Shown here: one piece after another, positions 1-64,000 of the stretch | Layout of the letters: each line of letters opens with the position of its first letter | Position numbering within the stretch: position 1 is the first letter of the stretch | Origin: Parafrankia discariae | GTDB lineage: Bacteria > Actinomycetota > Actinomycetes > Frankiales > Frankiaceae | DNA length: 64,000 bases | Assembly: GCF_000373365.1 (NCBI RefSeq) | Contig: NZ_KB891102.1 | Location: 265,632-329,631 of the forward strand | Reading direction: 5' to 3' | Notes under the pieces: generated by a model | The model's input: only the letters and a program-made list of their open reading frames with translations | The model's database searches: none | What the model was told of the DNA's origin: nothing | Translations under genes and position numbers: made by a program

Positions 1-905
1 GACCCGGCACCGTCGGTGGACGGCGGGCGACGCCCGGGTGAGCGGCCGGCCGCGCCGAGATCGGCCACCGCGATCAGCCGGCCGCCGGAGAAGGCCCGGT
101 CGACCAGGTAGCCCTGTACGACGGTCAGGTCGGGCCGCGGGGTGGCGTTCGGGTCCAGCCCGAAGGTGACCCGCCGGCCCGGTGCCCGCGACAGCAGCTC
201 CAGGCTCGCCGGGTCGTCCACGTTGCCGACGGCGACGGTGTGCGGGGCGGCCCAGATCCGCGCCTTCGCCGCCGCGTAGGCGGCGGCTCCGCCGTGCCAG
301 TCGAGATGGTCCGGCGCGACGTTGAGGATCACCGCCGCCCGTGGGGCGACGGTGGACGTGTAGTGCAGCTGGAAGCTGGACAGTTCGACGGCCAGCGCGT
401 CGTAGGGCGGCCGGGTCTCGACGGCCGTCACGATGGGCGTGCCGATGTTCCCGGCGGTGGTGGCGCGCCGCCCCCCGGCGACGAGCATCGCGCCGAGCAT
501 CTCGGTCGTGGTGGTCTTGCCGTTCGTGCCGGTGACCGCGAGCCAGCGGGACAGGCCCCGCCACCGCCAGGCGAGCTCCACCTCGCCCCACACCGGGACC
601 CCGGCCGCCTCGGCCGCCCGCAGCAGCGGGGTGCCCGGCGGGACACCCGGCGAGGTCACGACGAGCGACGCCGCCCCGACCTCGGCCGGCAGAGCGCCGA
701 GCCGGACCTCGATCCCCGCCGCCCGCAGCCGCTCGGCGGCGGCCCGCTGGGCCGGGCCGTCGGCGGCGTCCACCACGACCACCCGGGCGCCGCGGGCGGC
801 CAGCGCCCCGGCCGCCGCCGCGCCGGAGACGCCCACTCCGACGACCGTGACCTGAGCGCCGGCCAGCCCCGTGCCCGCGAGCTCCGGTGTGGCGGGAGTA
901 CTCAT
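1..905 (-). CDS. murD: UDP-N-acetylmuramoylalanine-D-glutamate ligase, partial (C-terminus beyond window)
   Basis: Cytoplasmic ATP-dependent ligase that adds D-glutamate to UDP-MurNAc-L-Ala. About 301 codons are visible, from an ATG at 905 to the window edge. The N-terminal Rossmann-like domain begins near VTVVGVGVSG, followed by the Mur ligase P-loop TGTNGKTTTTEML and the central-domain motifs LSSFQL and NVAPDHLDWHG, all typical of MurD. The C-terminal Mur ligase domain is cut off by the window, not by mutation. The start lies 2 nt after the mraY stop, so it belongs to the dcw operon and is probably translationally coupled. Function is confident from motifs and neighbours. Confidence 0.95.
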   Translation of the reverse strand, partial: MSTPATPELAGTGLAGAQVTVVGVGVSGAAAAGALAARGARVVVVDAADGPAQRAAAERLRAAGIEVRLGALPAEVGAASLVVTSPGVPPGTPLLRAAEAAGVPVWGEVELAWRWRGLSRWLAVTGTNGKTTTTEMLGAMLVAGGRRATTAGNIGTPIVTAVETRPPYDALAVELSSFQLHYTSTVAPRAAVILNVAPDHLDWHGGAAAYAAAKARIWAAPHTVAVGNVDDPASLELLSRAPGRRVTFGLDPNATPRPDLTVVQGYLVDRAFSGGRLIAVADLGAAGRSPGRRPPSTDGAG

Positions 906-907
906 GG

Positions 908-1975
908 TCAACCGCCCCCGTGGGAAAGGTACTCGGCGTAGAACAGGCCCAGACCGAACGCCACGGCCAGACCGGAGACGATCCAGAACCGGATGATCAC
1001 CGTCGTCTCCGGCCACTCAGCGAGCTCGAAGTGATGGTGGATGGGCGCCATGTTGAACACCCGTTTCTTCGTCGCCTTGAAGAACGCTACCTGGATCATG
1101 ACCGACAGCGTCTCGATGACGAACAGGCCCCCCAGCACGAACAGCAGCAGCTCGGTGCGGCTGACGATCGCGATGCTGGCGAACGCCCCGCCGAGCGCGA
1201 GCGAACCGGTGTCCCCCATGAAGATCTTCGCCGGGCTGGCGTTCCACCACAGGAAGCCGAAACAGGCCCCCATCGCGGCGGCCGAGACCAGGGCGACGTC
1301 GAGCGGGTCACGCACGTAGTAGCAGCCCTCGGTCAGCGCCCCGGACTCGCAGACGTTGCCGAACTGCCAGAAGGAAATCACCACGTAGGCGCCGAAGACC
1401 ATCGCGGACGTGCCGGCGGCCAGACCGTCCAGGCCGTCGGTGAGGTTCACCGCGTTCGAGGTGGCGGCGATGATGATCCAGGCGAGCAGCGGGAACCCGA
1501 TCAGGCCGATCGAGAACCCGGTGTCGCGCACCACCGAGATGAACGTCGAGCCCGGCAGCAGCCCGCCGTCGTTCTTGAACCGGACGGCCAGCAGCCCGAA
1601 CGCCAGCGCGACCGCGGCCTGGCCGGCGAACTTCGTCCGGGCCGTCAGCCCCAGGCTGCGCTGCTTGCGGATCTTGATGTAGTCGTCCAGGAAGCCCACC
1701 AGGCCCAGGCCCGTCATCACCATCAGGACCAGCAGGCCCGAGGCGGTGAAGCCGATGCCGGTGACCAGGTGCGAGACGAAGTACCCGGCGAGGGTGGCGA
1801 GGATGATGACGGTGCCGCCCATGGTGGGCGTGCCGCGCTTGGTCAGGTGGCTCGACGGCCCGTCCTCACGGATCTCCTGCCCGTAGCCCTGCCGCCGGAA
1901 GAAGCGGATCACCGACGGGGTGCCGAGCAGGGAGATGACCAGCGCGACCAGTGCCGCGAAGAGAACTCCTCTCAC
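908..1975 (-). CDS. mraY: Phospho-N-acetylmuramoyl-pentapeptide transferase (lipid I synthase)
   Basis: Integral membrane enzyme that transfers phospho-MurNAc-pentapeptide to undecaprenyl phosphate, the first membrane step of peptidoglycan synthesis. About 355 aa and roughly ten hydrophobic segments, the family's usual size. Signature motifs are visible: [11 protein letters not shown] (the Asp-Asp pair), [12 protein letters not shown], and the C-terminal histidine motif MAPIHHHFE. The reading frame is open further upstream, but GTG 1975 ([12 protein letters not shown]) is chosen because it begins at the first transmembrane segment and lies 7 nt after the murF stop. The upstream extension is hydrophilic and overlaps murF. 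Confidence 0.96.
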
Positions 1976-1982
1976 GCGAGCG

Positions 1983-3464
1983 TCACCCGCGCACGCCTGG
2001 TTCGCCGGAGTGTCCCACCGTGTTCCACGTGTTCTCGATCCCCTCGATCGCGGCGCCGGCGGCGCCGTCCCGCCGGCCCGCTGGGCCGGCCACACCATCC
2101 GCGGTCAGCCCCGTGGCCACCCGCTCGAGCCCGAACGACCGGCTCGCCTTCACCAGAACCACATCACCCGGGCGGACCTGCGCGGCCAGCAGCGCGACCG
2201 CCTCGTCCACCCCGGGCACCCAGGTCGACTCGCCGGCCCAGGCACCCTCCCGCGCCGCCGCCTGGTGCACCCGGCGCGCCCCGGCGCCGACCGCGACCAG
2301 CCGCGACACGCCCAGCTCGGCGGCGAGCCGCCCCAGGGTGTCGTGCGCGTCGTCCGCGGCGGCGCCGAGCTCGCCCATCGGGCCCAGCACCGCCCACGCC
2401 CGCCCGGCGCCCCGCAGGTCCATCAGCGCGGCCAGGGCCGCGCCCATCGACTCGGGGTTCGCGTTGTAGGCGTCGTTGAGCACGACCACGCCGGACGGCG
2501 TGGTCGTCACCTCCATCCGCCACCGGCTGCGCGGGCGGGCCTCCTCCAGCGCCGCCGCGGCCTCGGCCGGCGCGAGGCCGAGCGAGATCGCCACCGCCGC
2601 GGCGGCCAGCGCGTTGGCCACCTGGTGCCCGCCGACCAGACCGAGGCGCAGCCGGTGCCGCTCACCGCCGGCCAGCAGGTCGAACGCGGCCCGGCCGTCG
2701 CCGCCCACCTCGACGCGCTCGGCGCGGACATCCGCCGCCGCGGCGCGGCCGAAGGTGACCACCCGCGCGCCGGCGCGGCCGGCCATCGCCGCCACCAGCG
2801 GGTCGTCGGCGTTCAGCACGACCAGGTCGGTGGCCGCCTCGGCCAGCTCGCCCTTCGCCGCGGCGATGCCGTCGCGCCCGTCGGCGTACTCCCCGACGTG
2901 CGCCGACCCGACGTTGAGCACCAGACCGACCCGCGGGCGGGCGACCGCGCACAGCGTCGCGATGTGCCCGAGGCCGCGGGCGCCCATCTCCAGCACCACG
3001 AACGCGGTGTCGGGCTCGGTGCGCAGCAGGGTCAGCGGCAGCCCGATCTCGTTGTTGAACGAGCCCGGCGCGGCGACCGTCGGGCCGAGCCGGCCCAGCA
3101 GGTCGGCCAGCAGGTCCTTGGTGGTCGTCTTGCCGGCCGAGCCGGTCACCCCGACCACGGTCGCCGGGGCGAGGTCGCGCAGGTGCGCGGCGAGCGCGGC
3201 GAGCGCCGCCACCGGGTCGGCGACGACGACGGTGGGCACGCCCGTCTCCCGGGCGCCGAGGGCGGCCACCGCGCCGGCCGCGACCGCGCCGGCGGCGAAG
3301 TCGTGGCCGTCCACCCGCTCACCGGGCAGGGCGACGAACAGCGCCCCCGGGCCGGCCTGACGGGAGTCGATCACCACTGAGGTGACCGGGGCCAACCGGT
3401 CCGCGCCGGCGGTGAGCCGGCCACCGGTGGCGGCGGCGACCTCGGCGAGCGTCAGCGCGATCAT
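1983..3464 (-). CDS. murF: UDP-N-acetylmuramoyl-tripeptide-D-alanyl-D-alanine ligase
   Basis: ATP-dependent ligase that adds D-Ala-D-Ala to the UDP-MurNAc tripeptide, completing the cytoplasmic precursor. 493 aa. Order: N-terminal uridine-binding domain ([24 protein letters not shown], about residues 33-56), P-loop TGSAGKTT (about 107-114), central-domain [10 protein letters not shown] and [11 protein letters not shown], and a C-terminal domain with [12 protein letters not shown], characteristic of MurF. The ATG at 3464 overlaps the murE stop (ATGA), indicating coupled translation. The tail after about residue 460 is variable and Gly/Ala-rich. Confidence 0.96.
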
Positions 3465-5002
3465 CGGCTCACCGCCCCCGACAGCGCGGCGCGCAGCACC
3501 TCGCGGTCGTCGAACGGCGTGACGACACCGGCGACGTCCTGCCCGCTCTCGTGCCCCTTGCCGGCCACGATCACCGCGTCGGCGGGCCCGGCGGCGCCGA
3601 CCGCCCGCGCGATCGCGCGCGCCCGGTCGGGCTCCACGGCGATCTCGCCCGCGCCCGGGGCGTCGCGGGCACCGGCCAGCATCTGCTCGAGGATGCGCGC
3701 CGGGTCCTCGGACCGGGGGTTGTCACTGGTGAACACCGCCAGGTCGGCCAGCCGCGCCGCCGCCGCGCCCATCAGCGGGCGCTTGGCGCGGTCCCGGTCC
3801 CCACCGCAGCCGAGGACGACGATCACCCGCCCGGTCACGATCGGGCGCACGGTGGCGAGCAGCGTCTCGACCGCGTCGGGGGTGTGGGCGTAGTCGACGA
3901 GGGCGAGGAACGGCTGGCCGGCGTCGATCCGCTCCATCCGGCCCGGGACCCCCGGCAGAGCCGAGATGCCCTCGGCCGCCGCCTCCAGCGGGACGCCGAC
4001 GGCGGCCAGCAGCGCGAGGGCGCCCAGCGCGTTGGCGACGTTGAACCGACCCGGCAGGGCGAGGGAGAGGTCCGCCTTCGCGCCGTCCGGGCCGAGCGCG
4101 CGGAACACGCTGCCGCCCGGCCCGGCGACGACGTCCTCCGGCCACCAGTCGGCCGGGCGCCCGGTCACCGAGTAGGTGCGCGCGTCCGGGCGCAGCGCCG
4201 CGAGCCGGCGGCCCCAGTCGTCGTCGACGCAGACCACGGCGGCCGCGCTGCGGGCCGGCTCGAACAGCGCCGCCTTCGCCGCGAAGTAGTCCTCCATCGT
4301 CGGATGGAAGTCGAGATGGTCCTGGCTGAGGTTGGTGAAGGCGGCGCCGGCGAAGCGCAGCGCGTCCACCCGGTGCTGGGCCAGCGCGTGGCTCGACACC
4401 TCCATCGACGCCGCCCCGGCCCCGCGCTCCACCATCGTCGCGAGCAGCGCCTGCAGGTCGCCGGACTCGGGCGTCGTGCGCACCGAGGGCACCACCGTTC
4501 CGGCCACCCGGGTCTGCACCGTGCCGAGCAGGCCCGTGGTGTACCCGGCGGCGCGCAGACCGGCGTCCAGCAGGAAGGCGGTGGTGGTCTTGCCGTTCGT
4601 GCCGGTGACCCCGAGCAGGGTCAGCGCGCCCGACGGGTCGCCGTAGATCCAGGCGGCGGCCGGCGCCAGGTCGCGGCGCGGGTCGTCGGTGACGAGCACG
4701 GGCACCGCGAGCCGGCCGGCCAGCGCCGCGGCGCCGCCCGGGTCGGTGAGGACGGCGACGGCGCCGGCGGCGACGGCGCCCGCCGCGAAGTCGGCGCCGT
4801 GCGCGTGCGCGCCGGGCAGCGCCGCGTAGAGGTCACCCGGCAGCACCGCGCGCGAGTCGTGGGTCACGCCGGTGAGGACGACACCGGCGAGGGCCGCCCC
4901 ACCCGACGGACCGGGCGCGACGGTGACGGATCTGAGGACGTCGGGCAGCGCGGTGAGCGACCGCGGTGACGGCGCTGCCGGACGTAGTGCCGGGGTGGTC
5001 AC
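3461..5002 (-). CDS. murE: UDP-N-acetylmuramoyl-L-alanyl-D-glutamate-2,6-diaminopimelate ligase
   Basis: Adds the third residue of the peptidoglycan stem peptide. About 513 aa. P-loop TGTNGKTT at about residues 133-140, then SMEVSSHALAQHRV, TNLSQDHLDFH and the substrate-selecting motif SDNPRSEDP. The DNPR sequence is the known signature for meso-diaminopimelate rather than lysine, so the wall should be meso-DAP type. GTG 5002 is preferred over an upstream in-frame start because an AAGG sequence lies 8 nt before it and the upstream 22 residues are not MurE-like. About 190 nt separate it from the ftsI stop, enough for a minor promoter, though none is obvious. The murF start overlaps its stop. 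Confidence 0.95.
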   Translation of the reverse strand: MTTPALRPAAPSPRSLTALPDVLRSVTVAPGPSGGAALAGVVLTGVTHDSRAVLPGDLYAALPGAHAHGADFAAGAVAAGAVAVLTDPGGAAALAGRLAVPVLVTDDPRRDLAPAAAWIYGDPSGALTLLGVTGTNGKTTTAFLLDAGLRAAGYTTGLLGTVQTRVAGTVVPSVRTTPESGDLQALLATMVERGAGAASMEVSSHALAQHRVDALRFAGAAFTNLSQDHLDFHPTMEDYFAAKAALFEPARSAAAVVCVDDDWGRRLAALRPDARTYSVTGRPADWWPEDVVAGPGGSVFRALGPDGAKADLSLALPGRFNVANALGALALLAAVGVPLEAAAEGISALPGVPGRMERIDAGQPFLALVDYAHTPDAVETLLATVRPIVTGRVIVVLGCGGDRDRAKRPLMGAAAARLADLAVFTSDNPRSEDPARILEQMLAGARDAPGAGEIAVEPDRARAIARAVGAAGPADAVIVAGKGHESGQDVAGVVTPFDDREVLRAALSGAVSR

Positions 5003-5194
5003 GGGGACGACCTTAGTGGGCGGACAGGCGGGGGATCCGCACGGGCGCCGTGGACGGCGGTGGTCCACCGGGCTGGCGCGGAGGTGTCGGGACAGCCCGG
5101 ACCAAACCGACGGTGGCCACCGGCCCCGGCCGGGCGGTTCGGACGGCCCGGCCCGGCGGCCCGTCTCCCCGTTCGGGGCGCGCCCGGGGCGTCC

Positions 5195-7755
5195 TCAGCG
5201 GTCGAGGTCCAGTACCAGCGGTTCGGGCCTGGTCCCCGGCGGTGGCACGCCCAGCGTGGTGAGGGCGAAGCTCATCACCCGCTGGAACACGGGCGCGGCG
5301 ACCTCGCCGCCGTAGAAGCTCTTGCGCGGGTGGTCGAGCACGACCTCCACGACGACCTGGGGGTCGTCGGCCGGGGCGAAGCCGATGAACGTCGAGACGT
5401 AGCCGTCGTAGCCGCCGTTGACCGGGTCGTACCGCTTGGCCGTGCCCGTCTTGCCCGCGACCCGGTACCCGGCGACCTCGGCCGCCGGAGCGGTGCCCTC
5501 CGTCGACGCGACGGCCTCCAGCATGCGGGTGAGCGTGGCGGCGGTCTCCGGGGAGACCACCCGGCGCTCGGGAGCCGGTGCGGTGGGCCGGGTGACGCCG
5601 TCCGGGCCGGTGACCGCGTCCACCAGCCGCGGCGCGACCCGCATGCCGCCGTTGGCCACCGTCGCGTAGACCGACGCCATCTGCAGGGCCGTGGCCGAGG
5701 TGCCCTGGCCGTAGGCGATGGTCGCCGCCTGGCTGCCCGACCAGTCGGCGGCCGGCGGCAGGATGCCGGCGGCCTCACCGGGGAAGTCGACCTCGGTCGT
5801 CCGGCCCAGCCCGAACGCGCGCATCATCTGCTCGAGGTTGTCGTTGCCGACCTTCTCGGCGACCAGCACCGTCCCGATGTTGCTGGAGCGGGCGAGCACC
5901 CCGGCCGCGGTGAGGTGCTCGGTGCCGTGCGGCTCCGAATCGTTGATCGTCACCCCGCCCCGTTCGAGGGACGGCGGCACGGTGATCGGGGTCGTCGTCT
6001 CGATCAGGTTCCGGTCGAGCGCGGCGGCCATGGTGATGACCTTGTTGACGCTGCCGGGCTCGAAGGCCTGGCCGGTGGAACGGTTCCCGATCGCGTCGAG
6101 GTCCCGGTCGGTGATGTTGTTCGGGTCGAACTGGGGGGCGTCGGCCATCGCGAGCAGGTCACCGGTCTTCGGGTTCATCACGACGATGGTGCCGCCGTCG
6201 GCCTCCGAGCTCCGCACCGCCTCGGCGATCTCGCCCTGGGCGTTCCACTGGATGTCCTTGTCGATGGTCAGGCGCACCGTGGAGCCGCTGACCGGGTCCT
6301 TCTCCACGCTCTGCGCCGAGGGGATCTCCCGCCCGGACGGGTCGGCCTCGATCTGGCGGCGCCCGTCCGTCCCGCGCAGCACGCTGTCGTAGGCCAGTTC
6401 CAGGCCGCCGGCACCCACGATCGTGTCGTTCTCACCGAGTTTGGTGAAGCCGACGAAGTTGGCGCCCAGAGTCTGCGCGGGGTACCAGCGCCCCCGCTCG
6501 GGCAGGACGCCGATGCCGCGCAGGCCCAGCTTCTCGACCTCGTCCCCGACCGCCTGGTCGAGGCGACGGCCCAGGTACACGAAGCGCACCTTGGGATTGT
6601 TGGACGTCATGTCCTTGCGCAGCGCGTTCTCGGACTTGCCGAGCAGGGGGGCCAACTTGCGCGCCGCGTCGACGACCTCGGCCCCGCGTATCAGGAACGG
6701 GTCGGCGTACACGGCCCGGCGCTCGACGTCCTGCGCCAGCGGGTAGCCATGCCGGTCGGTGATCATGCCACGGTCGGCGTGCAGGACGGACTTGCGCAGC
6801 CGCTCCTGCTCGGCCTGCTCCGCGTAGTTCGACGAGGCGAAGCCCTGCAGCTGCGCGAGCCGGCCGGCGATCACGACCAGCACCGCGATCATCAGCACCA
6901 CCGACACCCGGACCCGGCGGCGGGGGCTGGCGAGGACGAACGGGCGCGGCGGCCGCGGCGGCGCGCCCCCGAGCCCGCGGCGGATCGGGGTGGCCCGGTT
7001 GCGGCCCGCCCCGCCACCTGTCGAACGCGGTCGCCGGACGGGACGGACCTGCCCGGACGCCGTCCTGGTGGCCGCCCCCCGCGTCGGGTTACGCCGGGTG
7101 GTGGCCCCGCGGGTCGCCGCCTCGCGTGGGGCCCGCTCCCGGCCGGCCGGGTCACGACCGGTCTGGTCGCGGCGGAGCTGCTCACGACGGAGCTGCTCAC
7201 GCGGTGTCGCCGAACCGGTGGCCGCGCTGCGCAGCGGCGACACCCGTGGGGACGACCGACCCGACCGCGACGTCGCGGACCGGGACGCCGCCGCCCGGGC
7301 CGTGGCCGACCGGCGCTCCCGTCCGGCCGTCGCGGGCCGGGGACGGCGCGCCGTCCGTTCCGCGGCCGCGGTGGCGGCGTCGTCCCAGGCCTGGTCGTCG
7401 AGGTCGTCGTAGTGGCCATGATCGCCGCGGCGATCATGGCCGGCATGGTCGGCGCGGCGGGTGTCCTGGCGCCGGTCGTCACGTGACCGGTCGGCTTCGT
7501 AGCCGCGTCGGCCGGCACCGTCGCGGTCGCTGCCGGGCCGGGCCCCGCCGTACCGGTCGCCGCCGCGGGGGCTCGGGGTCACCCGGCCGCGACCGCCGTC
7601 CGGGTCACGGCCGGAGAACCGGCGCACGGACGGATCGAGCAGGTCGTCACCTTCCTGGCGCGCGGACCGCGCGTCCGGGCTCCCCGGGTTCGGGTTCGTG
7701 ACGAGGCGGAGTCGGCTCCGACCGCGGCCGGAGGACGAACCGCGGGTCGTCGGGC

Positions 7756-7759
<4 letters not shown>
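5195..7759 (-). CDS. ftsI: Septal peptidoglycan transpeptidase (class B penicillin-binding protein, FtsI/PBP3) with a long N-terminal extension
   Basis: Cross-links septal peptidoglycan as part of the divisome. 854 aa, longer than the usual 600-650 because about 285 residues of Arg/Ala/Thr/Asp-rich, probably disordered and cytoplasmic, sequence precede the single transmembrane segment (VSVVLMIAVLVVIAGRLAQL, about 286-305). The PBP dimerisation domain follows, then the transpeptidase domain with SVNK (catalytic Ser about 570, Lys about 573), SSN (about 625-627) and KTG (about 770-772). No PASTA domain follows. The start GTG 7759 overlaps the ftsL stop (GTGA), supporting the long N-terminus as genuine, although an internal start cannot be excluded. 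Confidence 0.93.
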
Positions 7760-9176
<1,417 letters not shown>

Positions 9177-9180
<4 letters not shown>

Positions 9181-10160
9181 CGGACACCTCCGGTCGGGTT
9201 GTGCGCGCGGCCCGGTTCGGCCGCCGTGCGTTCCGCCGCGCGCAGCCGGACCGACCCGGCGCGCGCGTTCTGTTCGATCTCGGTGTCGGAGGCCGGCTCC
9301 GCGCCGCGGGTCAGCCAGCGCAGCGTCGGCTGGGCGTCCGGTGGGATGACCGGCATGTCCGGCGGGACGGAGGGCACCGAGCGCGGTGTCAGTGCCCGCT
9401 TCACCAGCCGGTCCTCCAGGGAGTGATAGGAGAGGACGACCAGGCGGCCCCCCACGGCCAGCGCGTCGAAGGCGGCGGGCACCGCGCGCTCGAGCACCTC
9501 GAGCTCGGAGTTCACCTCGATGCGCAGCGCCTGGAAGGTGCGCTTGGCCGGGTTGCCGCCGGTGCGGCGCGCCGCCGCCGGGATGGCGTCGCGGACCAGG
9601 TCCACCAGCCGGGCGGAGGTGGTGAACGGCGCCGACTGGCGCTGGGTCACCACCGCCCGGGCGATCCGGCGCGCGAACCGCTCCTCGCCGTACTCCCGCA
9701 GTATCCGGGTCAGCGCGTCGACGTCGTACTCGTTGAGGACGTCGGCCGCGGTGGGGCCGCGTTCCTGGTCCATCCGCATGTCCAGCGGGGCGTCCCGGGA
9801 GTAGGCGAAGCCGCGTTCGTCCAGGTCCAGCTGCATGGAGGAGACACCGAGGTCGAACAGGACGCCGTCCACCGCCGGCACGCCGAGCCGCTCGAGCACG
9901 TCGGGCAGCTGGTCGTAGACGGCGTGCTCGAGGTCGACGCGGTCACCCAGGCCGCACAGCCGGCGCCGGCTGTGCTCGAGGGCGGTGGTGTCCCGGTCGA
10001 GGCCGATGAGGCGGGCCTGCGGGAACGCCTCGAGCAGCGCGTGCGAGTGCCCGCCCAGCCCGACCGTGGCGTCGACGACGACCGCTCCGGGGCGGCGCAG
10101 TGCGGGGGCGAGCAGGTCGATCACGCGCTCGGTCAGCACCGGCGTGTGCGTGACGTCCAC
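9177..10160 (-). CDS. rsmH: 16S rRNA (cytosine1402-N4)-methyltransferase
   Basis: Methylates C1402 in the ribosomal P site using S-adenosylmethionine; usually encoded just after mraZ in dcw clusters, as here. About 327 aa. The N-terminus [13 protein letters not shown] and the SAM-binding [15 protein letters not shown] are diagnostic, as are [24 protein letters not shown] and the C-terminal [18 protein letters not shown] 10160 is chosen because GAGGGG lies just upstream and the methyltransferase homology begins immediately; the frame is open for 175 more codons but these are not homologous. Its stop overlaps the ftsL start (ATGA). Confidence 0.95.
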
Positions 10161-10407
10161 TGCCAACCCCTCGGCCGCTCGTCGGATCTGGTGTTTCGGA
10201 TATACGGGCGGACACGCCGACGCGGTGCCGAGAGCTGCGGTGGCGGGAGTGCGGTCCCCGGCGGCCATCGGGAAGGGGACGGCCGGAGGAGTCGTACACC
10301 CAGGTCCCGCCCCGCTCGGTCCGCCGGACGCCGGGGAAGTGGTGTCCGGTGGGAGCGGGGGGAGACCTCGACAGACGACCGGATGGAGACGCGACGCCTT
10401 CGACGAC
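10161..10407 (-). other. mraZ-rsmH spacer, no gene seen
   Basis: About 247 nt between the mraZ stop and the rsmH start. No conserved ORF, RNA or convincing promoter is visible; it ends in the GAGGGG ribosome-binding sequence of rsmH. Confidence 0.6.
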
Positions 10408-10839
10408 TCAGATGACTCCGGGCAGGACCTCCTCCGACAGCTCGGCGAAGGTCTCCTCCTGGTCGGCGAGGTAGGTGTCCCAACGCTGGGAGTCCCAGAT
10501 CTCGACCCGGGTGTTGGCGCCGTTGACCACGCACTCGCGGACCAGCCCCGCGTACGCCCGCAGTGGCGGCGGGATGGTGATCCGCCCCTGGCGGTCGGGC
10601 ACGTCGTCGGAGGCTGACGAGAAGAAGACGCGGCTGTAGTCGCGAAGCGCCTTCGCGGTGACCGGAGCGGTACGGAGGGACTCACTGATGCGGGTGAACT
10701 CCGCCAAGGGGAACACGTAGAGACAACGTTCCTGCCCCTTCGTGATCACTAGCCCCCCCTCCAGCTCTTCGCGGAACTTCGCAGGCAGGGTTAGCCGCCC
10801 CTTGTCGTCCAGCCGCGGAGTGTGGCTGCCGAGAAACAC
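10408..10839 (-). CDS. mraZ: MraZ, dcw-cluster transcriptional regulator
   Basis: DNA-binding AbrB-like protein that controls its own dcw operon. About 143 aa, the family's usual length, with two MraZ repeats: [25 protein letters not shown] near the N-terminus and [22 protein letters not shown] in the second half; the D-x-K/Q-G-R-x-T/I-x-P signature occurs in both. GTG 10839 is chosen because it matches the universal (M)FLG start and has GGGGAGG 5-6 nt upstream; an earlier in-frame start 14 codons upstream is less likely. It is the first gene of the minus-strand dcw operon. A cluster of GTGGG boxes upstream (10925-11007) is the likely autoregulatory target. Confidence 0.95.
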
Positions 10840-11364
10840 CGGAGCCTCCCCGCCGGGCTCGGAGAGACGGGCCGCGACCACCAGACGACGGCTGGTTCAC
10901 CAGACGACGGCTACCCGCGAGCTCCCCACCCCCACTGCGCGCCACTCTACCCCACTCCCCCCCACCCGACACCCCCACGACACCCCGCTCTGCCCCACTG
11001 CTCCCACTCCGGGCTCAGGGGTCGGATGCGTTCCGTAGGGAGGCTGGTATAAATCGCCGCAAACCAGGTTGATACACGACAGTCAGGCAGCGAAAAAGGG
11101 AACAAATGACCCCTCGCCCGGGTGCGGACGACCGGGCCGCACTTCACGGCCACGGGCACGCCGACGGTCAGCATCGACCAGTCCCCCCGGGACCCCCCTC
11201 TTGGATGTCACACTTGTGGGGGAGTGCTCCGCGCCAGGATCATGTCCGGGCTGTTCCGGGGTCGATTCCGAGGCGGTATCCAGGGCGGCGGCGGTGCCCT
11301 CGCGCATGACGTCCCCGCACCGGGGGCGACGACCGGGACACGTGATCCGAAGGAGGCCCGCACC
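10840..11364. other. Divergent intergenic region between mraZ and the MoxR gene
   Basis: 525 nt carrying control signals for two divergent operons. It holds the mraZ-proximal GTGGG repeat array (10925-11007), a short AT-rich patch TATAAAT near 11047-11053 that could serve a promoter in either direction, and a possible small ORF at 11106-11309 preceded by AAAGGGA. No conserved protein is recognised. The AAGGAGG at 11350-11356 is the ribosome-binding site of the MoxR gene. Confidence 0.6.
10925..11007 (-). promoter_or_regulatory. Probable MraZ operator: array of GTGGG boxes at about 10-bp spacing
   Basis: Read toward mraZ, GTGGG occurs at 10929-10925, 10935-10931, 10955-10951, 10965-10961, 10978-10974, 10998-10994 and 11007-11003, with a degenerate GTGGC at 10945-10941. 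Four of them (10931, 10941, 10951, 10961) are exactly 10 bp apart. Known MraZ operators are direct TGGGN repeats separated by 5 nt, i.e. the same 10-bp period, upstream of mraZ. Array position, orientation and phasing therefore fit autoregulation. The array is longer than the three to four repeats usually described. Confidence 0.7.
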
Positions 11365-12393
11365 GTGGTGACGGAGCCGGGAGTACTGCGCTGGCGCGAC
11401 CCGGCGGGCGCCATCGATCATCTGGCCGAGGTCGCCGACCGGATCGGCCACTCGGTGGAGACCGTCATCGACGGCAAGTCCGATGTGGTCCGGACGGCGC
11501 TGGTGGTCCTGTTCGCCGAGGGCCACCTGCTCATCGAGGACGTGCCGGGCGTCGGCAAGACGATGCTCGCCAAGGCCCTCGCCCGCTCGATCGACGCCCG
11601 GGTGCGGCGGATCCAGTTCACCCCGGACCTGCTCCCCAGTGACGTGACCGGGGTCAGCGTCTACAACCAGGGCACCCGCGACTTCGAGTTCCGGCCGGGC
11701 CCGGTGTTCGCGAACATCGTGGTCGGCGACGAGATCAACCGGGCCGAGCCCAAGGCCCAGTCCGCCCTCCTGGAGTGCATGGAGGAGCAGCAGGTGACCG
11801 TGGACGGTGTCACCTACCGTCTCGAGGCCCCCTTCATGGTCGTGGCCACCCAGAACCCGATCGAGATGGACGGCACCCGGGCGCTGCCCGAGGCCCAGCG
11901 CGACCGTTTCACCGCCCGGATCTCGATGGGCTATCCCTCGCCCACCGCCGAGCTGGCGATGCTCGACAACCACGGCCAGAGCGACCCGCTGGTCAACGTC
12001 GTCCCGGTCACCACCGCGGCCGAGGTCGCCAAACTGGCGAACGCGGCGCGCTCGGTGCACGTCTCCGGCGAGGTCCGCCAGTACATCGTCGATCTGGTCG
12101 GGGCCACCCGAAGACACCCGGAGATCACACTGGGCGCGTCACCGCGGGCCGCGCTGCACCTGATCCGCACCGCGCGGGCGCACGCCGCGATCAACCGGCG
12201 CGGTTACGTGCTCCCCGACGACGTCCAGGCGGTCGCCGGCCCGGTGCTGGCGCACAGGCTGCTGCTGCATCCCGAGATCATGCTGTCGGGCGAGCCGACG
12301 AACGACGTCGCGGCCCGGATCGTGACCGACCTGATCGCCCGGATCCCGATCGCCCGGCAGGACCCGGCACGTCCCTCGCGACGTGGCCGTTAG
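11365..12393 (+). CDS. MoxR-family AAA+ ATPase (first copy)
   Basis: Probable chaperone-like ATPase; MoxR proteins act with DUF58 and VWA partners on envelope or complex maturation. About 342 aa. Walker A GVPGVGKTML (Lys about 65), Walker B VVGDEINRAEPKAQSALLECMEE (about 122-144), sensor-1 ATQNPIEMDGTRALPEAQRDRF. GTG 11365 has AAGGAGG at 11350-11356 with an 8-nt spacer; a start 3 nt later is also possible. The stop is 6 nt before the DUF58 gene, so they form an operon with the transglutaminase downstream. The substrate is unknown. Confidence 0.93.
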   Translation: MVTEPGVLRWRDPAGAIDHLAEVADRIGHSVETVIDGKSDVVRTALVVLFAEGHLLIEDVPGVGKTMLAKALARSIDARVRRIQFTPDLLPSDVTGVSVYNQGTRDFEFRPGPVFANIVVGDEINRAEPKAQSALLECMEEQQVTVDGVTYRLEAPFMVVATQNPIEMDGTRALPEAQRDRFTARISMGYPSPTAELAMLDNHGQSDPLVNVVPVTTAAEVAKLANAARSVHVSGEVRQYIVDLVGATRRHPEITLGASPRAALHLIRTARAHAAINRRGYVLPDDVQAVAGPVLAHRLLLHPEIMLSGEPTNDVAARIVTDLIARIPIARQDPARPSRRGR

Positions 12394-12399
12394 GGACAC

Positions 12400-13887
12400 G
12401 TGCGCGACTTCCTCGCCGCGGTACGCGGGCTGACGGTCCGCGGCCGCTCGTTCCTCGCGGCCGGCGGGGCGTGCGTGGCCTCGGCGGCGGTCATCGGTGA
12501 GCAGGACCTCCTCGCGGTCGGTGCCCTGCTCGCCGCGCTGCCGCTGTTCGCGGCCGGGTTCGTCGCGCGGACCCGCTACCGGCTGGCCTGCACCCGCCGG
12601 CTCGAGCCGCCGCGGGTCACCGCGGGCGACACCGTCTCGGTGCGGATCCGGCTGGACAACGTCTCCCGGCTGCCGTCCTCGGTCCTGCTCGTCGAGGACG
12701 CGTCCCCCAACCTCGGCCACCGCGCGCGCTTCGTGGTGGACCAGATCGAGCCGGGCGGCTCCCGCGACCTCTCCTACCCGCTGAGCGCCCAGGTCCGCGG
12801 CCGGTACCAGGTCGGCCCGCTCACGATCCGGCTGACCGACCCCTTCGGCCTGTGCGAGCTGGAACGCAGCTTCCGGGGGCGGGATGAGCTGATCGTCGCC
12901 CCCGCCCTGGAACGCCTGCCGCTGACGCCGCTGGTCGGTTCCTCCTCGCTCAACAACGAGGTGCGCCGTTCGTCGGCGCGGGCGGGTGAGGACGATTCCA
13001 CCACCCGGCCGTACCGCTCCGGCGACGATCTGCGCAAGGTGCACTGGAAGACCACGGCCCGGCTGGGTGAGCTGATGGTGCGCCGCGACGAGCGGCCGCT
13101 GACCGGCGCCGCCACCGTGCTGCTCGACACCCGGCAGGCAGCCTGGCCCGAGCCGGCCCGGGACGATCCCTTCTCCTGGGCGGTCGGCGCCGCGGGCTCC
13201 ATCGCGGTCAACCTCGCCCGCAGCGGCTACGGGGTCCGGCTGATCGCCGACACCGGGGTCGCCGCGACCGGCCCCGGCAACGCCGTCGGCGCCCTGCTCG
13301 ACGAGCTGGCCGTCATCGCACCGACACCGGCGGCCACCCTGGGCCCGGCGTTGACCAGCCTGCGCTCGGCCGAGCACTCCGGCATGGCCGTCGTCGTGCT
13401 CGGGCGCACCGACCAGGCGACGGCTTCGATGATCGCGGGTGCCCGGCCGCGCAACGCCCCGGCCATCGCGGTGCTGGTGGACCTCGCCGGCTGGGGCGCG
13501 ACGCCGGCGGCCGGGGGCGATCTGGAGGTCACCCGGCACACCCTGACCAGGCACGGCTGGACCGTTCTGGTCGCCGGTGCCGGGACCCGTCTCACCGACA
13601 CCTGGCCGCAGGTCTTCCAGCCGGGCGTCTCGGCCGGGCGCCGGTTCGCGGTCGGCAACGCCAGGGGCGGCATGGCCCGGGTGTCGTACGGGTCCGCGTC
13701 GGGCACCGGTGCGGCCGGCCCCGCGGGGCCACCCACCCACGCCGGACCACCCACCCGCGCGGAGAACAGCGCCCCCGCCGGCCGGACGCCACCCCCGCCC
13801 GCGACCGGCCCGCTGTACCGGCCTGGCTCCCCCCACGAGCCCGCCACCACAGGTGGCCGTCCCGCGTCGAATGGTCACGGATGGTGA
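12400..13887 (+). CDS. DUF58 domain membrane protein
   Basis: Partner protein typically encoded beside MoxR. 495 aa. Two hydrophobic stretches at the N-terminus (about 20-65), a beta-rich region, and the DUF58 signature TRPYRSGDDLRKVHWKTTAR followed by ELMVRRDE near residue 210, within a VWA-like fold. The last roughly 60 residues are Pro/Gly-rich and unlikely to be structured. GTG 12400 follows the MoxR stop by 6 nt; no strong Shine-Dalgarno, suggesting coupling. Its stop overlaps the transglutaminase ATG. Biochemical role not established. Confidence 0.88.
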   Translation: MRDFLAAVRGLTVRGRSFLAAGGACVASAAVIGEQDLLAVGALLAALPLFAAGFVARTRYRLACTRRLEPPRVTAGDTVSVRIRLDNVSRLPSSVLLVEDASPNLGHRARFVVDQIEPGGSRDLSYPLSAQVRGRYQVGPLTIRLTDPFGLCELERSFRGRDELIVAPALERLPLTPLVGSSSLNNEVRRSSARAGEDDSTTRPYRSGDDLRKVHWKTTARLGELMVRRDERPLTGAATVLLDTRQAAWPEPARDDPFSWAVGAAGSIAVNLARSGYGVRLIADTGVAATGPGNAVGALLDELAVIAPTPAATLGPALTSLRSAEHSGMAVVVLGRTDQATASMIAGARPRNAPAIAVLVDLAGWGATPAAGGDLEVTRHTLTRHGWTVLVAGAGTRLTDTWPQVFQPGVSAGRRFAVGNARGGMARVSYGSASGTGAAGPAGPPTHAGPPTRAENSAPAGRTPPPPATGPLYRPGSPHEPATTGGRPASNGHGW

Positions 13888-16364
13888 CTCCACGGCCCTT
13901 CTCCGCCCTGCTGGGCGGGCTGGCCTGCCTGCTCGCCAGTGCCGCGCTGGCCCCGCTGTTCGACGGGTTCGGCTGGTGGTTCGGGCCCGTCCTGATCGCG
14001 ACGGCGGTCGCCGTGAGCACCGCGGTGCTGGGCCGGCTGCTCGGCGCCCTGTTCCGGCTGCCGGCGTCCACGGGCATCTGCCTCAGCCTGATCGGCCTGC
14101 TCACCACCCTGACCGGGGTGAGCGCGCGGGACACCGCCCTGCTCGGAGTGATTCCGACCCCGTCGACCGTGACGGCGCTGCGCGAACTGGCACTGGCCGG
14201 CAAGCACGACATCGGCGAGCTCGCGGTGCCGGTACCGGAACGGCCCGGCCTGGTGGTTCTGGTGTTCGTCGCCGTGTACCTCGTCGTCATGGCGGTCGAC
14301 CTGATCGTGGTGGTCGTGGACCGGCCCCCCCTGGCCGGCCTGCCGCTGCTCGGCCTGTTCGTCGTGCCGGCCGCCGTCCTGCCCACCGGGGTCGGCACAG
14401 TTCCCTTCGTCCTCGCCTCGGTCGGCTTCGTCGCGCTGATGCTGCTGGACGGCAACCGGATGGTCACCAGGTGGGGCCGCCCGGTCGGGGACCGGCCGCC
14501 CCGGGTCATCCGCAACGGTCTGGGATCACTCGGCGCCCGGGTGGCCGCCGGGTCGCTGGTGATCGCGGCGGTGGTGCCGCTGCTGGTGCCGTCCCTGGAC
14601 GGGCACGGAGTGATCGACAGCGGTGGCGGCGGGCGTGCGGGGGACGGCCCGAGCTCGGCGAGCGTCGTGCAGCCGATCGTCTCGCTCTCCCAGCAGCTCC
14701 ACGACGACCGCGAGATCCCGCTGCTGCGCGTCGTCACGGAGAACCCCCAGTACCTGCGGCTCACCGCCCTGGAGAACTTCGACGGCCAGCGCTTCACCCT
14801 GCGGGCCCTGAACGCCACGAAGGAAGCCCGGGTGAGTGAGGGCCTGCCCGGTCCGGGTCGGGACATCCGCACGATCCCGACCACCGCCTCGGTGACGGTC
14901 TCGCGCGCGATGGCCGAGCGCTACCTGCCCGTGCCGGGCATTCCCACCGACTTCGACGGGCTCGTCGGCGACTGGCGCCTCGCCGAACCGACGGGCACCG
15001 TCTTCTCCACCCGCACCTCGACCTCGGGGCTGCGGTACACCGTCAGCGCGGCGGTCCCCGACCCCACCCCGCAGCAGATCGCCGCCGCGACCGGCCCCGT
15101 GCCCGAGTCGATGAACGTCGTCACCCAGCTGCCGCCGGCCACCGACACCGACCCGCGGCTGCGCACGCTGCTCAGCCAGATCACCGCCGGCGCGAACACC
15201 GACTACGCCCGGGTCGTCGCCATCCAGAACTTCCTGCGCGGCCCGGAGTTCACCTACGACCTCACCGGCGCGCCCACCATTCAGGACGGCGCGCTCAGCG
15301 AGTTCCTCTTCGAGAGCCGGCGCGGGTACTGCGAGCAGTTCGCGTCCGCGATGACCGTCCTGGTACGGATGCTGGGGCTGCCCGCCCGGGTGGCCATCGG
15401 CTTCACCCACGGCACCCGCGGGGCCGACGGCACCTGGGTGATCACCAACAAGCAGGCGCACGCCTGGCCCGAGGTCTGGTTCCCGACCCTGGGCTGGCTC
15501 CCGTTCGAGCCGACCCAGCGCTCGGACGGGGCGACCCCGGCCCCCGACTACGCCCCGTCGACGACCGACCAGCCCACGGACCCGGACCAGGCCGAAGTCC
15601 CGCAGGCGGACGGCGAGGTCGCCGTCGAGCCGACACCGAGCGCGGTGCCCGTCCCCGACGACCAGGGCGGCGCGACCGAGGAGCTGACCGCCGGGACCGG
15701 CGACAAGGCTGTGGGCGCCCACAAGGACACCTTCCCCCCCGCCTGGCTGCCCTGGGTCGGGCTGGGCGTCGTGATCCTGGTCCTGCTCAGCGTTCCGGCC
15801 CTGGCCCGGGTGGTGCTGCGCCGGCGCCGGATGGGCTCGGGCGGCCCCGACCGAGCGGAGGCCGAGGCCGTCGCCCGCGTGCACGCGGCCTGGGCCGAGC
15901 TGGTCGATGTGGCCGCCGACCTCGGCATCCACCTGCGGACGAGTGACTCGCCGCGTTCGGGCGCGCAGCGGCTGATCGGCTACCTCGAGGCCGGTCCCGA
16001 AGCCGGGTCGGCGGAGGTCGACGCCGCCCGGCAGGCCCTGATCCGGCTGGCGATGGCCCAGGAACGGGCCCGCTACGCCCCCGCCGGAATGGCCGCCCCC
16101 GACCCCGGCGTGAACGTCTTCGCCGATCTGGCCCTGGCCCGCCGGGTGCTGTGGTCGGTGGCGCCCCGCAGCCGCCGGGCGATGGCCACGGTGGCCCCGC
16201 CGTCGATGATGCAGCGGGCGCGACAGCTGCCGGTGCGCGATGTTCTCGGGCGCCTCGGGCGCCGGGCCGACGACCGGGCGGACATCGACGCCGTGGACGA
16301 CCAGGAAGCCGGGGTCGGGGCCTCCGCCGACGGACGGACACACCCGCCGCGACCGCCCGGCTGA
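13881..16364 (+). CDS. Membrane-bound transglutaminase-like protein (TgpA type)
   Basis: 827 aa. About six transmembrane helices in the first 220 residues, a large extracytoplasmic part with the transglutaminase core, another transmembrane helix near residue 620 (WLPWVGLGVVILVLLSVPAL) and a cytoplasmic DUF4129-like tail. Core residues are visible: Cys about 484 in RRGYCEQFASAM and His about 527 in NKQAHAWPEVW; the third position reads PFEPTQ, with Glu where many homologues have Asp. The start overlaps the DUF58 stop by 7 nt. The MoxR-DUF58-transglutaminase trio is common in Actinobacteria; substrate unknown, probably envelope proteins or peptides. Confidence 0.9.
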   Translation: MVTPRPFSALLGGLACLLASAALAPLFDGFGWWFGPVLIATAVAVSTAVLGRLLGALFRLPASTGICLSLIGLLTTLTGVSARDTALLGVIPTPSTVTALRELALAGKHDIGELAVPVPERPGLVVLVFVAVYLVVMAVDLIVVVVDRPPLAGLPLLGLFVVPAAVLPTGVGTVPFVLASVGFVALMLLDGNRMVTRWGRPVGDRPPRVIRNGLGSLGARVAAGSLVIAAVVPLLVPSLDGHGVIDSGGGGRAGDGPSSASVVQPIVSLSQQLHDDREIPLLRVVTENPQYLRLTALENFDGQRFTLRALNATKEARVSEGLPGPGRDIRTIPTTASVTVSRAMAERYLPVPGIPTDFDGLVGDWRLAEPTGTVFSTRTSTSGLRYTVSAAVPDPTPQQIAAATGPVPESMNVVTQLPPATDTDPRLRTLLSQITAGANTDYARVVAIQNFLRGPEFTYDLTGAPTIQDGALSEFLFESRRGYCEQFASAMTVLVRMLGLPARVAIGFTHGTRGADGTWVITNKQAHAWPEVWFPTLGWLPFEPTQRSDGATPAPDYAPSTTDQPTDPDQAEVPQADGEVAVEPTPSAVPVPDDQGGATEELTAGTGDKAVGAHKDTFPPAWLPWVGLGVVILVLLSVPALARVVLRRRRMGSGGPDRAEAEAVARVHAAWAELVDVAADLGIHLRTSDSPRSGAQRLIGYLEAGPEAGSAEVDAARQALIRLAMAQERARYAPAGMAAPDPGVNVFADLALARRVLWSVAPRSRRAMATVAPPSMMQRARQLPVRDVLGRLGRRADDRADIDAVDDQEAGVGASADGRTHPPRPPG

Positions 16365-16386
16365 GAGCCGGAGTCGCCCGCCCGAG

Positions 16387-16408
16387 GCGTGCCCGGCGCC
16401 GGGCACGC
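16387..16408. terminator. Perfect 22-bp palindrome between convergent genes
   Basis: A perfect self-complementary sequence with half-site GCGTGCCCGGC lies 23 nt after the transglutaminase stop and 87 nt beyond the DUF3040 stop. It has no T-tract. Placement between convergent genes suggests a bidirectional terminator, although a dyad with no loop could also be a protein-binding site. Confidence 0.45.
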
Positions 16409-16494
16409 AGAACCGGGCCCCGCGGGCTGGTCCTGATCAGGGCGGGCACCACCCCGATCAGGCAGGCGCCCCACTCAGGCGGGAACCGGCCTGG

Positions 16495-16917
16495 TCAGGG
16501 ACGGTCCTCCCAGCGGCGGCGCCACCGCTCCTCCACCCGTTCCATGAACGACGCCCGGGCCGGACGCGACCTGCCACCCGAACCGGGCCTGGATTTCGAC
16601 CCGTGCGGGCGACGACCGACGTCGTTGCCCCGGCCGCTGATCCGACGCAGGTCGGCCGCCCCCCGCAGCGCCGCGAAGAGCATCATCAGGAACCCCAGGA
16701 TCCCCAGGATCACGGTGAGGGGAACCTGGTTGAGGACCACGCCCACGACCAGGACGACGAGCCCGAGCGCGAACAGGACCCCGCTGCGCCGCACGCGCCG
16801 CAGCAGGTAGGTCCTGGGGTTCGTCGACCGGACCGTGCTCGCGAACTTGGGATCGTCCTCGACGAGAGCGCGCTCGATCTGCTCCAGTAGGCGCTGCTCG
16901 TTCTCCGAGAGCGGCAT
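16495..16917 (-). CDS. DUF3040 domain small membrane protein
   Basis: 140 aa. Actinobacterial DUF3040 proteins begin with (M)PLSExEQRLLxxIExxL and have two adjacent transmembrane helices; both are here (MPLSENEQRLLEQIERAL at residues 1-18, hydrophobic stretch about 46-85). A basic C-terminal tail rich in Arg/Gly/Ser follows. ATG 16917 has GGAGGA 6-7 nt upstream; 58 more upstream codons are open but not family-like. Function unknown; it is often near division genes in Actinobacteria. It is transcribed alone or behind dinB, which is 258 nt upstream. Confidence 0.85.
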   Translation of the reverse strand: MPLSENEQRLLEQIERALVEDDPKFASTVRSTNPRTYLLRRVRRSGVLFALGLVVLVVGVVLNQVPLTVILGILGFLMMLFAALRGAADLRRISGRGNDVGRRPHGSKSRPGSGGRSRPARASFMERVEERWRRRWEDRP

Positions 16918-17175
16918 CGACGCTCCTCCCACGACCTTCAGGCCCGCCGGACGGAACCTGACACCCAAGAATAGGCATGTGCGGGGCCGAGGCGGTAGGC
17001 AACAGGTCATGCTGTGTCCAAGCCGGTTCGAACCCACTCCGACCAGAGCTATTCGGCGTACTGGGCTCCTGCCCGGGCCGGCGGGGTTCATGCCATGCTC
17101 ATCGTACGATCATGGCGTTCGGTGATCGTGACCGCGGCCGTTCCGGGACCGTTCGAGCCTTCCGGGGCAACGGGT

Positions 17176-18420
17176 TCACACTCGGTCGGGCCCCCACTCA
17201 CGGGGAGGAGCCGGGCGCCGCGAGCGGCCGGGCAGCAGCGACGCGGGCCGGACGGCCTCCTCCCCGAACCGCCGGCGGGCGCCGTCGGCGGCACGGTCGA
17301 CCTCGGCCCAGCCTGACGGCCGCTCGTCGAACGCCAGCTGGTGGCTCGTCCGCCCTGCGGCGGACAGCCGGGCCGCGCGCACCCCGAGCAGGCGCACCAG
17401 CGGGCGGGAGATGGCCCGGAGCTCGTCGAACAGCTCGCCCGCGGTGCGATGGACCACCCAGGTGACGTCAGTCGGCTCGGCGAGGGTACGGGCCCGTGTG
17501 ACGGTCGTGAAGTCGGCGTACCGGACCTTGATCGAGATGTTGCGCGCGGCCTGGCCGCGGGCCCGCAGCCGGGCCGCGACACGCCCGCTGAGGCGGAGCA
17601 GCTCCCGGGCGAGCCGCTCGGGGTCGGCCAGGTCGACGGGGAAGGTCTCCTCGGCGCCGACGGACACGTCGGCGCCGTCGGGCTCGACACGGCGATCGTC
17701 CCGCCCGTGCGCGAGCGCGTGCAGATGGCCGGCCGCACCCGCGCCGAGGGCGCGCCGCAGTGTGTCGGCGGGCGTACGGGCGAGGTCGCCGACCGTGCGT
17801 ATCCCGAGCCGGGTCAGCGCCTGCTCCGTGCGCGGCCCGACCCCCCACAACGCCGCGGTCGGCAGCGGGTGCAGAAAGGCGATGACCTCACCGGGGGGAA
17901 CCACCAGCAGGCCGTCCGGCTTGCACCGGGCGGACGCGATCTTCGCGACGAACATCGACGGCGCCACCCCCACCGAGCAGGTCAGGCCCTGCTCGGTGGC
18001 GATCCGGCCGCGGATGGCCCGCGCGATGTCGACCGGGGTACCGAACAGCCGCCGCCCGCCGCCCACGTCGAGGAAGGCCTCGTCAAGGGAGATCGGCGCG
18101 ACCAGCGGCGTCACGTCCCGGAAGACGACCATGATCGCGCGGGAGGCCTCGCGGTAGCGGCCGTGATCGGCGGGGACGACGACCGCCGTGGGGCACAGCC
18201 CGCGGGCCCGGGCCATCGGCATGGCACTGCGCACCCCGAAGTCCCGCGCCTCGTAGGTCGCGGAGAGCACCACCCCACGACTTCCCCCGCCGACAATCAC
18301 CGGTCGGCCACGTAGCTCGGGTGCGTCCCGCACCGCGACGGAGGCGTAGAAGGCGTCCATGTCGACGTGCAGGATCCGGCTGCCCGCCGACTCCGGCGCG
18401 GGCTCCGGCGGGGGCTTCAC
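17176..18420 (-). CDS. dinB: DNA polymerase IV (Y-family, translesion)
   Basis: Error-prone Y-family polymerase that bypasses damaged bases. 414 aa. Palm motif ILHVDMDAFYASVAVRD (first catalytic Asp) at residues 16-32; catalytic SLDEAFLDVGGG; CSVGVAPSMFVAKIASARCKPDG; WGVGPRTEQAL helix-hairpin-helix; little-finger domain to about 360. HQLAFD near 363 may be the beta-clamp-binding peptide. GTG 18420 has GGGAGG 6-7 nt upstream. No LexA box is visible directly upstream, although a perfect one lies 2.2 kb away at the head of the same-strand cluster. All catalytic residues are intact. Confidence 0.93.
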   Translation of the reverse strand: MKPPPEPAPESAGSRILHVDMDAFYASVAVRDAPELRGRPVIVGGGSRGVVLSATYEARDFGVRSAMPMARARGLCPTAVVVPADHGRYREASRAIMVVFRDVTPLVAPISLDEAFLDVGGGRRLFGTPVDIARAIRGRIATEQGLTCSVGVAPSMFVAKIASARCKPDGLLVVPPGEVIAFLHPLPTAALWGVGPRTEQALTRLGIRTVGDLARTPADTLRRALGAGAAGHLHALAHGRDDRRVEPDGADVSVGAEETFPVDLADPERLARELLRLSGRVAARLRARGQAARNISIKVRYADFTTVTRARTLAEPTDVTWVVHRTAGELFDELRAISRPLVRLLGVRAARLSAAGRTSHQLAFDERPSGWAEVDRAADGARRRFGEEAVRPASLLPGRSRRPAPPREWGPDRV

Positions 18421-18441
18421 CGCGGCCCTCCCATGGTGCCG

Positions 18442-18597
18442 TCAGCGTGGCAGCAGGAGACCGATGACCAGGCCGACGGCGAGGCTGCCCGCCGAGAGCC
18501 CGGCGACCCGCACCAGCCAGGTGTTCCGCCGCCGCGCCAAGGGCCGCCTCGGCACCGCCCGGCTGCCGTGCCGCTCGTCCACACCAGCGACCACCAC
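18442..18597 (-). CDS. Small hypothetical single-span membrane protein
   Basis: About 51 aa. A basic N-terminal half (PRRPLARRRNTW) is followed by one hydrophobic segment, VRVAGLSAGSLAVGLVIGLLLP, ending at the C-terminus. Start GTG 18597 (or 18594) is preceded by GAGGGTGG. It lies 21 nt upstream of dinB on the same strand, so they may be co-transcribed. I recognise no family; orientation would follow positive-inside, with the basic part in the cytoplasm. The frame extends further upstream, so the start is uncertain. Confidence 0.35.
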   Translation of the reverse strand: MVVAGVDERHGSRAVPRRPLARRRNTWLVRVAGLSAGSLAVGLVIGLLLPR

Positions 18598-18685
18598 CGG
18601 AAACCACCACCCTCGGTAATCATCGAACCCCAAGATGTAACCGATGGTGACCGAACGTGTGCCTCGACGCAAGGCTGTGCCGTCA

Positions 18686-19972
18686 TCAAAAGTCCCCGGG
18701 GCGCCCACCCGCCGCCAGCGGCAACGGGCGCGGGCGGCTCGGCACCGGCATGGCCGTCCCCGGCGGGGACGGCCATGCCCGGGGTGCGGCGGCCGTTCCG
18801 GGGGGCGGTGACCACCGGTCGGTCCGGCGCGACCAGGCGTCCTGCCGGCCGGGCGAGAACCCCACGGCCCGGGCGACATCCCGCATCACGGACCGGGGCC
18901 GGTAGGTGATCACATCCGCCACCCGCGCCGCGCTGTCCCGGCCGTAGCGGCCGTGGACGTACTGGATGACCTCCTCCCGGCGCCCCGACTCGATGTCCAG
19001 GTCGATGCCGGGTGGCCCATCCCGCCCGGGGGCGAGGAAACACTCGAACAGCGGCCCGAAGGACACCGCGTCGGCATTGGTGATGCCCAGCGCGTAGCAG
19101 ACCGCCGAGTTCGCCGCCGATCCCCGCCCCTGGCAGAGGATGTCGCCGCGCCGGCAGAACTCGACGATGTCGTGAACGATCAGGAAGTAGCCGGAGAACC
19201 CCAGGCTCTCAATCAGCTTCAGCTCGTGGACGAGCTGGTCGTAGGCACCCGCCACCCGTTCGGCCCGGGCCGGGCCGTACCGGCGGGCCGCGCCCTGCGT
19301 GGTGAGCAGCCGCAGCCAGCTCGCCTCGTCGTGCCCGGCCGGTACGGGGAAGTCCGGCAGGCTCGGCGCGACCAGGTCGAGCCCGAACGCGCACTCCGCG
19401 CCGATGCGGGCCGCGGCCCGGACGGCCTCCGGAAAGCGGGCGAACCGGGCCGCCATCTCCGCGCCGGAACGCAGGTGGGCCGTGCCGGCGGGGGGCAGCC
19501 AGCCGTCCCTCTCGTCGAGGGAGCGGCGCGCCCGCGCGGCGGCCATCGTCGCCGCCAGCCGCGCCGACGCCGGGGTGGCGTAGCGGACGTCGCCGGAGGC
19601 GACGACCGGCAGCCCGGCGTCCCGCGCGAGCCCGGTGAGGACGTCGTTGCGGGCCGAGTCCAGCGGGGCGGCGTGATCCCACAGCTCGACCGCGACGTTC
19701 TCCCGGCCGAACAGGGCGACCAGCTCGTCCAGGGCGGCGCGGCCGGCGGCCGCGCCCGGGAAGCCCTCGGGAGCCGGCGCCGGCCCTGAGGGGCTGGTGC
19801 CGCCGGCGACCAGCGCCCGGGGAACCGCGCCCTCGCGGCACCCGGTGAGCACCTGCCAGTGGCCGCCGGCGGCGGCCGCGACCAGGTCCTCGGGCTGGCT
19901 GGCGCCGTCGAGGAAACTGAAGGCCGAATGGCAGTGCAGCTCCGCGTAGGGGACCACCGGCCCCTCAGCCAC
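18686..19972 (-). pseudogene. dnaE2: Error-prone DNA polymerase DnaE2 (ImuC), doubly truncated remnant
   Basis: Full-length DnaE2 is about 1050-1150 aa; this frame is 428. It starts correctly ([24 protein letters not shown]) but residue 35 jumps to [16 protein letters not shown], so the rest of the PHP domain, including the usual LTDHDG segment, is deleted in frame (junction near 19867). The polymerase core continues through [31 protein letters not shown], with the palm aspartates in PGIDLDIES, then stops matching after [17 protein letters not shown] (near 18790). The third catalytic Asp, thumb, fingers, HhH and OB domains are all absent. Polymerase activity is not expected. It follows the HEPN gene by 27 nt; imuB is missing. 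Confidence 0.85.
18747..18779. terminator. Perfect 16-bp inverted repeat, 1-nt centre
   Basis: Arms GGCATGGCCGTCCCCG and its exact complement are separated by one G. The repeat lies in the non-homologous 3' tail of the dnaE2 remnant, just beyond the break point. It may terminate the SOS transcript, or mark the deletion junction. There is no T-tract. Confidence 0.45.
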
Positions 19973-19999
19973 GGGTGGCCTCAGTCAGGTGCGGCGTGG

Positions 20000-20581
20000 T
20001 CAGCGCCACGTCCACCCCTCGGGGGACGCGGCCTGCGCCAACGGGGGCTGGGAGGGGACGCCGAGCGCCGCCTCGACGAGCCCGAGGAAGATCTCCACCT
20101 GGCGGACGAGGTCGTCGGCGTCCCTGGTCGTCACGACGGCGAGCCCGGCCTCGGCCGCGGCCCGCCGCCCGGCACCCGCGGCGAAGAACGCCGACCACTC
20201 CTCGAGCTCGGGGGCCACCAGCGCGAGCAGCCGCCACGCGCTCGCCGGGCGGCCCCGATGACCCGGGCGGGGCTGCGCGCGGGCGGCGAGAACGGCGGCC
20301 GCGGCCCGCAGCGCGGCGAGATGCGCCAGCGCGTAACGCTCACCCGCCGGGCGGGTGAAGGCCGCCTCGGCCAGCCCGCGCCGGGCCGAGGTGAGGAGCT
20401 CGTCCCGGGAGCGCCGCGGGAGCCCCGAGGCGGGGAGCATCGTCCGGCCCGGGGCCTGCCCGGGGACCGGCCTGGGGGGGCCGGGACCGTCGTGACGGCT
20501 CGCCCCGCCCCGACGGCCCGCCGCGCCCTGGTCGCCGGCCGCTCCGAACCCACTGGCAGTGCTTCGCCGAACCGCACCCAC
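20000..20581 (-). CDS. SAV_6107-type HEPN domain protein of the SOS mutagenesis locus
   Basis: About 193 aa. The C-terminal two thirds (LLTSARRGLAEAAFTRPAGERYALAHLAALRAAAAVLAARA, SAWRLLALVAPELEEWSAFFAAGAGRRAAAEAG, TRDADDLVRQVEIFLGLVE) match the small helical HEPN proteins that precede imuB-dnaE2 in many Actinobacteria. Their role is unknown; some HEPN proteins are RNases. A start at 20626 would fall inside the LexA box, so GTG 20581 (GGAGAGG about 8 nt upstream) is preferred. It leads the SOS unit HEPN-dnaE2 remnant. The N-terminal 60 residues are Gly/Pro/Arg-rich and poorly conserved in appearance. Confidence 0.72.
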   Translation of the reverse strand: MGAVRRSTASGFGAAGDQGAAGRRGGASRHDGPGPPRPVPGQAPGRTMLPASGLPRRSRDELLTSARRGLAEAAFTRPAGERYALAHLAALRAAAAVLAARAQPRPGHRGRPASAWRLLALVAPELEEWSAFFAAGAGRRAAAEAGLAVVTTRDADDLVRQVEIFLGLVEAALGVPSQPPLAQAASPEGWTWR

Positions 20582-20616
20582 TGGGATCACCTCTCCGATG
20601 CCGAGCCAGCCCGATA

Positions 20617-20632
20617 TCGAACGCATGTTCGA
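20617..20632. promoter_or_regulatory. LexA (SOS) box, perfect palindrome
   Basis: TCGAACGCATGTTCGA matches the actinobacterial/Gram-positive SOS box TCGAAC-N4-GTTCGA in all twelve conserved positions. It lies 36 nt upstream of the HEPN start at 20581, the expected position for LexA repression of the HEPN-dnaE2 unit. Confidence 0.88.
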
Positions 20633-20656
20633 AGATAATACCGGGCCGGCCGGCCG

Positions 20657-21403
20657 TCAACCCGCCGGCGCGGCGCGCCACCCGGACGGGTCGAGATCGG
20701 GGTAGGCGGGCGCCGGCGGCACCGACTCGTCCTCCAGCAGCAGGAGGAACCAGCCGAGCGGCACGAGCACCGCGACCTCGGGCACCCAGCCCCGACGCGG
20801 GTCGGCCACCGTCGCGGCGCCGAAGTCCGGGCGGGCCACGGGCGGGCGGTGGCGCGTCAGGTCGGACGGGTCCACCAGCACGATCGCGACCCCGTCGTGC
20901 GCGAACCGGACGACGTTGGCGTTCCGCCAGCCGACGAATCCCCGCTCGAAGACGTATCCGGCGGCCCGGCGGCGCGGGCGCAGCCAGCGCAGCGTGGAGC
21001 CGTCCGCGAGGTCGACCAGGCCGCCCCGCGAGCGGGGCCGGAACACGGCGAGCGGCAGCCGCGTCACCGGGTCGACCACCCGCACCCCCGCACCGTCGAG
21101 GTCCGGCTCCAGCCGGAGCGGGCGGCCGGCGGCCATGAGCTCCACCCCGCCGTCCCGGTGCCACCGTTCGAGGACGGCCGCCCGGTCACCGCGCACCCGC
21201 ACCTGGTTGCGGGAGCCCGGCACGAAGGCGTAGCCGATCTCCAGCGGCAGCAGACCGTCGAACCGCGCGGGGCGGCCCCCGGTCGCCCCGGCCGCGCCAC
21301 GACCGAGGACCACCCCGCGGCGGCGGTGACCCGGCGTCTCGTCCGTTCCACCGCGGGACGCGCCCGGCACCGCCGCGAGGCCCGAGAACTCGAAGATCGA
21401 CAT
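20657..21403 (-). CDS. Hypothetical beta-rich protein
   Basis: 248 aa, no family recognised with confidence. ATG 21403 has GGGAGGG 8 nt upstream; upstream codons in the same frame are not preferred. After a short Gly/Arg-rich region it reads as successive beta strands: FDGLLPLEIGYAFVPGSRNQVRVRGDRAAVLERW, GVRVVDPVTRLPLAVFRPRS, LVDLADGSTLRWLRPR, YVFERGFVGWRNANVVRFAHDGVAIVLVDP, EVAVLVPLGWFLLLL. This alternation loosely recalls LURP-one/scramblase-like folds, but that is only an impression. No signal peptide or clear membrane helix. Its stop is 24 bp from the LexA box, so the box sits between it and the HEPN gene. Confidence 0.6.
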   Translation of the reverse strand: MSIFEFSGLAAVPGASRGGTDETPGHRRRGVVLGRGAAGATGGRPARFDGLLPLEIGYAFVPGSRNQVRVRGDRAAVLERWHRDGGVELMAAGRPLRLEPDLDGAGVRVVDPVTRLPLAVFRPRSRGGLVDLADGSTLRWLRPRRRAAGYVFERGFVGWRNANVVRFAHDGVAIVLVDPSDLTRHRPPVARPDFGAATVADPRRGWVPEVAVLVPLGWFLLLLEDESVPPAPAYPDLDPSGWRAAPAG

Positions 21404-21722
21404 GATCGACACCCTCCCTCCGCCATCGCGGGACCCCGAACACCCCCCGTCGAAATGCGCGGCGGCCCGGTATGGCTCTCCACAACGAGTGCACCCCGGA
21501 CCGATCAACAACCGGTACACACCGGATCACGGCCGCCGTTGACCCGGAGTTGAAAGCGCCGAATCGCACGGACGACGCTCGCGCGGCGATTCCAGGGTTG
21601 TCCCGGTGTCCGCCACGGCCGGCCGCGGAAAAGGCAGAATCAGAAGGACGAGCACCGCCGACGCACCGCGCCACACCACACCGGCGGCGGCGGCGGCGGC
21701 CACATTCGCCCGAGAGGACCAG
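21404..21722. other. Divergent intergenic region between the hypothetical gene and the SARP regulator
   Basis: 319 nt with no convincing gene. It contains TTGAC (21539-21543) and TTGAA (21550-21554) exactly 11 bp apart, the spacing used by SARP regulators, and GAGAGG before the SARP start. No clear sigma-70-type promoter is identified. Confidence 0.5.
21539..21554 (+). promoter_or_regulatory. Candidate SARP direct-repeat site
   Basis: Two TTGA-type half sites, TTGAC and TTGAA, begin 11 bp apart 169 bp upstream of the SARP start. SARP proteins bind short direct repeats spaced by 11 bp; here only two copies are seen, so this could be autoregulation or coincidence. Confidence 0.3.
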
Positions 21723-24700
21723 ATGCCCGATCCGGACCGGCTCCAGTTCGCCGTCCTGGGCCCGTTGGAGGTCACCGCTGGCGGTGTTCCCGTCGTACTC
21801 GGCGGCACCCAGCGAAAGGTGCTGCTCGCGGCGCTGCTGCTCGAGGCCGGGCAGGTGCTGTCCACCCAGCGCCTGATCGAGGTGATCTGGAGCGATCCGG
21901 CCCCGGAACGGGCGCTCGCCACGTTGCGGACGCACGTCAGCGAGCTGCGCCGCCGGCTGGAGAGCCCCAGCGCGGCCCAGGTGCTCATCCGTCGGGGAGC
22001 CGGTTATCTGCTCGACGTGGGACCGGCGCAGATCGACGCCGAACGCGCCCGGCGGCTGTTGGAGCAGGGCCGGCGTGCCATTGAGGACGGCGACCCGGTC
22101 AGCGCCATCGCGCCGTTGCAGGAGGCGCAGGCGCTCTGGCGCGGCCAGCCTTTGGTCGATCTCGCCGACTATCCCTTCACAACGGGGTACGTCGAAAAAC
22201 TGACAGAGCTTCACCTTGACATCCAGAAGACGCGAATCTCAGCTGATCTGTCGCTGGGCCGACACCGCGAGGTCATCGGTGATCTGCGGATGCTCGTCAC
22301 GAGACATCCGCACGACGACGGGCTGCGCCGGGAGCTCGTTCTCGCCTTCTACCGCGACGGCCGCACCGAGGACGCCGCCCGGGCCTGCCGGGAAGGCCTC
22401 GAGGCGCTCCACGATCTCGGTCTGGAATCCCCGCTGCTGCAACGGCTGCAGGAGGACGTCCTGCGCGCCGATCCGGGACTGGCCTGGACGCCACCGCGTG
22501 CGCTGGGCCGGCCGGTGTCGGCCCCGCCCACCGGGCAGGGCGTCTACCAGCTCCCGCCCGACATCGAGGAGTTCACCGGCCGCGACACGATCCGCGGCCA
22601 GATCCTGGCCACCCTCGCCGATCCGGTGGCGGGCGCGAAGGGGACGGTCGTCGCCGCGATCGCCGGCAAGGCCGGGGCGGGGAAGACCGCGCTCGCGGTC
22701 TACGTGGCCCACCGGGTCCGCGACCGGTTCGCCGACGCTCTGTACGTGGATCTGCGCGGCACCAGCGAACCGCTCGACCCGCACCGCGTCCTGGGCCGGT
22801 TCGTCCAGGCGATGGGGGTCAGCCGGGCCGCGGTCCCCGCCGACCCCGACCATCTGGTCGAGGTGTACCGGTCGCTGCTGGTCAACCGCCGGGTGCTGAT
22901 CCTGCTGGACAACGCGGCGAACGAGGCCCAGATCCGCCCGCTGCTCCCGACCAGCCCCGGCAGCGTGGTGATCGTCACCAGCCGCTCGCGGATGCACGGG
23001 CTGACCCCCGCCTACTGGATGGTCGACGTCCTGCACCCCGGCGACGCCGTGGAGCTGCTCGCCAAGGTGGTCGACGAGCGGCGGGTGAGCGCGGAGCCGG
23101 AGGCGGCCCGCGACATCGTGGGGCTGTGCGGGTACCTGCCGCTCGCCATCCAGATCGCGGGACGCAAGCTGGCCGCCCACCCGCACTGGCGGCTCACCCG
23201 GCTGGCCTCCCGGCTGGCCAACGAGCGGGACCGGCTGTCCTGGCTGGAGGCGGGCGACCTGGAGGTCCGCGCCAGCTTCGGGCTCAGCTACGAGGGCCGC
23301 CCCGCCGACGAGCAGCGCGCGTTCCGGCTGCTGGCGCTGCCCGAGCTGGCCGACTTCGCCCCGTGGGCCGCCGCCGCCGTCCTCGACGTCGGGCTTGACG
23401 AGGCCGAGGATGTCGTGGACCGCCTCGTCGACGCCCAGCTGCTCGAACGCCGCGGGGTCGACCGGGCCGGCACCGAGCGGTACCGGTTCCACGACCTGCT
23501 CCGGGTCTTCGCCCGGGAGAAGAACGAGGCGTCCGCCGGCGCCACGCCCGGAACCCCGGCCGGCCCCGAGACCGGCCCCACGGCCGGGACCGGAGCGGCA
23601 CCGGTACCGCGGCTGGCTCCCGAGCACGCGCAGGCCCTCGGCCGGCTGTTGTACGCCTATCTGGCCGTGCTGCGCGGCGCGGTCGACGAGTTCGCGCCGG
23701 GCACCGCGCGCACCGTCGAGCCCACCGCGCGCACCCCCGCCGCGCAGACCTCCACCGTGCACACCCCCACCGCGCAGACCTCCGCCGCGGGCGGCTCCGG
23801 CGACCGGGCCCACGCCGTCGACCCGGAGGTGGTCGCGGCGCTCACCGCCCAGCCCCTGCTGTGGTTCGGCGGCGAGCGGGTCAACCTGCTGGCCCTCGTC
23901 GACCAGGCGCACCGGCACGGCCTCGACGAGCCGACCTGGCTGCTCGCGATCGAGGCCGCCGAGTTCTGCGCCTTCGGCGCGCACTGGTCGGACTGGGAGC
24001 GGATCCACTCCCTCGCGCTCGCGGCGGCGCGGCGGCGCGGCAACCGGCTGGCCGAGGCGGTTCTGCTCTGCGGCCTGGGCGAACGCGACATCACCCTCGC
24101 CTTCGAGCACGCCTTCTGGCGACTGGACGCGCCCGGCGCCGACAACGACGGGGAACCGGCGGTCGTCCTCGGTGCCCGCGCCGCCGACCACCTCGACCTC
24201 GCGACCGAGCGGCTGGAACGCGCCCGGTCGATCTTCGTCGAGTACGGCGACACGCTCGGCGAGGCCCGCACCCTGCACGGGCTGGCCGACGCCGCGCGCG
24301 GGCGCGGCGACGCCGAGGGCGCGGTGGAGCACTTCGAGCAGTGCCTGGCGCTGACCCGCCGCGGTGGCGCGCGGCGGGCGGAGGCCGAGGCGCTGATCTG
24401 CCTGGCGATGGCGCACGGCGACCGCGACGAGCTGAGCGAGGGCATCACCTGCCTGTCGATCAGCCTGTCGATCGCGCGAGAGCTGACCAGCCGGTCGCTG
24501 GAGGCGCTCGCGCTGCGCCGGCTCGGTGACCTGCACCGGCACCGGCCGGAGCGGGCCCTGGCCCACTACAACGAGAGCCTGCCGCTGCTGAGCGCGCTGC
24601 CCGACATCCTGTGGGAGCCGCGGATCCTGGTCCGCCGCGGCGACATCCTCGCCCGTCTCGACGACCATCTCGCCGCGCGCCGGTCCTGGCAGCAGGCGGT

Positions 24701-25682
24701 CACCCTGCTGCGCCAGCACGGTTCCACCGAGCTGGCCGCGGCCGAGGCGCGGCTGGCCCGCCCGGCGAGCACCGCGCCGACCCAGTTCGCCAGCGGCCGG
24801 CTGCTCGGCGACTTCGACCCGGCCTACTTCATCGGACGGGTCACCACCAGCCGGCGCAGCGTCCGCCTGCTCAACACGTGGACGGACCTGCTGGCCCCGG
24901 CGCACGTCGAGGCCTTCGCCGCGGCGCTGCTCACCGCGGTCGACGCGGGGGCGATGGTGCAGATCCTGCTGCTGGACCCCGACTCCCCGCCCGCGGCCGG
25001 CCGGGCCGAGGACCTGCTGCACAGCATCGACGTCCCGAACGTGATCAGGGCGAACCTGCGGGTGCTCGACACCGTGCGGGCGCGGCTGGTCCCCGCGCTG
25101 CGCCCCCGGCTCTCCGTGCGGATCTACGGTGACCAGCCGCTGACCACCTACCACCGGTGGGACAGCGGGGCGCTGATCTCGACCTTCCCGTTCGGGCACT
25201 CGTCGGCCGCCACCACCCAGCACGAGGCGACGATCTCCTCGACCCTGGTCCAGTTCGTCGAGCAGCACTTCGAGAAGATCTGGCACCCCGACCGCAGCGT
25301 CAGCCTCGACGACTACCTCCGGGTGCCGCTGCGCATCCTGCGCGCCGACGGCCCCGACCGGGACGCCCGCACGATCCAGGCGCGGTACGCGCGGCTGGGC
25401 GCCACGGTCTACCTGGCCGACGAGGAGCTGACCCGGCTCGTCCACGACGGCGGCGCCGACGGTCTCGTCACCGAGATCGGCGGCACCGGCCGCCATCCGC
25501 TCGCCGAGCTGCACCGATGCCGGGTCGTGCCGGCCTGGGAGGGGCGGGCCGGCGCCGCGGACGCCTTCGCGCAGAAGTACGGCCCGCAGGCCACGGCCCC
25601 GACGCCGGACGGCCCGCCGCTGCGGCTCGCGCCGATGCGCCCGCCGCCGGCCGGCCAGCCGCCATCCCGACCGGTCCTGTGA
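21723..25682 (+). CDS. Giant AfsR/SARP-family regulator: winged helix, BTAD, NB-ARC ATPase, TPR, C-terminal PLD-like domain
   Basis: 1319 aa. N-terminal OmpR-like winged helix (LQFAVLGPLEVTAGGVPVVL to RRGAGYLLDV, about 5-100), BTAD domain (about 105-245, DLADYPFTTGYVEKLTEL onward), NB-ARC ATPase with Walker A GKAGAGKTAL (about 315-325) and LILLDNAANEAQIRPLLPTS, then TPR-like helices (about 750-1010). The last 250 residues (GDFDPAYFIGRVTTSRRSVRLLNTWTDLL ... HFEKIWHPDRSVSLDDYLRV) resemble PLD-like sensory/effector modules and are unusual for a SARP. ATG 21723 has GAGAGG 6 nt upstream. The CrtA-like gene starts 1 nt after its stop, so this regulator probably controls or senses carotenoid or secondary metabolism. 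Confidence 0.88.
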   Translation: MPDPDRLQFAVLGPLEVTAGGVPVVLGGTQRKVLLAALLLEAGQVLSTQRLIEVIWSDPAPERALATLRTHVSELRRRLESPSAAQVLIRRGAGYLLDVGPAQIDAERARRLLEQGRRAIEDGDPVSAIAPLQEAQALWRGQPLVDLADYPFTTGYVEKLTELHLDIQKTRISADLSLGRHREVIGDLRMLVTRHPHDDGLRRELVLAFYRDGRTEDAARACREGLEALHDLGLESPLLQRLQEDVLRADPGLAWTPPRALGRPVSAPPTGQGVYQLPPDIEEFTGRDTIRGQILATLADPVAGAKGTVVAAIAGKAGAGKTALAVYVAHRVRDRFADALYVDLRGTSEPLDPHRVLGRFVQAMGVSRAAVPADPDHLVEVYRSLLVNRRVLILLDNAANEAQIRPLLPTSPGSVVIVTSRSRMHGLTPAYWMVDVLHPGDAVELLAKVVDERRVSAEPEAARDIVGLCGYLPLAIQIAGRKLAAHPHWRLTRLASRLANERDRLSWLEAGDLEVRASFGLSYEGRPADEQRAFRLLALPELADFAPWAAAAVLDVGLDEAEDVVDRLVDAQLLERRGVDRAGTERYRFHDLLRVFAREKNEASAGATPGTPAGPETGPTAGTGAAPVPRLAPEHAQALGRLLYAYLAVLRGAVDEFAPGTARTVEPTARTPAAQTSTVHTPTAQTSAAGGSGDRAHAVDPEVVAALTAQPLLWFGGERVNLLALVDQAHRHGLDEPTWLLAIEAAEFCAFGAHWSDWERIHSLALAAARRRGNRLAEAVLLCGLGERDITLAFEHAFWRLDAPGADNDGEPAVVLGARAADHLDLATERLERARSIFVEYGDTLGEARTLHGLADAARGRGDAEGAVEHFEQCLALTRRGGARRAEAEALICLAMAHGDRDELSEGITCLSISLSIARELTSRSLEALALRRLGDLHRHRPERALAHYNESLPLLSALPDILWEPRILVRRGDILARLDDHLAARRSWQQAVTLLRQHGSTELAAAEARLARPASTAPTQFASGRLLGDFDPAYFIGRVTTSRRSVRLLNTWTDLLAPAHVEAFAAALLTAVDAGAMVQILLLDPDSPPAAGRAEDLLHSIDVPNVIRANLRVLDTVRARLVPALRPRLSVRIYGDQPLTTYHRWDSGALISTFPFGHSSAATTQHEATISSTLVQFVEQHFEKIWHPDRSVSLDDYLRVPLRILRADGPDRDARTIQARYARLGATVYLADEELTRLVHDGGADGLVTEIGGTGRHPLAELHRCRVVPAWEGRAGAADAFAQKYGPQATAPTPDGPPLRLAPMRPPPAGQPPSRPVL

Positions 25683-25683
25683 C

Positions 25684-26487
25684 GTGCTCGTCACCGTCGA
25701 CTTCTGGCACGTCCCGCGGCGGCGGGTGGGGCACGCCGCCGCGCGCATGGCCCTCGACCGCCCCGCGCTGCGGCGGACGTCCGGGCTGACGTTCGGCAAG
25801 CTGCTGGGCACCGGCTCGGGCCACCGGTTCACCCCGCTCGACGCCGACCCGCTGCGCTGGGCGCTGCTGGCGGTCTGGGACACGCCCTCGGCCGCCCGGG
25901 ACTTCGAGCGTTCCACGACAATCCGGTCATGGGCTGGCATCGCGGACGAGCGCTGGCGGGTGGAGCTGCGTCCGGTGGCCTCCCGGGGGCGGTGGTCGGG
26001 CCGGGCGCCGTTCGGGGGCGGTCCCGACGGGGAGCGTCGGGAGAGACACAGTCGTGAGAGCCACAGTCCCAGGAGCCACAGTCCCGAGGGACACAGCGGA
26101 GAACACGACGGGGAGCCCGTGGCGGTTGTCACCCGGGCCCGGCTCGCGCCGCGGCACGCCGCGGCCTTCTGGCGGGCCGTCCCGCCGGTCGCGACGGAGC
26201 TGCGCGGCGCCGGCGGGCTGCTGTTCGCCGCCGGCGTCGGCGAGGCCCCGATCGGCCTGCAGGGCACCTTCAGCCTGTGGCGGGACGTCACGGCGCTGCG
26301 CGCGTTCGCCTACCGGGGGCCGGCGCACGCCGCGGCGGTGCGGCGCACCCCCGCGGCCGGATGGTACACCGAGGAGCTGTTCGCCCGTTTTGTCGTTCTG
26401 GGCTCACGCGGGACGATCGGTGGTGTGAACCCGCTCGACATCCCGCCGTCCGTCGGGAAGGCCGATCATCCTTTGACAACCCGTTGA
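25684..26487 (+). CDS. Spheroidene monooxygenase (CrtA)-like protein
   Basis: 267 aa. CrtA proteins introduce keto groups into acyclic carotenoids. The N-terminal half, MALDRPALRRTSGLTFGKLLGTGSGHRFTPLDADPLRWALLAVWD, matches the CrtA pattern (a short dimeric alpha/beta-barrel domain with L-C/G-x-G-x-G-FTP); a second similar half follows (GGLLFAAGVGEAPIGLQGTFSLWRD). Between them is a Ser/His/Glu-rich repeat linker (about 120-145). GTG 25684 is 1 nt after the SARP stop: they are co-transcribed. Presence of cruF, cruG, crtI and crtB nearby supports a carotenoid role; activity on spheroidene itself is unproven. Confidence 0.75.
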   Translation: MLVTVDFWHVPRRRVGHAAARMALDRPALRRTSGLTFGKLLGTGSGHRFTPLDADPLRWALLAVWDTPSAARDFERSTTIRSWAGIADERWRVELRPVASRGRWSGRAPFGGGPDGERRERHSRESHSPRSHSPEGHSGEHDGEPVAVVTRARLAPRHAAAFWRAVPPVATELRGAGGLLFAAGVGEAPIGLQGTFSLWRDVTALRAFAYRGPAHAAAVRRTPAAGWYTEELFARFVVLGSRGTIGGVNPLDIPPSVGKADHPLTTR

Positions 26488-26701
26488 AGATCGTGCGCGA
26501 AGGTGGGTCCCGCCGGGCCCCGGGCCGACTCCTCCGCTCGCGGACGCCGGCCACCACCCCGTGCCCCGACGTTCCCCGCTCTGCTCCCGCTCCGGGCCCG
26601 CACTGTCCGTTTCCCGCTCCGTTCCCGCCGACCACGCGCCGTCTCCGACCACGACGGTCGCGGCCGGCCGCGTTCGATCCAACCCGGGTGGCGTAACTCG
26701 C

Positions 26702-29239
26702 ATGCCAAGGTCCCTCGACCCCTCCGCCCCGTCCGCCGTACGCGGGAGACCGGCCGGGAGCACCGCCGACGCCGCCCCGGCCGGGCGGCGGACCCTTATC
26801 GCGACGCCGGTGACCGACCGGGTCGCCGGGCTGGCCACCCGGGCCGGCGCGGTGCTGCTCCCGGAGCTCGCCGGACGGCCCGCGGACCTGGCCGCCGCGC
26901 TGGTCGAACACCGGCCGCACACGCTCGTCGTCGGGGCCAACCACGTTCCGGGCGACGCGCTGCGCCGGTGGGCGCGGGCCATGCGGCGCGCACCGGACCG
27001 GCGCGCACTGGCGGTGCTCCGCCGCGGGACGTCACTGGCCGAGATCGACACCGGCACGGCCGCGGAACTGGGCGTGACCGTGCGCAACACCCCGGAGGTC
27101 AACGCCCGGCACGTCGCCCGGTTCATGGCGGACGAACTCCTCGCGCCCCGCCGCACCGCCGCCGACCCGGCCCGGCCGGGGACCGTCGGGTTGATCGGCA
27201 GCGGTGACATCAACAGCCGTGTCACGCGCGAGGCGGTCGCCCGCGGCCACGACGTGATCGTGTACAGCCCGTCGCTGGCCGCCGAGGCCGGCGTCGCGAC
27301 CGAGACCGGCGCCGGCGCCCTCGACCGCTGGCTGGCGGCCAGGCGGCTGCCCGCGGGACGCATCCGCGCGGCCCGGGACGTCGAGTCCGTGCTCGACGCG
27401 GCCGACCTGCTCGGGCTCGCCGTCCCGCTGACCACGGACGGGGAGCACCCCACCGCCGGCCTCATCGGGGCCGAGCGGCTCAAGCGGTTCGGCGGCCACC
27501 GGATCGTCTCGGTGTGCGAGCCCGACGTGTTCACCGGGCCGGCGCTGACAGCGGCCTTCGACCAGCTCGATCTCGAGATCGTCCTGGACAACGCCCCACG
27601 GCTGCTCGACCCGGTGCGGGCGCTGCTGGCCGGCCGGTACGACCCGGACGACCCGCGGCGGGCCCGGCCCGGCTTCACCCTCGTGTCGGCCGCGATGCGC
27701 GCCCCGGAGTGCGCGGCCGATCTCGACCAGGCCGTCCTGACCGCCCTCGCCCGCCTCGATCTCGACGACCGGCGGGAGCGTCCGCGCCCACCCGCCCGGC
27801 CGGGCGGGGACGCCGCCGAGGCCGTCGTGGTGGTGGGCGGCGGAATCGTGGGCCTGACCGTCGCGCTGCGGCTGCACGAGGCCGGGCGGCGGGTGGTGGT
27901 GCTCGACGCGGCGCCGGCCGACCGCCGCCGGGTCGACGAGCAGGGCACCACCTTCGCCGGCACCAACGGACGTCACCTGTCCACGACCGAGACCCTGCCG
28001 CACGCCGATGCCACCCGCGCCGGCGTCCTCGCCCGGACCCCGGCCGACGGTGGCTGGCGGCTGCGCCCGCCGGAGTCGCTCTCGGCGCCCGAGGCCGCCT
28101 GGGCCGAGGCGTTCGAGCGGTTCACCGACCGGCCCGGGCTGCGCGCCCTCGCCACCGAGGCGGTGATCTCGCTCAACCGGCTGGGGCTGCGGCGCTGGGA
28201 GGAGATCTTCCGGGACCGGCCCGACGACCTCGGCGCGTGCCTGCGGGGGAACCGCCCGGCCCGGTTGTACCTCGACGACACCGGGCTCGCCGCCGGCCGC
28301 GCGCTGCAGGCCCGGGCGAACGACGAGATCACCGACCTGGACGTCGCGGCGACCCGCCGGCACTGGCCCGCGCTCGCCACCGCCGGCTCCGGCTCCGGCG
28401 GCGGCGGCGGGGTCGTCGAGGTCGACGGGTGCGCCGTGGCCATCCACGACCTGGCCGGTGCGCTGGCCGACCTGCTGCGCCGCCGGGGGGTGCCGGTGGT
28501 CCCCTCGGCCGCGGTCCGCGCGTTGCGGCCCACCCGCGCGGCGGTCGAGGTGGAGCTCGCCGACGGCACGGTCATGCCGGCCGGCCGGGTCGTCCTCACC
28601 GTCGGCGGCCGTGACCTGTACCGGCTGCTCGGGGCGCGCTGGCCCGACGCCGGCTGCGTCGCCAACGTGCTCGGGGTGTCGCTGACCCTGCCGAACCCGG
28701 GGGTGACCCGTCCGTTGAAGATCCACGCGGGCGACCCGCTCGGGGTGATCAACCTGACACCCGCCGCCGACCGGTCGATGATCCACGTCAGCGGCGGCTT
28801 CGGCTACCTCGGTCTGGCCTCCTGGCGGGGCGAACGTCTCGTCCCGGCCGACACCGGCGGCACGACGGACGGCGGCACGACGGACGGCGGCACGACGGGT
28901 GACGGCGCGGCGGCGGCCGTCGAGGAGCTGGTCACGGCGCTCATCGCGGCCGTCGGTGGGCTCTTCCCCACGCTGCGCGGGCCCGACGGGCGGCTGGACG
29001 TCCGCGAGGTGCGCACCTGCGAGCGGCCGATGACCGCGGACGGCCTGCCGGTGGTCGACGCCCCGGCGGAGCTCGGCGGGCGGATCGTCGTCGCGGCCGG
29101 GACCAACGCCGGCGGGGCGGTCCAGGCGCCGGCCCTCGCCGACCTCGTGTCCGACCTGCTCGACGGCCACCCGCGGTGGGCGCAGCTGGCCATGGCCGGT
29201 GACCGGACCGGCCGGCCCGTCAGCGGGGGGCGGCAATAG
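26702..29239 (+). CDS. Fusion of a D-2-hydroxyacid-dehydrogenase-like NAD domain and a D-amino-acid-oxidase-like FAD domain
   Basis: About 845 aa. Residues about 25-365 look like a D-2-hydroxyacid dehydrogenase: RRGTSLAEIDTGTAAELGVTVRNTPEVNARHVARF and Rossmann GLIGSGDINSRVTREAVARGHDVIVY. Residues about 375-830 form a DAO-type flavoprotein: VVVVGGGIVGLTVALRLHEAGRRVVVLD with the ADP-binding GxGxxG, and the C-terminal ERPMTADGLPVVD ... VVAAGTNAGGAVQAPALADLVSDLL. The usual dehydrogenase catalytic Arg, Glu and His are not evident. ATG 26702 has no strong ribosome-binding site; an upstream in-frame start (26561) exists. Two low-complexity inserts (SGSGGGGG; TDGGT repeats). Substrate unknown. Confidence 0.78.
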   Translation: MPRSLDPSAPSAVRGRPAGSTADAAPAGRRTLIATPVTDRVAGLATRAGAVLLPELAGRPADLAAALVEHRPHTLVVGANHVPGDALRRWARAMRRAPDRRALAVLRRGTSLAEIDTGTAAELGVTVRNTPEVNARHVARFMADELLAPRRTAADPARPGTVGLIGSGDINSRVTREAVARGHDVIVYSPSLAAEAGVATETGAGALDRWLAARRLPAGRIRAARDVESVLDAADLLGLAVPLTTDGEHPTAGLIGAERLKRFGGHRIVSVCEPDVFTGPALTAAFDQLDLEIVLDNAPRLLDPVRALLAGRYDPDDPRRARPGFTLVSAAMRAPECAADLDQAVLTALARLDLDDRRERPRPPARPGGDAAEAVVVVGGGIVGLTVALRLHEAGRRVVVLDAAPADRRRVDEQGTTFAGTNGRHLSTTETLPHADATRAGVLARTPADGGWRLRPPESLSAPEAAWAEAFERFTDRPGLRALATEAVISLNRLGLRRWEEIFRDRPDDLGACLRGNRPARLYLDDTGLAAGRALQARANDEITDLDVAATRRHWPALATAGSGSGGGGGVVEVDGCAVAIHDLAGALADLLRRRGVPVVPSAAVRALRPTRAAVEVELADGTVMPAGRVVLTVGGRDLYRLLGARWPDAGCVANVLGVSLTLPNPGVTRPLKIHAGDPLGVINLTPAADRSMIHVSGGFGYLGLASWRGERLVPADTGGTTDGGTTDGGTTGDGAAAAVEELVTALIAAVGGLFPTLRGPDGRLDVREVRTCERPMTADGLPVVDAPAELGGRIVVAAGTNAGGAVQAPALADLVSDLLDGHPRWAQLAMAGDRTGRPVSGGRQ

Positions 29240-29330
29240 CACCGTTTGCCGCCCCCGTCCCGGCCGACAGGCGGTGGGTTCACGCCGCGCGTTATCGTCG
29301 GATGGCCCGGTGCGACAGGAGGCGAGGTTG

Positions 29331-29938
29331 TTGACCGACGTCCGAATCGTGCGGTGGTCACCGGCCCGGATGCGGGCCCGGCTCGACGATGTCATCGCCG
29401 TCTACAAGGCCGCGTTCCTCGACCACCACGAGGACGACCCGGTGCGCGCCGCCCGGGACAGGGCGACGCACGCCCGCCGCCACTTCGACCGCCGTGACCT
29501 GCGCGCCGTCGCCGCGGTCACCCCGGACGACGAGCTGGTCGGCATGACGTACGGCCTGCCCGGCAAGAACGGCCAGTGGTGGCACGACGTCGTCGCCGGC
29601 GCGCTCGCGGAGAGCACCGCGGCGCACTGGCTCGCCGACTGTCTCGAGGTCGTCGAGCTGCACGTGCTGCCCGGCTACCAGGGCCACGGCATCGGCCGTG
29701 ACCTGCTGCGGGAGCTGCTGCGGGACGCACCGCACCGCACCGCGGCGCTCTCCGCGCTCGAGCTGCCCGGCAGCCGGGCGCGCCGGCTGTACGCCAGCGA
29801 GGGTTTCGTGCCCCTGCTGTCGCACTTCCAGTTCCCCGGCAGCGGCACCGAGTACGCCGTGCTCGGCAAGGAACTGCCCGGGCGGGATGACGGCGACCCG
29901 CCGCGGCCCGCTCCGGCGAGCCGGCCCGCCCGGGTGCC

Positions 29939-29942
<4 letters not shown>
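29331..29942 (+). CDS. GNAT-family N-acetyltransferase
   Basis: About 203 aa. The acetyl-CoA-binding motif is clear in VVELHVLPGYQGHGIGRDLLRELL (about 106-129, Q-x-x-G-x-G pattern), followed by ALSALELPGSRARRLYASEGFVPLLSHFQF. TTG 29331 (or the adjacent TTG 29328) is chosen because AGGAGG lies 8 nt upstream; longer frames lack this. The stop overlaps the cruF GTG (GTGA), so it is in the carotenoid operon. Acceptor substrate unknown; it might modify the carotenoid glycoside or have an unrelated role. Confidence 0.85.
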
Positions 29943-30939
<997 letters not shown>

Positions 30940-30943
<4 letters not shown>

Positions 30944-32301
30944 GCGGGCGCGGACTGGCGACGGCACTGGTGCGCTCCGGCGCGGCCGGAGCCGTCGCCG
31001 TCGCCGCGCACACGGCGGTGAACGCGGCGCTGTTGCGCGTCCCGGTGCCGGCCGTCCCGGTGTGGGAGCGGGTCAGCGTGATCCTGCCCGTGCGGGACGA
31101 GGCGGCGCGGGTACGCACCTGTGTGACGGCCCTGCTCGGCTCCCGGGACGTCGCCGACCTCGAGGTGATCGCCTACGACGACGGCTCGACGGACGGCACG
31201 GGTCGGATCCTGCGCCGGCTCGCCGAGCGGGACGGACGCCTGCGGGTCCTGACCGGGCCGGAGCCGCCGGCCGGCTGGCTGGGCAAGCCGCACGCCTGCG
31301 CCCGGGCGGCGGGCCAGGCCACCGGCACCGTGCTGGTCTTCGTCGACGCCGACGTCACGCTCGCCCCGGACGGCCTCGCCCGGGCCGTGGGCCTGCTGCG
31401 CGGATCGGGCCTGGACCTCGTCTCGCCCTACCCGCGGCAGGTCGCCGTCGGGGCGGTCGAACGGCTCGTGCAGCCGCTGTTGCAGTGGTCGTGGCTGGCG
31501 CTGCTCCCGCTGCGGGCCGCGGAGCGTTCCGCCCGCCCGTCGCTGGCCGCGGCCAACGGCCAGTTCCTCTGCGTGGACGCCGCGGCCTACCGCCGGGCCG
31601 GCGGGCACGACGCGGTCCGCGGGGCCGTCCTGGACGACATCGAGCTGCTGCGCGCGGTGAAGCGTTCCGGCGGGCGCGGTGTGGTCGCCGACGGCACCGA
31701 GCTGGCCGTCACCTGGATGTACGACGGCTGGCAGCCGCTGCGTGACGGCTACGCGAAGTCGCTGTGGGCCGCGGGCGGCACCCCGGCGGCGAGCCTCGGG
31801 CAGCTGGGGGTACTCGGCTGGCTCTTCGTCGGCCCGGCGGTCGCCGCGGCGCGCGGGTCACGCGCCGGGCTCGTCGGCCTGCTGGCCGGCACGGCGAGCC
31901 GGCTGATCGCGGCCCGGCGCACCGGCGGCCGCGCCTGGCCGGACGCGGCGGCCCACCCGGTCTCCGTCTGCCTGCTCGGCTACCTGACGGCGCTGTCGTG
32001 GTGGCGGCACCGGCACGGCACCATCCGCTGGAAGGGCCGCGCGCTGACCGGACCACCGGCCGGGAACGGACCATCGGGCTGGAACGGGCCACCGGCCGGG
32101 AACGGACGACCGCGCATAGGCTCGCAACCGTGGCGACGGTCGTCGTGGTCGGGGCGGGCGTCGGCGGGCTGGCGGCCGCCGCTCGGCTCGCCGCCGCCGG
32201 GCACCGGGTCACCGTCTGCGAGGCGGCGGAGCGGATCGGCGGGAAGCTCGGCTGGTATGAACGCGACGGCTACGGGTTCGACACCGGCCCGTCCCTGCTG
32301 A
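30940..32301 (+). CDS. cruG: Family-2 glycosyltransferase, CruG-like carotenoid glycosyltransferase
   Basis: Attaches sugar to the 1-hydroxyl of acyclic carotenoids in cruF-cruG clusters. About 453 aa as read. GT-A motifs: VSVILPVRDEAARVRTCV, YDDGSTDGTGRIL, LVFVDADVTLAPDGL (metal-binding DxD), NGQFLCVDAAAYRRAGGHDAV and VLDDIELLRAVKRSG, then C-terminal hydrophobic segments. GTG 30940 overlaps the cruF stop. Homology appears to end near GTIRWKGRAL (about 32040); the remaining about 85 residues are low-complexity, include an 18-bp repeat tract, and overlap the next gene by 172 nt in another frame. A frame change near 32050-32115 would give a stop just before crtD, so the true C-terminus may be shorter. 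Confidence 0.83.
32050..32103 (+). repeat. Three tandem 18-bp repeats at the cruG 3' end
   Basis: Three copies of an 18-bp unit of the form GGACCACCGGCCGGGAAC (middle copy diverged) encode G-P-P-A-G-N-like units. They mark the place where cruG homology fades. Confidence 0.8.
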
Positions 32302-33701
32302 CGATGCCCGAGGTGTTCGAGGAACTGTTCGCCGCCACCGGCGGGCCGCTCGGCGGGCAGCTCACGCTGCGCCGTCTCGACCCGATCGCCGCCTACCGGT
32401 TCGCCGACGGCACGACGGTGAACGCGCACGCCGACGACACCGCGTTCCACGCCGAGCTGGACGCGAAGCTGGGCGCCGGGGCCGGCGCCCAGTGGCGGCG
32501 CCTCGACGAGCGCGCCCGCCGGGTCTGGGCGGTGTCCGAACAGCCCTTCCTGCGCAGCCCGGTCTCGGCCGCGGCGTTGGCGCGGACCGCCGCGCGCCGC
32601 CCGCTGGGGCTGGCCACCGTCGCGCCCGGCACCACCCTGCGTGGCCTCGGGCGGCGTCACCTCACCGATCCGCGGCTGCGCGTGATGCTGGACCGGTACG
32701 CGACCTACACCGGCTCGGATCCGCGCCGGGCTCCGGCCGCGCTGGTCACGGTCCCGCACGCGGAGCGCCGGTTCGGCGGCTGGTACGTCCCGGGCGGGCT
32801 GCGGCTGCTCGGGCAGGCGATCGCCGGGCGGGCGACCGAACACGGCGCGGTGATCCGCACCGGCGCGCCGGTCGCGCGGATCACCCGCGCGCCCGGCGGG
32901 CGGGTGGACGGCGTCCGGCTGGCCGACGGGACACTGCTGGCGGCCGACCTGGTCGTGTCCGACGTCGACGCGGCCCGGCTCTACGACGGCGCGCCGCCCG
33001 CGGCGCCCGGGCGGGCCGGGCCGCGGCCGCTCGTCGACCACCCGGCCAGCCGGCGGCGGATCCGGCGGCTGGCGCCGTCGCTGTCCGGCTTCGTCCTGCT
33101 GCTGGCGCTGTGCGGGCGGACACCGGGCCTGGCCCACCACACCGTGCTGTTCCCCGCCGACTACGACGCCGAGTTCGACGCGGTCTTCGGCGGCCGGCTG
33201 GCCTGGGATCCGACCGTCTACATCGCCGCGCCGGACGACCCGGCGACCGCCCCGCCGGGCGACGAGGCGTGGTTCGTCCTGGTGAACGCCAGCCCGCACA
33301 CCGCCGCCGCCGGTCCCGGGTCCGGGACCGGCGGCTCCGATTCCGGTGGCTCCGATTCCGGGCCGCGTGGTCCCGGTGTGGACTGGGACCGGCCCGGGCT
33401 CGCCGACGCCTACGCCCACCGCGTCCTCGAGGTGCTCGCCGCGCGGGGGCTCGACGTCCGCGCCCGGGTGCGCTGGTACCGGACGATCTCGCCGGCCGAC
33501 CTCGCCCGCGCGACCGGCTCCGTGGGCGGCTCGATCTACGGCGTGTCCTCCAACGGGCCGCGGTCGGCGTTCCTGCGCCCGCGCAACCGCTCGCCGGTAC
33601 CCGGGTTGTTCCTGGTCGGCGGCTCGGCCCACCCGGGCGGCGGGCTGCCGCTGGTCACGCTCTCCGCGAAGATCGTCGCCGAGCTCATCGGCCCGGCCTG
33701 A
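32130..33701 (+). CDS. CrtI-family carotenoid desaturase, probable CrtD-type (1-hydroxy-carotenoid 3,4-desaturase)
   Basis: About 523 aa FAD-dependent desaturase. N-terminal dinucleotide motif VVVVGAGVGGLAAAARLAAAGHRVTVCEAAERIGGKLG, DTGPSLLTMPEVFEEL, and C-terminal FAD motif RSPVPGLFLVGGSAHPGGGLPLVTLSAKIVAELI, all typical of CrtI/CrtD. A Gly/Ser insert (GSGTGGSDSGGSDSG, about 395-410) is extra. GTG 32130 is chosen because the Rossmann strand begins immediately. Placement next to cruF-cruG, with a second CrtI homologue elsewhere in the window, suggests the CrtD role; sequence alone does not fix which bond is desaturated. Converges with the next gene with a 17-nt overlap. Confidence 0.82.
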   Translation: MATVVVVGAGVGGLAAAARLAAAGHRVTVCEAAERIGGKLGWYERDGYGFDTGPSLLTMPEVFEELFAATGGPLGGQLTLRRLDPIAAYRFADGTTVNAHADDTAFHAELDAKLGAGAGAQWRRLDERARRVWAVSEQPFLRSPVSAAALARTAARRPLGLATVAPGTTLRGLGRRHLTDPRLRVMLDRYATYTGSDPRRAPAALVTVPHAERRFGGWYVPGGLRLLGQAIAGRATEHGAVIRTGAPVARITRAPGGRVDGVRLADGTLLAADLVVSDVDAARLYDGAPPAAPGRAGPRPLVDHPASRRRIRRLAPSLSGFVLLLALCGRTPGLAHHTVLFPADYDAEFDAVFGGRLAWDPTVYIAAPDDPATAPPGDEAWFVLVNASPHTAAAGPGSGTGGSDSGGSDSGPRGPGVDWDRPGLADAYAHRVLEVLAARGLDVRARVRWYRTISPADLARATGSVGGSIYGVSSNGPRSAFLRPRNRSPVPGLFLVGGSAHPGGGLPLVTLSAKIVAELIGPA

Positions 33702-34389
33702 CCCCGCCGTCCGCCGACAACGCCGCCCGGACCGAGGCGAGGTACTGGACGAGCCCGACGGCGCACACCGCCAGCGTGGCCGCCGCGGTGACCGTGGCCA
33801 CCGCGGCCGCGTGCGCCGGGACGGTCCCGGCCAGCGCGAGGCCCACGGCCGCCAGAATGATCCTGGTCGGCCGCTCCCCCACCGTCACGGTGCCGATCTC
33901 GCCGTGCCCGGCGCCGGCCGCGCGGGCCCGCACGTACTCGAGCATCATCATCGCGCCGCCCGCCGACACGACGAGCGCGACCGGGGCCCCGACCAGCCAC
34001 AGCGCGAGCAGGTAACCGGCGTCGCAGACCCGGTCGGCGGCCGAGTCGAGCACGTAGCCCCAGCTCGTCACCCGCGCGCGCAGCACGGCGACCGCGCCGT
34101 CGAGGTTGTCCAGCAGGCCGCCGGCCACGACGACGAGTGGGCAGACCAGCACCCAACGGCCTCCCGCCCAGGCGGCGGGAATCACAGGTGCGGTGGCGGC
34201 CACCGTCGCCGCCGTCACCGCGCCCGGGCTGACGCCGGCCACGGCCAACGGCCTGGCCAGGCGATACACCAGATCAAGCCAGATCCGGATCAGGCGCGCG
34301 CCGCTTCGAGGGTCGTAGCCGCCGTGTAGCGCGGCCCATTCGACCAGGTAGGTGTCTCGATCGGGTATCGGGGTGCGCACGCCGTCCAT
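33685..34389 (-). CDS. CDP-alcohol phosphatidyltransferase family membrane protein
   Basis: About 234 aa, around six hydrophobic segments. The catalytic CDP-OH-P signature is present as DNLDGAVAVLRA followed by SWGYVLDSAADRVCD, fitting D-x2-DG-x2-A ... G-x3-D-x3-D. These enzymes exchange the CMP of a CDP-lipid for an alcohol such as inositol phosphate or glycerol phosphate. ATG 34389 is preferred; an upstream start would overlap the divergent small gene. No clear ribosome-binding site, possibly leaderless. The specific alcohol is not predictable. The 3' end overlaps crtD by 17 nt tail to tail. Confidence 0.85.
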   Translation of the reverse strand: MDGVRTPIPDRDTYLVEWAALHGGYDPRSGARLIRIWLDLVYRLARPLAVAGVSPGAVTAATVAATAPVIPAAWAGGRWVLVCPLVVVAGGLLDNLDGAVAVLRARVTSWGYVLDSAADRVCDAGYLLALWLVGAPVALVVSAGGAMMMLEYVRARAAGAGHGEIGTVTVGERPTRIILAAVGLALAGTVPAHAAAVATVTAAATLAVCAVGLVQYLASVRAALSADGGVRPGR

Positions 34390-34402
34390 CGTGCCCGCGC
34401 CG

Positions 34403-34408
34403 TAGAGT
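34403..34408 (+). promoter_or_regulatory. -10 element of a leaderless transcript
   Basis: TAGAGT (TAnnnT type) ends 6 nt before GTG 34415, and no Shine-Dalgarno is present. That spacing places the transcription start at or next to the start codon, the usual leaderless arrangement in Actinobacteria. Confidence 0.5.
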
Positions 34409-34414
34409 TCCGTC

Positions 34415-34666
34415 GTGGTATCCGACCAGCCGACCGGTGTCGTCGAGTCCATCGAGGACCTTGACCCCGATCACGTTTTCAGCGCGCACCGTGACCAGGT
34501 GATACTGGCCGTGCGCATAACCCCGGTCTTCAACACTCTCGATCTCGGTCTGGTGACCGCCGTGATCGACGCGGCGAACCACGCGGGATTCGCGCTGGTG
34601 CGGGAACAGACTTTCCGCGACGAATGGCTACTCTGCGTCTTCGATGCCTACGAGGAACAGGACTGA
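34415..34666 (+). CDS. Small conserved-looking hypothetical protein
   Basis: 83 aa, acidic, with compact alternating helix and strand: VVESIEDLDPDHVFSAHRDQVILAVRITPVFNTLDLGLVTAVIDAANHAGFALVREQTFRDEWLLCVFDAYEEQ. The composition is unlike a chance frame in GC-rich DNA and its codon third positions are GC-biased. It stands between the divergent CDP-alcohol transferase and convergent metF. No signal peptide or membrane segment. I do not recognise the family. GTG start supported by the -10-like TAGAGT 6 nt upstream. Confidence 0.7.
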   Translation: MVSDQPTGVVESIEDLDPDHVFSAHRDQVILAVRITPVFNTLDLGLVTAVIDAANHAGFALVREQTFRDEWLLCVFDAYEEQD

Positions 34667-34712
34667 ACCGCCACCGGCCGCGGCGGGATCGCCGACGGCC
34701 GCGGGCGGACCG

Positions 34713-35615
34713 TCAGCGACCGAGGGACTGGTAGATCTCGCGGGTCGCGCTGGAACGGTTCAGCGTGATGAAGTGCAGCCCCGGCGCGCCGCCGGCGAGC
34801 AGCCGTTCGGAGAGCTCGGTGGCGACCTCGATGCCTATCGCCCGGACCGCGGCGGGATCGTCCGCGACCTCGTGCAGCCGGGCCGCGAGATCGGCCGGGA
34901 AATCCGCGCCGGAAAGCTGCGCCATGCGCTCGATCTGGGCGACGTTGGTAACCGGCATCACACCCGGAATGATCGGTGCGTCACAGCCGAGCCGCCGTAC
35001 GCGTTCGACCAGCCGGAAATAGTCGTCGGCGCCGAAGAAGAACTGGGTGATGGCGAAGTCGGCGCCCGCGTCCAGCTTTCGCACCAGGAACCGCGCGTCG
35101 GTCTCCAGGTCCGGCGACCGCGGGTGTTTGTCCGGGAAGGCGGCGACGCCGACACAGAAATCCCCCAGGGAGCGGACCAGGCTCACCAGCTCGTCGGCGT
35201 ACTCCAGGCCTTCGGGATGGCGCACCCATTCCGCCTGCGGGTCACCGGGCGGATCACCCCGCAGGGCCAGCACGTTGCGCACTCCCGCGCCGGCGTAGCC
35301 GCCGATGACCCGCCGCAGCTCGCCCACCGAGTGGTTCACCGCGGTCAGGTGCCCGATGGGTGTCAGCGTGGTCTCGGTGGCGATGCGCTCGGTGACCCGG
35401 ATGGTTCCGTCCCGAGTGGAACCGCCGGCTCCGTAGGTCACCGACACGAAGGTCGGGTGCAGGGCCTCGATCTCACGCAGCGCGGTCCACAGCTGCCGCT
35501 CGCCCTCGGCCGTCCTCGGTGGGAAGAACTCGAAGGAGAAGGAGGTACGTCCGGAGGCCAGGCACTCGGCCACCGTTGGGGTCGACATCCGCGTCGTGCT
35601 CCCGACCGCCGTCAT
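34713..35615 (-). CDS. metF: 5,10-methylenetetrahydrofolate reductase
   Basis: Reduces methylene-THF to methyl-THF for methionine synthesis. About 300 aa, full length for the bacterial enzyme. FAD/folate barrel motifs are evident: [101 protein letters not shown] 35615 is listed; ATG 35588 ([13 protein letters not shown]) is an equally plausible start with GGGAG 10 nt upstream. Convergent with the small plus-strand gene; no methionine riboswitch is visible upstream. Confidence 0.95.
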
Positions 35616-35716
35616 GAGAGGGACCCTGTCATGCAGAAGAGAGTAATCCGGTGGGGTCCCGCCCCCGGACACGGCCATGCCGGGCCCACGACGGCCGGCG
35701 GGGCGCCGGATCGGCG

Positions 35717-36403
35717 CTAGATCCGGACCGGGCCGCGCGGTGAGGCGGACCTGATCCTGATCCTGCCGGTGACGCTGCGGGCCAGCACCCGGCGCGCGGC
35801 TCCCGGCACGCTCGCCAGGTCGACGACGGCGGACTGCGGGTTTCCGGCCTCCGCCTCGACCGCGTACTCCCCCTCGGGCAGCACGAGGGTCACCATGCCG
35901 TCCTCGCTGACCGCGGACAGGTCCTCCGGCGGGCCGTCGAAGTGCAGGTTGACGTCACCGGTGCGGCTGCGGGCGCTGACCCGCCCGCCGGAGAGCTCCC
36001 GCCCGGTGATGCCGCCGCCCTCGGTGACCAGCACCAGGTCACCGGCGGAGCCCCAGAGGGTGATCTCCCCCAGCCGGACCTCGGCCCGGGCCTTCGTCCC
36101 GCGCGGCAGCTTCAGCCGGGCCAGCGCCTCGCTCGTCCGGCCGTCGATCCGCAGCACACCGCCCGAGCGGGTCATGGTCGGCCGTGCCCGCCCGGGCCGG
36201 CGGCGCGCGAGGATCTCGACGGCGACGTCCGACCGGTCGTACTCGCCGATCTCGACCCGGCCGGCGGCGAGCCGGACCTCCACGGACGTCACCTCGTCGA
36301 CCGTGCGCTCGAGCCGTTCCGGGGGCATCCGGAGCAGGACGAGAGCGCTGCCGGTCACCACCAGCAGCGCGACGCCGAGCGCGACGACGACGAGATCGGA
36401 CAC
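35717..36403 (-). CDS. DUF4097-like beta-repeat protein with N-terminal anchor
   Basis: 228 aa. An N-terminal hydrophobic segment ([20 protein letters not shown], about 5-24) is followed by a beta-helix-like region with short repeating strands: [93 protein letters not shown]. This fits the putative adhesin DUF4097/DUF2807 family. GTG 36403 has GGAGG 4-5 nt upstream. Probably extracytoplasmic. It follows an empty 372-nt region and precedes metF on the same strand by 101 nt, so co-transcription is possible. Confidence 0.65.
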
Positions 36404-36775
36404 GACACCTCCGCACGACCGCGGTACGACCGTTGTACGGCCGCCACCCGGCCTCGGTACGCGGCGACCCCACCGGGTCGCCGATCAGGACGGTCGAACG
36501 CTACCCGCTGCCACCGACACCGGGCCGCGGACCGAGGCCCCCGCCCCGGTGAGATGTTCGGCGCACGGCCGCCCGGGCCCGGGCCGACGGATGCTCCGGG
36601 AGGCGGTCCAGCGCGCGCGGCGCGCGGCGGCCACCGGCCCGGCACCCGGCTGCCCCACCGAGGTGGCCCCACCGACGAGGCCGCGGCGGCGGGCGGACCG
36701 CGGACCCGGCCGGGCCTGGTGAGACGGTGACCACCCGCCCGATGGACGGCCGGGCGGGTGCAGAAAGGATCTCCG
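36404..36775. other. Divergent region between the DUF4097 gene and crtI
   Basis: 372 nt without a convincing gene. It contains a 9-bp stem-loop just upstream of the crtI ribosome-binding site (36733-36759) and several GTAC-containing short repeats near 36424-36460 close to the DUF4097 start. No standard promoter is obvious. Confidence 0.55.
36733..36759 (+). promoter_or_regulatory. Stem-loop in the crtI leader
   Basis: Arms ACCCGCCCG and CGGGCGGGT pair perfectly around a 9-nt loop and end 6 nt before the AGGA ribosome-binding sequence. It could limit ribosome access, attenuate transcription, or be a protein operator. Confidence 0.4.
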
Positions 36776-38296
36776 ATGCGAACAGTGACCGGGCCGACGG
36801 ACCACGTCGTCATCGTCGGAGCCGGGCTGGGCGGACTGTCGGCCGCGCTCCGGCTGACCGGCGCGGGCCGGCGGGTCACCGTCCTGGAACGTGACGACGC
36901 CCCCGGCGGCCGGGCGGGGTCGCTGCGGCTGGGCGGCTACCGGTTCGACACCGGGCCGACCGTCCTCACCATGCCCGACCTGGTCGCGGACGCGCTCGAC
37001 TGCGTGGGCGAGGATCTCGACCGGTGGCTGCCGCTGCGCCGCCTCGACCCGATGTACCGGGCCCGCTTCGCGGACGGGTCCGAGCTGGACGTCCGGGCCG
37101 ACCCGGAGCACACCGAGCAGGGGGTGCGGGAGCTGTGCGGGCCGGCCGAGGCCGCCGGGTTCCGGGAGTTCACCCGGTTCGCGACCCGCATGTTCCAGGC
37201 GCAGATGCGTGACTTCATCGACGCCCAGGTCGACTCGCCGCTGGCCCTGCTGCGGCCCTCACTGGCCCGGATCACGGCGCTCGGCGGGTTCCGCCGCCTG
37301 GACACCGTGGTCGGACGGTACCTTCGCGACCCGCGGACCCGGCGACTGTTCTCCTTCCAGGCGATGTACGCCGGGCTCGACCCGCACGAGGCGCTCGCGC
37401 TGTACGCGGTGATCGCCTACATGGACTCGGTGGCCGGCGTCTTCCACGCCGACGGCGGCCCGCACGCGGTCGCCGCGGCCATGGCCGGGGCGGCGGCCCG
37501 GCACGGGGCCACCTTCCGCTACGGCACCGAGGTGAACCGGGTGGAGGTCCGCGGCGGGCGGGCGGTCGCCGTGCACACGACCGCCGGCGAGCGGGTGGCG
37601 GCGGACGTCGTGATCCTCAACCCGGACCTCCCGGTGGCCTACCGCGACCTGCTGCCCGCCTCCGCCGCCCCGCCGCGGCTGAACCGGCTGCGGTACTCGC
37701 CGTCCTGCTTCCTGCTGCTCGCCGGCGCCCGGGGCGCCCACCCGTCCGGGACGCACCACACGATCCACTTCGGCGGCGCGTGGCGGCGCACCTTCGACGA
37801 GATCATCCGGCGCGGGGAGCTGATGAGCGACCCGTCGTTCCTGGTCAGCACGCCGTCGGTCACCGAGCCCGCGGCCGCGCCGGACGGCGGGCACAGCTAC
37901 TACGTCCTGTTCCCCACCCCGAACCTGACCGCGCCACTGGACTGGTCGGTCCTCGGCCCGCGCTACCGCGACGAGGTCGTCGCCACCCTGGAACGCGCCG
38001 GCTACCCCGGGTTCGGGACGTCGATCGACGTCGAGCGGGTGACCACGCCCGCGGACTGGCGGGCGCGGGGGATGGCCGCCGGCGCCCCGTTCGCGGCGGC
38101 GCACACCTTCCGTCAGACCGGCCCGTTCCGGCCGTCCAACCTGGCGCCGGGACTGGCCAACGTGGTGTTCACCGGCAGCGGGACCCGGCCGGGGGTGGGA
38201 GTTCCGATGGTGCTGATATCGGGCCGGCTGGCCGCCGAGCGGGTTCTCGGCCGTGATCGCGGCTACCGCACGCGAGCACTGAGGGCTATTCCCTGA
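36776..38296 (+). CDS. crtI: Phytoene desaturase
   Basis: FAD-dependent desaturase that converts phytoene to lycopene or neurosporene. 506 aa, typical length. Rossmann motif VVIVGAGLGGLSAALRLTGAGRRVTVLERDDAPGGRAG at about 11-48, DTGPTVLTMPDLVADAL, FSFQAMYAGLDPHEALALYAVIAYMD, and the bacterial-type phytoene dehydrogenase signature near the C-terminus (NLAPGLANVVFTGSGTRPGVGVPMVLISGRLAAERV). ATG 36776 has AAAGGA with a 6-nt spacer. Compared with the other CrtI homologue (32130) this is closer to canonical CrtI. crtB lies 3.6 kb downstream on the same strand beyond the MoxR operon. Confidence 0.9.
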   Translation: MRTVTGPTDHVVIVGAGLGGLSAALRLTGAGRRVTVLERDDAPGGRAGSLRLGGYRFDTGPTVLTMPDLVADALDCVGEDLDRWLPLRRLDPMYRARFADGSELDVRADPEHTEQGVRELCGPAEAAGFREFTRFATRMFQAQMRDFIDAQVDSPLALLRPSLARITALGGFRRLDTVVGRYLRDPRTRRLFSFQAMYAGLDPHEALALYAVIAYMDSVAGVFHADGGPHAVAAAMAGAAARHGATFRYGTEVNRVEVRGGRAVAVHTTAGERVAADVVILNPDLPVAYRDLLPASAAPPRLNRLRYSPSCFLLLAGARGAHPSGTHHTIHFGGAWRRTFDEIIRRGELMSDPSFLVSTPSVTEPAAAPDGGHSYYVLFPTPNLTAPLDWSVLGPRYRDEVVATLERAGYPGFGTSIDVERVTTPADWRARGMAAGAPFAAAHTFRQTGPFRPSNLAPGLANVVFTGSGTRPGVGVPMVLISGRLAAERVLGRDRGYRTRALRAIP

Positions 38297-38311
38297 CGCC
38301 CCTTTGTGTCA

Positions 38312-38330
38312 GCGGGGTTTCGCGCCCCGG
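38312..38330 (+). terminator. Short hairpin after crtI
   Basis: CGGGG and CCCCG arms around a 7-nt loop lie 16 nt after the crtI stop and may end its transcript. There is no T-run, and the stem is short. Confidence 0.35.
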
Positions 38331-38448
38331 CGTTTCGGCACTGCATTAGGTGAGAACTTCCTGAAGGGTGTCTTAGAAGAGGCTTCCGACCACACTGTCC
38401 CGAGTCCGTTGGCACTCGATTCCGCACAGCGTCTGGGAGGATGGCGCC

Positions 38449-39654
38449 ATGAACGAGTGGACGACCGATCCCGGCGTGGCGGCACCCGGTGTCGAGGTCC
38501 GGGTGCCCGCCGGCTCGGGTGCGGCGGCCAGCCGTCCGGCCGAGCCCCCCGTGGTCGAGGCGGCCACCGACGCGGCCCTGCTCGAACGGGCGTTGTTCGA
38601 GGTCAAGAAGGTCATCGTCGGCCAGGATCACATGGTCGAGCGCATGCTCGTCGCGCTGCTGGCCCGGGGGCACTGCCTGTTGGAGGGCGTGCCCGGCGTC
38701 GCCAAGACGCTGGCCGTGCAGACCCTGGCGACGGTCGTCGGCGGCTCGTTCGTGCGGATCCAGTTCACCAGCGACCTCGTCCCCTCGGACATCATCGGAA
38801 CGAGGATCTTCCGCAGCAGCCGGGAGACATTCGACATCGAGCTCGGCCCGGTCTTCGCGAACTTCGTTCTCGCGGACGAGATCAACCGCGCGCCCGCGAA
38901 GGTTCAGTCGGCGCTGCTCGAGGTGATGTCGGAACGGCAGGTATCCCTCGGCGGGGTCACCCATAAGCTGCCTCGGCCCTTCCTGGTGCTGGCGACGCAG
39001 AACCCGATCGAGTCGGAGGGCGTCTACCCGCTGCCCGAGGCGCAGCGCGACCGGTTCCTGATGAAGGTCAACGTCCCGTACCCGACCGCGGCCGAGGAGC
39101 TCGAGATCGTCCGGCGGATGGGTGTGCGGCCGCCCACGGCCGAGCGCGTCCTCGAGCCGGAGTCCCTCATCAGGCTGCAGAACCGCGCGGACGACGTGTT
39201 CGTCCACCACGCGATCACCGAGTACGCCGTCCGCCTGGTGCTGGCGACCCGCTCCCCCGCCGACGTCGACCTGCCCGAGCTGGTCGGGCACCTCGCGTAC
39301 GGCGCGTCCCCCCGGGCCTCGCTCGGCCTCATCGCCGCGGCCCGGGCACTCGCCCTGCTCCGCGGCCGGGACTACGTCGTCCCCGACGACGTGTCCGCGG
39401 TCGCGCTCGACGTCCTGCCACACCGGCTGGTGCTCTCCTACGAGGCACTGGCCGAGGGGCTCACCGCCGAGGAGATCGCCGGGCGCGTCCTCGACGCGCT
39501 ACCGCCCCCCCAGGTCGCGCCCCGTCAGCAGGCCGGCGCCGACCGCGCCGGGCGCGGCGGGCACATCCCCCCACCGGTGACGCATTCCGGGCGCTGGCGC
39601 ACCGACCCACGCACCGGCTTCCCCGAGTACTTCGACGGCGGATCGCCCCGGTGA
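38449..39654 (+). CDS. MoxR-family AAA+ ATPase (second copy)
   Basis: 401 aa. Same family as the gene at 11365 but clearly divergent: Walker A LLEGVPGVAKTLAVQTL, Walker B VLADEINRAPAKVQSALLEVMSERQVSLGG, sensor LATQNPIESEGVYPLPEAQRDRFLMK. The N-terminal 35 residues and C-terminal 50 are low complexity. ATG 38449 has GGGAGGA 7 nt upstream. Its stop overlaps the DUF58 start (GTGA). Forms a MoxR-DUF58-VWA operon, the arrangement best known for MoxR systems; it sits between crtI and crtB, but no functional link to carotenoids is known. Confidence 0.93.
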   Translation: MNEWTTDPGVAAPGVEVRVPAGSGAAASRPAEPPVVEAATDAALLERALFEVKKVIVGQDHMVERMLVALLARGHCLLEGVPGVAKTLAVQTLATVVGGSFVRIQFTSDLVPSDIIGTRIFRSSRETFDIELGPVFANFVLADEINRAPAKVQSALLEVMSERQVSLGGVTHKLPRPFLVLATQNPIESEGVYPLPEAQRDRFLMKVNVPYPTAAEELEIVRRMGVRPPTAERVLEPESLIRLQNRADDVFVHHAITEYAVRLVLATRSPADVDLPELVGHLAYGASPRASLGLIAAARALALLRGRDYVVPDDVSAVALDVLPHRLVLSYEALAEGLTAEEIAGRVLDALPPPQVAPRQQAGADRAGRGGHIPPPVTHSGRWRTDPRTGFPEYFDGGSPR

Positions 39655-40856
39655 CGGCTCCCCGCGCGGATCCGGCCGCGTCACGGCCCACGGCGGCCGG
39701 CCGGCCCGGGGCCGCGGCCCAGGCCATTGTGACGTCGCCGTCGGTCGAGCGGACGCTGCGCCGCCTCGAGCTCACCGTGACCCGCAGGCTCGACGGCATG
39801 CTGCTCGGTGATCACCTCGGCCTCCTGCCCGGCCAGGGCACCGAGAAGGCCGAGAGCCGGGAGTACAACGTCGGCGACGACGTCCGGCGGATGGACTGGG
39901 CGGTCACCGCGCGGACGACCGTCCCACACGTGCACGACCTGATCGCCGACCGCGAGCTGGAGACGTGGGCGCTGGTCGACCTGACGGCCAGCCAGGAGTT
40001 CGGCACCGCCTCGGTCCGCAAGCGCGACCTGGCGATCGCCGCGGTGGCCGCGGTCGGCTTCCTCACCGCCCGGACCGGCAACCGGATGGGAGCCGTGGCC
40101 CTCACCCCGGCCGGGCCGCAGGTCATCCCCGCCCGACCCGGCCGCCAGGGCCTGCGAACGCTGCTGCGGACCCTGCTGACAGTCCCCGAAGGGGCACACG
40201 ACCGGCCGCTGCGCCGGCCCGACCCGACGGCCGCGACCGATCTCGCCGCCGCGATCGCCGCCCTGGACCGCCCGCGCCGACGCCGTGGCCTCGCGGTGGT
40301 CGTCAGCGACTTCCTCTCCACCGACCTCGGCTGGGAACGGCCGATGCGCGTGCTCGCGGCGCGCCACCAGCTCCTCGCGGTCGAGGTCCTCGACCCCGCC
40401 GAGCTGACGCTGCCCGACGTGGGCCTGCTGCCGGTCGTGGACGCGGAGACCGGCGCGCTGGTGGAGGTGCCGACCTCCTCCCGGCGGGTGCGGGAACGCT
40501 ACCGCCGGGCCGCGGCGGAACACCGCTCCGAGGTCGCCCTCGCGCTGCGCCGGGCGGGTGCCGCGCACCTGGTGCTGCGCACCGACTCCGACTGGCTGGT
40601 CGACATCGTCCGCTTCGTCTCGGCGAGCCGGATCAGCCGCGGCGCGGCCCGGCGCCCACCCGTGGACTCGACCCGGCCGCCGGGCCGCCCACGATCACTC
40701 CCGCCGGCCACCAGCCCGGCGAGAACCGGGATCTCGGCCGTGACCACCGGCCCGGCAAGGGCCGGCGCCGCGGCCGTGACCACCGGCCCGGCCCGGAGCG
40801 GCGCGGCGGTGGCCGCGCCCGCGTGGCGCCGGGGCAGGCGGGCGGCGGCACCGTGA
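39651..40856 (+). CDS. DUF58 domain protein (second copy)
   Basis: 401 aa, soluble unlike the first DUF58 protein. The DUF58 signature is RLDGMLLGDHLGLLPGQGTEKAESREYNVGDDVRRMDWAVTART (about 48-90), followed by a VWA-like fold: ELETWALVDLTASQEFGTA, RRRGLAVVVSDFLS, RHQLLAVEVLDPAELTLPDVGLLPVVD. The C-terminal 70 residues are Pro/Ala/Thr-rich. GTG 39651 overlaps the MoxR stop, and its own stop overlaps the VWA start. Presumed to work with the MoxR and VWA proteins at the membrane; partner complex unknown. Confidence 0.9.
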   Translation: MTAPRADPAASRPTAAGRPGAAAQAIVTSPSVERTLRRLELTVTRRLDGMLLGDHLGLLPGQGTEKAESREYNVGDDVRRMDWAVTARTTVPHVHDLIADRELETWALVDLTASQEFGTASVRKRDLAIAAVAAVGFLTARTGNRMGAVALTPAGPQVIPARPGRQGLRTLLRTLLTVPEGAHDRPLRRPDPTAATDLAAAIAALDRPRRRRGLAVVVSDFLSTDLGWERPMRVLAARHQLLAVEVLDPAELTLPDVGLLPVVDAETGALVEVPTSSRRVRERYRRAAAEHRSEVALALRRAGAAHLVLRTDSDWLVDIVRFVSASRISRGAARRPPVDSTRPPGRPRSLPPATSPARTGISAVTTGPARAGAAAVTTGPARSGAAVAAPAWRRGRRAAAP

Positions 40857-41812
40857 GCTTCCTGGCCGGCCACTGGTTGTGGCTCTTCCTCGCCGTCGGC
40901 GCGCTGACGGCGGCCTACGTCGTGGTCTCGCTGCGCCGCCGGGTCTATGCCGCGCGGCTGTCGTCGACCGCGCTGCTCTCCAGCGTCCTGCCGCGCCGCC
41001 CGCAGTGGTGGCGCCGCCACGTACCGGCGGCGCTGCTGCTGCTCGCCCTGGCCGGCCTGGTCATCTCGATGGCCCGCCCGGCCCGGGCCGAACGGGTCCC
41101 GCGCGAACGAGCGACGATCATCCTGGCCATCGACGTGTCGAACTCGATGGCCGCCACCGACATCACGCCGACCCGGCTCGAGGCGGCCAAGCAGGGCGCC
41201 CAGGCCTTCGTCGACCAGCTCCCGCCGCGGATCAACCTCGGGCTGGTGTCGTTCGCGGGCTCGGCGGCCGTTCTCGTTCCCGCCTCGACCGACCGGGAGT
41301 CGGTCCGCTCCGGGATCCGCGGGCTGCAGCTCGGCCCGGCGACCGCCGTCGGTGAGGGCATCTACGCCTCCCTGCAGGCGATCTCCACCGCCGGGCAGCG
41401 GCTCTCCGGCGATGGACAGCCCCCACCGCCGGCCGCGATCGTCCTGCTCTCGGACGGTGAGACCACCCGGGGGCGACCGAACACGCAGGCCGCCACGGCC
41501 GCGCGTGACGCCGAGATCCCCGTCGACACCATCGCCTACGGCACCTCGGACGGCACCCTCGACGTCGGCGGCCAGCAGATCCCCGTGCCGGTCAACGAGG
41601 ACGCCCTGCGTGAGCTGGCCGAGCAGACCGGCGGGTCGTACCACCGCGCGACCTCCGGTGACGAGCTGCAGTCCGTCTACCGGGGCCTGGGCAGCTCCAT
41701 CGGCTACCGCACGGAGTACCGGGAGATCACAGGCTGGTTCGTCGGACTCTCCCTCGGCCTCGGGCTGGCCGCCGCCGCGCTCTCGCTCGCGCTGTCCTCC
41801 CGACTCCCCTGA
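40853..41812 (+). CDS. VWA domain membrane protein (BatA-like)
   Basis: 319 aa. Two N-terminal transmembrane segments (WLWLFLAVGALTAAYVVVSL, about 7-26; AALLLLALAGLVISMA, about 59-74), a von Willebrand A domain with intact MIDAS motif ILAIDVSNSMAATD and later LVSFAGSAAVLVPAS, IVLLSDGETTRG, then a C-terminal transmembrane helix (FVGLSLGLGLAAAALSLAL). This is the BatA/BatB layout. GTG 40853 overlaps the DUF58 stop. The VWA domain likely binds a divalent metal and a partner protein. The three-gene operon ends here; crtB begins 110 nt later. Confidence 0.92.
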   Translation: MSFLAGHWLWLFLAVGALTAAYVVVSLRRRVYAARLSSTALLSSVLPRRPQWWRRHVPAALLLLALAGLVISMARPARAERVPRERATIILAIDVSNSMAATDITPTRLEAAKQGAQAFVDQLPPRINLGLVSFAGSAAVLVPASTDRESVRSGIRGLQLGPATAVGEGIYASLQAISTAGQRLSGDGQPPPPAAIVLLSDGETTRGRPNTQAATAARDAEIPVDTIAYGTSDGTLDVGGQQIPVPVNEDALRELAEQTGGSYHRATSGDELQSVYRGLGSSIGYRTEYREITGWFVGLSLGLGLAAAALSLALSSRLP

Positions 41813-41837
41813 CCGCCGGCAACGCCGCTCCTCGTCT

Positions 41838-41911
41838 CCGGTGACGCCGATCCGCCGGTGACGCCGATCTGTCCTGCCCCTGGTCCGCCGGTGACCCTGG
41901 TCCGCCGGCTA
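41838..41911 (+). repeat. Two pairs of short tandem repeats upstream of crtB
   Basis: CCGGTGACGCCGATC occurs at 41838-41852 and 41855-41869; CCCTGGTCCGCCGG occurs at 41878 and 41895 (17-bp period). They occupy almost the whole VWA-crtB spacer and reach the -10-like TACGCT. Confidence 0.7.
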
Positions 41912-41915
41912 CGCT
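41910..41915 (+). promoter_or_regulatory. -10-like element for leaderless crtB
   Basis: TACGCT (TAnnnT) ends 7 nt before GTG 41923, with no Shine-Dalgarno between them, consistent with a leaderless transcript independent of the MoxR operon. Confidence 0.45.
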
Positions 41916-41922
41916 GACTGTC

Positions 41923-42930
41923 GTGAGCGGCCTGCGCAGCGAGCTGGACGCGGCCGGCATCACCGATCCGCGCCTGCGCAGCTCCTACCGCGACGCCCGC
42001 GAGCTGAACGCCGCCCACGGGCGCACCTACTACCTGGCGACCCTCCTGCTGCCACGGTGGAAGCGCCCGCACGTGCACGCCCTGTACGGCTTCGCGCGGT
42101 ATGCCGACGAGATCGTGGACGACCTCGACTCGACGCTGACCGACGAGGCGAAGGCCCGGTGGCTGCGCCAGTGGGGCGACCGCTTCCGCACCGCGCTCGC
42201 CACCGACCCGGATGTGACCGAAGCCGGAAGTGCCGAGGCCGAAGCCGGCGAGGCCGGGGCCAGCGGGGTCGAGGCCGAAGCCGCCGGTGTCCAGGCCGGA
42301 GTGCTGCCGGCCTTCCTGCACACGATTCGGCGGTTCGACCTGCCGGTCGCGTACTTCGAGGCCTTCCTGGCCTCGATGGCGATGGACCTGACCGTCACCG
42401 GCTACGCCACCTGGGACGACCTCATGGTCTACGTCCACGGCTCGGCGGTGGTGATCGGCCTGCAGATGCTGCCCATCCTCGAACCCGTCGACGCCTCGGC
42501 GGAGCCGTACGCCCGCGACCTCGGCGCCGCCTTCCAGCTCGCGAACTTCATCCGCGACGTCGGGGAGGACCTGCGCCGCGGCCGCGTCTACCTTCCGCAG
42601 ACCTCCCTCGACCTGTTCGGAGTCACCCGGGAGCGCCTCGCCACCGGAGTGGTCGACGGTCCCGTCCGCCGGCTGCTGGCCCACGAGATCGCCCGCGCGC
42701 GGGAGCTGTTCCGCTCGGCCCGGCCGGGCATCCGGCTGCTGCACCCGACGTCCCGCGACTGTGTCTGGACCGCGTTCCGCCTCTACGGCGACATCCTGGA
42801 CGAGATCGAACGCGCCGACTACCAGATCCTCGACCGGCGGGTATCCGTGGGCCTCAGCCGCCGCGTCACCGTCGCGGCCCCCGCCCTGATCCGCGCCACC
42901 CGCTCCCGCCGCCACGCCTCGCCGAAGTAG
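41923..42930 (+). CDS. crtB: Phytoene synthase (squalene/phytoene synthase family)
   Basis: Condenses two GGPP into phytoene, the committed carotenoid step. 335 aa. The two Asp-rich motifs are present, YADEIVDDLD and RDVGEDLRRGRVYLPQ, with YYLATLLLPRWKRPHVHALYGFARYADE and HGSAVVIGLQMLPIL. An Ala/Glu/Gly-rich insert (about 98-126) is not conserved in the family. A squalene synthase role (HpnC/D) is less likely because crtI, cruF, cruG and a CrtD-like gene are near. Start GTG 41923 has a -10 7 nt upstream rather than a ribosome-binding site. Confidence 0.88.
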   Translation: MSGLRSELDAAGITDPRLRSSYRDARELNAAHGRTYYLATLLLPRWKRPHVHALYGFARYADEIVDDLDSTLTDEAKARWLRQWGDRFRTALATDPDVTEAGSAEAEAGEAGASGVEAEAAGVQAGVLPAFLHTIRRFDLPVAYFEAFLASMAMDLTVTGYATWDDLMVYVHGSAVVIGLQMLPILEPVDASAEPYARDLGAAFQLANFIRDVGEDLRRGRVYLPQTSLDLFGVTRERLATGVVDGPVRRLLAHEIARARELFRSARPGIRLLHPTSRDCVWTAFRLYGDILDEIERADYQILDRRVSVGLSRRVTVAAPALIRATRSRRHASPK

Positions 42931-42979
42931 ACACCATCTGCCCGAACTGCCCACCCGCCTCGAACACCGGACCACTGAA

Positions 42980-43126
42980 GTGAGTTGTGGCAGCCGGGCC
43001 CCATGCGCCGGTGGGGCAACTCGCATTCGCCGACCGGGCCGTGGGGCTCGCCACCCGAGCGCCGAGTCGTCGATGTGAGTTGTGTGGGCCGGGCCATGTG
43101 CTGGCGGGGCAGCTCGGCATCCGCGC
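42980..43126. repeat. Imperfect direct repeat of about 50 bp, each copy with a conserved hairpin
   Basis: Copy 1 begins at 42980 (GTGAGTTGTGG) and copy 2 at 43075 (GTGAGTTGTGTGG); both continue through GCCGGGCC, CATG, CGG/GGCGGGGCA and CTCG/CTCGGCAT for about 50 nt. In each, GAGTTG can pair with CAACTC (copy 1) or CAGCTC (copy 2), and an inner CCA/TGG stem is kept. The A-to-G change preserves pairing. Lies between crtB and the convergent serS. Confidence 0.6.
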
Positions 43127-43143
43127 CCAGCGCAGGGCGCGGC

Positions 43144-44406
43144 TCAGAGGAGGGCGCGGCCGCCGAGGTAGGGGCGCAGTACCTCCGGGACCCTGAGCTG
43201 GTGGTCGGCGGTCTGGAAATTCTCCATGATCGCGGCCAGCAGGCGGGGGGTGGCCACCGCGGTGTTGTTGAGGGTGTGCGCGAAACGCACGTTGCCGTCC
43301 GCGTCGCGGTAGCGCAGGTTCGCCCGGCGGGCCTGCCAGTCGTGCAACGTCGAGCAGCTGTGGGTCTCCCGGAACCGATCGAGGGTGGGGAACCACGTGT
43401 TGATGTCGTTCATCCGGAACTTGCCCAGGCCCATGTCCCCGGTCGAGCACTCGACGACCTCGTAGTGCAGGCCCAGGTCGGCCAGGATGTGCTCGGCCGT
43501 CGCCAGCAGCTCGGCGTGCCAGCGGGCCGACTCGGCCGGGTCGTTCACGCACAGGACGAACTGTTCGACCTTCTCGAACTGGTGCACCCGCAGCAGGCCG
43601 CGGACGTCCCGGCTGGCGCTGCCGATCTCGCGCCGGAAGCACGGTGAGATGCCGGCGTAGCGGACCGGCAGGCGGCTGGCGTCGAGGATCTCCCCGGAGT
43701 GCAGGCCGACCAGGGCCACCTCCGCCGTCCCGGCGAGGAACGCGTCGTCGGCGGGGATCTCGTAGATCTCCTCGCGGGCCTTCGGGAGCATGCCCGTGCC
43801 GACGAGCGGGCCCTCCTTGACCAGCGCGGGGACCGACACCGGGGTGAAGTCCCGCTCGCGCAGCAGGTCGAGGGCGTAGGAGTGGACCGCCCGCTCGAGC
43901 ATGACCATGTCGCCGACCAGGGCGTACGCCCGCTCGCCGGCGACCTTGCGGGCCCGGGCGAACTCGGCCCAGCCGCGCTTCTCGGCGAGCTCGGTGTGGT
44001 CGATCGGGGTGAAGTCGAACTCCGGCCGGGTGCCCACGGTGCGGATCACCACGTTCGCGGACTCGTCCGGGCCGACCGGGGCGCCCTCCCACGGGATGCC
44101 GGGGGTGAGCAGCATCAGCTCGGCCATCCGCGTGCTCGTCCGGGTGAGCTGCTCGCGCAGGTCACGGAGCTGCCGGTCGAACTCGGCGTGCTCGGCACGC
44201 AACTCGGCGCGGCGTGCCTCGTCAGCCTTGGCGAACTGCTTGGCGAAGGACTTGCGGCGGGCCTGGGCCTCGTCGACCTCGAACTGCAGTTTGCGGTTCT
44301 CCTGGTCGAGCTGGAGCAGTTCGTCGACGTCGAGGTCGACGCCCTTGAGGCGGACGGCCTCCTTCACTGCGTCGGGATCTTCCCGGATGAAGCGCTTGTC
44401 GAGCAT
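43144..44406 (-). CDS. serS: Seryl-tRNA synthetase, divergent type
   Basis: Charges tRNA-Ser. 420 aa. N-terminal tRNA-binding coiled coil (about 25-105), class II motif 2 ISPCFRREIGSASRDVRGLLRVHQFEKVEQF (about 265-295), and motif 3 region HTLNNTAVATPRLLAAIMENFQ (about 384-405). The typical actinobacterial SerRS reads LNGT/LNGS-x-x-A-x-x-R in motif 3 and GSHGKDTRG in motif 2; this one differs in both and in its coiled coil. All catalytic Arg/Glu in motif 2 look kept, so it should be active. It may be a second SerRS or a horizontally acquired replacement. ATG 44406; ribosome-binding site weak. Confidence 0.9.
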   Translation of the reverse strand: MLDKRFIREDPDAVKEAVRLKGVDLDVDELLQLDQENRKLQFEVDEAQARRKSFAKQFAKADEARRAELRAEHAEFDRQLRDLREQLTRTSTRMAELMLLTPGIPWEGAPVGPDESANVVIRTVGTRPEFDFTPIDHTELAEKRGWAEFARARKVAGERAYALVGDMVMLERAVHSYALDLLRERDFTPVSVPALVKEGPLVGTGMLPKAREEIYEIPADDAFLAGTAEVALVGLHSGEILDASRLPVRYAGISPCFRREIGSASRDVRGLLRVHQFEKVEQFVLCVNDPAESARWHAELLATAEHILADLGLHYEVVECSTGDMGLGKFRMNDINTWFPTLDRFRETHSCSTLHDWQARRANLRYRDADGNVRFAHTLNNTAVATPRLLAAIMENFQTADHQLRVPEVLRPYLGGRALL

Positions 44407-44806
44407 GAATTCGTGTCAGCCTTCGTATCGGTCCCAGTGCGCAGACGCTATCAGCCGCGCCCCCAGAACCCCTTCCGTCCGGGGCCGCCGCCACCCGGCC
44501 CGGCACACCGGTTTCCACGGCATTCCCCCCGCGTACCCTGTGTGACGGCGGTGCGCCCGGTCACGCCCTCGGGTTCCGTGTCGCACCGACGCCCCGGACG
44601 GGCTGCGCGTTCTGGACGGACCAGGAGCGACTCACAGGTCGCACACAGATCCGGATGCGCACACTCGTGGCGGACCGGCGCCGGCACGCCGACGAGGATC
44701 GCCGACCGGGGCCGATCACCTGATGGACGGATCACGACGGATCACTTGGTGACGACCTGATGACCATCCGGTAGTCACGCCGACGAGGAGCGGGAGGCCG
44801 GCGAGG
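44407..44806. other. Divergent region between serS and the cyclophilin gene
   Basis: 400 nt. No conserved gene or T-box-like leader is recognised. ACGGATCAC is tandemly repeated at about 44727-44745. A minus-strand frame at 44451-44735 with four Cys residues is present but lacks support. GGGAGG before 44807 is the cyclophilin ribosome-binding site. Confidence 0.5.
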
Positions 44807-45664
44807 GTGTCGAGCACGAAGGAACGGCGGCAGCGCGAGCTGGCCGCCGCGCGGGCGGCGCGCCAGGCGCAGCGCCGCCGTCAGGCGTACCAGCGGCGGC
44901 AGCGCCGCCTGACGATCGTCGCGGCGGTGGCCGTGGTGGCCATCGTCGGCTCGGTGATCGCCGCGGTCCTGCTCAGCGGCGGGGACGACAACGAGCTCAC
45001 CGTGGCCGATCCCGCCGCCAGCCCGTCGGCGTCGGCGGCGCCCGCGGTGCCGGCCGGGCAGACGAGCAAGGTCGGTGACTGCGTCTACACCTCGAGCGGC
45101 GAGTCCCCGTCCCGTCCGGTGGGGCTGCCGACCGCCGCCGCCACGGTGAGCAGGGCCCCCGCCACCATGGTCATCACCACTGACCAGGGCACGATGACGG
45201 CCGCGCTCGACGCGGACAAGGCGCCCTGCACGGTCAACGCGCTGCGCACGCTCGCCGAGGCGGGCTTCTACACCGACACAGCGTGCCACCGGCAGACCGG
45301 CGGCGCCGACGCGGGCATCAACGTGCTGCAGTGCGGGGACCCGACCGGCAGCGGATCGGGCGGCCCGGGCTTCGGCTACGCCAACGAGAACACCGAGGGC
45401 GTGAACTACAACCGGGGTGTCCTGGCCATGGCGCACAGCAGCCAGCCGGACAGCAACGGCAGCCAGTTCTTCATCAACTACGCCGACCCGAGCCAGCAGG
45501 GCGCCGCGGGGCTCGCCGGCGGTTACACCGTCTTCGGCCACATCACCGAGGGCCTCGACGTCCTGGACAAGCTGACGTCCCCGGGTGTCGAGGGCGGCGG
45601 GTCGGACGGCGCTCCGGCCAGCAAGCCGCAGATCAAGTCGATCGAGATCACCCAGGGCCCCTGA
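44807..45664 (+). CDS. Membrane-anchored cyclophilin-type peptidyl-prolyl isomerase
   Basis: 285 aa. A basic coiled N-terminus (ERRQRELAAARAARQAQRRRQ), one transmembrane helix (IVAAVAVVAIVGSVIAAVLL, about 37-56), a Ser/Ala linker, then the cyclophilin domain: ATMVITTDQGTMTAALDADKAPCTVNALRTLAEAGFYTDTACHR, GYANENTEGVNYNRGVLAMAHSSQPDSNGSQFFINYAD and YTVFGHITEGLDVLDKL. The catalytic Arg position corresponds to CHRQ. GTG 44807 is preceded by GGGAGG. Such anchored isomerases lie near rel in many Actinobacteria. Likely assists folding outside the membrane. Confidence 0.93.
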   Translation: MSSTKERRQRELAAARAARQAQRRRQAYQRRQRRLTIVAAVAVVAIVGSVIAAVLLSGGDDNELTVADPAASPSASAAPAVPAGQTSKVGDCVYTSSGESPSRPVGLPTAAATVSRAPATMVITTDQGTMTAALDADKAPCTVNALRTLAEAGFYTDTACHRQTGGADAGINVLQCGDPTGSGSGGPGFGYANENTEGVNYNRGVLAMAHSSQPDSNGSQFFINYADPSQQGAAGLAGGYTVFGHITEGLDVLDKLTSPGVEGGGSDGAPASKPQIKSIEITQGP

Positions 45665-45690
45665 CCTCGATCCGCCCTACCGGCCTCATC

Positions 45691-45742
45691 GCCCTGTCGG
45701 CCCCGGCCCGGACCTGACCGTCCGGGCCGGGGCCGACAGGGC
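45691..45742. terminator. Strong bidirectional terminator, perfect 23-bp stem
   Basis: Arms at 45691-45713 and 45720-45742 are exact complements around the 6-nt loop CTGACC. It lies 27 nt after the cyclophilin stop and 35 nt beyond the helicase stop, between convergent genes. Very GC-rich, no T-run needed in such genomes. Confidence 0.8.
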
Positions 45743-45776
45743 GGGACCGACAGAGCGGGGCAGCGGGCGGGGCGAC

Positions 45777-47573
45777 TCAGCCGGCCCAGCGGCGCATCGT
45801 GTCTATCCGGGCCTGGAGCTGGGCCGTGCTGGCCTGGGCGCTCGGCGGACCGCCGCAGGTGCGACGCAGCTCCGCGTGGATCATCCCGTGCGGCTTGCCG
45901 GTGCGGTGGTAGTGCGCGGCGACGAGTTTGTTCAGCTCGCGCCGCAGCTCACCGATCATCTCGTGGACGGGCCGGTCGGCCGGGTCTGCGGCGCCCGGCT
46001 CCCCCTGCCTGGCGGCCGGCACCACGGGTTCGCCGGCCGCGGGCCGCGCCTTCGCCGCGGCGGCCTGCTGCGCCGCCTGGCGCTGGCGCAACAGGGTCGC
46101 GACCTGGTCGGGCTCGAGCAGGCCGGGCAGGCCCAGGAAGTCCTCCTCCTCGAGGGAGCCGGAGTCTGCCGGCGTGCCGAACTCGCCGCCATCGAAGATC
46201 ACCCGGTCGAGCTGGGCGGAGGAGCCGAGCGCGGTGAACAGGGTGTCGGGCTTGTCGGGAGCGTCGCGGCGGCGGTTGGCCTCGCGCAGCGCGTCGTCGT
46301 CGAACGCGTCCGGCTCGCGCTGTGGCTTGTCGAGCGCGTGGTCGCGCTGGACCTCCATCTCGCCGGCCAGCGCCAGCAGCGACGGGACGCTGGGCAGGAA
46401 CACCGAGGCCGTCTCCGAGCGTCCGCGGCCGCGGACGAACCGGCCGACAGCCTGGGCGAAGTACAGCGGCGTCGAGGCCGAGGTGGCGTACACGCCGACC
46501 GCCAGGCGGGGGACGTCCACGCCCTCACTGACCATGCGGACGGCGACCATCCAGCGGTCCGCCGACTCGCGGAAGGAGGCGATCTTCGTGCTGGCGGTCG
46601 GGTCGTCGGAGAGGACGATCACGGGAGACACCCCGGTGATCCGCCGCAGCAGACCGGCGTAGGCGCGGGCGTTGGTGTGGTCGGTCGCGATGACCAGGCC
46701 GCCGGCGTCGGGCATCCCGCCCCGGCGCACCTGGGAGAGCCGGGTGTCGGCGGCGGCCAGGACCGCGGGCATCCAGTCCCCGCGGGGGTCGAGGGCGGTG
46801 CGCCACGCCGCCGCGGTCTGCTCGCTGTTCAGCGGCTCGCCGAGCCGGGCGCTGAGCTCCGCGCCAGCGCTGGTACGCCAGGACATCTCGCCCGAGTAGG
46901 CGAGGAAGAGCACTGGACGGACCACGCCGTCGCGCAGCGCCTCGGCGTAACCGTAGGAGGAGTCGGCGACGCTGCGCGTCACCCCCTCGGCGTCGGGCAG
47001 GTAGGTCACGAATGGGATCGGGTTGACGTCGGACCGGAACGGGGTTCCGGTGAGCGCCAGCCGGCGGGCGGCGGGCTGGAACGCCTCCCGGACCGCCTCG
47101 CCCCAGGACAGGGCGTCGCCCGCGTGGTGGATCTCGTCGAGGATCACCAGTGTCCGGCGCGCGGCGGTTCGCATCCGGTGCAGGGCGGGGTGCGCGGCGA
47201 CCTGGGCGTAGGTGACCGCGACCCCGGTGTAGTCCGACGCGGTGGCGCCGGCCGAGTTGCGGAAGTTCGGGTCCAGGTCGATCCCGACCGCGGAGGCGGC
47301 GTTGGCCCACTGCCGCTTGAGGTGCTCGGTCGGGGCGACCACGGTCACCGCGCGCACCTCGCCCGCGGCCAGCAGGTCGGCCGCGATCTCCAGCGCGAAC
47401 GTCGTCTTGCCGGCACCCGGGGTCGCGACGGCCAGGAAGTCACGGCCGCCGGACGCGCTGCGCGACCGGTAGGTCTCCAGGGCTGCGTGTTGCCATGCCC
47501 GCAGGGGCCGGGCCTCGCCGCGCGCACGGGGGCCGCGCCCGCTGGAGCCTGATGGCAGGGGTCCGACTCTCAC
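45777..47573 (-). CDS. Superfamily 2 DEAD/DEAH-box helicase
   Basis: About 598 aa. Helicase motifs in order: Q-like RPLRAWQHAALETY, Walker A VATPGAGKTTF (Lys about 56), Ia VVAPTEHLKRQW, DEIHHA Walker B, LTGTPFR (motif III), VRMVSEGVDVPRLAVGVYAT (V) and QAVGRFVRGRG (VI). The C-terminus is helical with Gln/Ala-rich runs. Resembles XPB/RAD25-like or phage-type ATP-dependent helicases; nucleic acid target unknown. GTG 47573 is chosen because a -10 TAGAGT ends 8 nt upstream; 34 further upstream codons are not helicase-like. Divergent from the XRE gene. Confidence 0.88.
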   Translation of the reverse strand: MRVGPLPSGSSGRGPRARGEARPLRAWQHAALETYRSRSASGGRDFLAVATPGAGKTTFALEIAADLLAAGEVRAVTVVAPTEHLKRQWANAASAVGIDLDPNFRNSAGATASDYTGVAVTYAQVAAHPALHRMRTAARRTLVILDEIHHAGDALSWGEAVREAFQPAARRLALTGTPFRSDVNPIPFVTYLPDAEGVTRSVADSSYGYAEALRDGVVRPVLFLAYSGEMSWRTSAGAELSARLGEPLNSEQTAAAWRTALDPRGDWMPAVLAAADTRLSQVRRGGMPDAGGLVIATDHTNARAYAGLLRRITGVSPVIVLSDDPTASTKIASFRESADRWMVAVRMVSEGVDVPRLAVGVYATSASTPLYFAQAVGRFVRGRGRSETASVFLPSVPSLLALAGEMEVQRDHALDKPQREPDAFDDDALREANRRRDAPDKPDTLFTALGSSAQLDRVIFDGGEFGTPADSGSLEEEDFLGLPGLLEPDQVATLLRQRQAAQQAAAAKARPAAGEPVVPAARQGEPGAADPADRPVHEMIGELRRELNKLVAAHYHRTGKPHGMIHAELRRTCGGPPSAQASTAQLQARIDTMRRWAG

Positions 47574-47581
47574 GACATCAG

Positions 47582-47587
47582 ACTCTA
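47582..47587 (-). promoter_or_regulatory. -10 element for the helicase gene
   Basis: TAGAGT on the minus strand ends 8 nt before GTG 47573, with no Shine-Dalgarno, suggesting a leaderless or near-leaderless transcript. Confidence 0.45.
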
Positions 47588-47762
47588 TGGTGGTGCGCCG
47601 AGCCGGCGACGACACCGCGCACCGCGGCGCCACCCGGCCACTCCCTGTGGGCGGCTCAGTCTGTGAGCAGCTCAACCGGTGCCATGATTTGTCGCTTTCT
47701 TGTCACCGAAGGACCACACAGGGGGTATCACCGTCTTTGCTAACTCAGGGTTAAGCTCCTGA

Positions 47763-47778
47763 AGTCAACCGCTTGACT
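47763..47778. promoter_or_regulatory. Inverted repeat upstream of the XRE/TPR regulator
   Basis: AGTCAACCGCTTGACT: perfect 6-bp arms around CCGC, ending 11 nt before ATG 47790 and just before GGAGG. Position and symmetry suit autorepression by the HTH protein it precedes. Confidence 0.45.
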
Positions 47779-47789
47779 CGGAGGTCCCG

Positions 47790-49259
47790 ATGCAGCGCTC
47801 GACAGTACCGTCGGCTGGTCGCGCCACGCCGAGGACTGCGCAGGCGAACGACCACAGGCCGGCATCGACCGGGATCACCCGCACTCCGAACGTGCGGTTG
47901 CGTACCAGCCGGGAGGAACGCGGCTGGTCGCAGGAACGACTGGCCAGTGAGATCCGGCGTTTCTCCGTCGTACACGAGGGCCGCGAGGCCGGTGTGACGG
48001 GAAATATGATCTGCAAATGGGAGAAGGGCGACAAAAAGCCCAGCCTTCGATACCAGCGGCTGCTGCGGGCGTTGTTCGAACGGTCATCCGCCGAGCTCGG
48101 ATTCGTGGACGACGACCCCAACACGGGCCTTCCGGCGAACGCCCCCGGCACGGACAAGGCCTCCCGGGAGCTCATGCCGGCCGGTGCGTTGCTCCTGCAG
48201 GCGACCGAGGCCGACGGCAGCCTGCCCAACGGTCTCCCGGTGGAGCGGCGTGGGTTCCTGCGGCTGTTCGCGGCCGCCGGCGGTGTCGCCGTCGTCCCGC
48301 TGGGCATGGGCGGCGACGACGCGCCGTGGGAGCGGCTGTCCGCCGCGCTGCGCCGGCGCACCACGGTCACCCCGGAGCTGGCGGACGAGCTGAGCCGCTG
48401 CACCGCGGGCCTGTACGGCCTGGAGGAGCGGGTTCCGGCCCGAGCCCTGTTCCCCCGCGTCACCGGGCATCTGGGGACGCTCACGCAGCTTCTGGAGTCC
48501 AGCGGTCGCTCGCCCGTCCGCCGGGACCTCGCCTCCACCGCCGGGGAGACCGCCGCGCTGGCCGGCTGGCTCGCCTTCGACATGAACGACGTCCCCTCGG
48601 CCCTGGCCTACTACCGGGTCGCCATCGAGGCGGCGCGGGAGGCCGACGACAGCGCGCTGTGGGCCTGCGTGCTGGGCTACGAGAGCTACCACAGCGCGGG
48701 CATCGGCCGCCACGACCAGGCCTGCGCGCTGCTGGCCGAGGCGCAGCGCCGCGCCGCGACGGGCAGCACCGTCATGACCAGGGCCTGGCTGGCCGGGCGG
48801 GAGGCCGAGGAGCAGGCGGCCCGCGGCGAGGGGCGGGCCGCGCTGACCGCCCTCGACCGCGCCCAGGACGCGTTCGACCGCGCTGACGACGGTGACCGGG
48901 TCTGGACCCAGTTCTTCGACCGCGGCCGGCTGGACGGCATCAAGGTCACGACCTACACCCGGCTGCGGCGGCCGGCCGCGGCCCACGCGGCGGCCACCGA
49001 GGCGCTACGGGCCACCACCACCCCGTACAGCGGCACCAAGAAGCGGTCCCTGCTGCTCGGTGACATCGCCGAGGTCCACATCCAGCGCCGGGAGATCGAG
49101 GCCGCCACCCAGTACGCGACCGAGTCGCTCGCCATCGTCGCGGCGACCGACTTCTCCCTCGGGCTGACCAGGGTCCGCCGCGTCCGGGAGCAGCTACGGC
49201 CCTGGCAGCAGACGCAGGCCGTCCGCGACCTCGACGAGCAGCTCCGCGCGCTCACCTGA
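47790..49259 (+). CDS. XRE-family HTH regulator with TPR-like C-terminal domain
   Basis: 489 aa. HTH domain at about 33-95 (NVRLRTSREERGWSQERLASEIRRF ... NMICKWEKGDKKPSLRYQRLLRALF); the RGFLRL motif near 153 precedes a short hydrophobic/Gly run (FAAAGGVAVVPLGMGG) and a long helical TPR-type region (about 200-480). This architecture is common in Streptomyces-like actinomycetes, where it resembles signal-sensing regulators of differentiation. ATG 47790 with GGAGG 5 nt upstream. Ligand and targets unknown. Convergent with cutA across a large hairpin. Confidence 0.85.
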   Translation: MQRSTVPSAGRATPRTAQANDHRPASTGITRTPNVRLRTSREERGWSQERLASEIRRFSVVHEGREAGVTGNMICKWEKGDKKPSLRYQRLLRALFERSSAELGFVDDDPNTGLPANAPGTDKASRELMPAGALLLQATEADGSLPNGLPVERRGFLRLFAAAGGVAVVPLGMGGDDAPWERLSAALRRRTTVTPELADELSRCTAGLYGLEERVPARALFPRVTGHLGTLTQLLESSGRSPVRRDLASTAGETAALAGWLAFDMNDVPSALAYYRVAIEAAREADDSALWACVLGYESYHSAGIGRHDQACALLAEAQRRAATGSTVMTRAWLAGREAEEQAARGEGRAALTALDRAQDAFDRADDGDRVWTQFFDRGRLDGIKVTTYTRLRRPAAAHAAATEALRATTTPYSGTKKRSLLLGDIAEVHIQRREIEAATQYATESLAIVAATDFSLGLTRVRRVREQLRPWQQTQAVRDLDEQLRALT

Positions 49260-49313
49260 GCGCCGCACGACCAGCACCTGCTAGAGGCATCCCGGTCACC
49301 CGGGCACACCCCA

Positions 49314-49393
49314 CCGGAGACATCCCACCCGGAGACATCCCACCGGCCGAGCGGGCGGCCCGGTCGCCGGGATGTCTCCGGGCGACCGGATGT
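49314..49393. terminator. Long inverted-repeat terminator with repeated GGAGACATCC element
   Basis: CCCGGAGACATCCC (49328-49341) and its exact complement (49369-49382) enclose an inner ACCGG/CCGGT stem. A further direct copy (ACCGGAGACATCCC, from 49313) and a partial inverted copy (CCGGATGTCTC, to 49393) flank it. Lies between convergent XRE and cutA genes. Confidence 0.7.
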
Positions 49394-49394
49394 C

Positions 49395-49724
49395 TCAGTT
49401 ATGGACCGTCGGTTCGGTCTCCGCCGTGATCCAGTCGAGATAGTCCGTATGCCCATGGACGATGGGGGTCGCAATGATCTCCGGCGTCTCATAGGGATGC
49501 GCGGCGGAGAGCTCCGTGATCAGCTCGGTCACCCGGTCGGTGGTTGTTTTGGCGAGGCAGAGCCATTCCTCGGACTGTTCGATCTCGCCGTTCCAGCGAT
49601 AAGTGCTCCGAATCGGCCCAAGCACCTGGAAACAGGCGGCCAGCCGCCGCTCGACGAGAGCCCTGCCGATACGATCCGCGGCGTCCGGTGAGTCGATGCT
49701 CGTGATGACCTGAAGGTATCCCAC
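49395..49724 (-). CDS. cutA: CutA1-type divalent cation tolerance protein
   Basis: Small trimeric ferredoxin-like protein named for copper tolerance; cellular role unclear. 109 aa, the normal length. Family sequence: QVITSIDSPDAADRIGRALVERRLAACFQVLGPIRSTYRWNGEIEQSEEWLCLAKTT and ELSAAHPYETPEIIATPI. GTG 49724 with GGGAG 5 nt upstream is preferred over GTG 49736, which lacks a ribosome-binding site. A TAGAGT -10-like element lies at 49761-49766 upstream. It shares little context with its neighbours. Confidence 0.92.
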   Translation of the reverse strand: MGYLQVITSIDSPDAADRIGRALVERRLAACFQVLGPIRSTYRWNGEIEQSEEWLCLAKTTTDRVTELITELSAAHPYETPEIIATPIVHGHTDYLDWITAETEPTVHN

Positions 49725-49760
49725 GCGTACTCCCACCCATCACCGATGGCTACACGGGAT

Positions 49761-49766
49761 ACTCTA
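49761..49766 (-). promoter_or_regulatory. -10-like element upstream of cutA
   Basis: TAGAGT on the minus strand, 36 nt before GTG 49724; a -35 is not clear. Confidence 0.35.
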
Positions 49767-49919
49767 CATCGCATCTACCGCGCCACCGTCGATTTTCCAC
49801 CGACGGCGGCGACGGGCACATTCGACTCGATCTCCGCCGCTGCCCGGAATGCGGGGAAACCTGACTTCCGGGGTCATAGCGACACGGAGAGCATAAATCT
49901 CCCGGGTGACCACGCGACG

Positions 49920-52763
49920 TCATACCGTCGTCTGACATGCCCGGTAACAGTCGTACACCCCGCCGACGCCGCGCACGGCCGCCAGCACCCGATCGAGCTG
50001 GTCCGGGCCCGTGACCTCGATGGTGAAGCGGGCACGCGCCACCCTGTCCTCGGATGTCGACGTGGACGCCGCCCGCACCGACGCGGAGGTGTCCGAGAGG
50101 ACCTCGGTGATATCCGCCAGCAACCCGTACCGGTCGAACGCCTCGACGGCGATTTCGGCGGGGAAGGTCTGACTCTCCGGAGCAGTCCACCCCTTGACGG
50201 TCACCTGCTCGCGCGACGCCGCCGAAGCGGTGACGTTCGCGCATTCCTGGCGGTGAAGAGAGACCGAACTGCTGTGCGTGGTGAAGCCGACGACCGTGTC
50301 ACCCGGGAGCGGAAGACAACATCGCGCGAGCCGCACCGGCACATCCGCGCCACCGATCTCGGCGAAGCCCGCCCAGTTCCGCGTTCCCCGGCGGCCGGAG
50401 CCGTCGCCCCCCGCCGCCGAGGCGGATTCCCGGCCCTGGGAACTCCCCGCACCGGGCCCGTCCGGACCACCCAGGCGATCACCACGCTGCGCCGCGGCGG
50501 AACGCCGGGTGCGCCGCGTGCCACGGGACGGCGTGCCGTTCTCCCCCCCGCTCCTGGAGCCACCGGAACCGGCTCCACCCACCGCACCCGGGGAGCCGGC
50601 GCTTCGGCCCTGGCCAGGCTCTCCCCGGCCGGCGGCGCCGTCCGAAACGACGCCGGCGTCCGACCCCACGGATTCATTCGGACCGGCCGCGTCGTTAAAT
50701 CCAGCCGAACCATTCAATCCGGCGGCACCGTTGAAACCGGCGGCACCGTTGAAACCGTCGGCATCGCTGAAAGCAGCCGAACCCTTCGATCCGGCGGCGC
50801 CGTTGAAACCGGCGGGATCGCCCGAGACAATCGAACCGCCCAGGGCGGCCCCGGCGCCGGATCGACGGGAACCGGTGCGCGTTCTCGAAGCACCGGAATG
50901 GGCGCGCGGCGAGCCCGGGCCGCCGCCCGCGCCAACCCGCGGACCATTCAGGTCGGCGGCGTCGGCGGCGGCCGGGTCGGCCGCCCGGGCCGGCTGCGCG
51001 GACGGCCGCAGCCGGGTGACCCGCCCGCCGCCCCCCGCTCCCGCCCCCCGGGCGGTCCACGGCGCGCCCGCGGCGCGGGCGTCGGAGGCCGCACGCTCGG
51101 TCACCACCAGCGGCCGGTCCGCGGCCGCCTGGGCGGCGCGGGCCTGCGCGTCGCGCCGCTGCCGGGCCAACCTCTTGCGGATCCGGACCCGGGCGCGCGA
51201 CGTCCGGACGAACTCGAGCCAGTCCTCGCTCGGGCCGGCCCCGGGCAGGTTCGAGGTGAGGATCTCGACGACGTCGCCGTTGCGCAGCCGGGTGTGCAGC
51301 GGCACGAGCCGGCCGTTCACCCGGGCGCCGATCGCCCGGTGGCCGACGTCGGTGTGGACCGCGTAGGCCACGTCGACCGGCGACGACCGCGCCGGCAGGG
51401 CGATCATCTTGCCCTTGGGGGTGAACGTGAGCACCTCGTCGGAGTTCAGGTCGGACGACAGCGACTCCAGGAACTCCCCCGGGTCGACGGTGTCGACCTG
51501 CCAGTCGAGCAGGCTGTGCAGCCAGGAGAGCCCTTCGAGGCGGGCGCCGTCCGCACCGGGGCCGACGGGCTTCGCGACGATCCCGGTCTCGGCCAGCCGG
51601 TGCATGGACGGGGTCCGGATCTGGATGTCGATCGTGCGCCCGGTCTCGTCCATCACGCTGGTGTGCAGGCTCTGGTACATGTTGAACTTGGGGGTCGCCA
51701 CGAAGTCGCGCAGCCGCCCGGGCACCGGTCGCCAGATCCCGTGGATGACACCCAGCGCGGCGTAGCAGTCCGTGATGTCGTCGACGAGCACGAGCACGCG
51801 GACGATGTCGTTGTAGTCCCGCGGCGGGCGGCCGCGTTCCTGGCCGCGTTTGTGGATCGAGAAGATGTGGCTGGTCCGGATGGACACCGCGCCGTCGACC
51901 CGGGCCTCGGCCAGGCCGGCGCGCATCCGGGCGACCATCGCGGCGAGCACGCCGCTGGCCCGCTCGGCGGCGGTGAAGTCGTCCACGACGGTGGAGATCC
52001 GGCGGTGTTCCTCGGGGTCGAGCACCGCGAACGCGCGGTCCTCGAGCTCCCGTTTGATCACGCTCACGCCGAGGCGGTGTGCCAGCGGGGCGAGCACCTC
52101 GAGCGTGACCCGGGAGATCTTCTGCTGCTTGGCCGGGGACATGAAGCCGAGGGTCCGCATGTTGTGCAACCGGTCGGCGATCTTGATGACCAGGACGCGG
52201 TAGTCACGGGCGAGCGCGACGATCAGCTTGCGCAGCGTCTCGGCCTCGGCCGCCTCCCCGAACCGCATCTTGTCGAGCTTGGTGACGCCGTCTACGAGGT
52301 TGGCGACCTCCCCGCCGAACTCGGCGGCGACCGACTCGAGGGTGTAGCCGGTGTCCTCCACCGTGTCGTGCAGCAGCGCGGCGATCAGGGTGGTCGTGTC
52401 GACGCCGAGCTCGGCGAGTGCCTCGGCGACGGCCAGCGGATGGCTGATGTACGGGTCGCCGCTGCGCCGGGTCTGGCCGGCGTGCAGGCCGTCCGCCACC
52501 GAGTAGGCGCGGATCACCGCGCCGATGTCGGCCTTGGGATGGAAGTCCCGATGCGCCTCGACGAGATCACGCAGTTCGGGGGGCACCTGCGGGGCGCGCG
52601 GCGCGGCCATCCGGCGGGCCAGGTGCGCCAGGCGCATGCTGGCCTGACGGGCCGCGGCGATCGTCCGGGAGTCCGCGTCACCGTCCGCCCTCGACAGTGC
52701 GGGCAGTGCGGGCGAGAAGCCGCCGCCCGCCGGCAGACCCGCTCCCGCGGCCTCAGCATTCAC
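49920..52763 (-). CDS. Second RelA/SpoT homologue (Rel2): hydrolase-intact, synthetase degenerate
   Basis: 947 aa. Domains: HD hydrolase (about 55-210), synthetase-like region (about 235-350), TGS (about 395-460), low-complexity linker (about 525-780), zinc-finger-like CC...H...C and ACT (about 790-945). HD residues are canonical: YISHP, LLHDTVEDT, KIADRLHNMRT. In the synthetase region the usual RxKxxxSIxxKM becomes RTSHIFSIHKRG, IRVLV becomes VLVLV, RFKD becomes RLRD, and the catalytic Glu of ELQIRT is Asp (IDIQIRT); the HWKYKE motif is lost. I infer (p)ppGpp hydrolysis without synthesis. GTG 52763 with GAGGGGG upstream; 17 nt after the Rel1 stop, so co-transcribed. Confidence 0.88.
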   Translation of the reverse strand: MNAEAAGAGLPAGGGFSPALPALSRADGDADSRTIAAARQASMRLAHLARRMAAPRAPQVPPELRDLVEAHRDFHPKADIGAVIRAYSVADGLHAGQTRRSGDPYISHPLAVAEALAELGVDTTTLIAALLHDTVEDTGYTLESVAAEFGGEVANLVDGVTKLDKMRFGEAAEAETLRKLIVALARDYRVLVIKIADRLHNMRTLGFMSPAKQQKISRVTLEVLAPLAHRLGVSVIKRELEDRAFAVLDPEEHRRISTVVDDFTAAERASGVLAAMVARMRAGLAEARVDGAVSIRTSHIFSIHKRGQERGRPPRDYNDIVRVLVLVDDITDCYAALGVIHGIWRPVPGRLRDFVATPKFNMYQSLHTSVMDETGRTIDIQIRTPSMHRLAETGIVAKPVGPGADGARLEGLSWLHSLLDWQVDTVDPGEFLESLSSDLNSDEVLTFTPKGKMIALPARSSPVDVAYAVHTDVGHRAIGARVNGRLVPLHTRLRNGDVVEILTSNLPGAGPSEDWLEFVRTSRARVRIRKRLARQRRDAQARAAQAAADRPLVVTERAASDARAAGAPWTARGAGAGGGGRVTRLRPSAQPARAADPAAADAADLNGPRVGAGGGPGSPRAHSGASRTRTGSRRSGAGAALGGSIVSGDPAGFNGAAGSKGSAAFSDADGFNGAAGFNGAAGLNGSAGFNDAAGPNESVGSDAGVVSDGAAGRGEPGQGRSAGSPGAVGGAGSGGSRSGGENGTPSRGTRRTRRSAAAQRGDRLGGPDGPGAGSSQGRESASAAGGDGSGRRGTRNWAGFAEIGGADVPVRLARCCLPLPGDTVVGFTTHSSSVSLHRQECANVTASAASREQVTVKGWTAPESQTFPAEIAVEAFDRYGLLADITEVLSDTSASVRAASTSTSEDRVARARFTIEVTGPDQLDRVLAAVRGVGGVYDCYRACQTTV
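50690..50830 (-). repeat. Repeat-built linker in rel2
   Basis: Degenerate tandem repeats of about 15-18 bp encode GFNGAAG/GFNDAAG/GLNGSAG units between the TGS and C-terminal regulatory domains. Codon composition in this stretch is more AT-rich than its surroundings, unusual in this window. Confidence 0.75.
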
Positions 52764-52780
52764 GGCGTGCCCCCTCGCAG

Positions 52781-55432
52781 TCAGCTCTGTGCGTCCGAGG
52801 TGACTCGGAAACAGTCGTACACGCCGTCGGTGGATCTGACGGCGTCGAGGATGTGACCGAGATGCTTGGCGTCGCCCATCTCGAAGGTGAACCGGCTGAC
52901 CGCCACCTGCTCGCGCGTCGTGGTGACCGACGCGGAGAGGATGTTGACGTGGTGGTCGGACAGAACCCTGGTCACGTCGGAGAGCAGCCGGGTCCGGTCC
53001 AACGCCTCCACCTGGATCACCACCAGGAAGACCGAGCCCGATGACGGCGCCCACTCCACCTCGACCGTCCGGTCGTGCGGGCCGCCCCGCAGACTGGCGA
53101 GGTTGGCGCAGTCGGCACGGTGCACCGACACGCCCTTGCCCCGGGTGACGAAGCCGGCGATGGCGTCGCCGGGCATCGGCGTGCAGCAGCGGGCCAGCTT
53201 GGCCCACACGTCCGGGGAACCGGTGACGAGCACGCCGGCGTCACCGGTGGCCCGGCGCAGGGCCCGGATCGGCAGCTCGATCTCGGCCGCGTCCTCCTCG
53301 GCGCCCTCGGGACCGCCGAGCCCCTGCAGCAGCCGGTTCACCACCGCCTGCGCGCTGATGTTGTTCTCGCCGACCGCCGCGTACAGCGCGGCGACGTCGG
53401 CGTAGCGCATGTCCTTCGCCAGGGTCAGCAGCGCGTCGCCGGTCATCAGGCGGGCCAGCGGGAGGCCGTGGCGGCGCATCGCCCGGCCGATCGCGTCCCG
53501 GCCGGCGACGATCGCGTCCTCGCGGCGCTCCCGGGCGTGCCACTGGCGGATCTTCGTCCGGGCGCGGGACGAACGGACGAAGGTCAGCCAGTCCTCGCTC
53601 GGGCCGGCCGAGTGGGCCCGGGAGGTGAAGACCTCGACCGTGTCGCCGTTCTCCAGCGAGGTGTCGAGCGCGGCCAGCCGGCTGTTGACCCGGGCGCCGA
53701 CGCACTGGTGGCCGATGTCGGTGTGCACGGCATAGGCGAAGTCGATCGGCGTCGACCCGACCGGCAGCGGGATGACGTCGCCCTTCGGCGTGAAGACGAA
53801 GACCTCGTCGTCGGCCATGTCGAAGCGCAGGCTGTCGAGGAACTCCCCCGGGTCGGCCGTCTCACGCTGCCAGTCCAGGATCTGGCGCAGCCAGTTGCGC
53901 AGGTTCGGGTCGGCGCCCCCGGCGCCGCCGTTAGCGCCCGCCCGCCGCGACGCCGACGAGCCGGACGACCTGGAACCGGACGCTTTGGAACCGCCGGACC
54001 GGGAGCCCGCGCCGGAGCCGTCCTCCTTGTACTTCCAGTGCGCCGCGATGCCGTACTCGGCGCGGTTGTGCATCGAGTGGGTGCGGATCTGCAGCTCGAC
54101 CGGCTTGCCCTCGGGGCCGATCACCGTCGTGTGCAGCGACTGGTACATGTTGTACTTGGGCATCGCGATGTAGTCCTTGAACCGGCCCGGGATCGGCTTC
54201 CAGTTCGCGTGGACGGTGCCCAGTGCCGCGTAGCAGTCCCGGACCGAGTCGACCAGGACCCGGATGCCGACGAGGTCGTAGATGTCCTCGAAGGACCGGC
54301 CGCGGACGACCATCTTCTGGTAGATCGAGTAGTAGTGCTTGGGGCGGCCGGTCACCACGGCCTTGATCCGCGCCTCGGCCAGCTGCGTCTGCACCTGGGT
54401 GGACGTCTCGGTGAGGTAGACGTCGCGGCTGGGCGCCCGGTCGGCCACCAGGCGGACGATCTCGTCGTAGCGCTTGGGGAACAGCGCCGCGAAGGCCAGG
54501 TCCTCCAGCTCCCACTTCAGGGAGTTCATCCCGAGGCGGTGGGCCAGCGGGGCGTAGATCTCCAGCGTCTCGCGCGCCTTGCGCTCCTGCTTGTGCTCGG
54601 GCAGGAAGCGCAGCGTCCGCATGTTGTGCAGCCGTTCGGCGAGCTTGACCACCAGGGCCCGCGGGTCGCGCGCCATGGCGACGACCATCCGGCGGATGGT
54701 CTCGGTCTGCGCGGCCTCGCCGACCTTGACCCGGTTGAGCTTGCTGACCGCGTCGACGATCAGCAGCACCTGCAGGCCGAACTCGGCCTCGATCGTCTCC
54801 GGCGGGAGGTCGGTCTCCTCCAGCGTGTCGTGCAGCAGCGCGGCGCACAGCGTCGGGATGTCCATCCCGAGGTCGGCCAGGATGCTGGCGACCGCGATCG
54901 GGTGGGTGATGTACGGGTGCCCGGAGAAACGGACCTGCCCGGCGTGGGCCGCGTCGGCCACCTCGAACGCGCGCTGCACCGGCCCGATGTCCACCCGCGG
55001 GTGGTTCGCGACCAGCCCCCGCAGCACGGGGTCCAGCGACGAGGGCGGCGTGGCGCGGTGCGCCCCCAGCCGGGAGAAGCGGCGGACCCGGCGTGGCAAC
55101 GGCGGCGACTCGTGCCCCAGCCGGGGTACCACCGGCGAGCCGCTCTCGGCGTCCTCGCCGGCCGTGTCCGGGACGGGCGGGGACGGCGGCCCGCCCTCGG
55201 CGCCGTCCCGTCCGCCGTGCGCGGCGGACGGGACGGCGCGCGGGAGCTCCCCGCCCGCCGAGGACGTGCGGTCCATCGCCGCCGGCGTGCGGTCGGTCGC
55301 CGCCGGCGCGCGGTCGGTCGCGGACGGCGTGCGGTCGGTCGCGGGCAGGGCAGCCGGGACCGGCCGCGTCTCCCCGGCGGATGACGCGGCCGTCGGCACG
55401 GCTCCGGTGGTCACCGGCGGCGCCTCGGGCAC
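52781..55432 (-). CDS. rel: RelA/SpoT-family (p)ppGpp synthetase (Rel1), hydrolase site altered
   Basis: 883 aa, long bifunctional-type layout. HD domain (about 145-300), synthetase (about 330-470), TGS (about 530-590), zinc-finger-like [15 protein letters not shown] ... HRADC (about 760-790), ACT (about 805-880). Synthetase residues are canonical: [61 protein letters not shown]. In the HD domain HDTVEDT reads HDTLEET and ADRLHNMRT reads AERLHNMRT, altering two hydrolase-site residues. The N-terminal 130 residues are Pro/Ala/Thr-rich with a four-fold ATDRTP-type repeat. GTG 55432 has AGGAG 6 nt upstream. Follows apt, the standard actinobacterial order. Confidence 0.93.
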
Positions 55433-55634
55433 AGGCCGCTCCTGCTCAGCACTTCAGCCGTGGCACGGATGTGCGAAGGGCTCCTGACATCGAGGTTAAC
55501 GCTGCGGCGGCACCGAGCCTTCCGCAACCCCGCCCGGCCAGGGGCGCGCTGGCGGGCCGGGGGCAGGCCGTTCGCGTCAATGCCGAGTGCCGGTCACGAA
55601 CCGTGACCGGACCCGGGCCACCCACCGGACACGG

Positions 55635-56189
55635 TCAGATCTTCATGATCGAGGTGATGTCGAGCGTGCCGGTCCGGTCGCGCCCGGAGAGGAAGGTCAG
55701 CTCCATCAGCACCGCCAGCCCCACCACGTCGGCGCCGCACCCGCGCAGCAGGGTGTGCGCGGCGGCCGCGGTGCCGCCGGTGGCGAGCACGTCGTCGACG
55801 ATCAGGACCCGCTCGCCCGCCGGCACGGCGTCCTCGTGGATCTCCAGGACGGCCGTCCCGTACTCCAGCGCGTACGCCTCGCTGCGGGTCCGGCCGGGCA
55901 GCTTGCCCTGCTTGCGGATCGGGACGAGGCCGGCGCCGACCCGGTCGGCGACCGGCGCGGCCAGCAGGAAGCCCCGCGCCTCGATCCCGGCGATCGTGGT
56001 GGCGCCCAGCGCGCGGGCGAGGTCCGCCAGCGCGCCGACGACCACTCCGAAGGCGGCCGGGGTCGAGAGCAGCGGGGTGATGTCCTTGAAGACGACTCCC
56101 GGCTTGGGGAAGTCCATGACGTCGCGCACGTGCGCGCCCAGCACGGCCTCGGCCGCACTCAGGTCCGGCTGGCTGTCGACGCTTGTCAT
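55635..56189 (-). CDS. apt: Adenine phosphoribosyltransferase
   Basis: Salvages adenine to AMP using PRPP. About 184 aa, normal size. PRPP-binding motif VLIVDDVLATGGTAAAA (about 130-146), plus RDVMDFPKPGVVFKDITPLL, GIEARGFLLAAPVA and RKQGKLPGRTRSEAYALEYG. ATG 56189 has GGAGAGG 8 nt upstream; a start 10 codons earlier is less likely. Sits between secF and rel, as in most Actinobacteria, linking purine salvage with (p)ppGpp metabolism. Confidence 0.95.
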   Translation of the reverse strand: MTSVDSQPDLSAAEAVLGAHVRDVMDFPKPGVVFKDITPLLSTPAAFGVVVGALADLARALGATTIAGIEARGFLLAAPVADRVGAGLVPIRKQGKLPGRTRSEAYALEYGTAVLEIHEDAVPAGERVLIVDDVLATGGTAAAAHTLLRGCGADVVGLAVLMELTFLSGRDRTGTLDITSIMKI

Positions 56190-56263
56190 CGTGGTGACCT
56201 CTCCGATCTTCGTTGTCACCGCCCCGCGGGCGGCGGTTCGCGCCGATGTCGTGCCGGTCGTGG

Positions 56264-56304
56264 TTCTGGCTGTCTCTGTGTTACTCCGGCTGTCTCTGTT
56301 ACTC
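56264..56304 (-). repeat. Short tandem repeat in the secF-apt spacer
   Basis: GGCTGTCTCTGTGTTACTCC and GGCTGTCTCTGTTACTCC (plus-strand reading) are adjacent near-identical copies differing by a GT dinucleotide, upstream of apt. Confidence 0.6.
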
Positions 56305-56321
56305 CGTCGAGGCGGGTGCCC

Positions 56322-64000: not shown

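Follow-up and report, generated by a model that had tools for sequence, protein, structure and literature searches.

What becomes of a dehydrogenase fold when its catalytic residues have been replaced and an oxidase has been joined to its C-terminus? This question is raised by a gene of Parafrankia discariae located in a stretch of 64,000 nucleotides (hereafter, the window), which encodes a 2-hydroxyacid dehydrogenase (2HADH)-like domain fused to a D-amino-acid oxidase (DAO)-like flavoprotein. Since almost all of the 2HADH subfamilies surveyed keep the catalytic triad (PMC6303947), a protein that combines a replaced triad, a strictly conserved cleft and an attached amine oxidase offers a clean case in which to study the turning of a dehydrogenase fold into a sensor or scaffold. 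Short relatives without the NAD-binding half provide a natural control. In addition, the fusion gene marks an unstudied SARP-linked accessory module within a carotenoid-type locus of nitrogen-fixing Frankia.

Domain Architecture and Distribution of the Fusion Protein

The reading frame of the fusion gene is uninterrupted, and its product consists of two domains (Table 1). Pfam places a 2-Hacid_dh_C match at residues 149–277 (1.8e-8) and a DAO match (PF01266) at residues 375–819 (9.6e-23), and no curated NCBIfam model covering the fusion reaches its cut-off. An AlphaFold2 model was built from 14 sequences (mean pLDDT of 75; model numbering is protein numbering minus 28). Model residues 1–330 could be superimposed on glyoxylate reductase (PDB 5aov) with a Z-score of 24.3 and an RMSD of 2.8 Å over 282 residues, a match indicating that the N-terminal domain, as modeled, is a whole two-subdomain 2HADH fold and not a fragment. 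Glyoxylate reductases are among its best structural matches. The best sequence matches among solved structures belong to the PdxB/SerA/glyoxylate reductase group, and the domain contains a PdxB-like PL..DGEHPT segment.

Table 1. Features of the fusion gene and its neighborhood (window positions; motif residues in protein numbering).
Feature	Position	Strand	Remarks
Orphan protein, divergent from SARP gene	20657..21520	-	Co-occurs with the fusion
AfsR-like SARP regulator (Trans_reg_C, BTAD, NB-ARC, TPR)	21606..25682	+	
CrtA-like (spheroidene monooxygenase family)	25684..26487	+	Adjoins SARP gene
Fusion gene, 2HADH-fold pseudo-dehydrogenase + DAO/glycine-oxidase-type FAD domain	26702..29239	+	845 aa plus stop
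2HADH-fold domain, residues 29–356	26786..27769	+	Predicted fold matches glyoxylate reductase 5aov
RRGTSL, invariant former substrate loop	27020..27037	+	2HADH V72-G73 replaced by T110-S111; canonical loop from PMC6303947
GLIGSGDIN, Rossmann GxxGxGxxG	27188..27214	+	Last Gly replaced by invariant Asn171; motif from PMC6303947
VSVCEPDVF, catalytic-Arg position	27506..27532	+	Invariant E273; profile alignments, ortholog alignment
IVLDNAP, catalytic-Glu position A298	27578..27598	+	Nicotinamide-side Asp kept (D296, invariant)
TLVSAAM, catalytic-His loop	27677..27697	+	His position A330; no conserved His
DAO/glycine-oxidase-type FAD domain, residues 373–840	27818..29221	+	Best matches glycine oxidase (Z 28), CmiS2 (26–27% identity)
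CERPMTADG, C773 and R775	29018..29044	+	Invariant in the long forms and in the short forms alike
GNAT acetyltransferase, downstream	29199..29942	+	ORF overlaps fusion stop; start codon uncertain
cruF, CruG-like family-2 glycosyltransferase, crtD-like desaturase	29939..33701	+	Order kept in almost every fusion-positive locus

A family search for the same fusion, one of the checks proposed in an earlier note on this DNA, recovered it in 18 of the 35 Frankiaceae genomes sampled, at full length in 16 and on broken contigs in the other two; about 500 sampled genomes from other actinobacterial families had no copy. In the class, phylum and relatives samples, the only homolog beyond Frankiaceae was the short form of one metagenome-assembled genome (MAG). 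When 84,980 species genomes were scanned with two peptide motifs, a procedure blind to distant relatives, the matches came from Frankia and Parafrankia only. The genome belongs to Frankiaceae; the closest relative, with 90% identity over the protein, matches Parafrankia soli. A frameshift or misassembly as the origin of the fusion is ruled out by the 16 full-length copies. A viral or plasmid origin of the long form was rejected, as no encoded relative was found among the viral contigs and the dehydrogenase part had no match on plasmids. No paper on a 2HADH–oxidase fusion was found in the openly accessible literature. The fusion is a real, unusual enzyme variant, not a revolutionary one: both of its parts are of known kinds, with no wholly new fold or system.

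Replacement of the Catalytic Residues

In canonical 2HADHs, Gly73, Arg230, Glu259 and His277 are conserved in more than 90% of sequences (PMC6303947). The earlier note had reported that Arg, Glu and His are missing from the three motifs in which they would be expected. Those motifs do lie at residues 269–277, 293–299 and 326–332, and the classical triad is absent from them. In profile alignments to PdxB and to the strain’s own SerA, E273 falls on the catalytic Arg and D296 on the nicotinamide-side Asp. The local profile alignments end before the other two positions, so Glu (A298, or L301 if ungapped) and His (A330) were placed by motif spacing and the order of strands and helices. The 2HADH Arg, Glu and His are missing from each of the 16 complete copies. 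So are two residues that the note did not list, the substrate-loop Gly (S111 in its place) and the third Gly of GxGxxG (now N171). The triad replacements are identical across the complete orthologs, except for conservative variants at the His slot, and hence are not sequencing noise; the motifs RRGTSLA, GxGxIN, EP, DNAP and SxAM are common to all of them. Neither a TPH motif nor a conserved His in the catalytic-His loop is present in any copy examined. A triad at shifted positions, the finding that would have overturned the original reading, was looked for as well, but the complete copies offer no conserved His, Arg or Glu that would fit the catalytic slots. The same genome encodes two further full-length 2HADH family members, both with the usual RG, EP and PH motifs.

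The dinucleotide-binding motif is also altered. Three of its four Gly residues are kept, the last being Asn, and strand B no longer ends in the NAD-type Asp (S189 in the P. discariae protein). The Gly residues of GxxGxGxxG are, however, not totally conserved among 2HADHs in general (PMC6303947). Taken together, the structure prediction and active-site comparison give a 2HADH fold that is complete in the model and catalytic residues that have been replaced. The N-terminal domain thus has the complete fold of the D-2-hydroxyacid dehydrogenases PdxB, SerA and glyoxylate reductase (PF02826), but differs from them in the replacement of Arg, Glu, His, the substrate-loop Gly and the third Rossmann Gly, as well as in the attached flavoprotein. 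2HADH folds without catalytic residues have been described in plant ANGUSTIFOLIA (AN), which is CtBP-like and forms the sister clade of CtBP, and in the archaeal X4 subfamily, about half of which loses only His and Glu (PMC6303947). These proteins resemble the N-terminal domain in this respect; yet, by the descriptions in the same paper, neither is joined to a flavin oxidase, unlike the Frankiaceae protein.

Conservation of the Emptied Cleft

The cleft was defined as the eight loops that line it in 2HADHs, picked by us from the alignment. It is invariant at 36 of 58 positions, compared with 37 of 270 elsewhere in the dehydrogenase domain (Fisher p = 1.8e-13), although part of this signal is generic because Rossmann-fold loops are conserved in most families. 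The two substrate-side loops are each invariant at seven of eight positions, i.e., as strongly as the glycine motif. That the most conserved portion of the dehydrogenase domain is its emptied cleft argues for reuse rather than decay, and, judged from these alignments, the cleft has probably been put to another use. The description “missing catalytic residues” is correct for the classical 2HADH triad, but “dead domain” would be wrong.

Flavin Domain

Model residues 342–813 match glycine oxidase (Z-score of 28) and CmiS2 (Z-scores of 27.8–27.9, 26–27% identity over the domain); the Z-scores to the two together span 27.8–28.3. The FAD Rossmann motif reads GGGIVGL, and R775 aligns with the Arg of the RP motif in the glycine oxidase ThiO, where this residue binds the carboxylate group. 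A weak profile match pairs C773 with an amadoriase Cys that we take to be the flavin attachment (8-alpha) residue. FsqB and MSOX also require a Lys for flavin attachment (PMC6222107). As this Lys appears to be Gln in the fusion, a covalently bound flavin is a possibility only. With GGGIVGL, the glycine-oxidase-aligned Arg and the invariant amadoriase-aligned Cys all present, the initial impression of a complete FAD domain holds. The fusion thus shares with ThiO and CmiS2 the fold of the FAD domain, the GxGxxG FAD site and the aligned Arg, but it differs in its added N-terminal 2HADH-fold domain, in a longer insert region and in having an invariant Cys two positions ahead of the Arg. Among the matches listed in a search of a viral fold library, only generic flavoproteins were present.

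Short-Form Relatives

Relatives beyond Frankiaceae are rare. One of them, 608 residues long, is encoded by a distant actinobacterial MAG that does not belong to the class; it has the oxidase motifs of the fusion, preceded by no more than a stub. Three proteobacterial plasmids (from Methylomagnum, Ochrobactrum and Azospirillum) carry homologous short forms of 544–595 residues. Throughout this range of 544–608 residues, the oxidase signature motifs are kept, but nothing corresponds to the NAD-binding half. The stub could be aligned to the opening 90 residues of the 2HADH domain (hhalign E-value of 7e-6 and 84% probability for one pair, plus a weak BLAST match). The short forms thus have the oxidase motifs and the stub in common with the fusion, but lack the NAD-binding subdomain and are found in other gene neighborhoods, namely exporters with a PLP aminotransferase and GNAT, an NRPS with exporters and GST, and GST with a DMT exporter. 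Such neighbors, together with an ATP-grasp-type gene, fit small amino-acid-derived metabolites, and the oxidase may tailor compounds of this kind. In the MAG (L064, 7180–9670), a pre-ATP-grasp-domain gene, possibly encoding a peptide or amide ligase, directly follows the short-form oxidase. On the Ochrobactrum plasmid pLM19O2 (L084, 8045–12321), a PLP aminotransferase, a LysE exporter, the short-form oxidase and GNAT are located just upstream of type IV secretion genes.

Because the short forms do without the NAD-binding half, hydride chemistry by the N-terminal domain appears to be dispensable in the wider family. This bears on an alternative in which T110-S111, E273, D296-N297 and S329 form a new set of active residues and the domain works as an NAD(P)H-dependent oxidoreductase. 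It would, for example, reduce what the oxidase releases (glyoxylate, an imine or a keto acid), thereby forming a self-contained redox pair. Glyoxylate is indeed released by glycine-oxidase relatives such as CmiS2 (PMC11284099), glyoxylate reductases appear among the best structural matches, the nicotinamide-side Asp is kept, and the cleft residues are invariant, not drifting. Nevertheless, we regard a working oxidoreductase as unlikely, given that none of the four substrate-binding or catalytic residues conserved in more than 90% of 2HADHs (PMC6303947) is left, that both the strand B Asp and the third Gly of GxGxxG are replaced, and that the short forms do without the NAD-binding half.

Gene Neighborhood

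In the 16 fusion-positive loci, as far as the contigs reach, the gene order is orphan (reverse)–SARP–crtA–fusion–GNAT–cruF–CruG-like glycosyltransferase–crtD, with a weak crtD match in one of them (L024). The SARP gene is present in all 16. Conversely, in ten fusion-negative relatives that have retained crtA and GNAT, a SARP gene beside crtA was found in none, nor was the orphan gene found, whereas cruF–cruG–crtD is kept in nine. Since SARP is missing from beside crtA in these ten relatives while nine retain the core crt genes, the fusion belongs with the SARP module and not with the core carotenoid genes. SARP and the fusion flank crtA on opposite sides, so one simple deletion cannot explain their joint absence; on the other hand, the genomes compared are related, and hence the number of independent events is small. 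No paper on a Frankia carotenoid SARP was found in the openly accessible literature.

From its place in this locus, the fusion had been suggested in the earlier note to act in an undescribed pathway step. The fixed position in a carotenoid/SARP locus is borne out, whereas the pathway step is not supported by the nine relatives that keep cruF–cruG–crtD. In its full form, this explanation makes the fusion a step of Frankiaceae carotenoid biosynthesis, in which a carotenoid end group, or its glycoside, would be the substrate of the oxidase. The fixed place between crtA and GNAT–cruF–cruG–crtD, wherever enough contig is available, speaks for such a step; however, several relatives, including members of the same genus, keep crtA–GNAT–cruF–cruG–crtD without the fusion, and the oxidase fold is that of amino-acid and amine oxidases with a carboxylate-binding Arg. 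We therefore doubt a role in carotenoid biosynthesis; it is possible but not obligatory, because the core cluster persists without the fusion.

GNAT is kept in 33 of the 35 Frankiaceae genomes, with or without the fusion and even where the crt genes are gone, so a specific tie to the fusion is improbable. In three related genomes (L074, L075 and L079), GNAT lies between a HEPN-type gene and MTHFR in a fetched region without crt genes, which hints at a function unrelated to carotenoids. In one fusion-negative relative (L072, 9334–11199, minus strand), the gap between crtA and GNAT is filled by an MFS-transporter-like ORF on the opposite strand. The orphan protein has an ordered β-rich core and a C-terminal hydrophobic helix, with no match in Pfam or NCBIfam and no significant fold match in the PDB.

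Proposed Function

On balance, we favor, with reasonable though not high confidence, a flavin amine/amino-acid oxidase that carries a non-catalytic, probably ligand-binding pseudo-dehydrogenase and that belongs to a SARP-linked accessory module of Frankiaceae in a carotenoid-type operon. The C-terminal glycine-oxidase-class domain would do the chemistry as a flavin-dependent amine or amino-acid oxidase/dehydrogenase. The 2HADH-fold domain presumably no longer performs classical hydride transfer to 2-keto acids; with its fold and strictly conserved cleft retained, it probably binds a ligand, either a dinucleotide or the substrate or product of the oxidase, and may help to assemble, gate or feed the oxidase. 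SARP would regulate the module, which sits inside the carotenoid-type operon. The earlier suggestion that the NAD domain is a sensor or acts by another mechanism agrees with this; as far as sequence can tell, a sensor, a scaffold or a non-classical mechanism is most likely. More speculatively, the 2HADH active site may have been rebuilt with wholly new invariant residues to make a module that binds a ligand or NAD(P) and either controls the fused flavin amine oxidase or is chemically coupled to it, yielding a SARP-controlled metabolite in symbiotic Frankia.

The least probable explanation is that the N-terminal domain is a vestige heading for loss, kept only through its tether to the oxidase and with the short forms as the end point: the absence of the NAD-binding half from the short forms and a dN/dS of the NAD part somewhat above that of the FAD part in every pair compared are in keeping with it, but no part of the domain is more conserved than its cleft loops, and every dN/dS value is below 1. 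The dN/dS values, the estimation of which is biased by a GC3 near 95%, indicate constraint on both domains; they are 0.34–0.66 for the NAD part and 0.24–0.36 for the FAD part (six related pairs and one NAD-only pair). The mean column identity of the dehydrogenase part, 55%, is likewise near that of the flavin part, 57%.

Follow-up and report, generated by a model that had tools for sequence, protein, structure and literature searches.

The gap between the convergent crtB-like and serS genes of Parafrankia discariae contains two members of a palindromic repeat family that is multi-copy, mostly intergenic, located near gene 3' ends and patchily distributed in the sister species, with one copy residing inside a gene. 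With a probability of roughly 70%, this is a REP/MITE-like extragenic palindrome of the Frankiaceae that is mobile now or was so recently, and the window (the whole stretch of 64,000 nucleotides that was analysed) carries a decayed tandem doublet of it. A literature search, with subscription papers mostly outside its reach, returned no description of this repeat, and the family is therefore provisionally considered new. PMC4447401 counts palindromic repeats in Frankia genomes, which may include such elements.

The doublet between crtB and serS

The initial annotation described two copies of about 50 bp, spaced by 95 bp and each bounded by GAGTTG and CARCTC. Spacing and motifs are confirmed by the sequence, with GAGTTG at 42982 and 43077, and by the matches to a family model; the copies are real, but the palindrome is longer than proposed, about 57-59 bp (Table 1). 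Two covariance models were used for this family: R1, built from 15 full inverted repeats of the P. discariae genome including both window copies, and R2, built from 50 type A copies including copy 2 but not copy 1. The likeness of the doublet to the family exceeds chance, because R2, although seeded from R1, finds copy 1 without having been trained on it (E 2.4e-11, 64-kb window). R1 gives copy 1, a member of its training set, 61.5 bits. Both copies have the same orientation; on the minus strand, R2 scores drop to 32.4 bits for copy 1 and 20.7 bits for copy 2, the latter being part of the R2 training set. R3, a model of the second palindrome type described below, has no match in the window.

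Table 1. Features of the crtB-serS region, in window positions
Feature	Position	Strand	Basis
Phytoene/squalene synthase gene, crtB-like, neighbour	41923..42930	+	PF00494, E 1.2e-71
213-bp convergent gap containing the doublet	42931..43143	.	ORFs 41923-42930 + / 43144-44406 -
Type A palindromic repeat, copy 1 (59 nt)	42973..43031	+	R2 49.2 bits, E 2.4e-11
Copy 1 left arm, GAAGTGAGTTG	42977..42987	+	sequence; family half-site GAAGYGWGTTG
Copy 1 right arm, CAACTCGCATTC, worn	43017..43028	-	sequence; R2 alignment
Type A palindromic repeat, copy 2 (57 nt)	43068..43124	+	R2 49.6 bits, match end 43125
Copy 2 left arm, GATGTGAGTTG	43072..43082	+	sequence; R2 alignment
Copy 2 right arm, CAGCTCGGCATC, worn	43110..43121	-	sequence; R2 alignment
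Seryl-tRNA synthetase gene serS, neighbour	43144..44406	-	PF00587, PF02403

The two copies share a direct repeat of 24 nt at 83% identity and are identical in 44 of 60 columns of a gapped alignment. Their outer arms read GAAG/GATG...TTG and CAR CTC...ATC/ATTC, and copy 2 contains one compensated pair, GATG/CATC in place of the family's GAAG/CTTC. On both strands, the predicted folding of the two copies is no better than that of dinucleotide shuffles (z -1.43, -0.76, +0.21 and -0.38), and the whole 213-bp gap reaches a z of -1.32. The inner CCA/TGG stem proposed earlier is not used in the predicted folds, and CCAT forms the unpaired centre of the family model. The change from CAACTC to CAGCTC had been taken as a sign of preserved structure, since a T-G pair is retained. 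This pair does not point to constraint, as the position is paired in 46 of 50 copies versus 46.6 in shuffles; the outer-stem pair that includes the T-G of copy 2 is TA in 38, TG in 8 and CA in 4 of these copies. The best reading of the window elements is a decayed type A doublet.

The type A family

Type A is a dispersed palindrome of 57 bp, analysed at 51 places in the 7.89-Mb genome of the window (G000) and at 14 places in a second species, putatively P. soli (G003). The loose pattern GAGTTGN{20,45}CARCTC is weak evidence alone (34 matches in G000 versus 26 for the reversed control), but at about 20 of these places there is a complete inverted repeat of 38-43 nt with the same extended ends. 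The 11-base half-site GAAGYGWGTTG is far more specific, with 46 versus 2 reversed matches in G000 and 18 versus 1 in G003. A covariance model had been suggested as a check, and R1 extends the 15 seed copies to many more places: among the 51 in G000, 49 are found at E <= 0.02 and two are weaker (0.155 and 2.84). Weak or partial R1 matches on contigs C123, C3, C164, C145 and C28, and three on C140, were left out. The option of a dispersed genomic repeat, one of those listed in the initial annotation, thus proves to be the right one, and the recommended genome search yields many further copies, instead of the lack of copies and of conservation in relatives that was to speak against the element.

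The consensus of 50 oriented copies of exactly 57 nt, obtained with an iterative profile, is CGCCGAAGYGAGTTGTCTSAGCCRCTCCATRCGCYGSTGRSRCAACTCRCTTCGG; these 50 of the 65 type A copies also provide the pairing statistics. Conservation ends where the palindrome ends. The centre is asymmetric, and at stem position 23/35, 43 of the 50 copies are unpaired. Five doublets, with copies spaced by 72-95 bp, occur among the 51 copies of G000. One such doublet (G000 C1:215721-215849) has a tRNA gene about 60 bp away (L132:2866-2939). According to a crude gene caller, only one of the 65 copies lies within a called gene.

The family is narrowly distributed. Among 296 genomes of the class, a strict palindrome pattern is matched by two, which belong to this genus. 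The pattern has no match in viral contigs; a viral origin was rejected on this ground. When 35 Frankiaceae genomes were searched with R2 at E <= 0.01, seven were matched. Numerous matches are confined to G000 (95) and G003 (31); G049 has eight, and four further genomes have one each.

A second palindrome type

The R2 matches include a second group, type B, consisting of almost perfect palindromes of 58 nt with CCATGG at the centre. The model R3, built from nine type B copies and run on the same 35 Frankiaceae genomes, matches G003 (84), G000 (61), G014 (17), G023 (15), G049 (6), G015 (1) and G047 (1), and has no match in the other 28. Counted by hand, distinct type B places number at least 27 in G000 and at least 39 in G003; one copy (L368), which lies at the start of a contig, is without an assigned gap. 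G014, G023 and G049 are inferred to be Pseudofrankia genomes. The single matches in G047 have E values of 1.6e-4 with R2 and 2.4e-4 with R3. A common descent of types A and B is supported, because one G003 copy (L261:17045) is recognised by R2 with 60.3 bits as well as by R3 with 33.1 bits.

A 'type D' in Frankia is not claimed, despite these G047 matches: its pattern gives single hits in G044 and G047, further single hits in G001, G008 and G049, and three control hits in G048 and G049.

Several type B copies deviate from the usual form. Four copies of G003 (L212:19772, L207:16594, L275:19402 and L247:14122) are alike in an imperfection of the right arm (GGCTGTCACTCA...CCGCCGCGGTTC, or close to it), a pattern that would result if a single imperfect master had given rise to them. 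The match at L251:1058 (minus strand) appears to be a lone half, with a right arm complementary at only 9 of 23 bases. In G003, the type B matches C56:12-71 and C232:12-71 lie equally far from two contig starts, where the palindromes may have broken the assemblies.

Comparison with known palindromic repeats

REP and REPIN sequences (BIMEs) resemble the element in being short, extragenic, non-coding, multi-copy palindromes that often occur as doublets. REPs are 21-65 nt long (PMC6006769). A REP has GT[AG]G at the foot of its hairpin, a motif which the element described here lacks above chance: within 0-2 nt 5' of the foot, it is found at 0-8 of 130 arm ends of the 65 type A copies and, at the foot of 28 type B/C copies, at 1-2 of 56 arm ends (four foot positions each; chance 0.025 per end). 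In contrast to REPs, a single unit already forms a complete, nearly symmetric palindrome. REPs also flank a gene for TnpA-REP (RAYT, a Y1 transposase), and no gene flanked in this way is seen here. The Y1 transposase family PF01797 has 18 matches in four of the six genus genomes; a RAYT/IS200 link was dismissed, as no R1 or R3 match below E 0.2 stands beside any of them.

MITEs are similar in that they are short, non-coding and variably present between relatives, and that they have terminal inverted repeats, which the element also possesses. PMC10969869 places MITEs mostly in intergenic or 3' positions, with examples of roughly 190-235 bp. These examples are far longer than the element, which is almost wholly inverted repeat. 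The longest flanking direct repeats resemble those of a shifted-position control, providing no sign of a target site duplication, of which a very short one could be hidden by inexact boundaries. An exact half-site search of G000 and G003 for an autonomous transposon with these ends listed no IS-sized pair; ten unpaired half-site loci, five per genome, have no second arm at the element's spacing.

Rickettsia palindromic elements (RPEs) are described in PMC10969869 as in-frame insertions. They share the palindromic form with the present family, in which one in-gene copy is in frame, but RPEs are about 150 bp long and frequently located in genes, whereas the copies here are 57-58 bp long and mostly intergenic. 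Finally, intrinsic bidirectional terminators are also GC-rich palindromes between convergent genes; the element differs from them by the lack of a T-tract, by its shared sequence family and by the lack of a G-U preference.

Position relative to genes

Of the gaps that hold type A copies in G000, 24 are convergent, 16 tandem and 3 divergent, compared with 23, 117 and 34 for a background made up of the remaining gaps in these loci and in the window (gap classes from the crude gene caller, eye-checked on one window stretch). This corresponds to a convergent enrichment (Fisher p 1.1e-8, with gaps shorter than 57 bp disregarded), and 14 of the 16 tandem copies lie closer to the upstream stop than to the downstream start. 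Type B/C copies are found in 15 convergent, 27 tandem and no divergent gaps (same-loci background 14, 96 and 21), with 21 of the 27 tandem copies closer to the stop. In 1.6 Mb of G003, on contigs picked partly for carrying type A, convergent enrichment is not significant (4/18 versus 118/834 gaps, p 0.31) and 10 of 12 tandem copies are closer to the upstream stop; the 14 type A copies of G003 show no 3' bias in tandem gaps (5/8). A recurrent neighbour gene was searched for among 396 proteins at 107 sites and discarded, with no cluster larger than eight and the largest stemming mainly from matching loci.

These positions, together with the proximity to stops in tandem gaps, are what functional bidirectional terminators or 3'-end RNA stabilisers would show, if kept by selection for RNA pairing with their sequence shared by happenstance. 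Such an explanation is unlikely, given that a terminator needs no common sequence over 50+ loci, that the window copies fold no better than shuffles, and that copies are present or absent between sister species and in one case lie inside an open frame. A T-tract terminator scan of positions 42850-43250 finds no site in this part of the window. The double terminator proposed for the doublet therefore fails in its canonical intrinsic form, which also conflicts with the lack of a G-U preference over A-C; a role in 3'-end formation or termination may still apply, in line with the excess of G000 copies between convergent genes and with the location near gene 3' ends.

Pairing of the arms

The strong Watson-Crick covariation of type B/C agrees both with the terminator explanation and with palindromy kept at the DNA level. 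Across 35 copies of exactly 58 nt, which were found with a structure-aware model, 727 of 840 cells are Watson-Crick, compared with a mean of 567 and a maximum of 604 in 2000 shuffles. Among the nine type B copies, 9 of 23 pairs are changed on both sides, giving 15 two-sided cells versus 5.8 in shuffles (0/500) and 0-2 when the arms are slid. In a structure-blind check, a half-site profile from 14 G000 copies yields 27 hits at 17 places in the 1.6 Mb of G003; 21 of the 27 have at least 14 of 23 complementary bases at the element's spacing, and none of the 27 at a shifted spacing. Three Pseudofrankia-type genomes (L384, L378 and L374, about 3001-3060) have a hairpin doublet at corresponding positions between two enoyl-CoA hydratase genes. 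Two base pairs are changed on both sides at this site, which likewise agrees with the terminator explanation.

In type A, the arms covary weakly at most, and the outcome varies with the test. The first 15 copies have 6 two-sided cells, below the 10.9 of shuffles, and pairs 5-22 of the 50 copies have 641 Watson-Crick cells versus 629, a value reached by 153 of 2000 shuffles. For 17 pairs chosen post hoc, 34 cells versus 20.4 and a covariation of 0.172 versus 0.137 are obtained (0/500 each), with an ordinary number of pairs changed on both sides (9 versus 7.8).

When tandem copies are read on their sense strand, 17 G-U and 16 A-C mismatches are counted in type B/C (21 copies), and 23 and 29 in type A (22 copies). 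Because G-U is no commoner than A-C on the transcribed strand, pairing seems to be kept at the DNA level: it is DNA palindromy, not RNA pairing, that seems to be maintained, contrary to what terminators would require. The 24 convergent type A copies, read on the stored and thus arbitrary strand, have 29 G-U versus 11 A-C, which runs against this reading.

Another alternative is that the two arms are half-sites at which the duplex is bound by a dimeric protein that organises the chromosome or acts as a regulator. E. coli REP/BIME sequences bind gyrase or IHF, and by analogy such a role is conceivable here. It would agree with the strong conservation of the half-sites despite mismatched arms in many copies, with the asymmetric conserved centre and its conserved C.Y mismatch at 23/35, and with the preference for convergent gaps. 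This explanation is nevertheless very unlikely: only two of the six genus genomes hold the repeat at any density, half of the sites differ between the sister species, and the arms of type B vary more widely than a sequence-specific protein should tolerate.

The hairpin-like sequence between crtB and serS could also suggest a small RNA, or an element of the riboswitch kind, that is particular to these two genes. This is highly improbable, since dozens of copies lie beside unrelated genes, whose families recur only at a few matching loci, folding is no better than in shuffles, the window contains no Rfam 15 match above the gathering score, a simple sigma-70 scan gives no promoter-like site, and R2 has no match in 42 loci fetched by serS similarity (342,531 bases; several short or without crtB). 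A search of 20 loci against Rfam 15 returns only RNase P and a tRNA, neither at an element.

Proposed mobility

Of the 51 type A copies of G000, 17 (in 14 gaps) can be placed in the sampled sequence of G003. The element is present in G003 at five of these sites, and 12 copies (9 of the 14 gaps) are absent. At the shared sites, 38-53 of 57-58 element positions and 87-95% of the flanks are identical. The doublet is missing from the crtB-serS gap of G003 according to the models at the matching site, which do not bear out an element likeness seen there by eye. At C129:272294, the G003 site retains a stretch resembling an element end, and absence at such a site may reflect loss, not a lack of insertion. 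No clean target sequence could be recovered at empty sites. G000 C1:140903 and G003 C102:102045 are alike in sequence, but were rejected as the same site, as their flanks do not align.

For a REP/MITE-like mobile palindrome, a putative enzyme would move the element in trans by recognising the palindrome as DNA, in the form either of a single-stranded hairpin or of inverted arms in the duplex. A copy that landed behind a gene, above all between convergent genes, would be tolerated and may incidentally serve as a hairpin at the 3' end. The tandem doublet of the window would have landed between crtB and serS and would now be wearing down.

A more speculative and rather doubtful extension is a superfamily of DNA palindromes of 50-58 bp, whose arms are re-copied from each other during movement or repair. 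Such hairpin-templated renewal would allow copies to diverge while each stays an almost perfect Watson-Crick palindrome, and would represent a mode of palindromic-repeat propagation not tied to Y1 transposases. The type A copies of the window would then be old and no longer renewed.

If the mobile-palindrome reading is right, Parafrankia and Pseudofrankia contain mobile palindromes with arms that covary as DNA; in the features tested, these palindromes match the definition of neither REPs nor MITEs. They would offer a test bed for repeat spread without a recognised transposase and a source of strain markers. They would also caution against taking hairpins that look conserved between convergent genes of these genomes for dedicated RNAs, as such hairpins are repeats.

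The in-gene copy is a perfect 58-bp type B element of G003 (C202:31499-31556; L319:3000-3057), located in frame within an open frame of 2381 aa that encodes ketosynthase and acyltransferase domains. The copy is missing from the best matches in G000 and G004, the latter of which contains no palindrome. With orthology assigned by best match only, and a linker too diverged for a target duplication to be read, the best match in G000 splits exactly at the copy, into residues 8-201 and 224-434.
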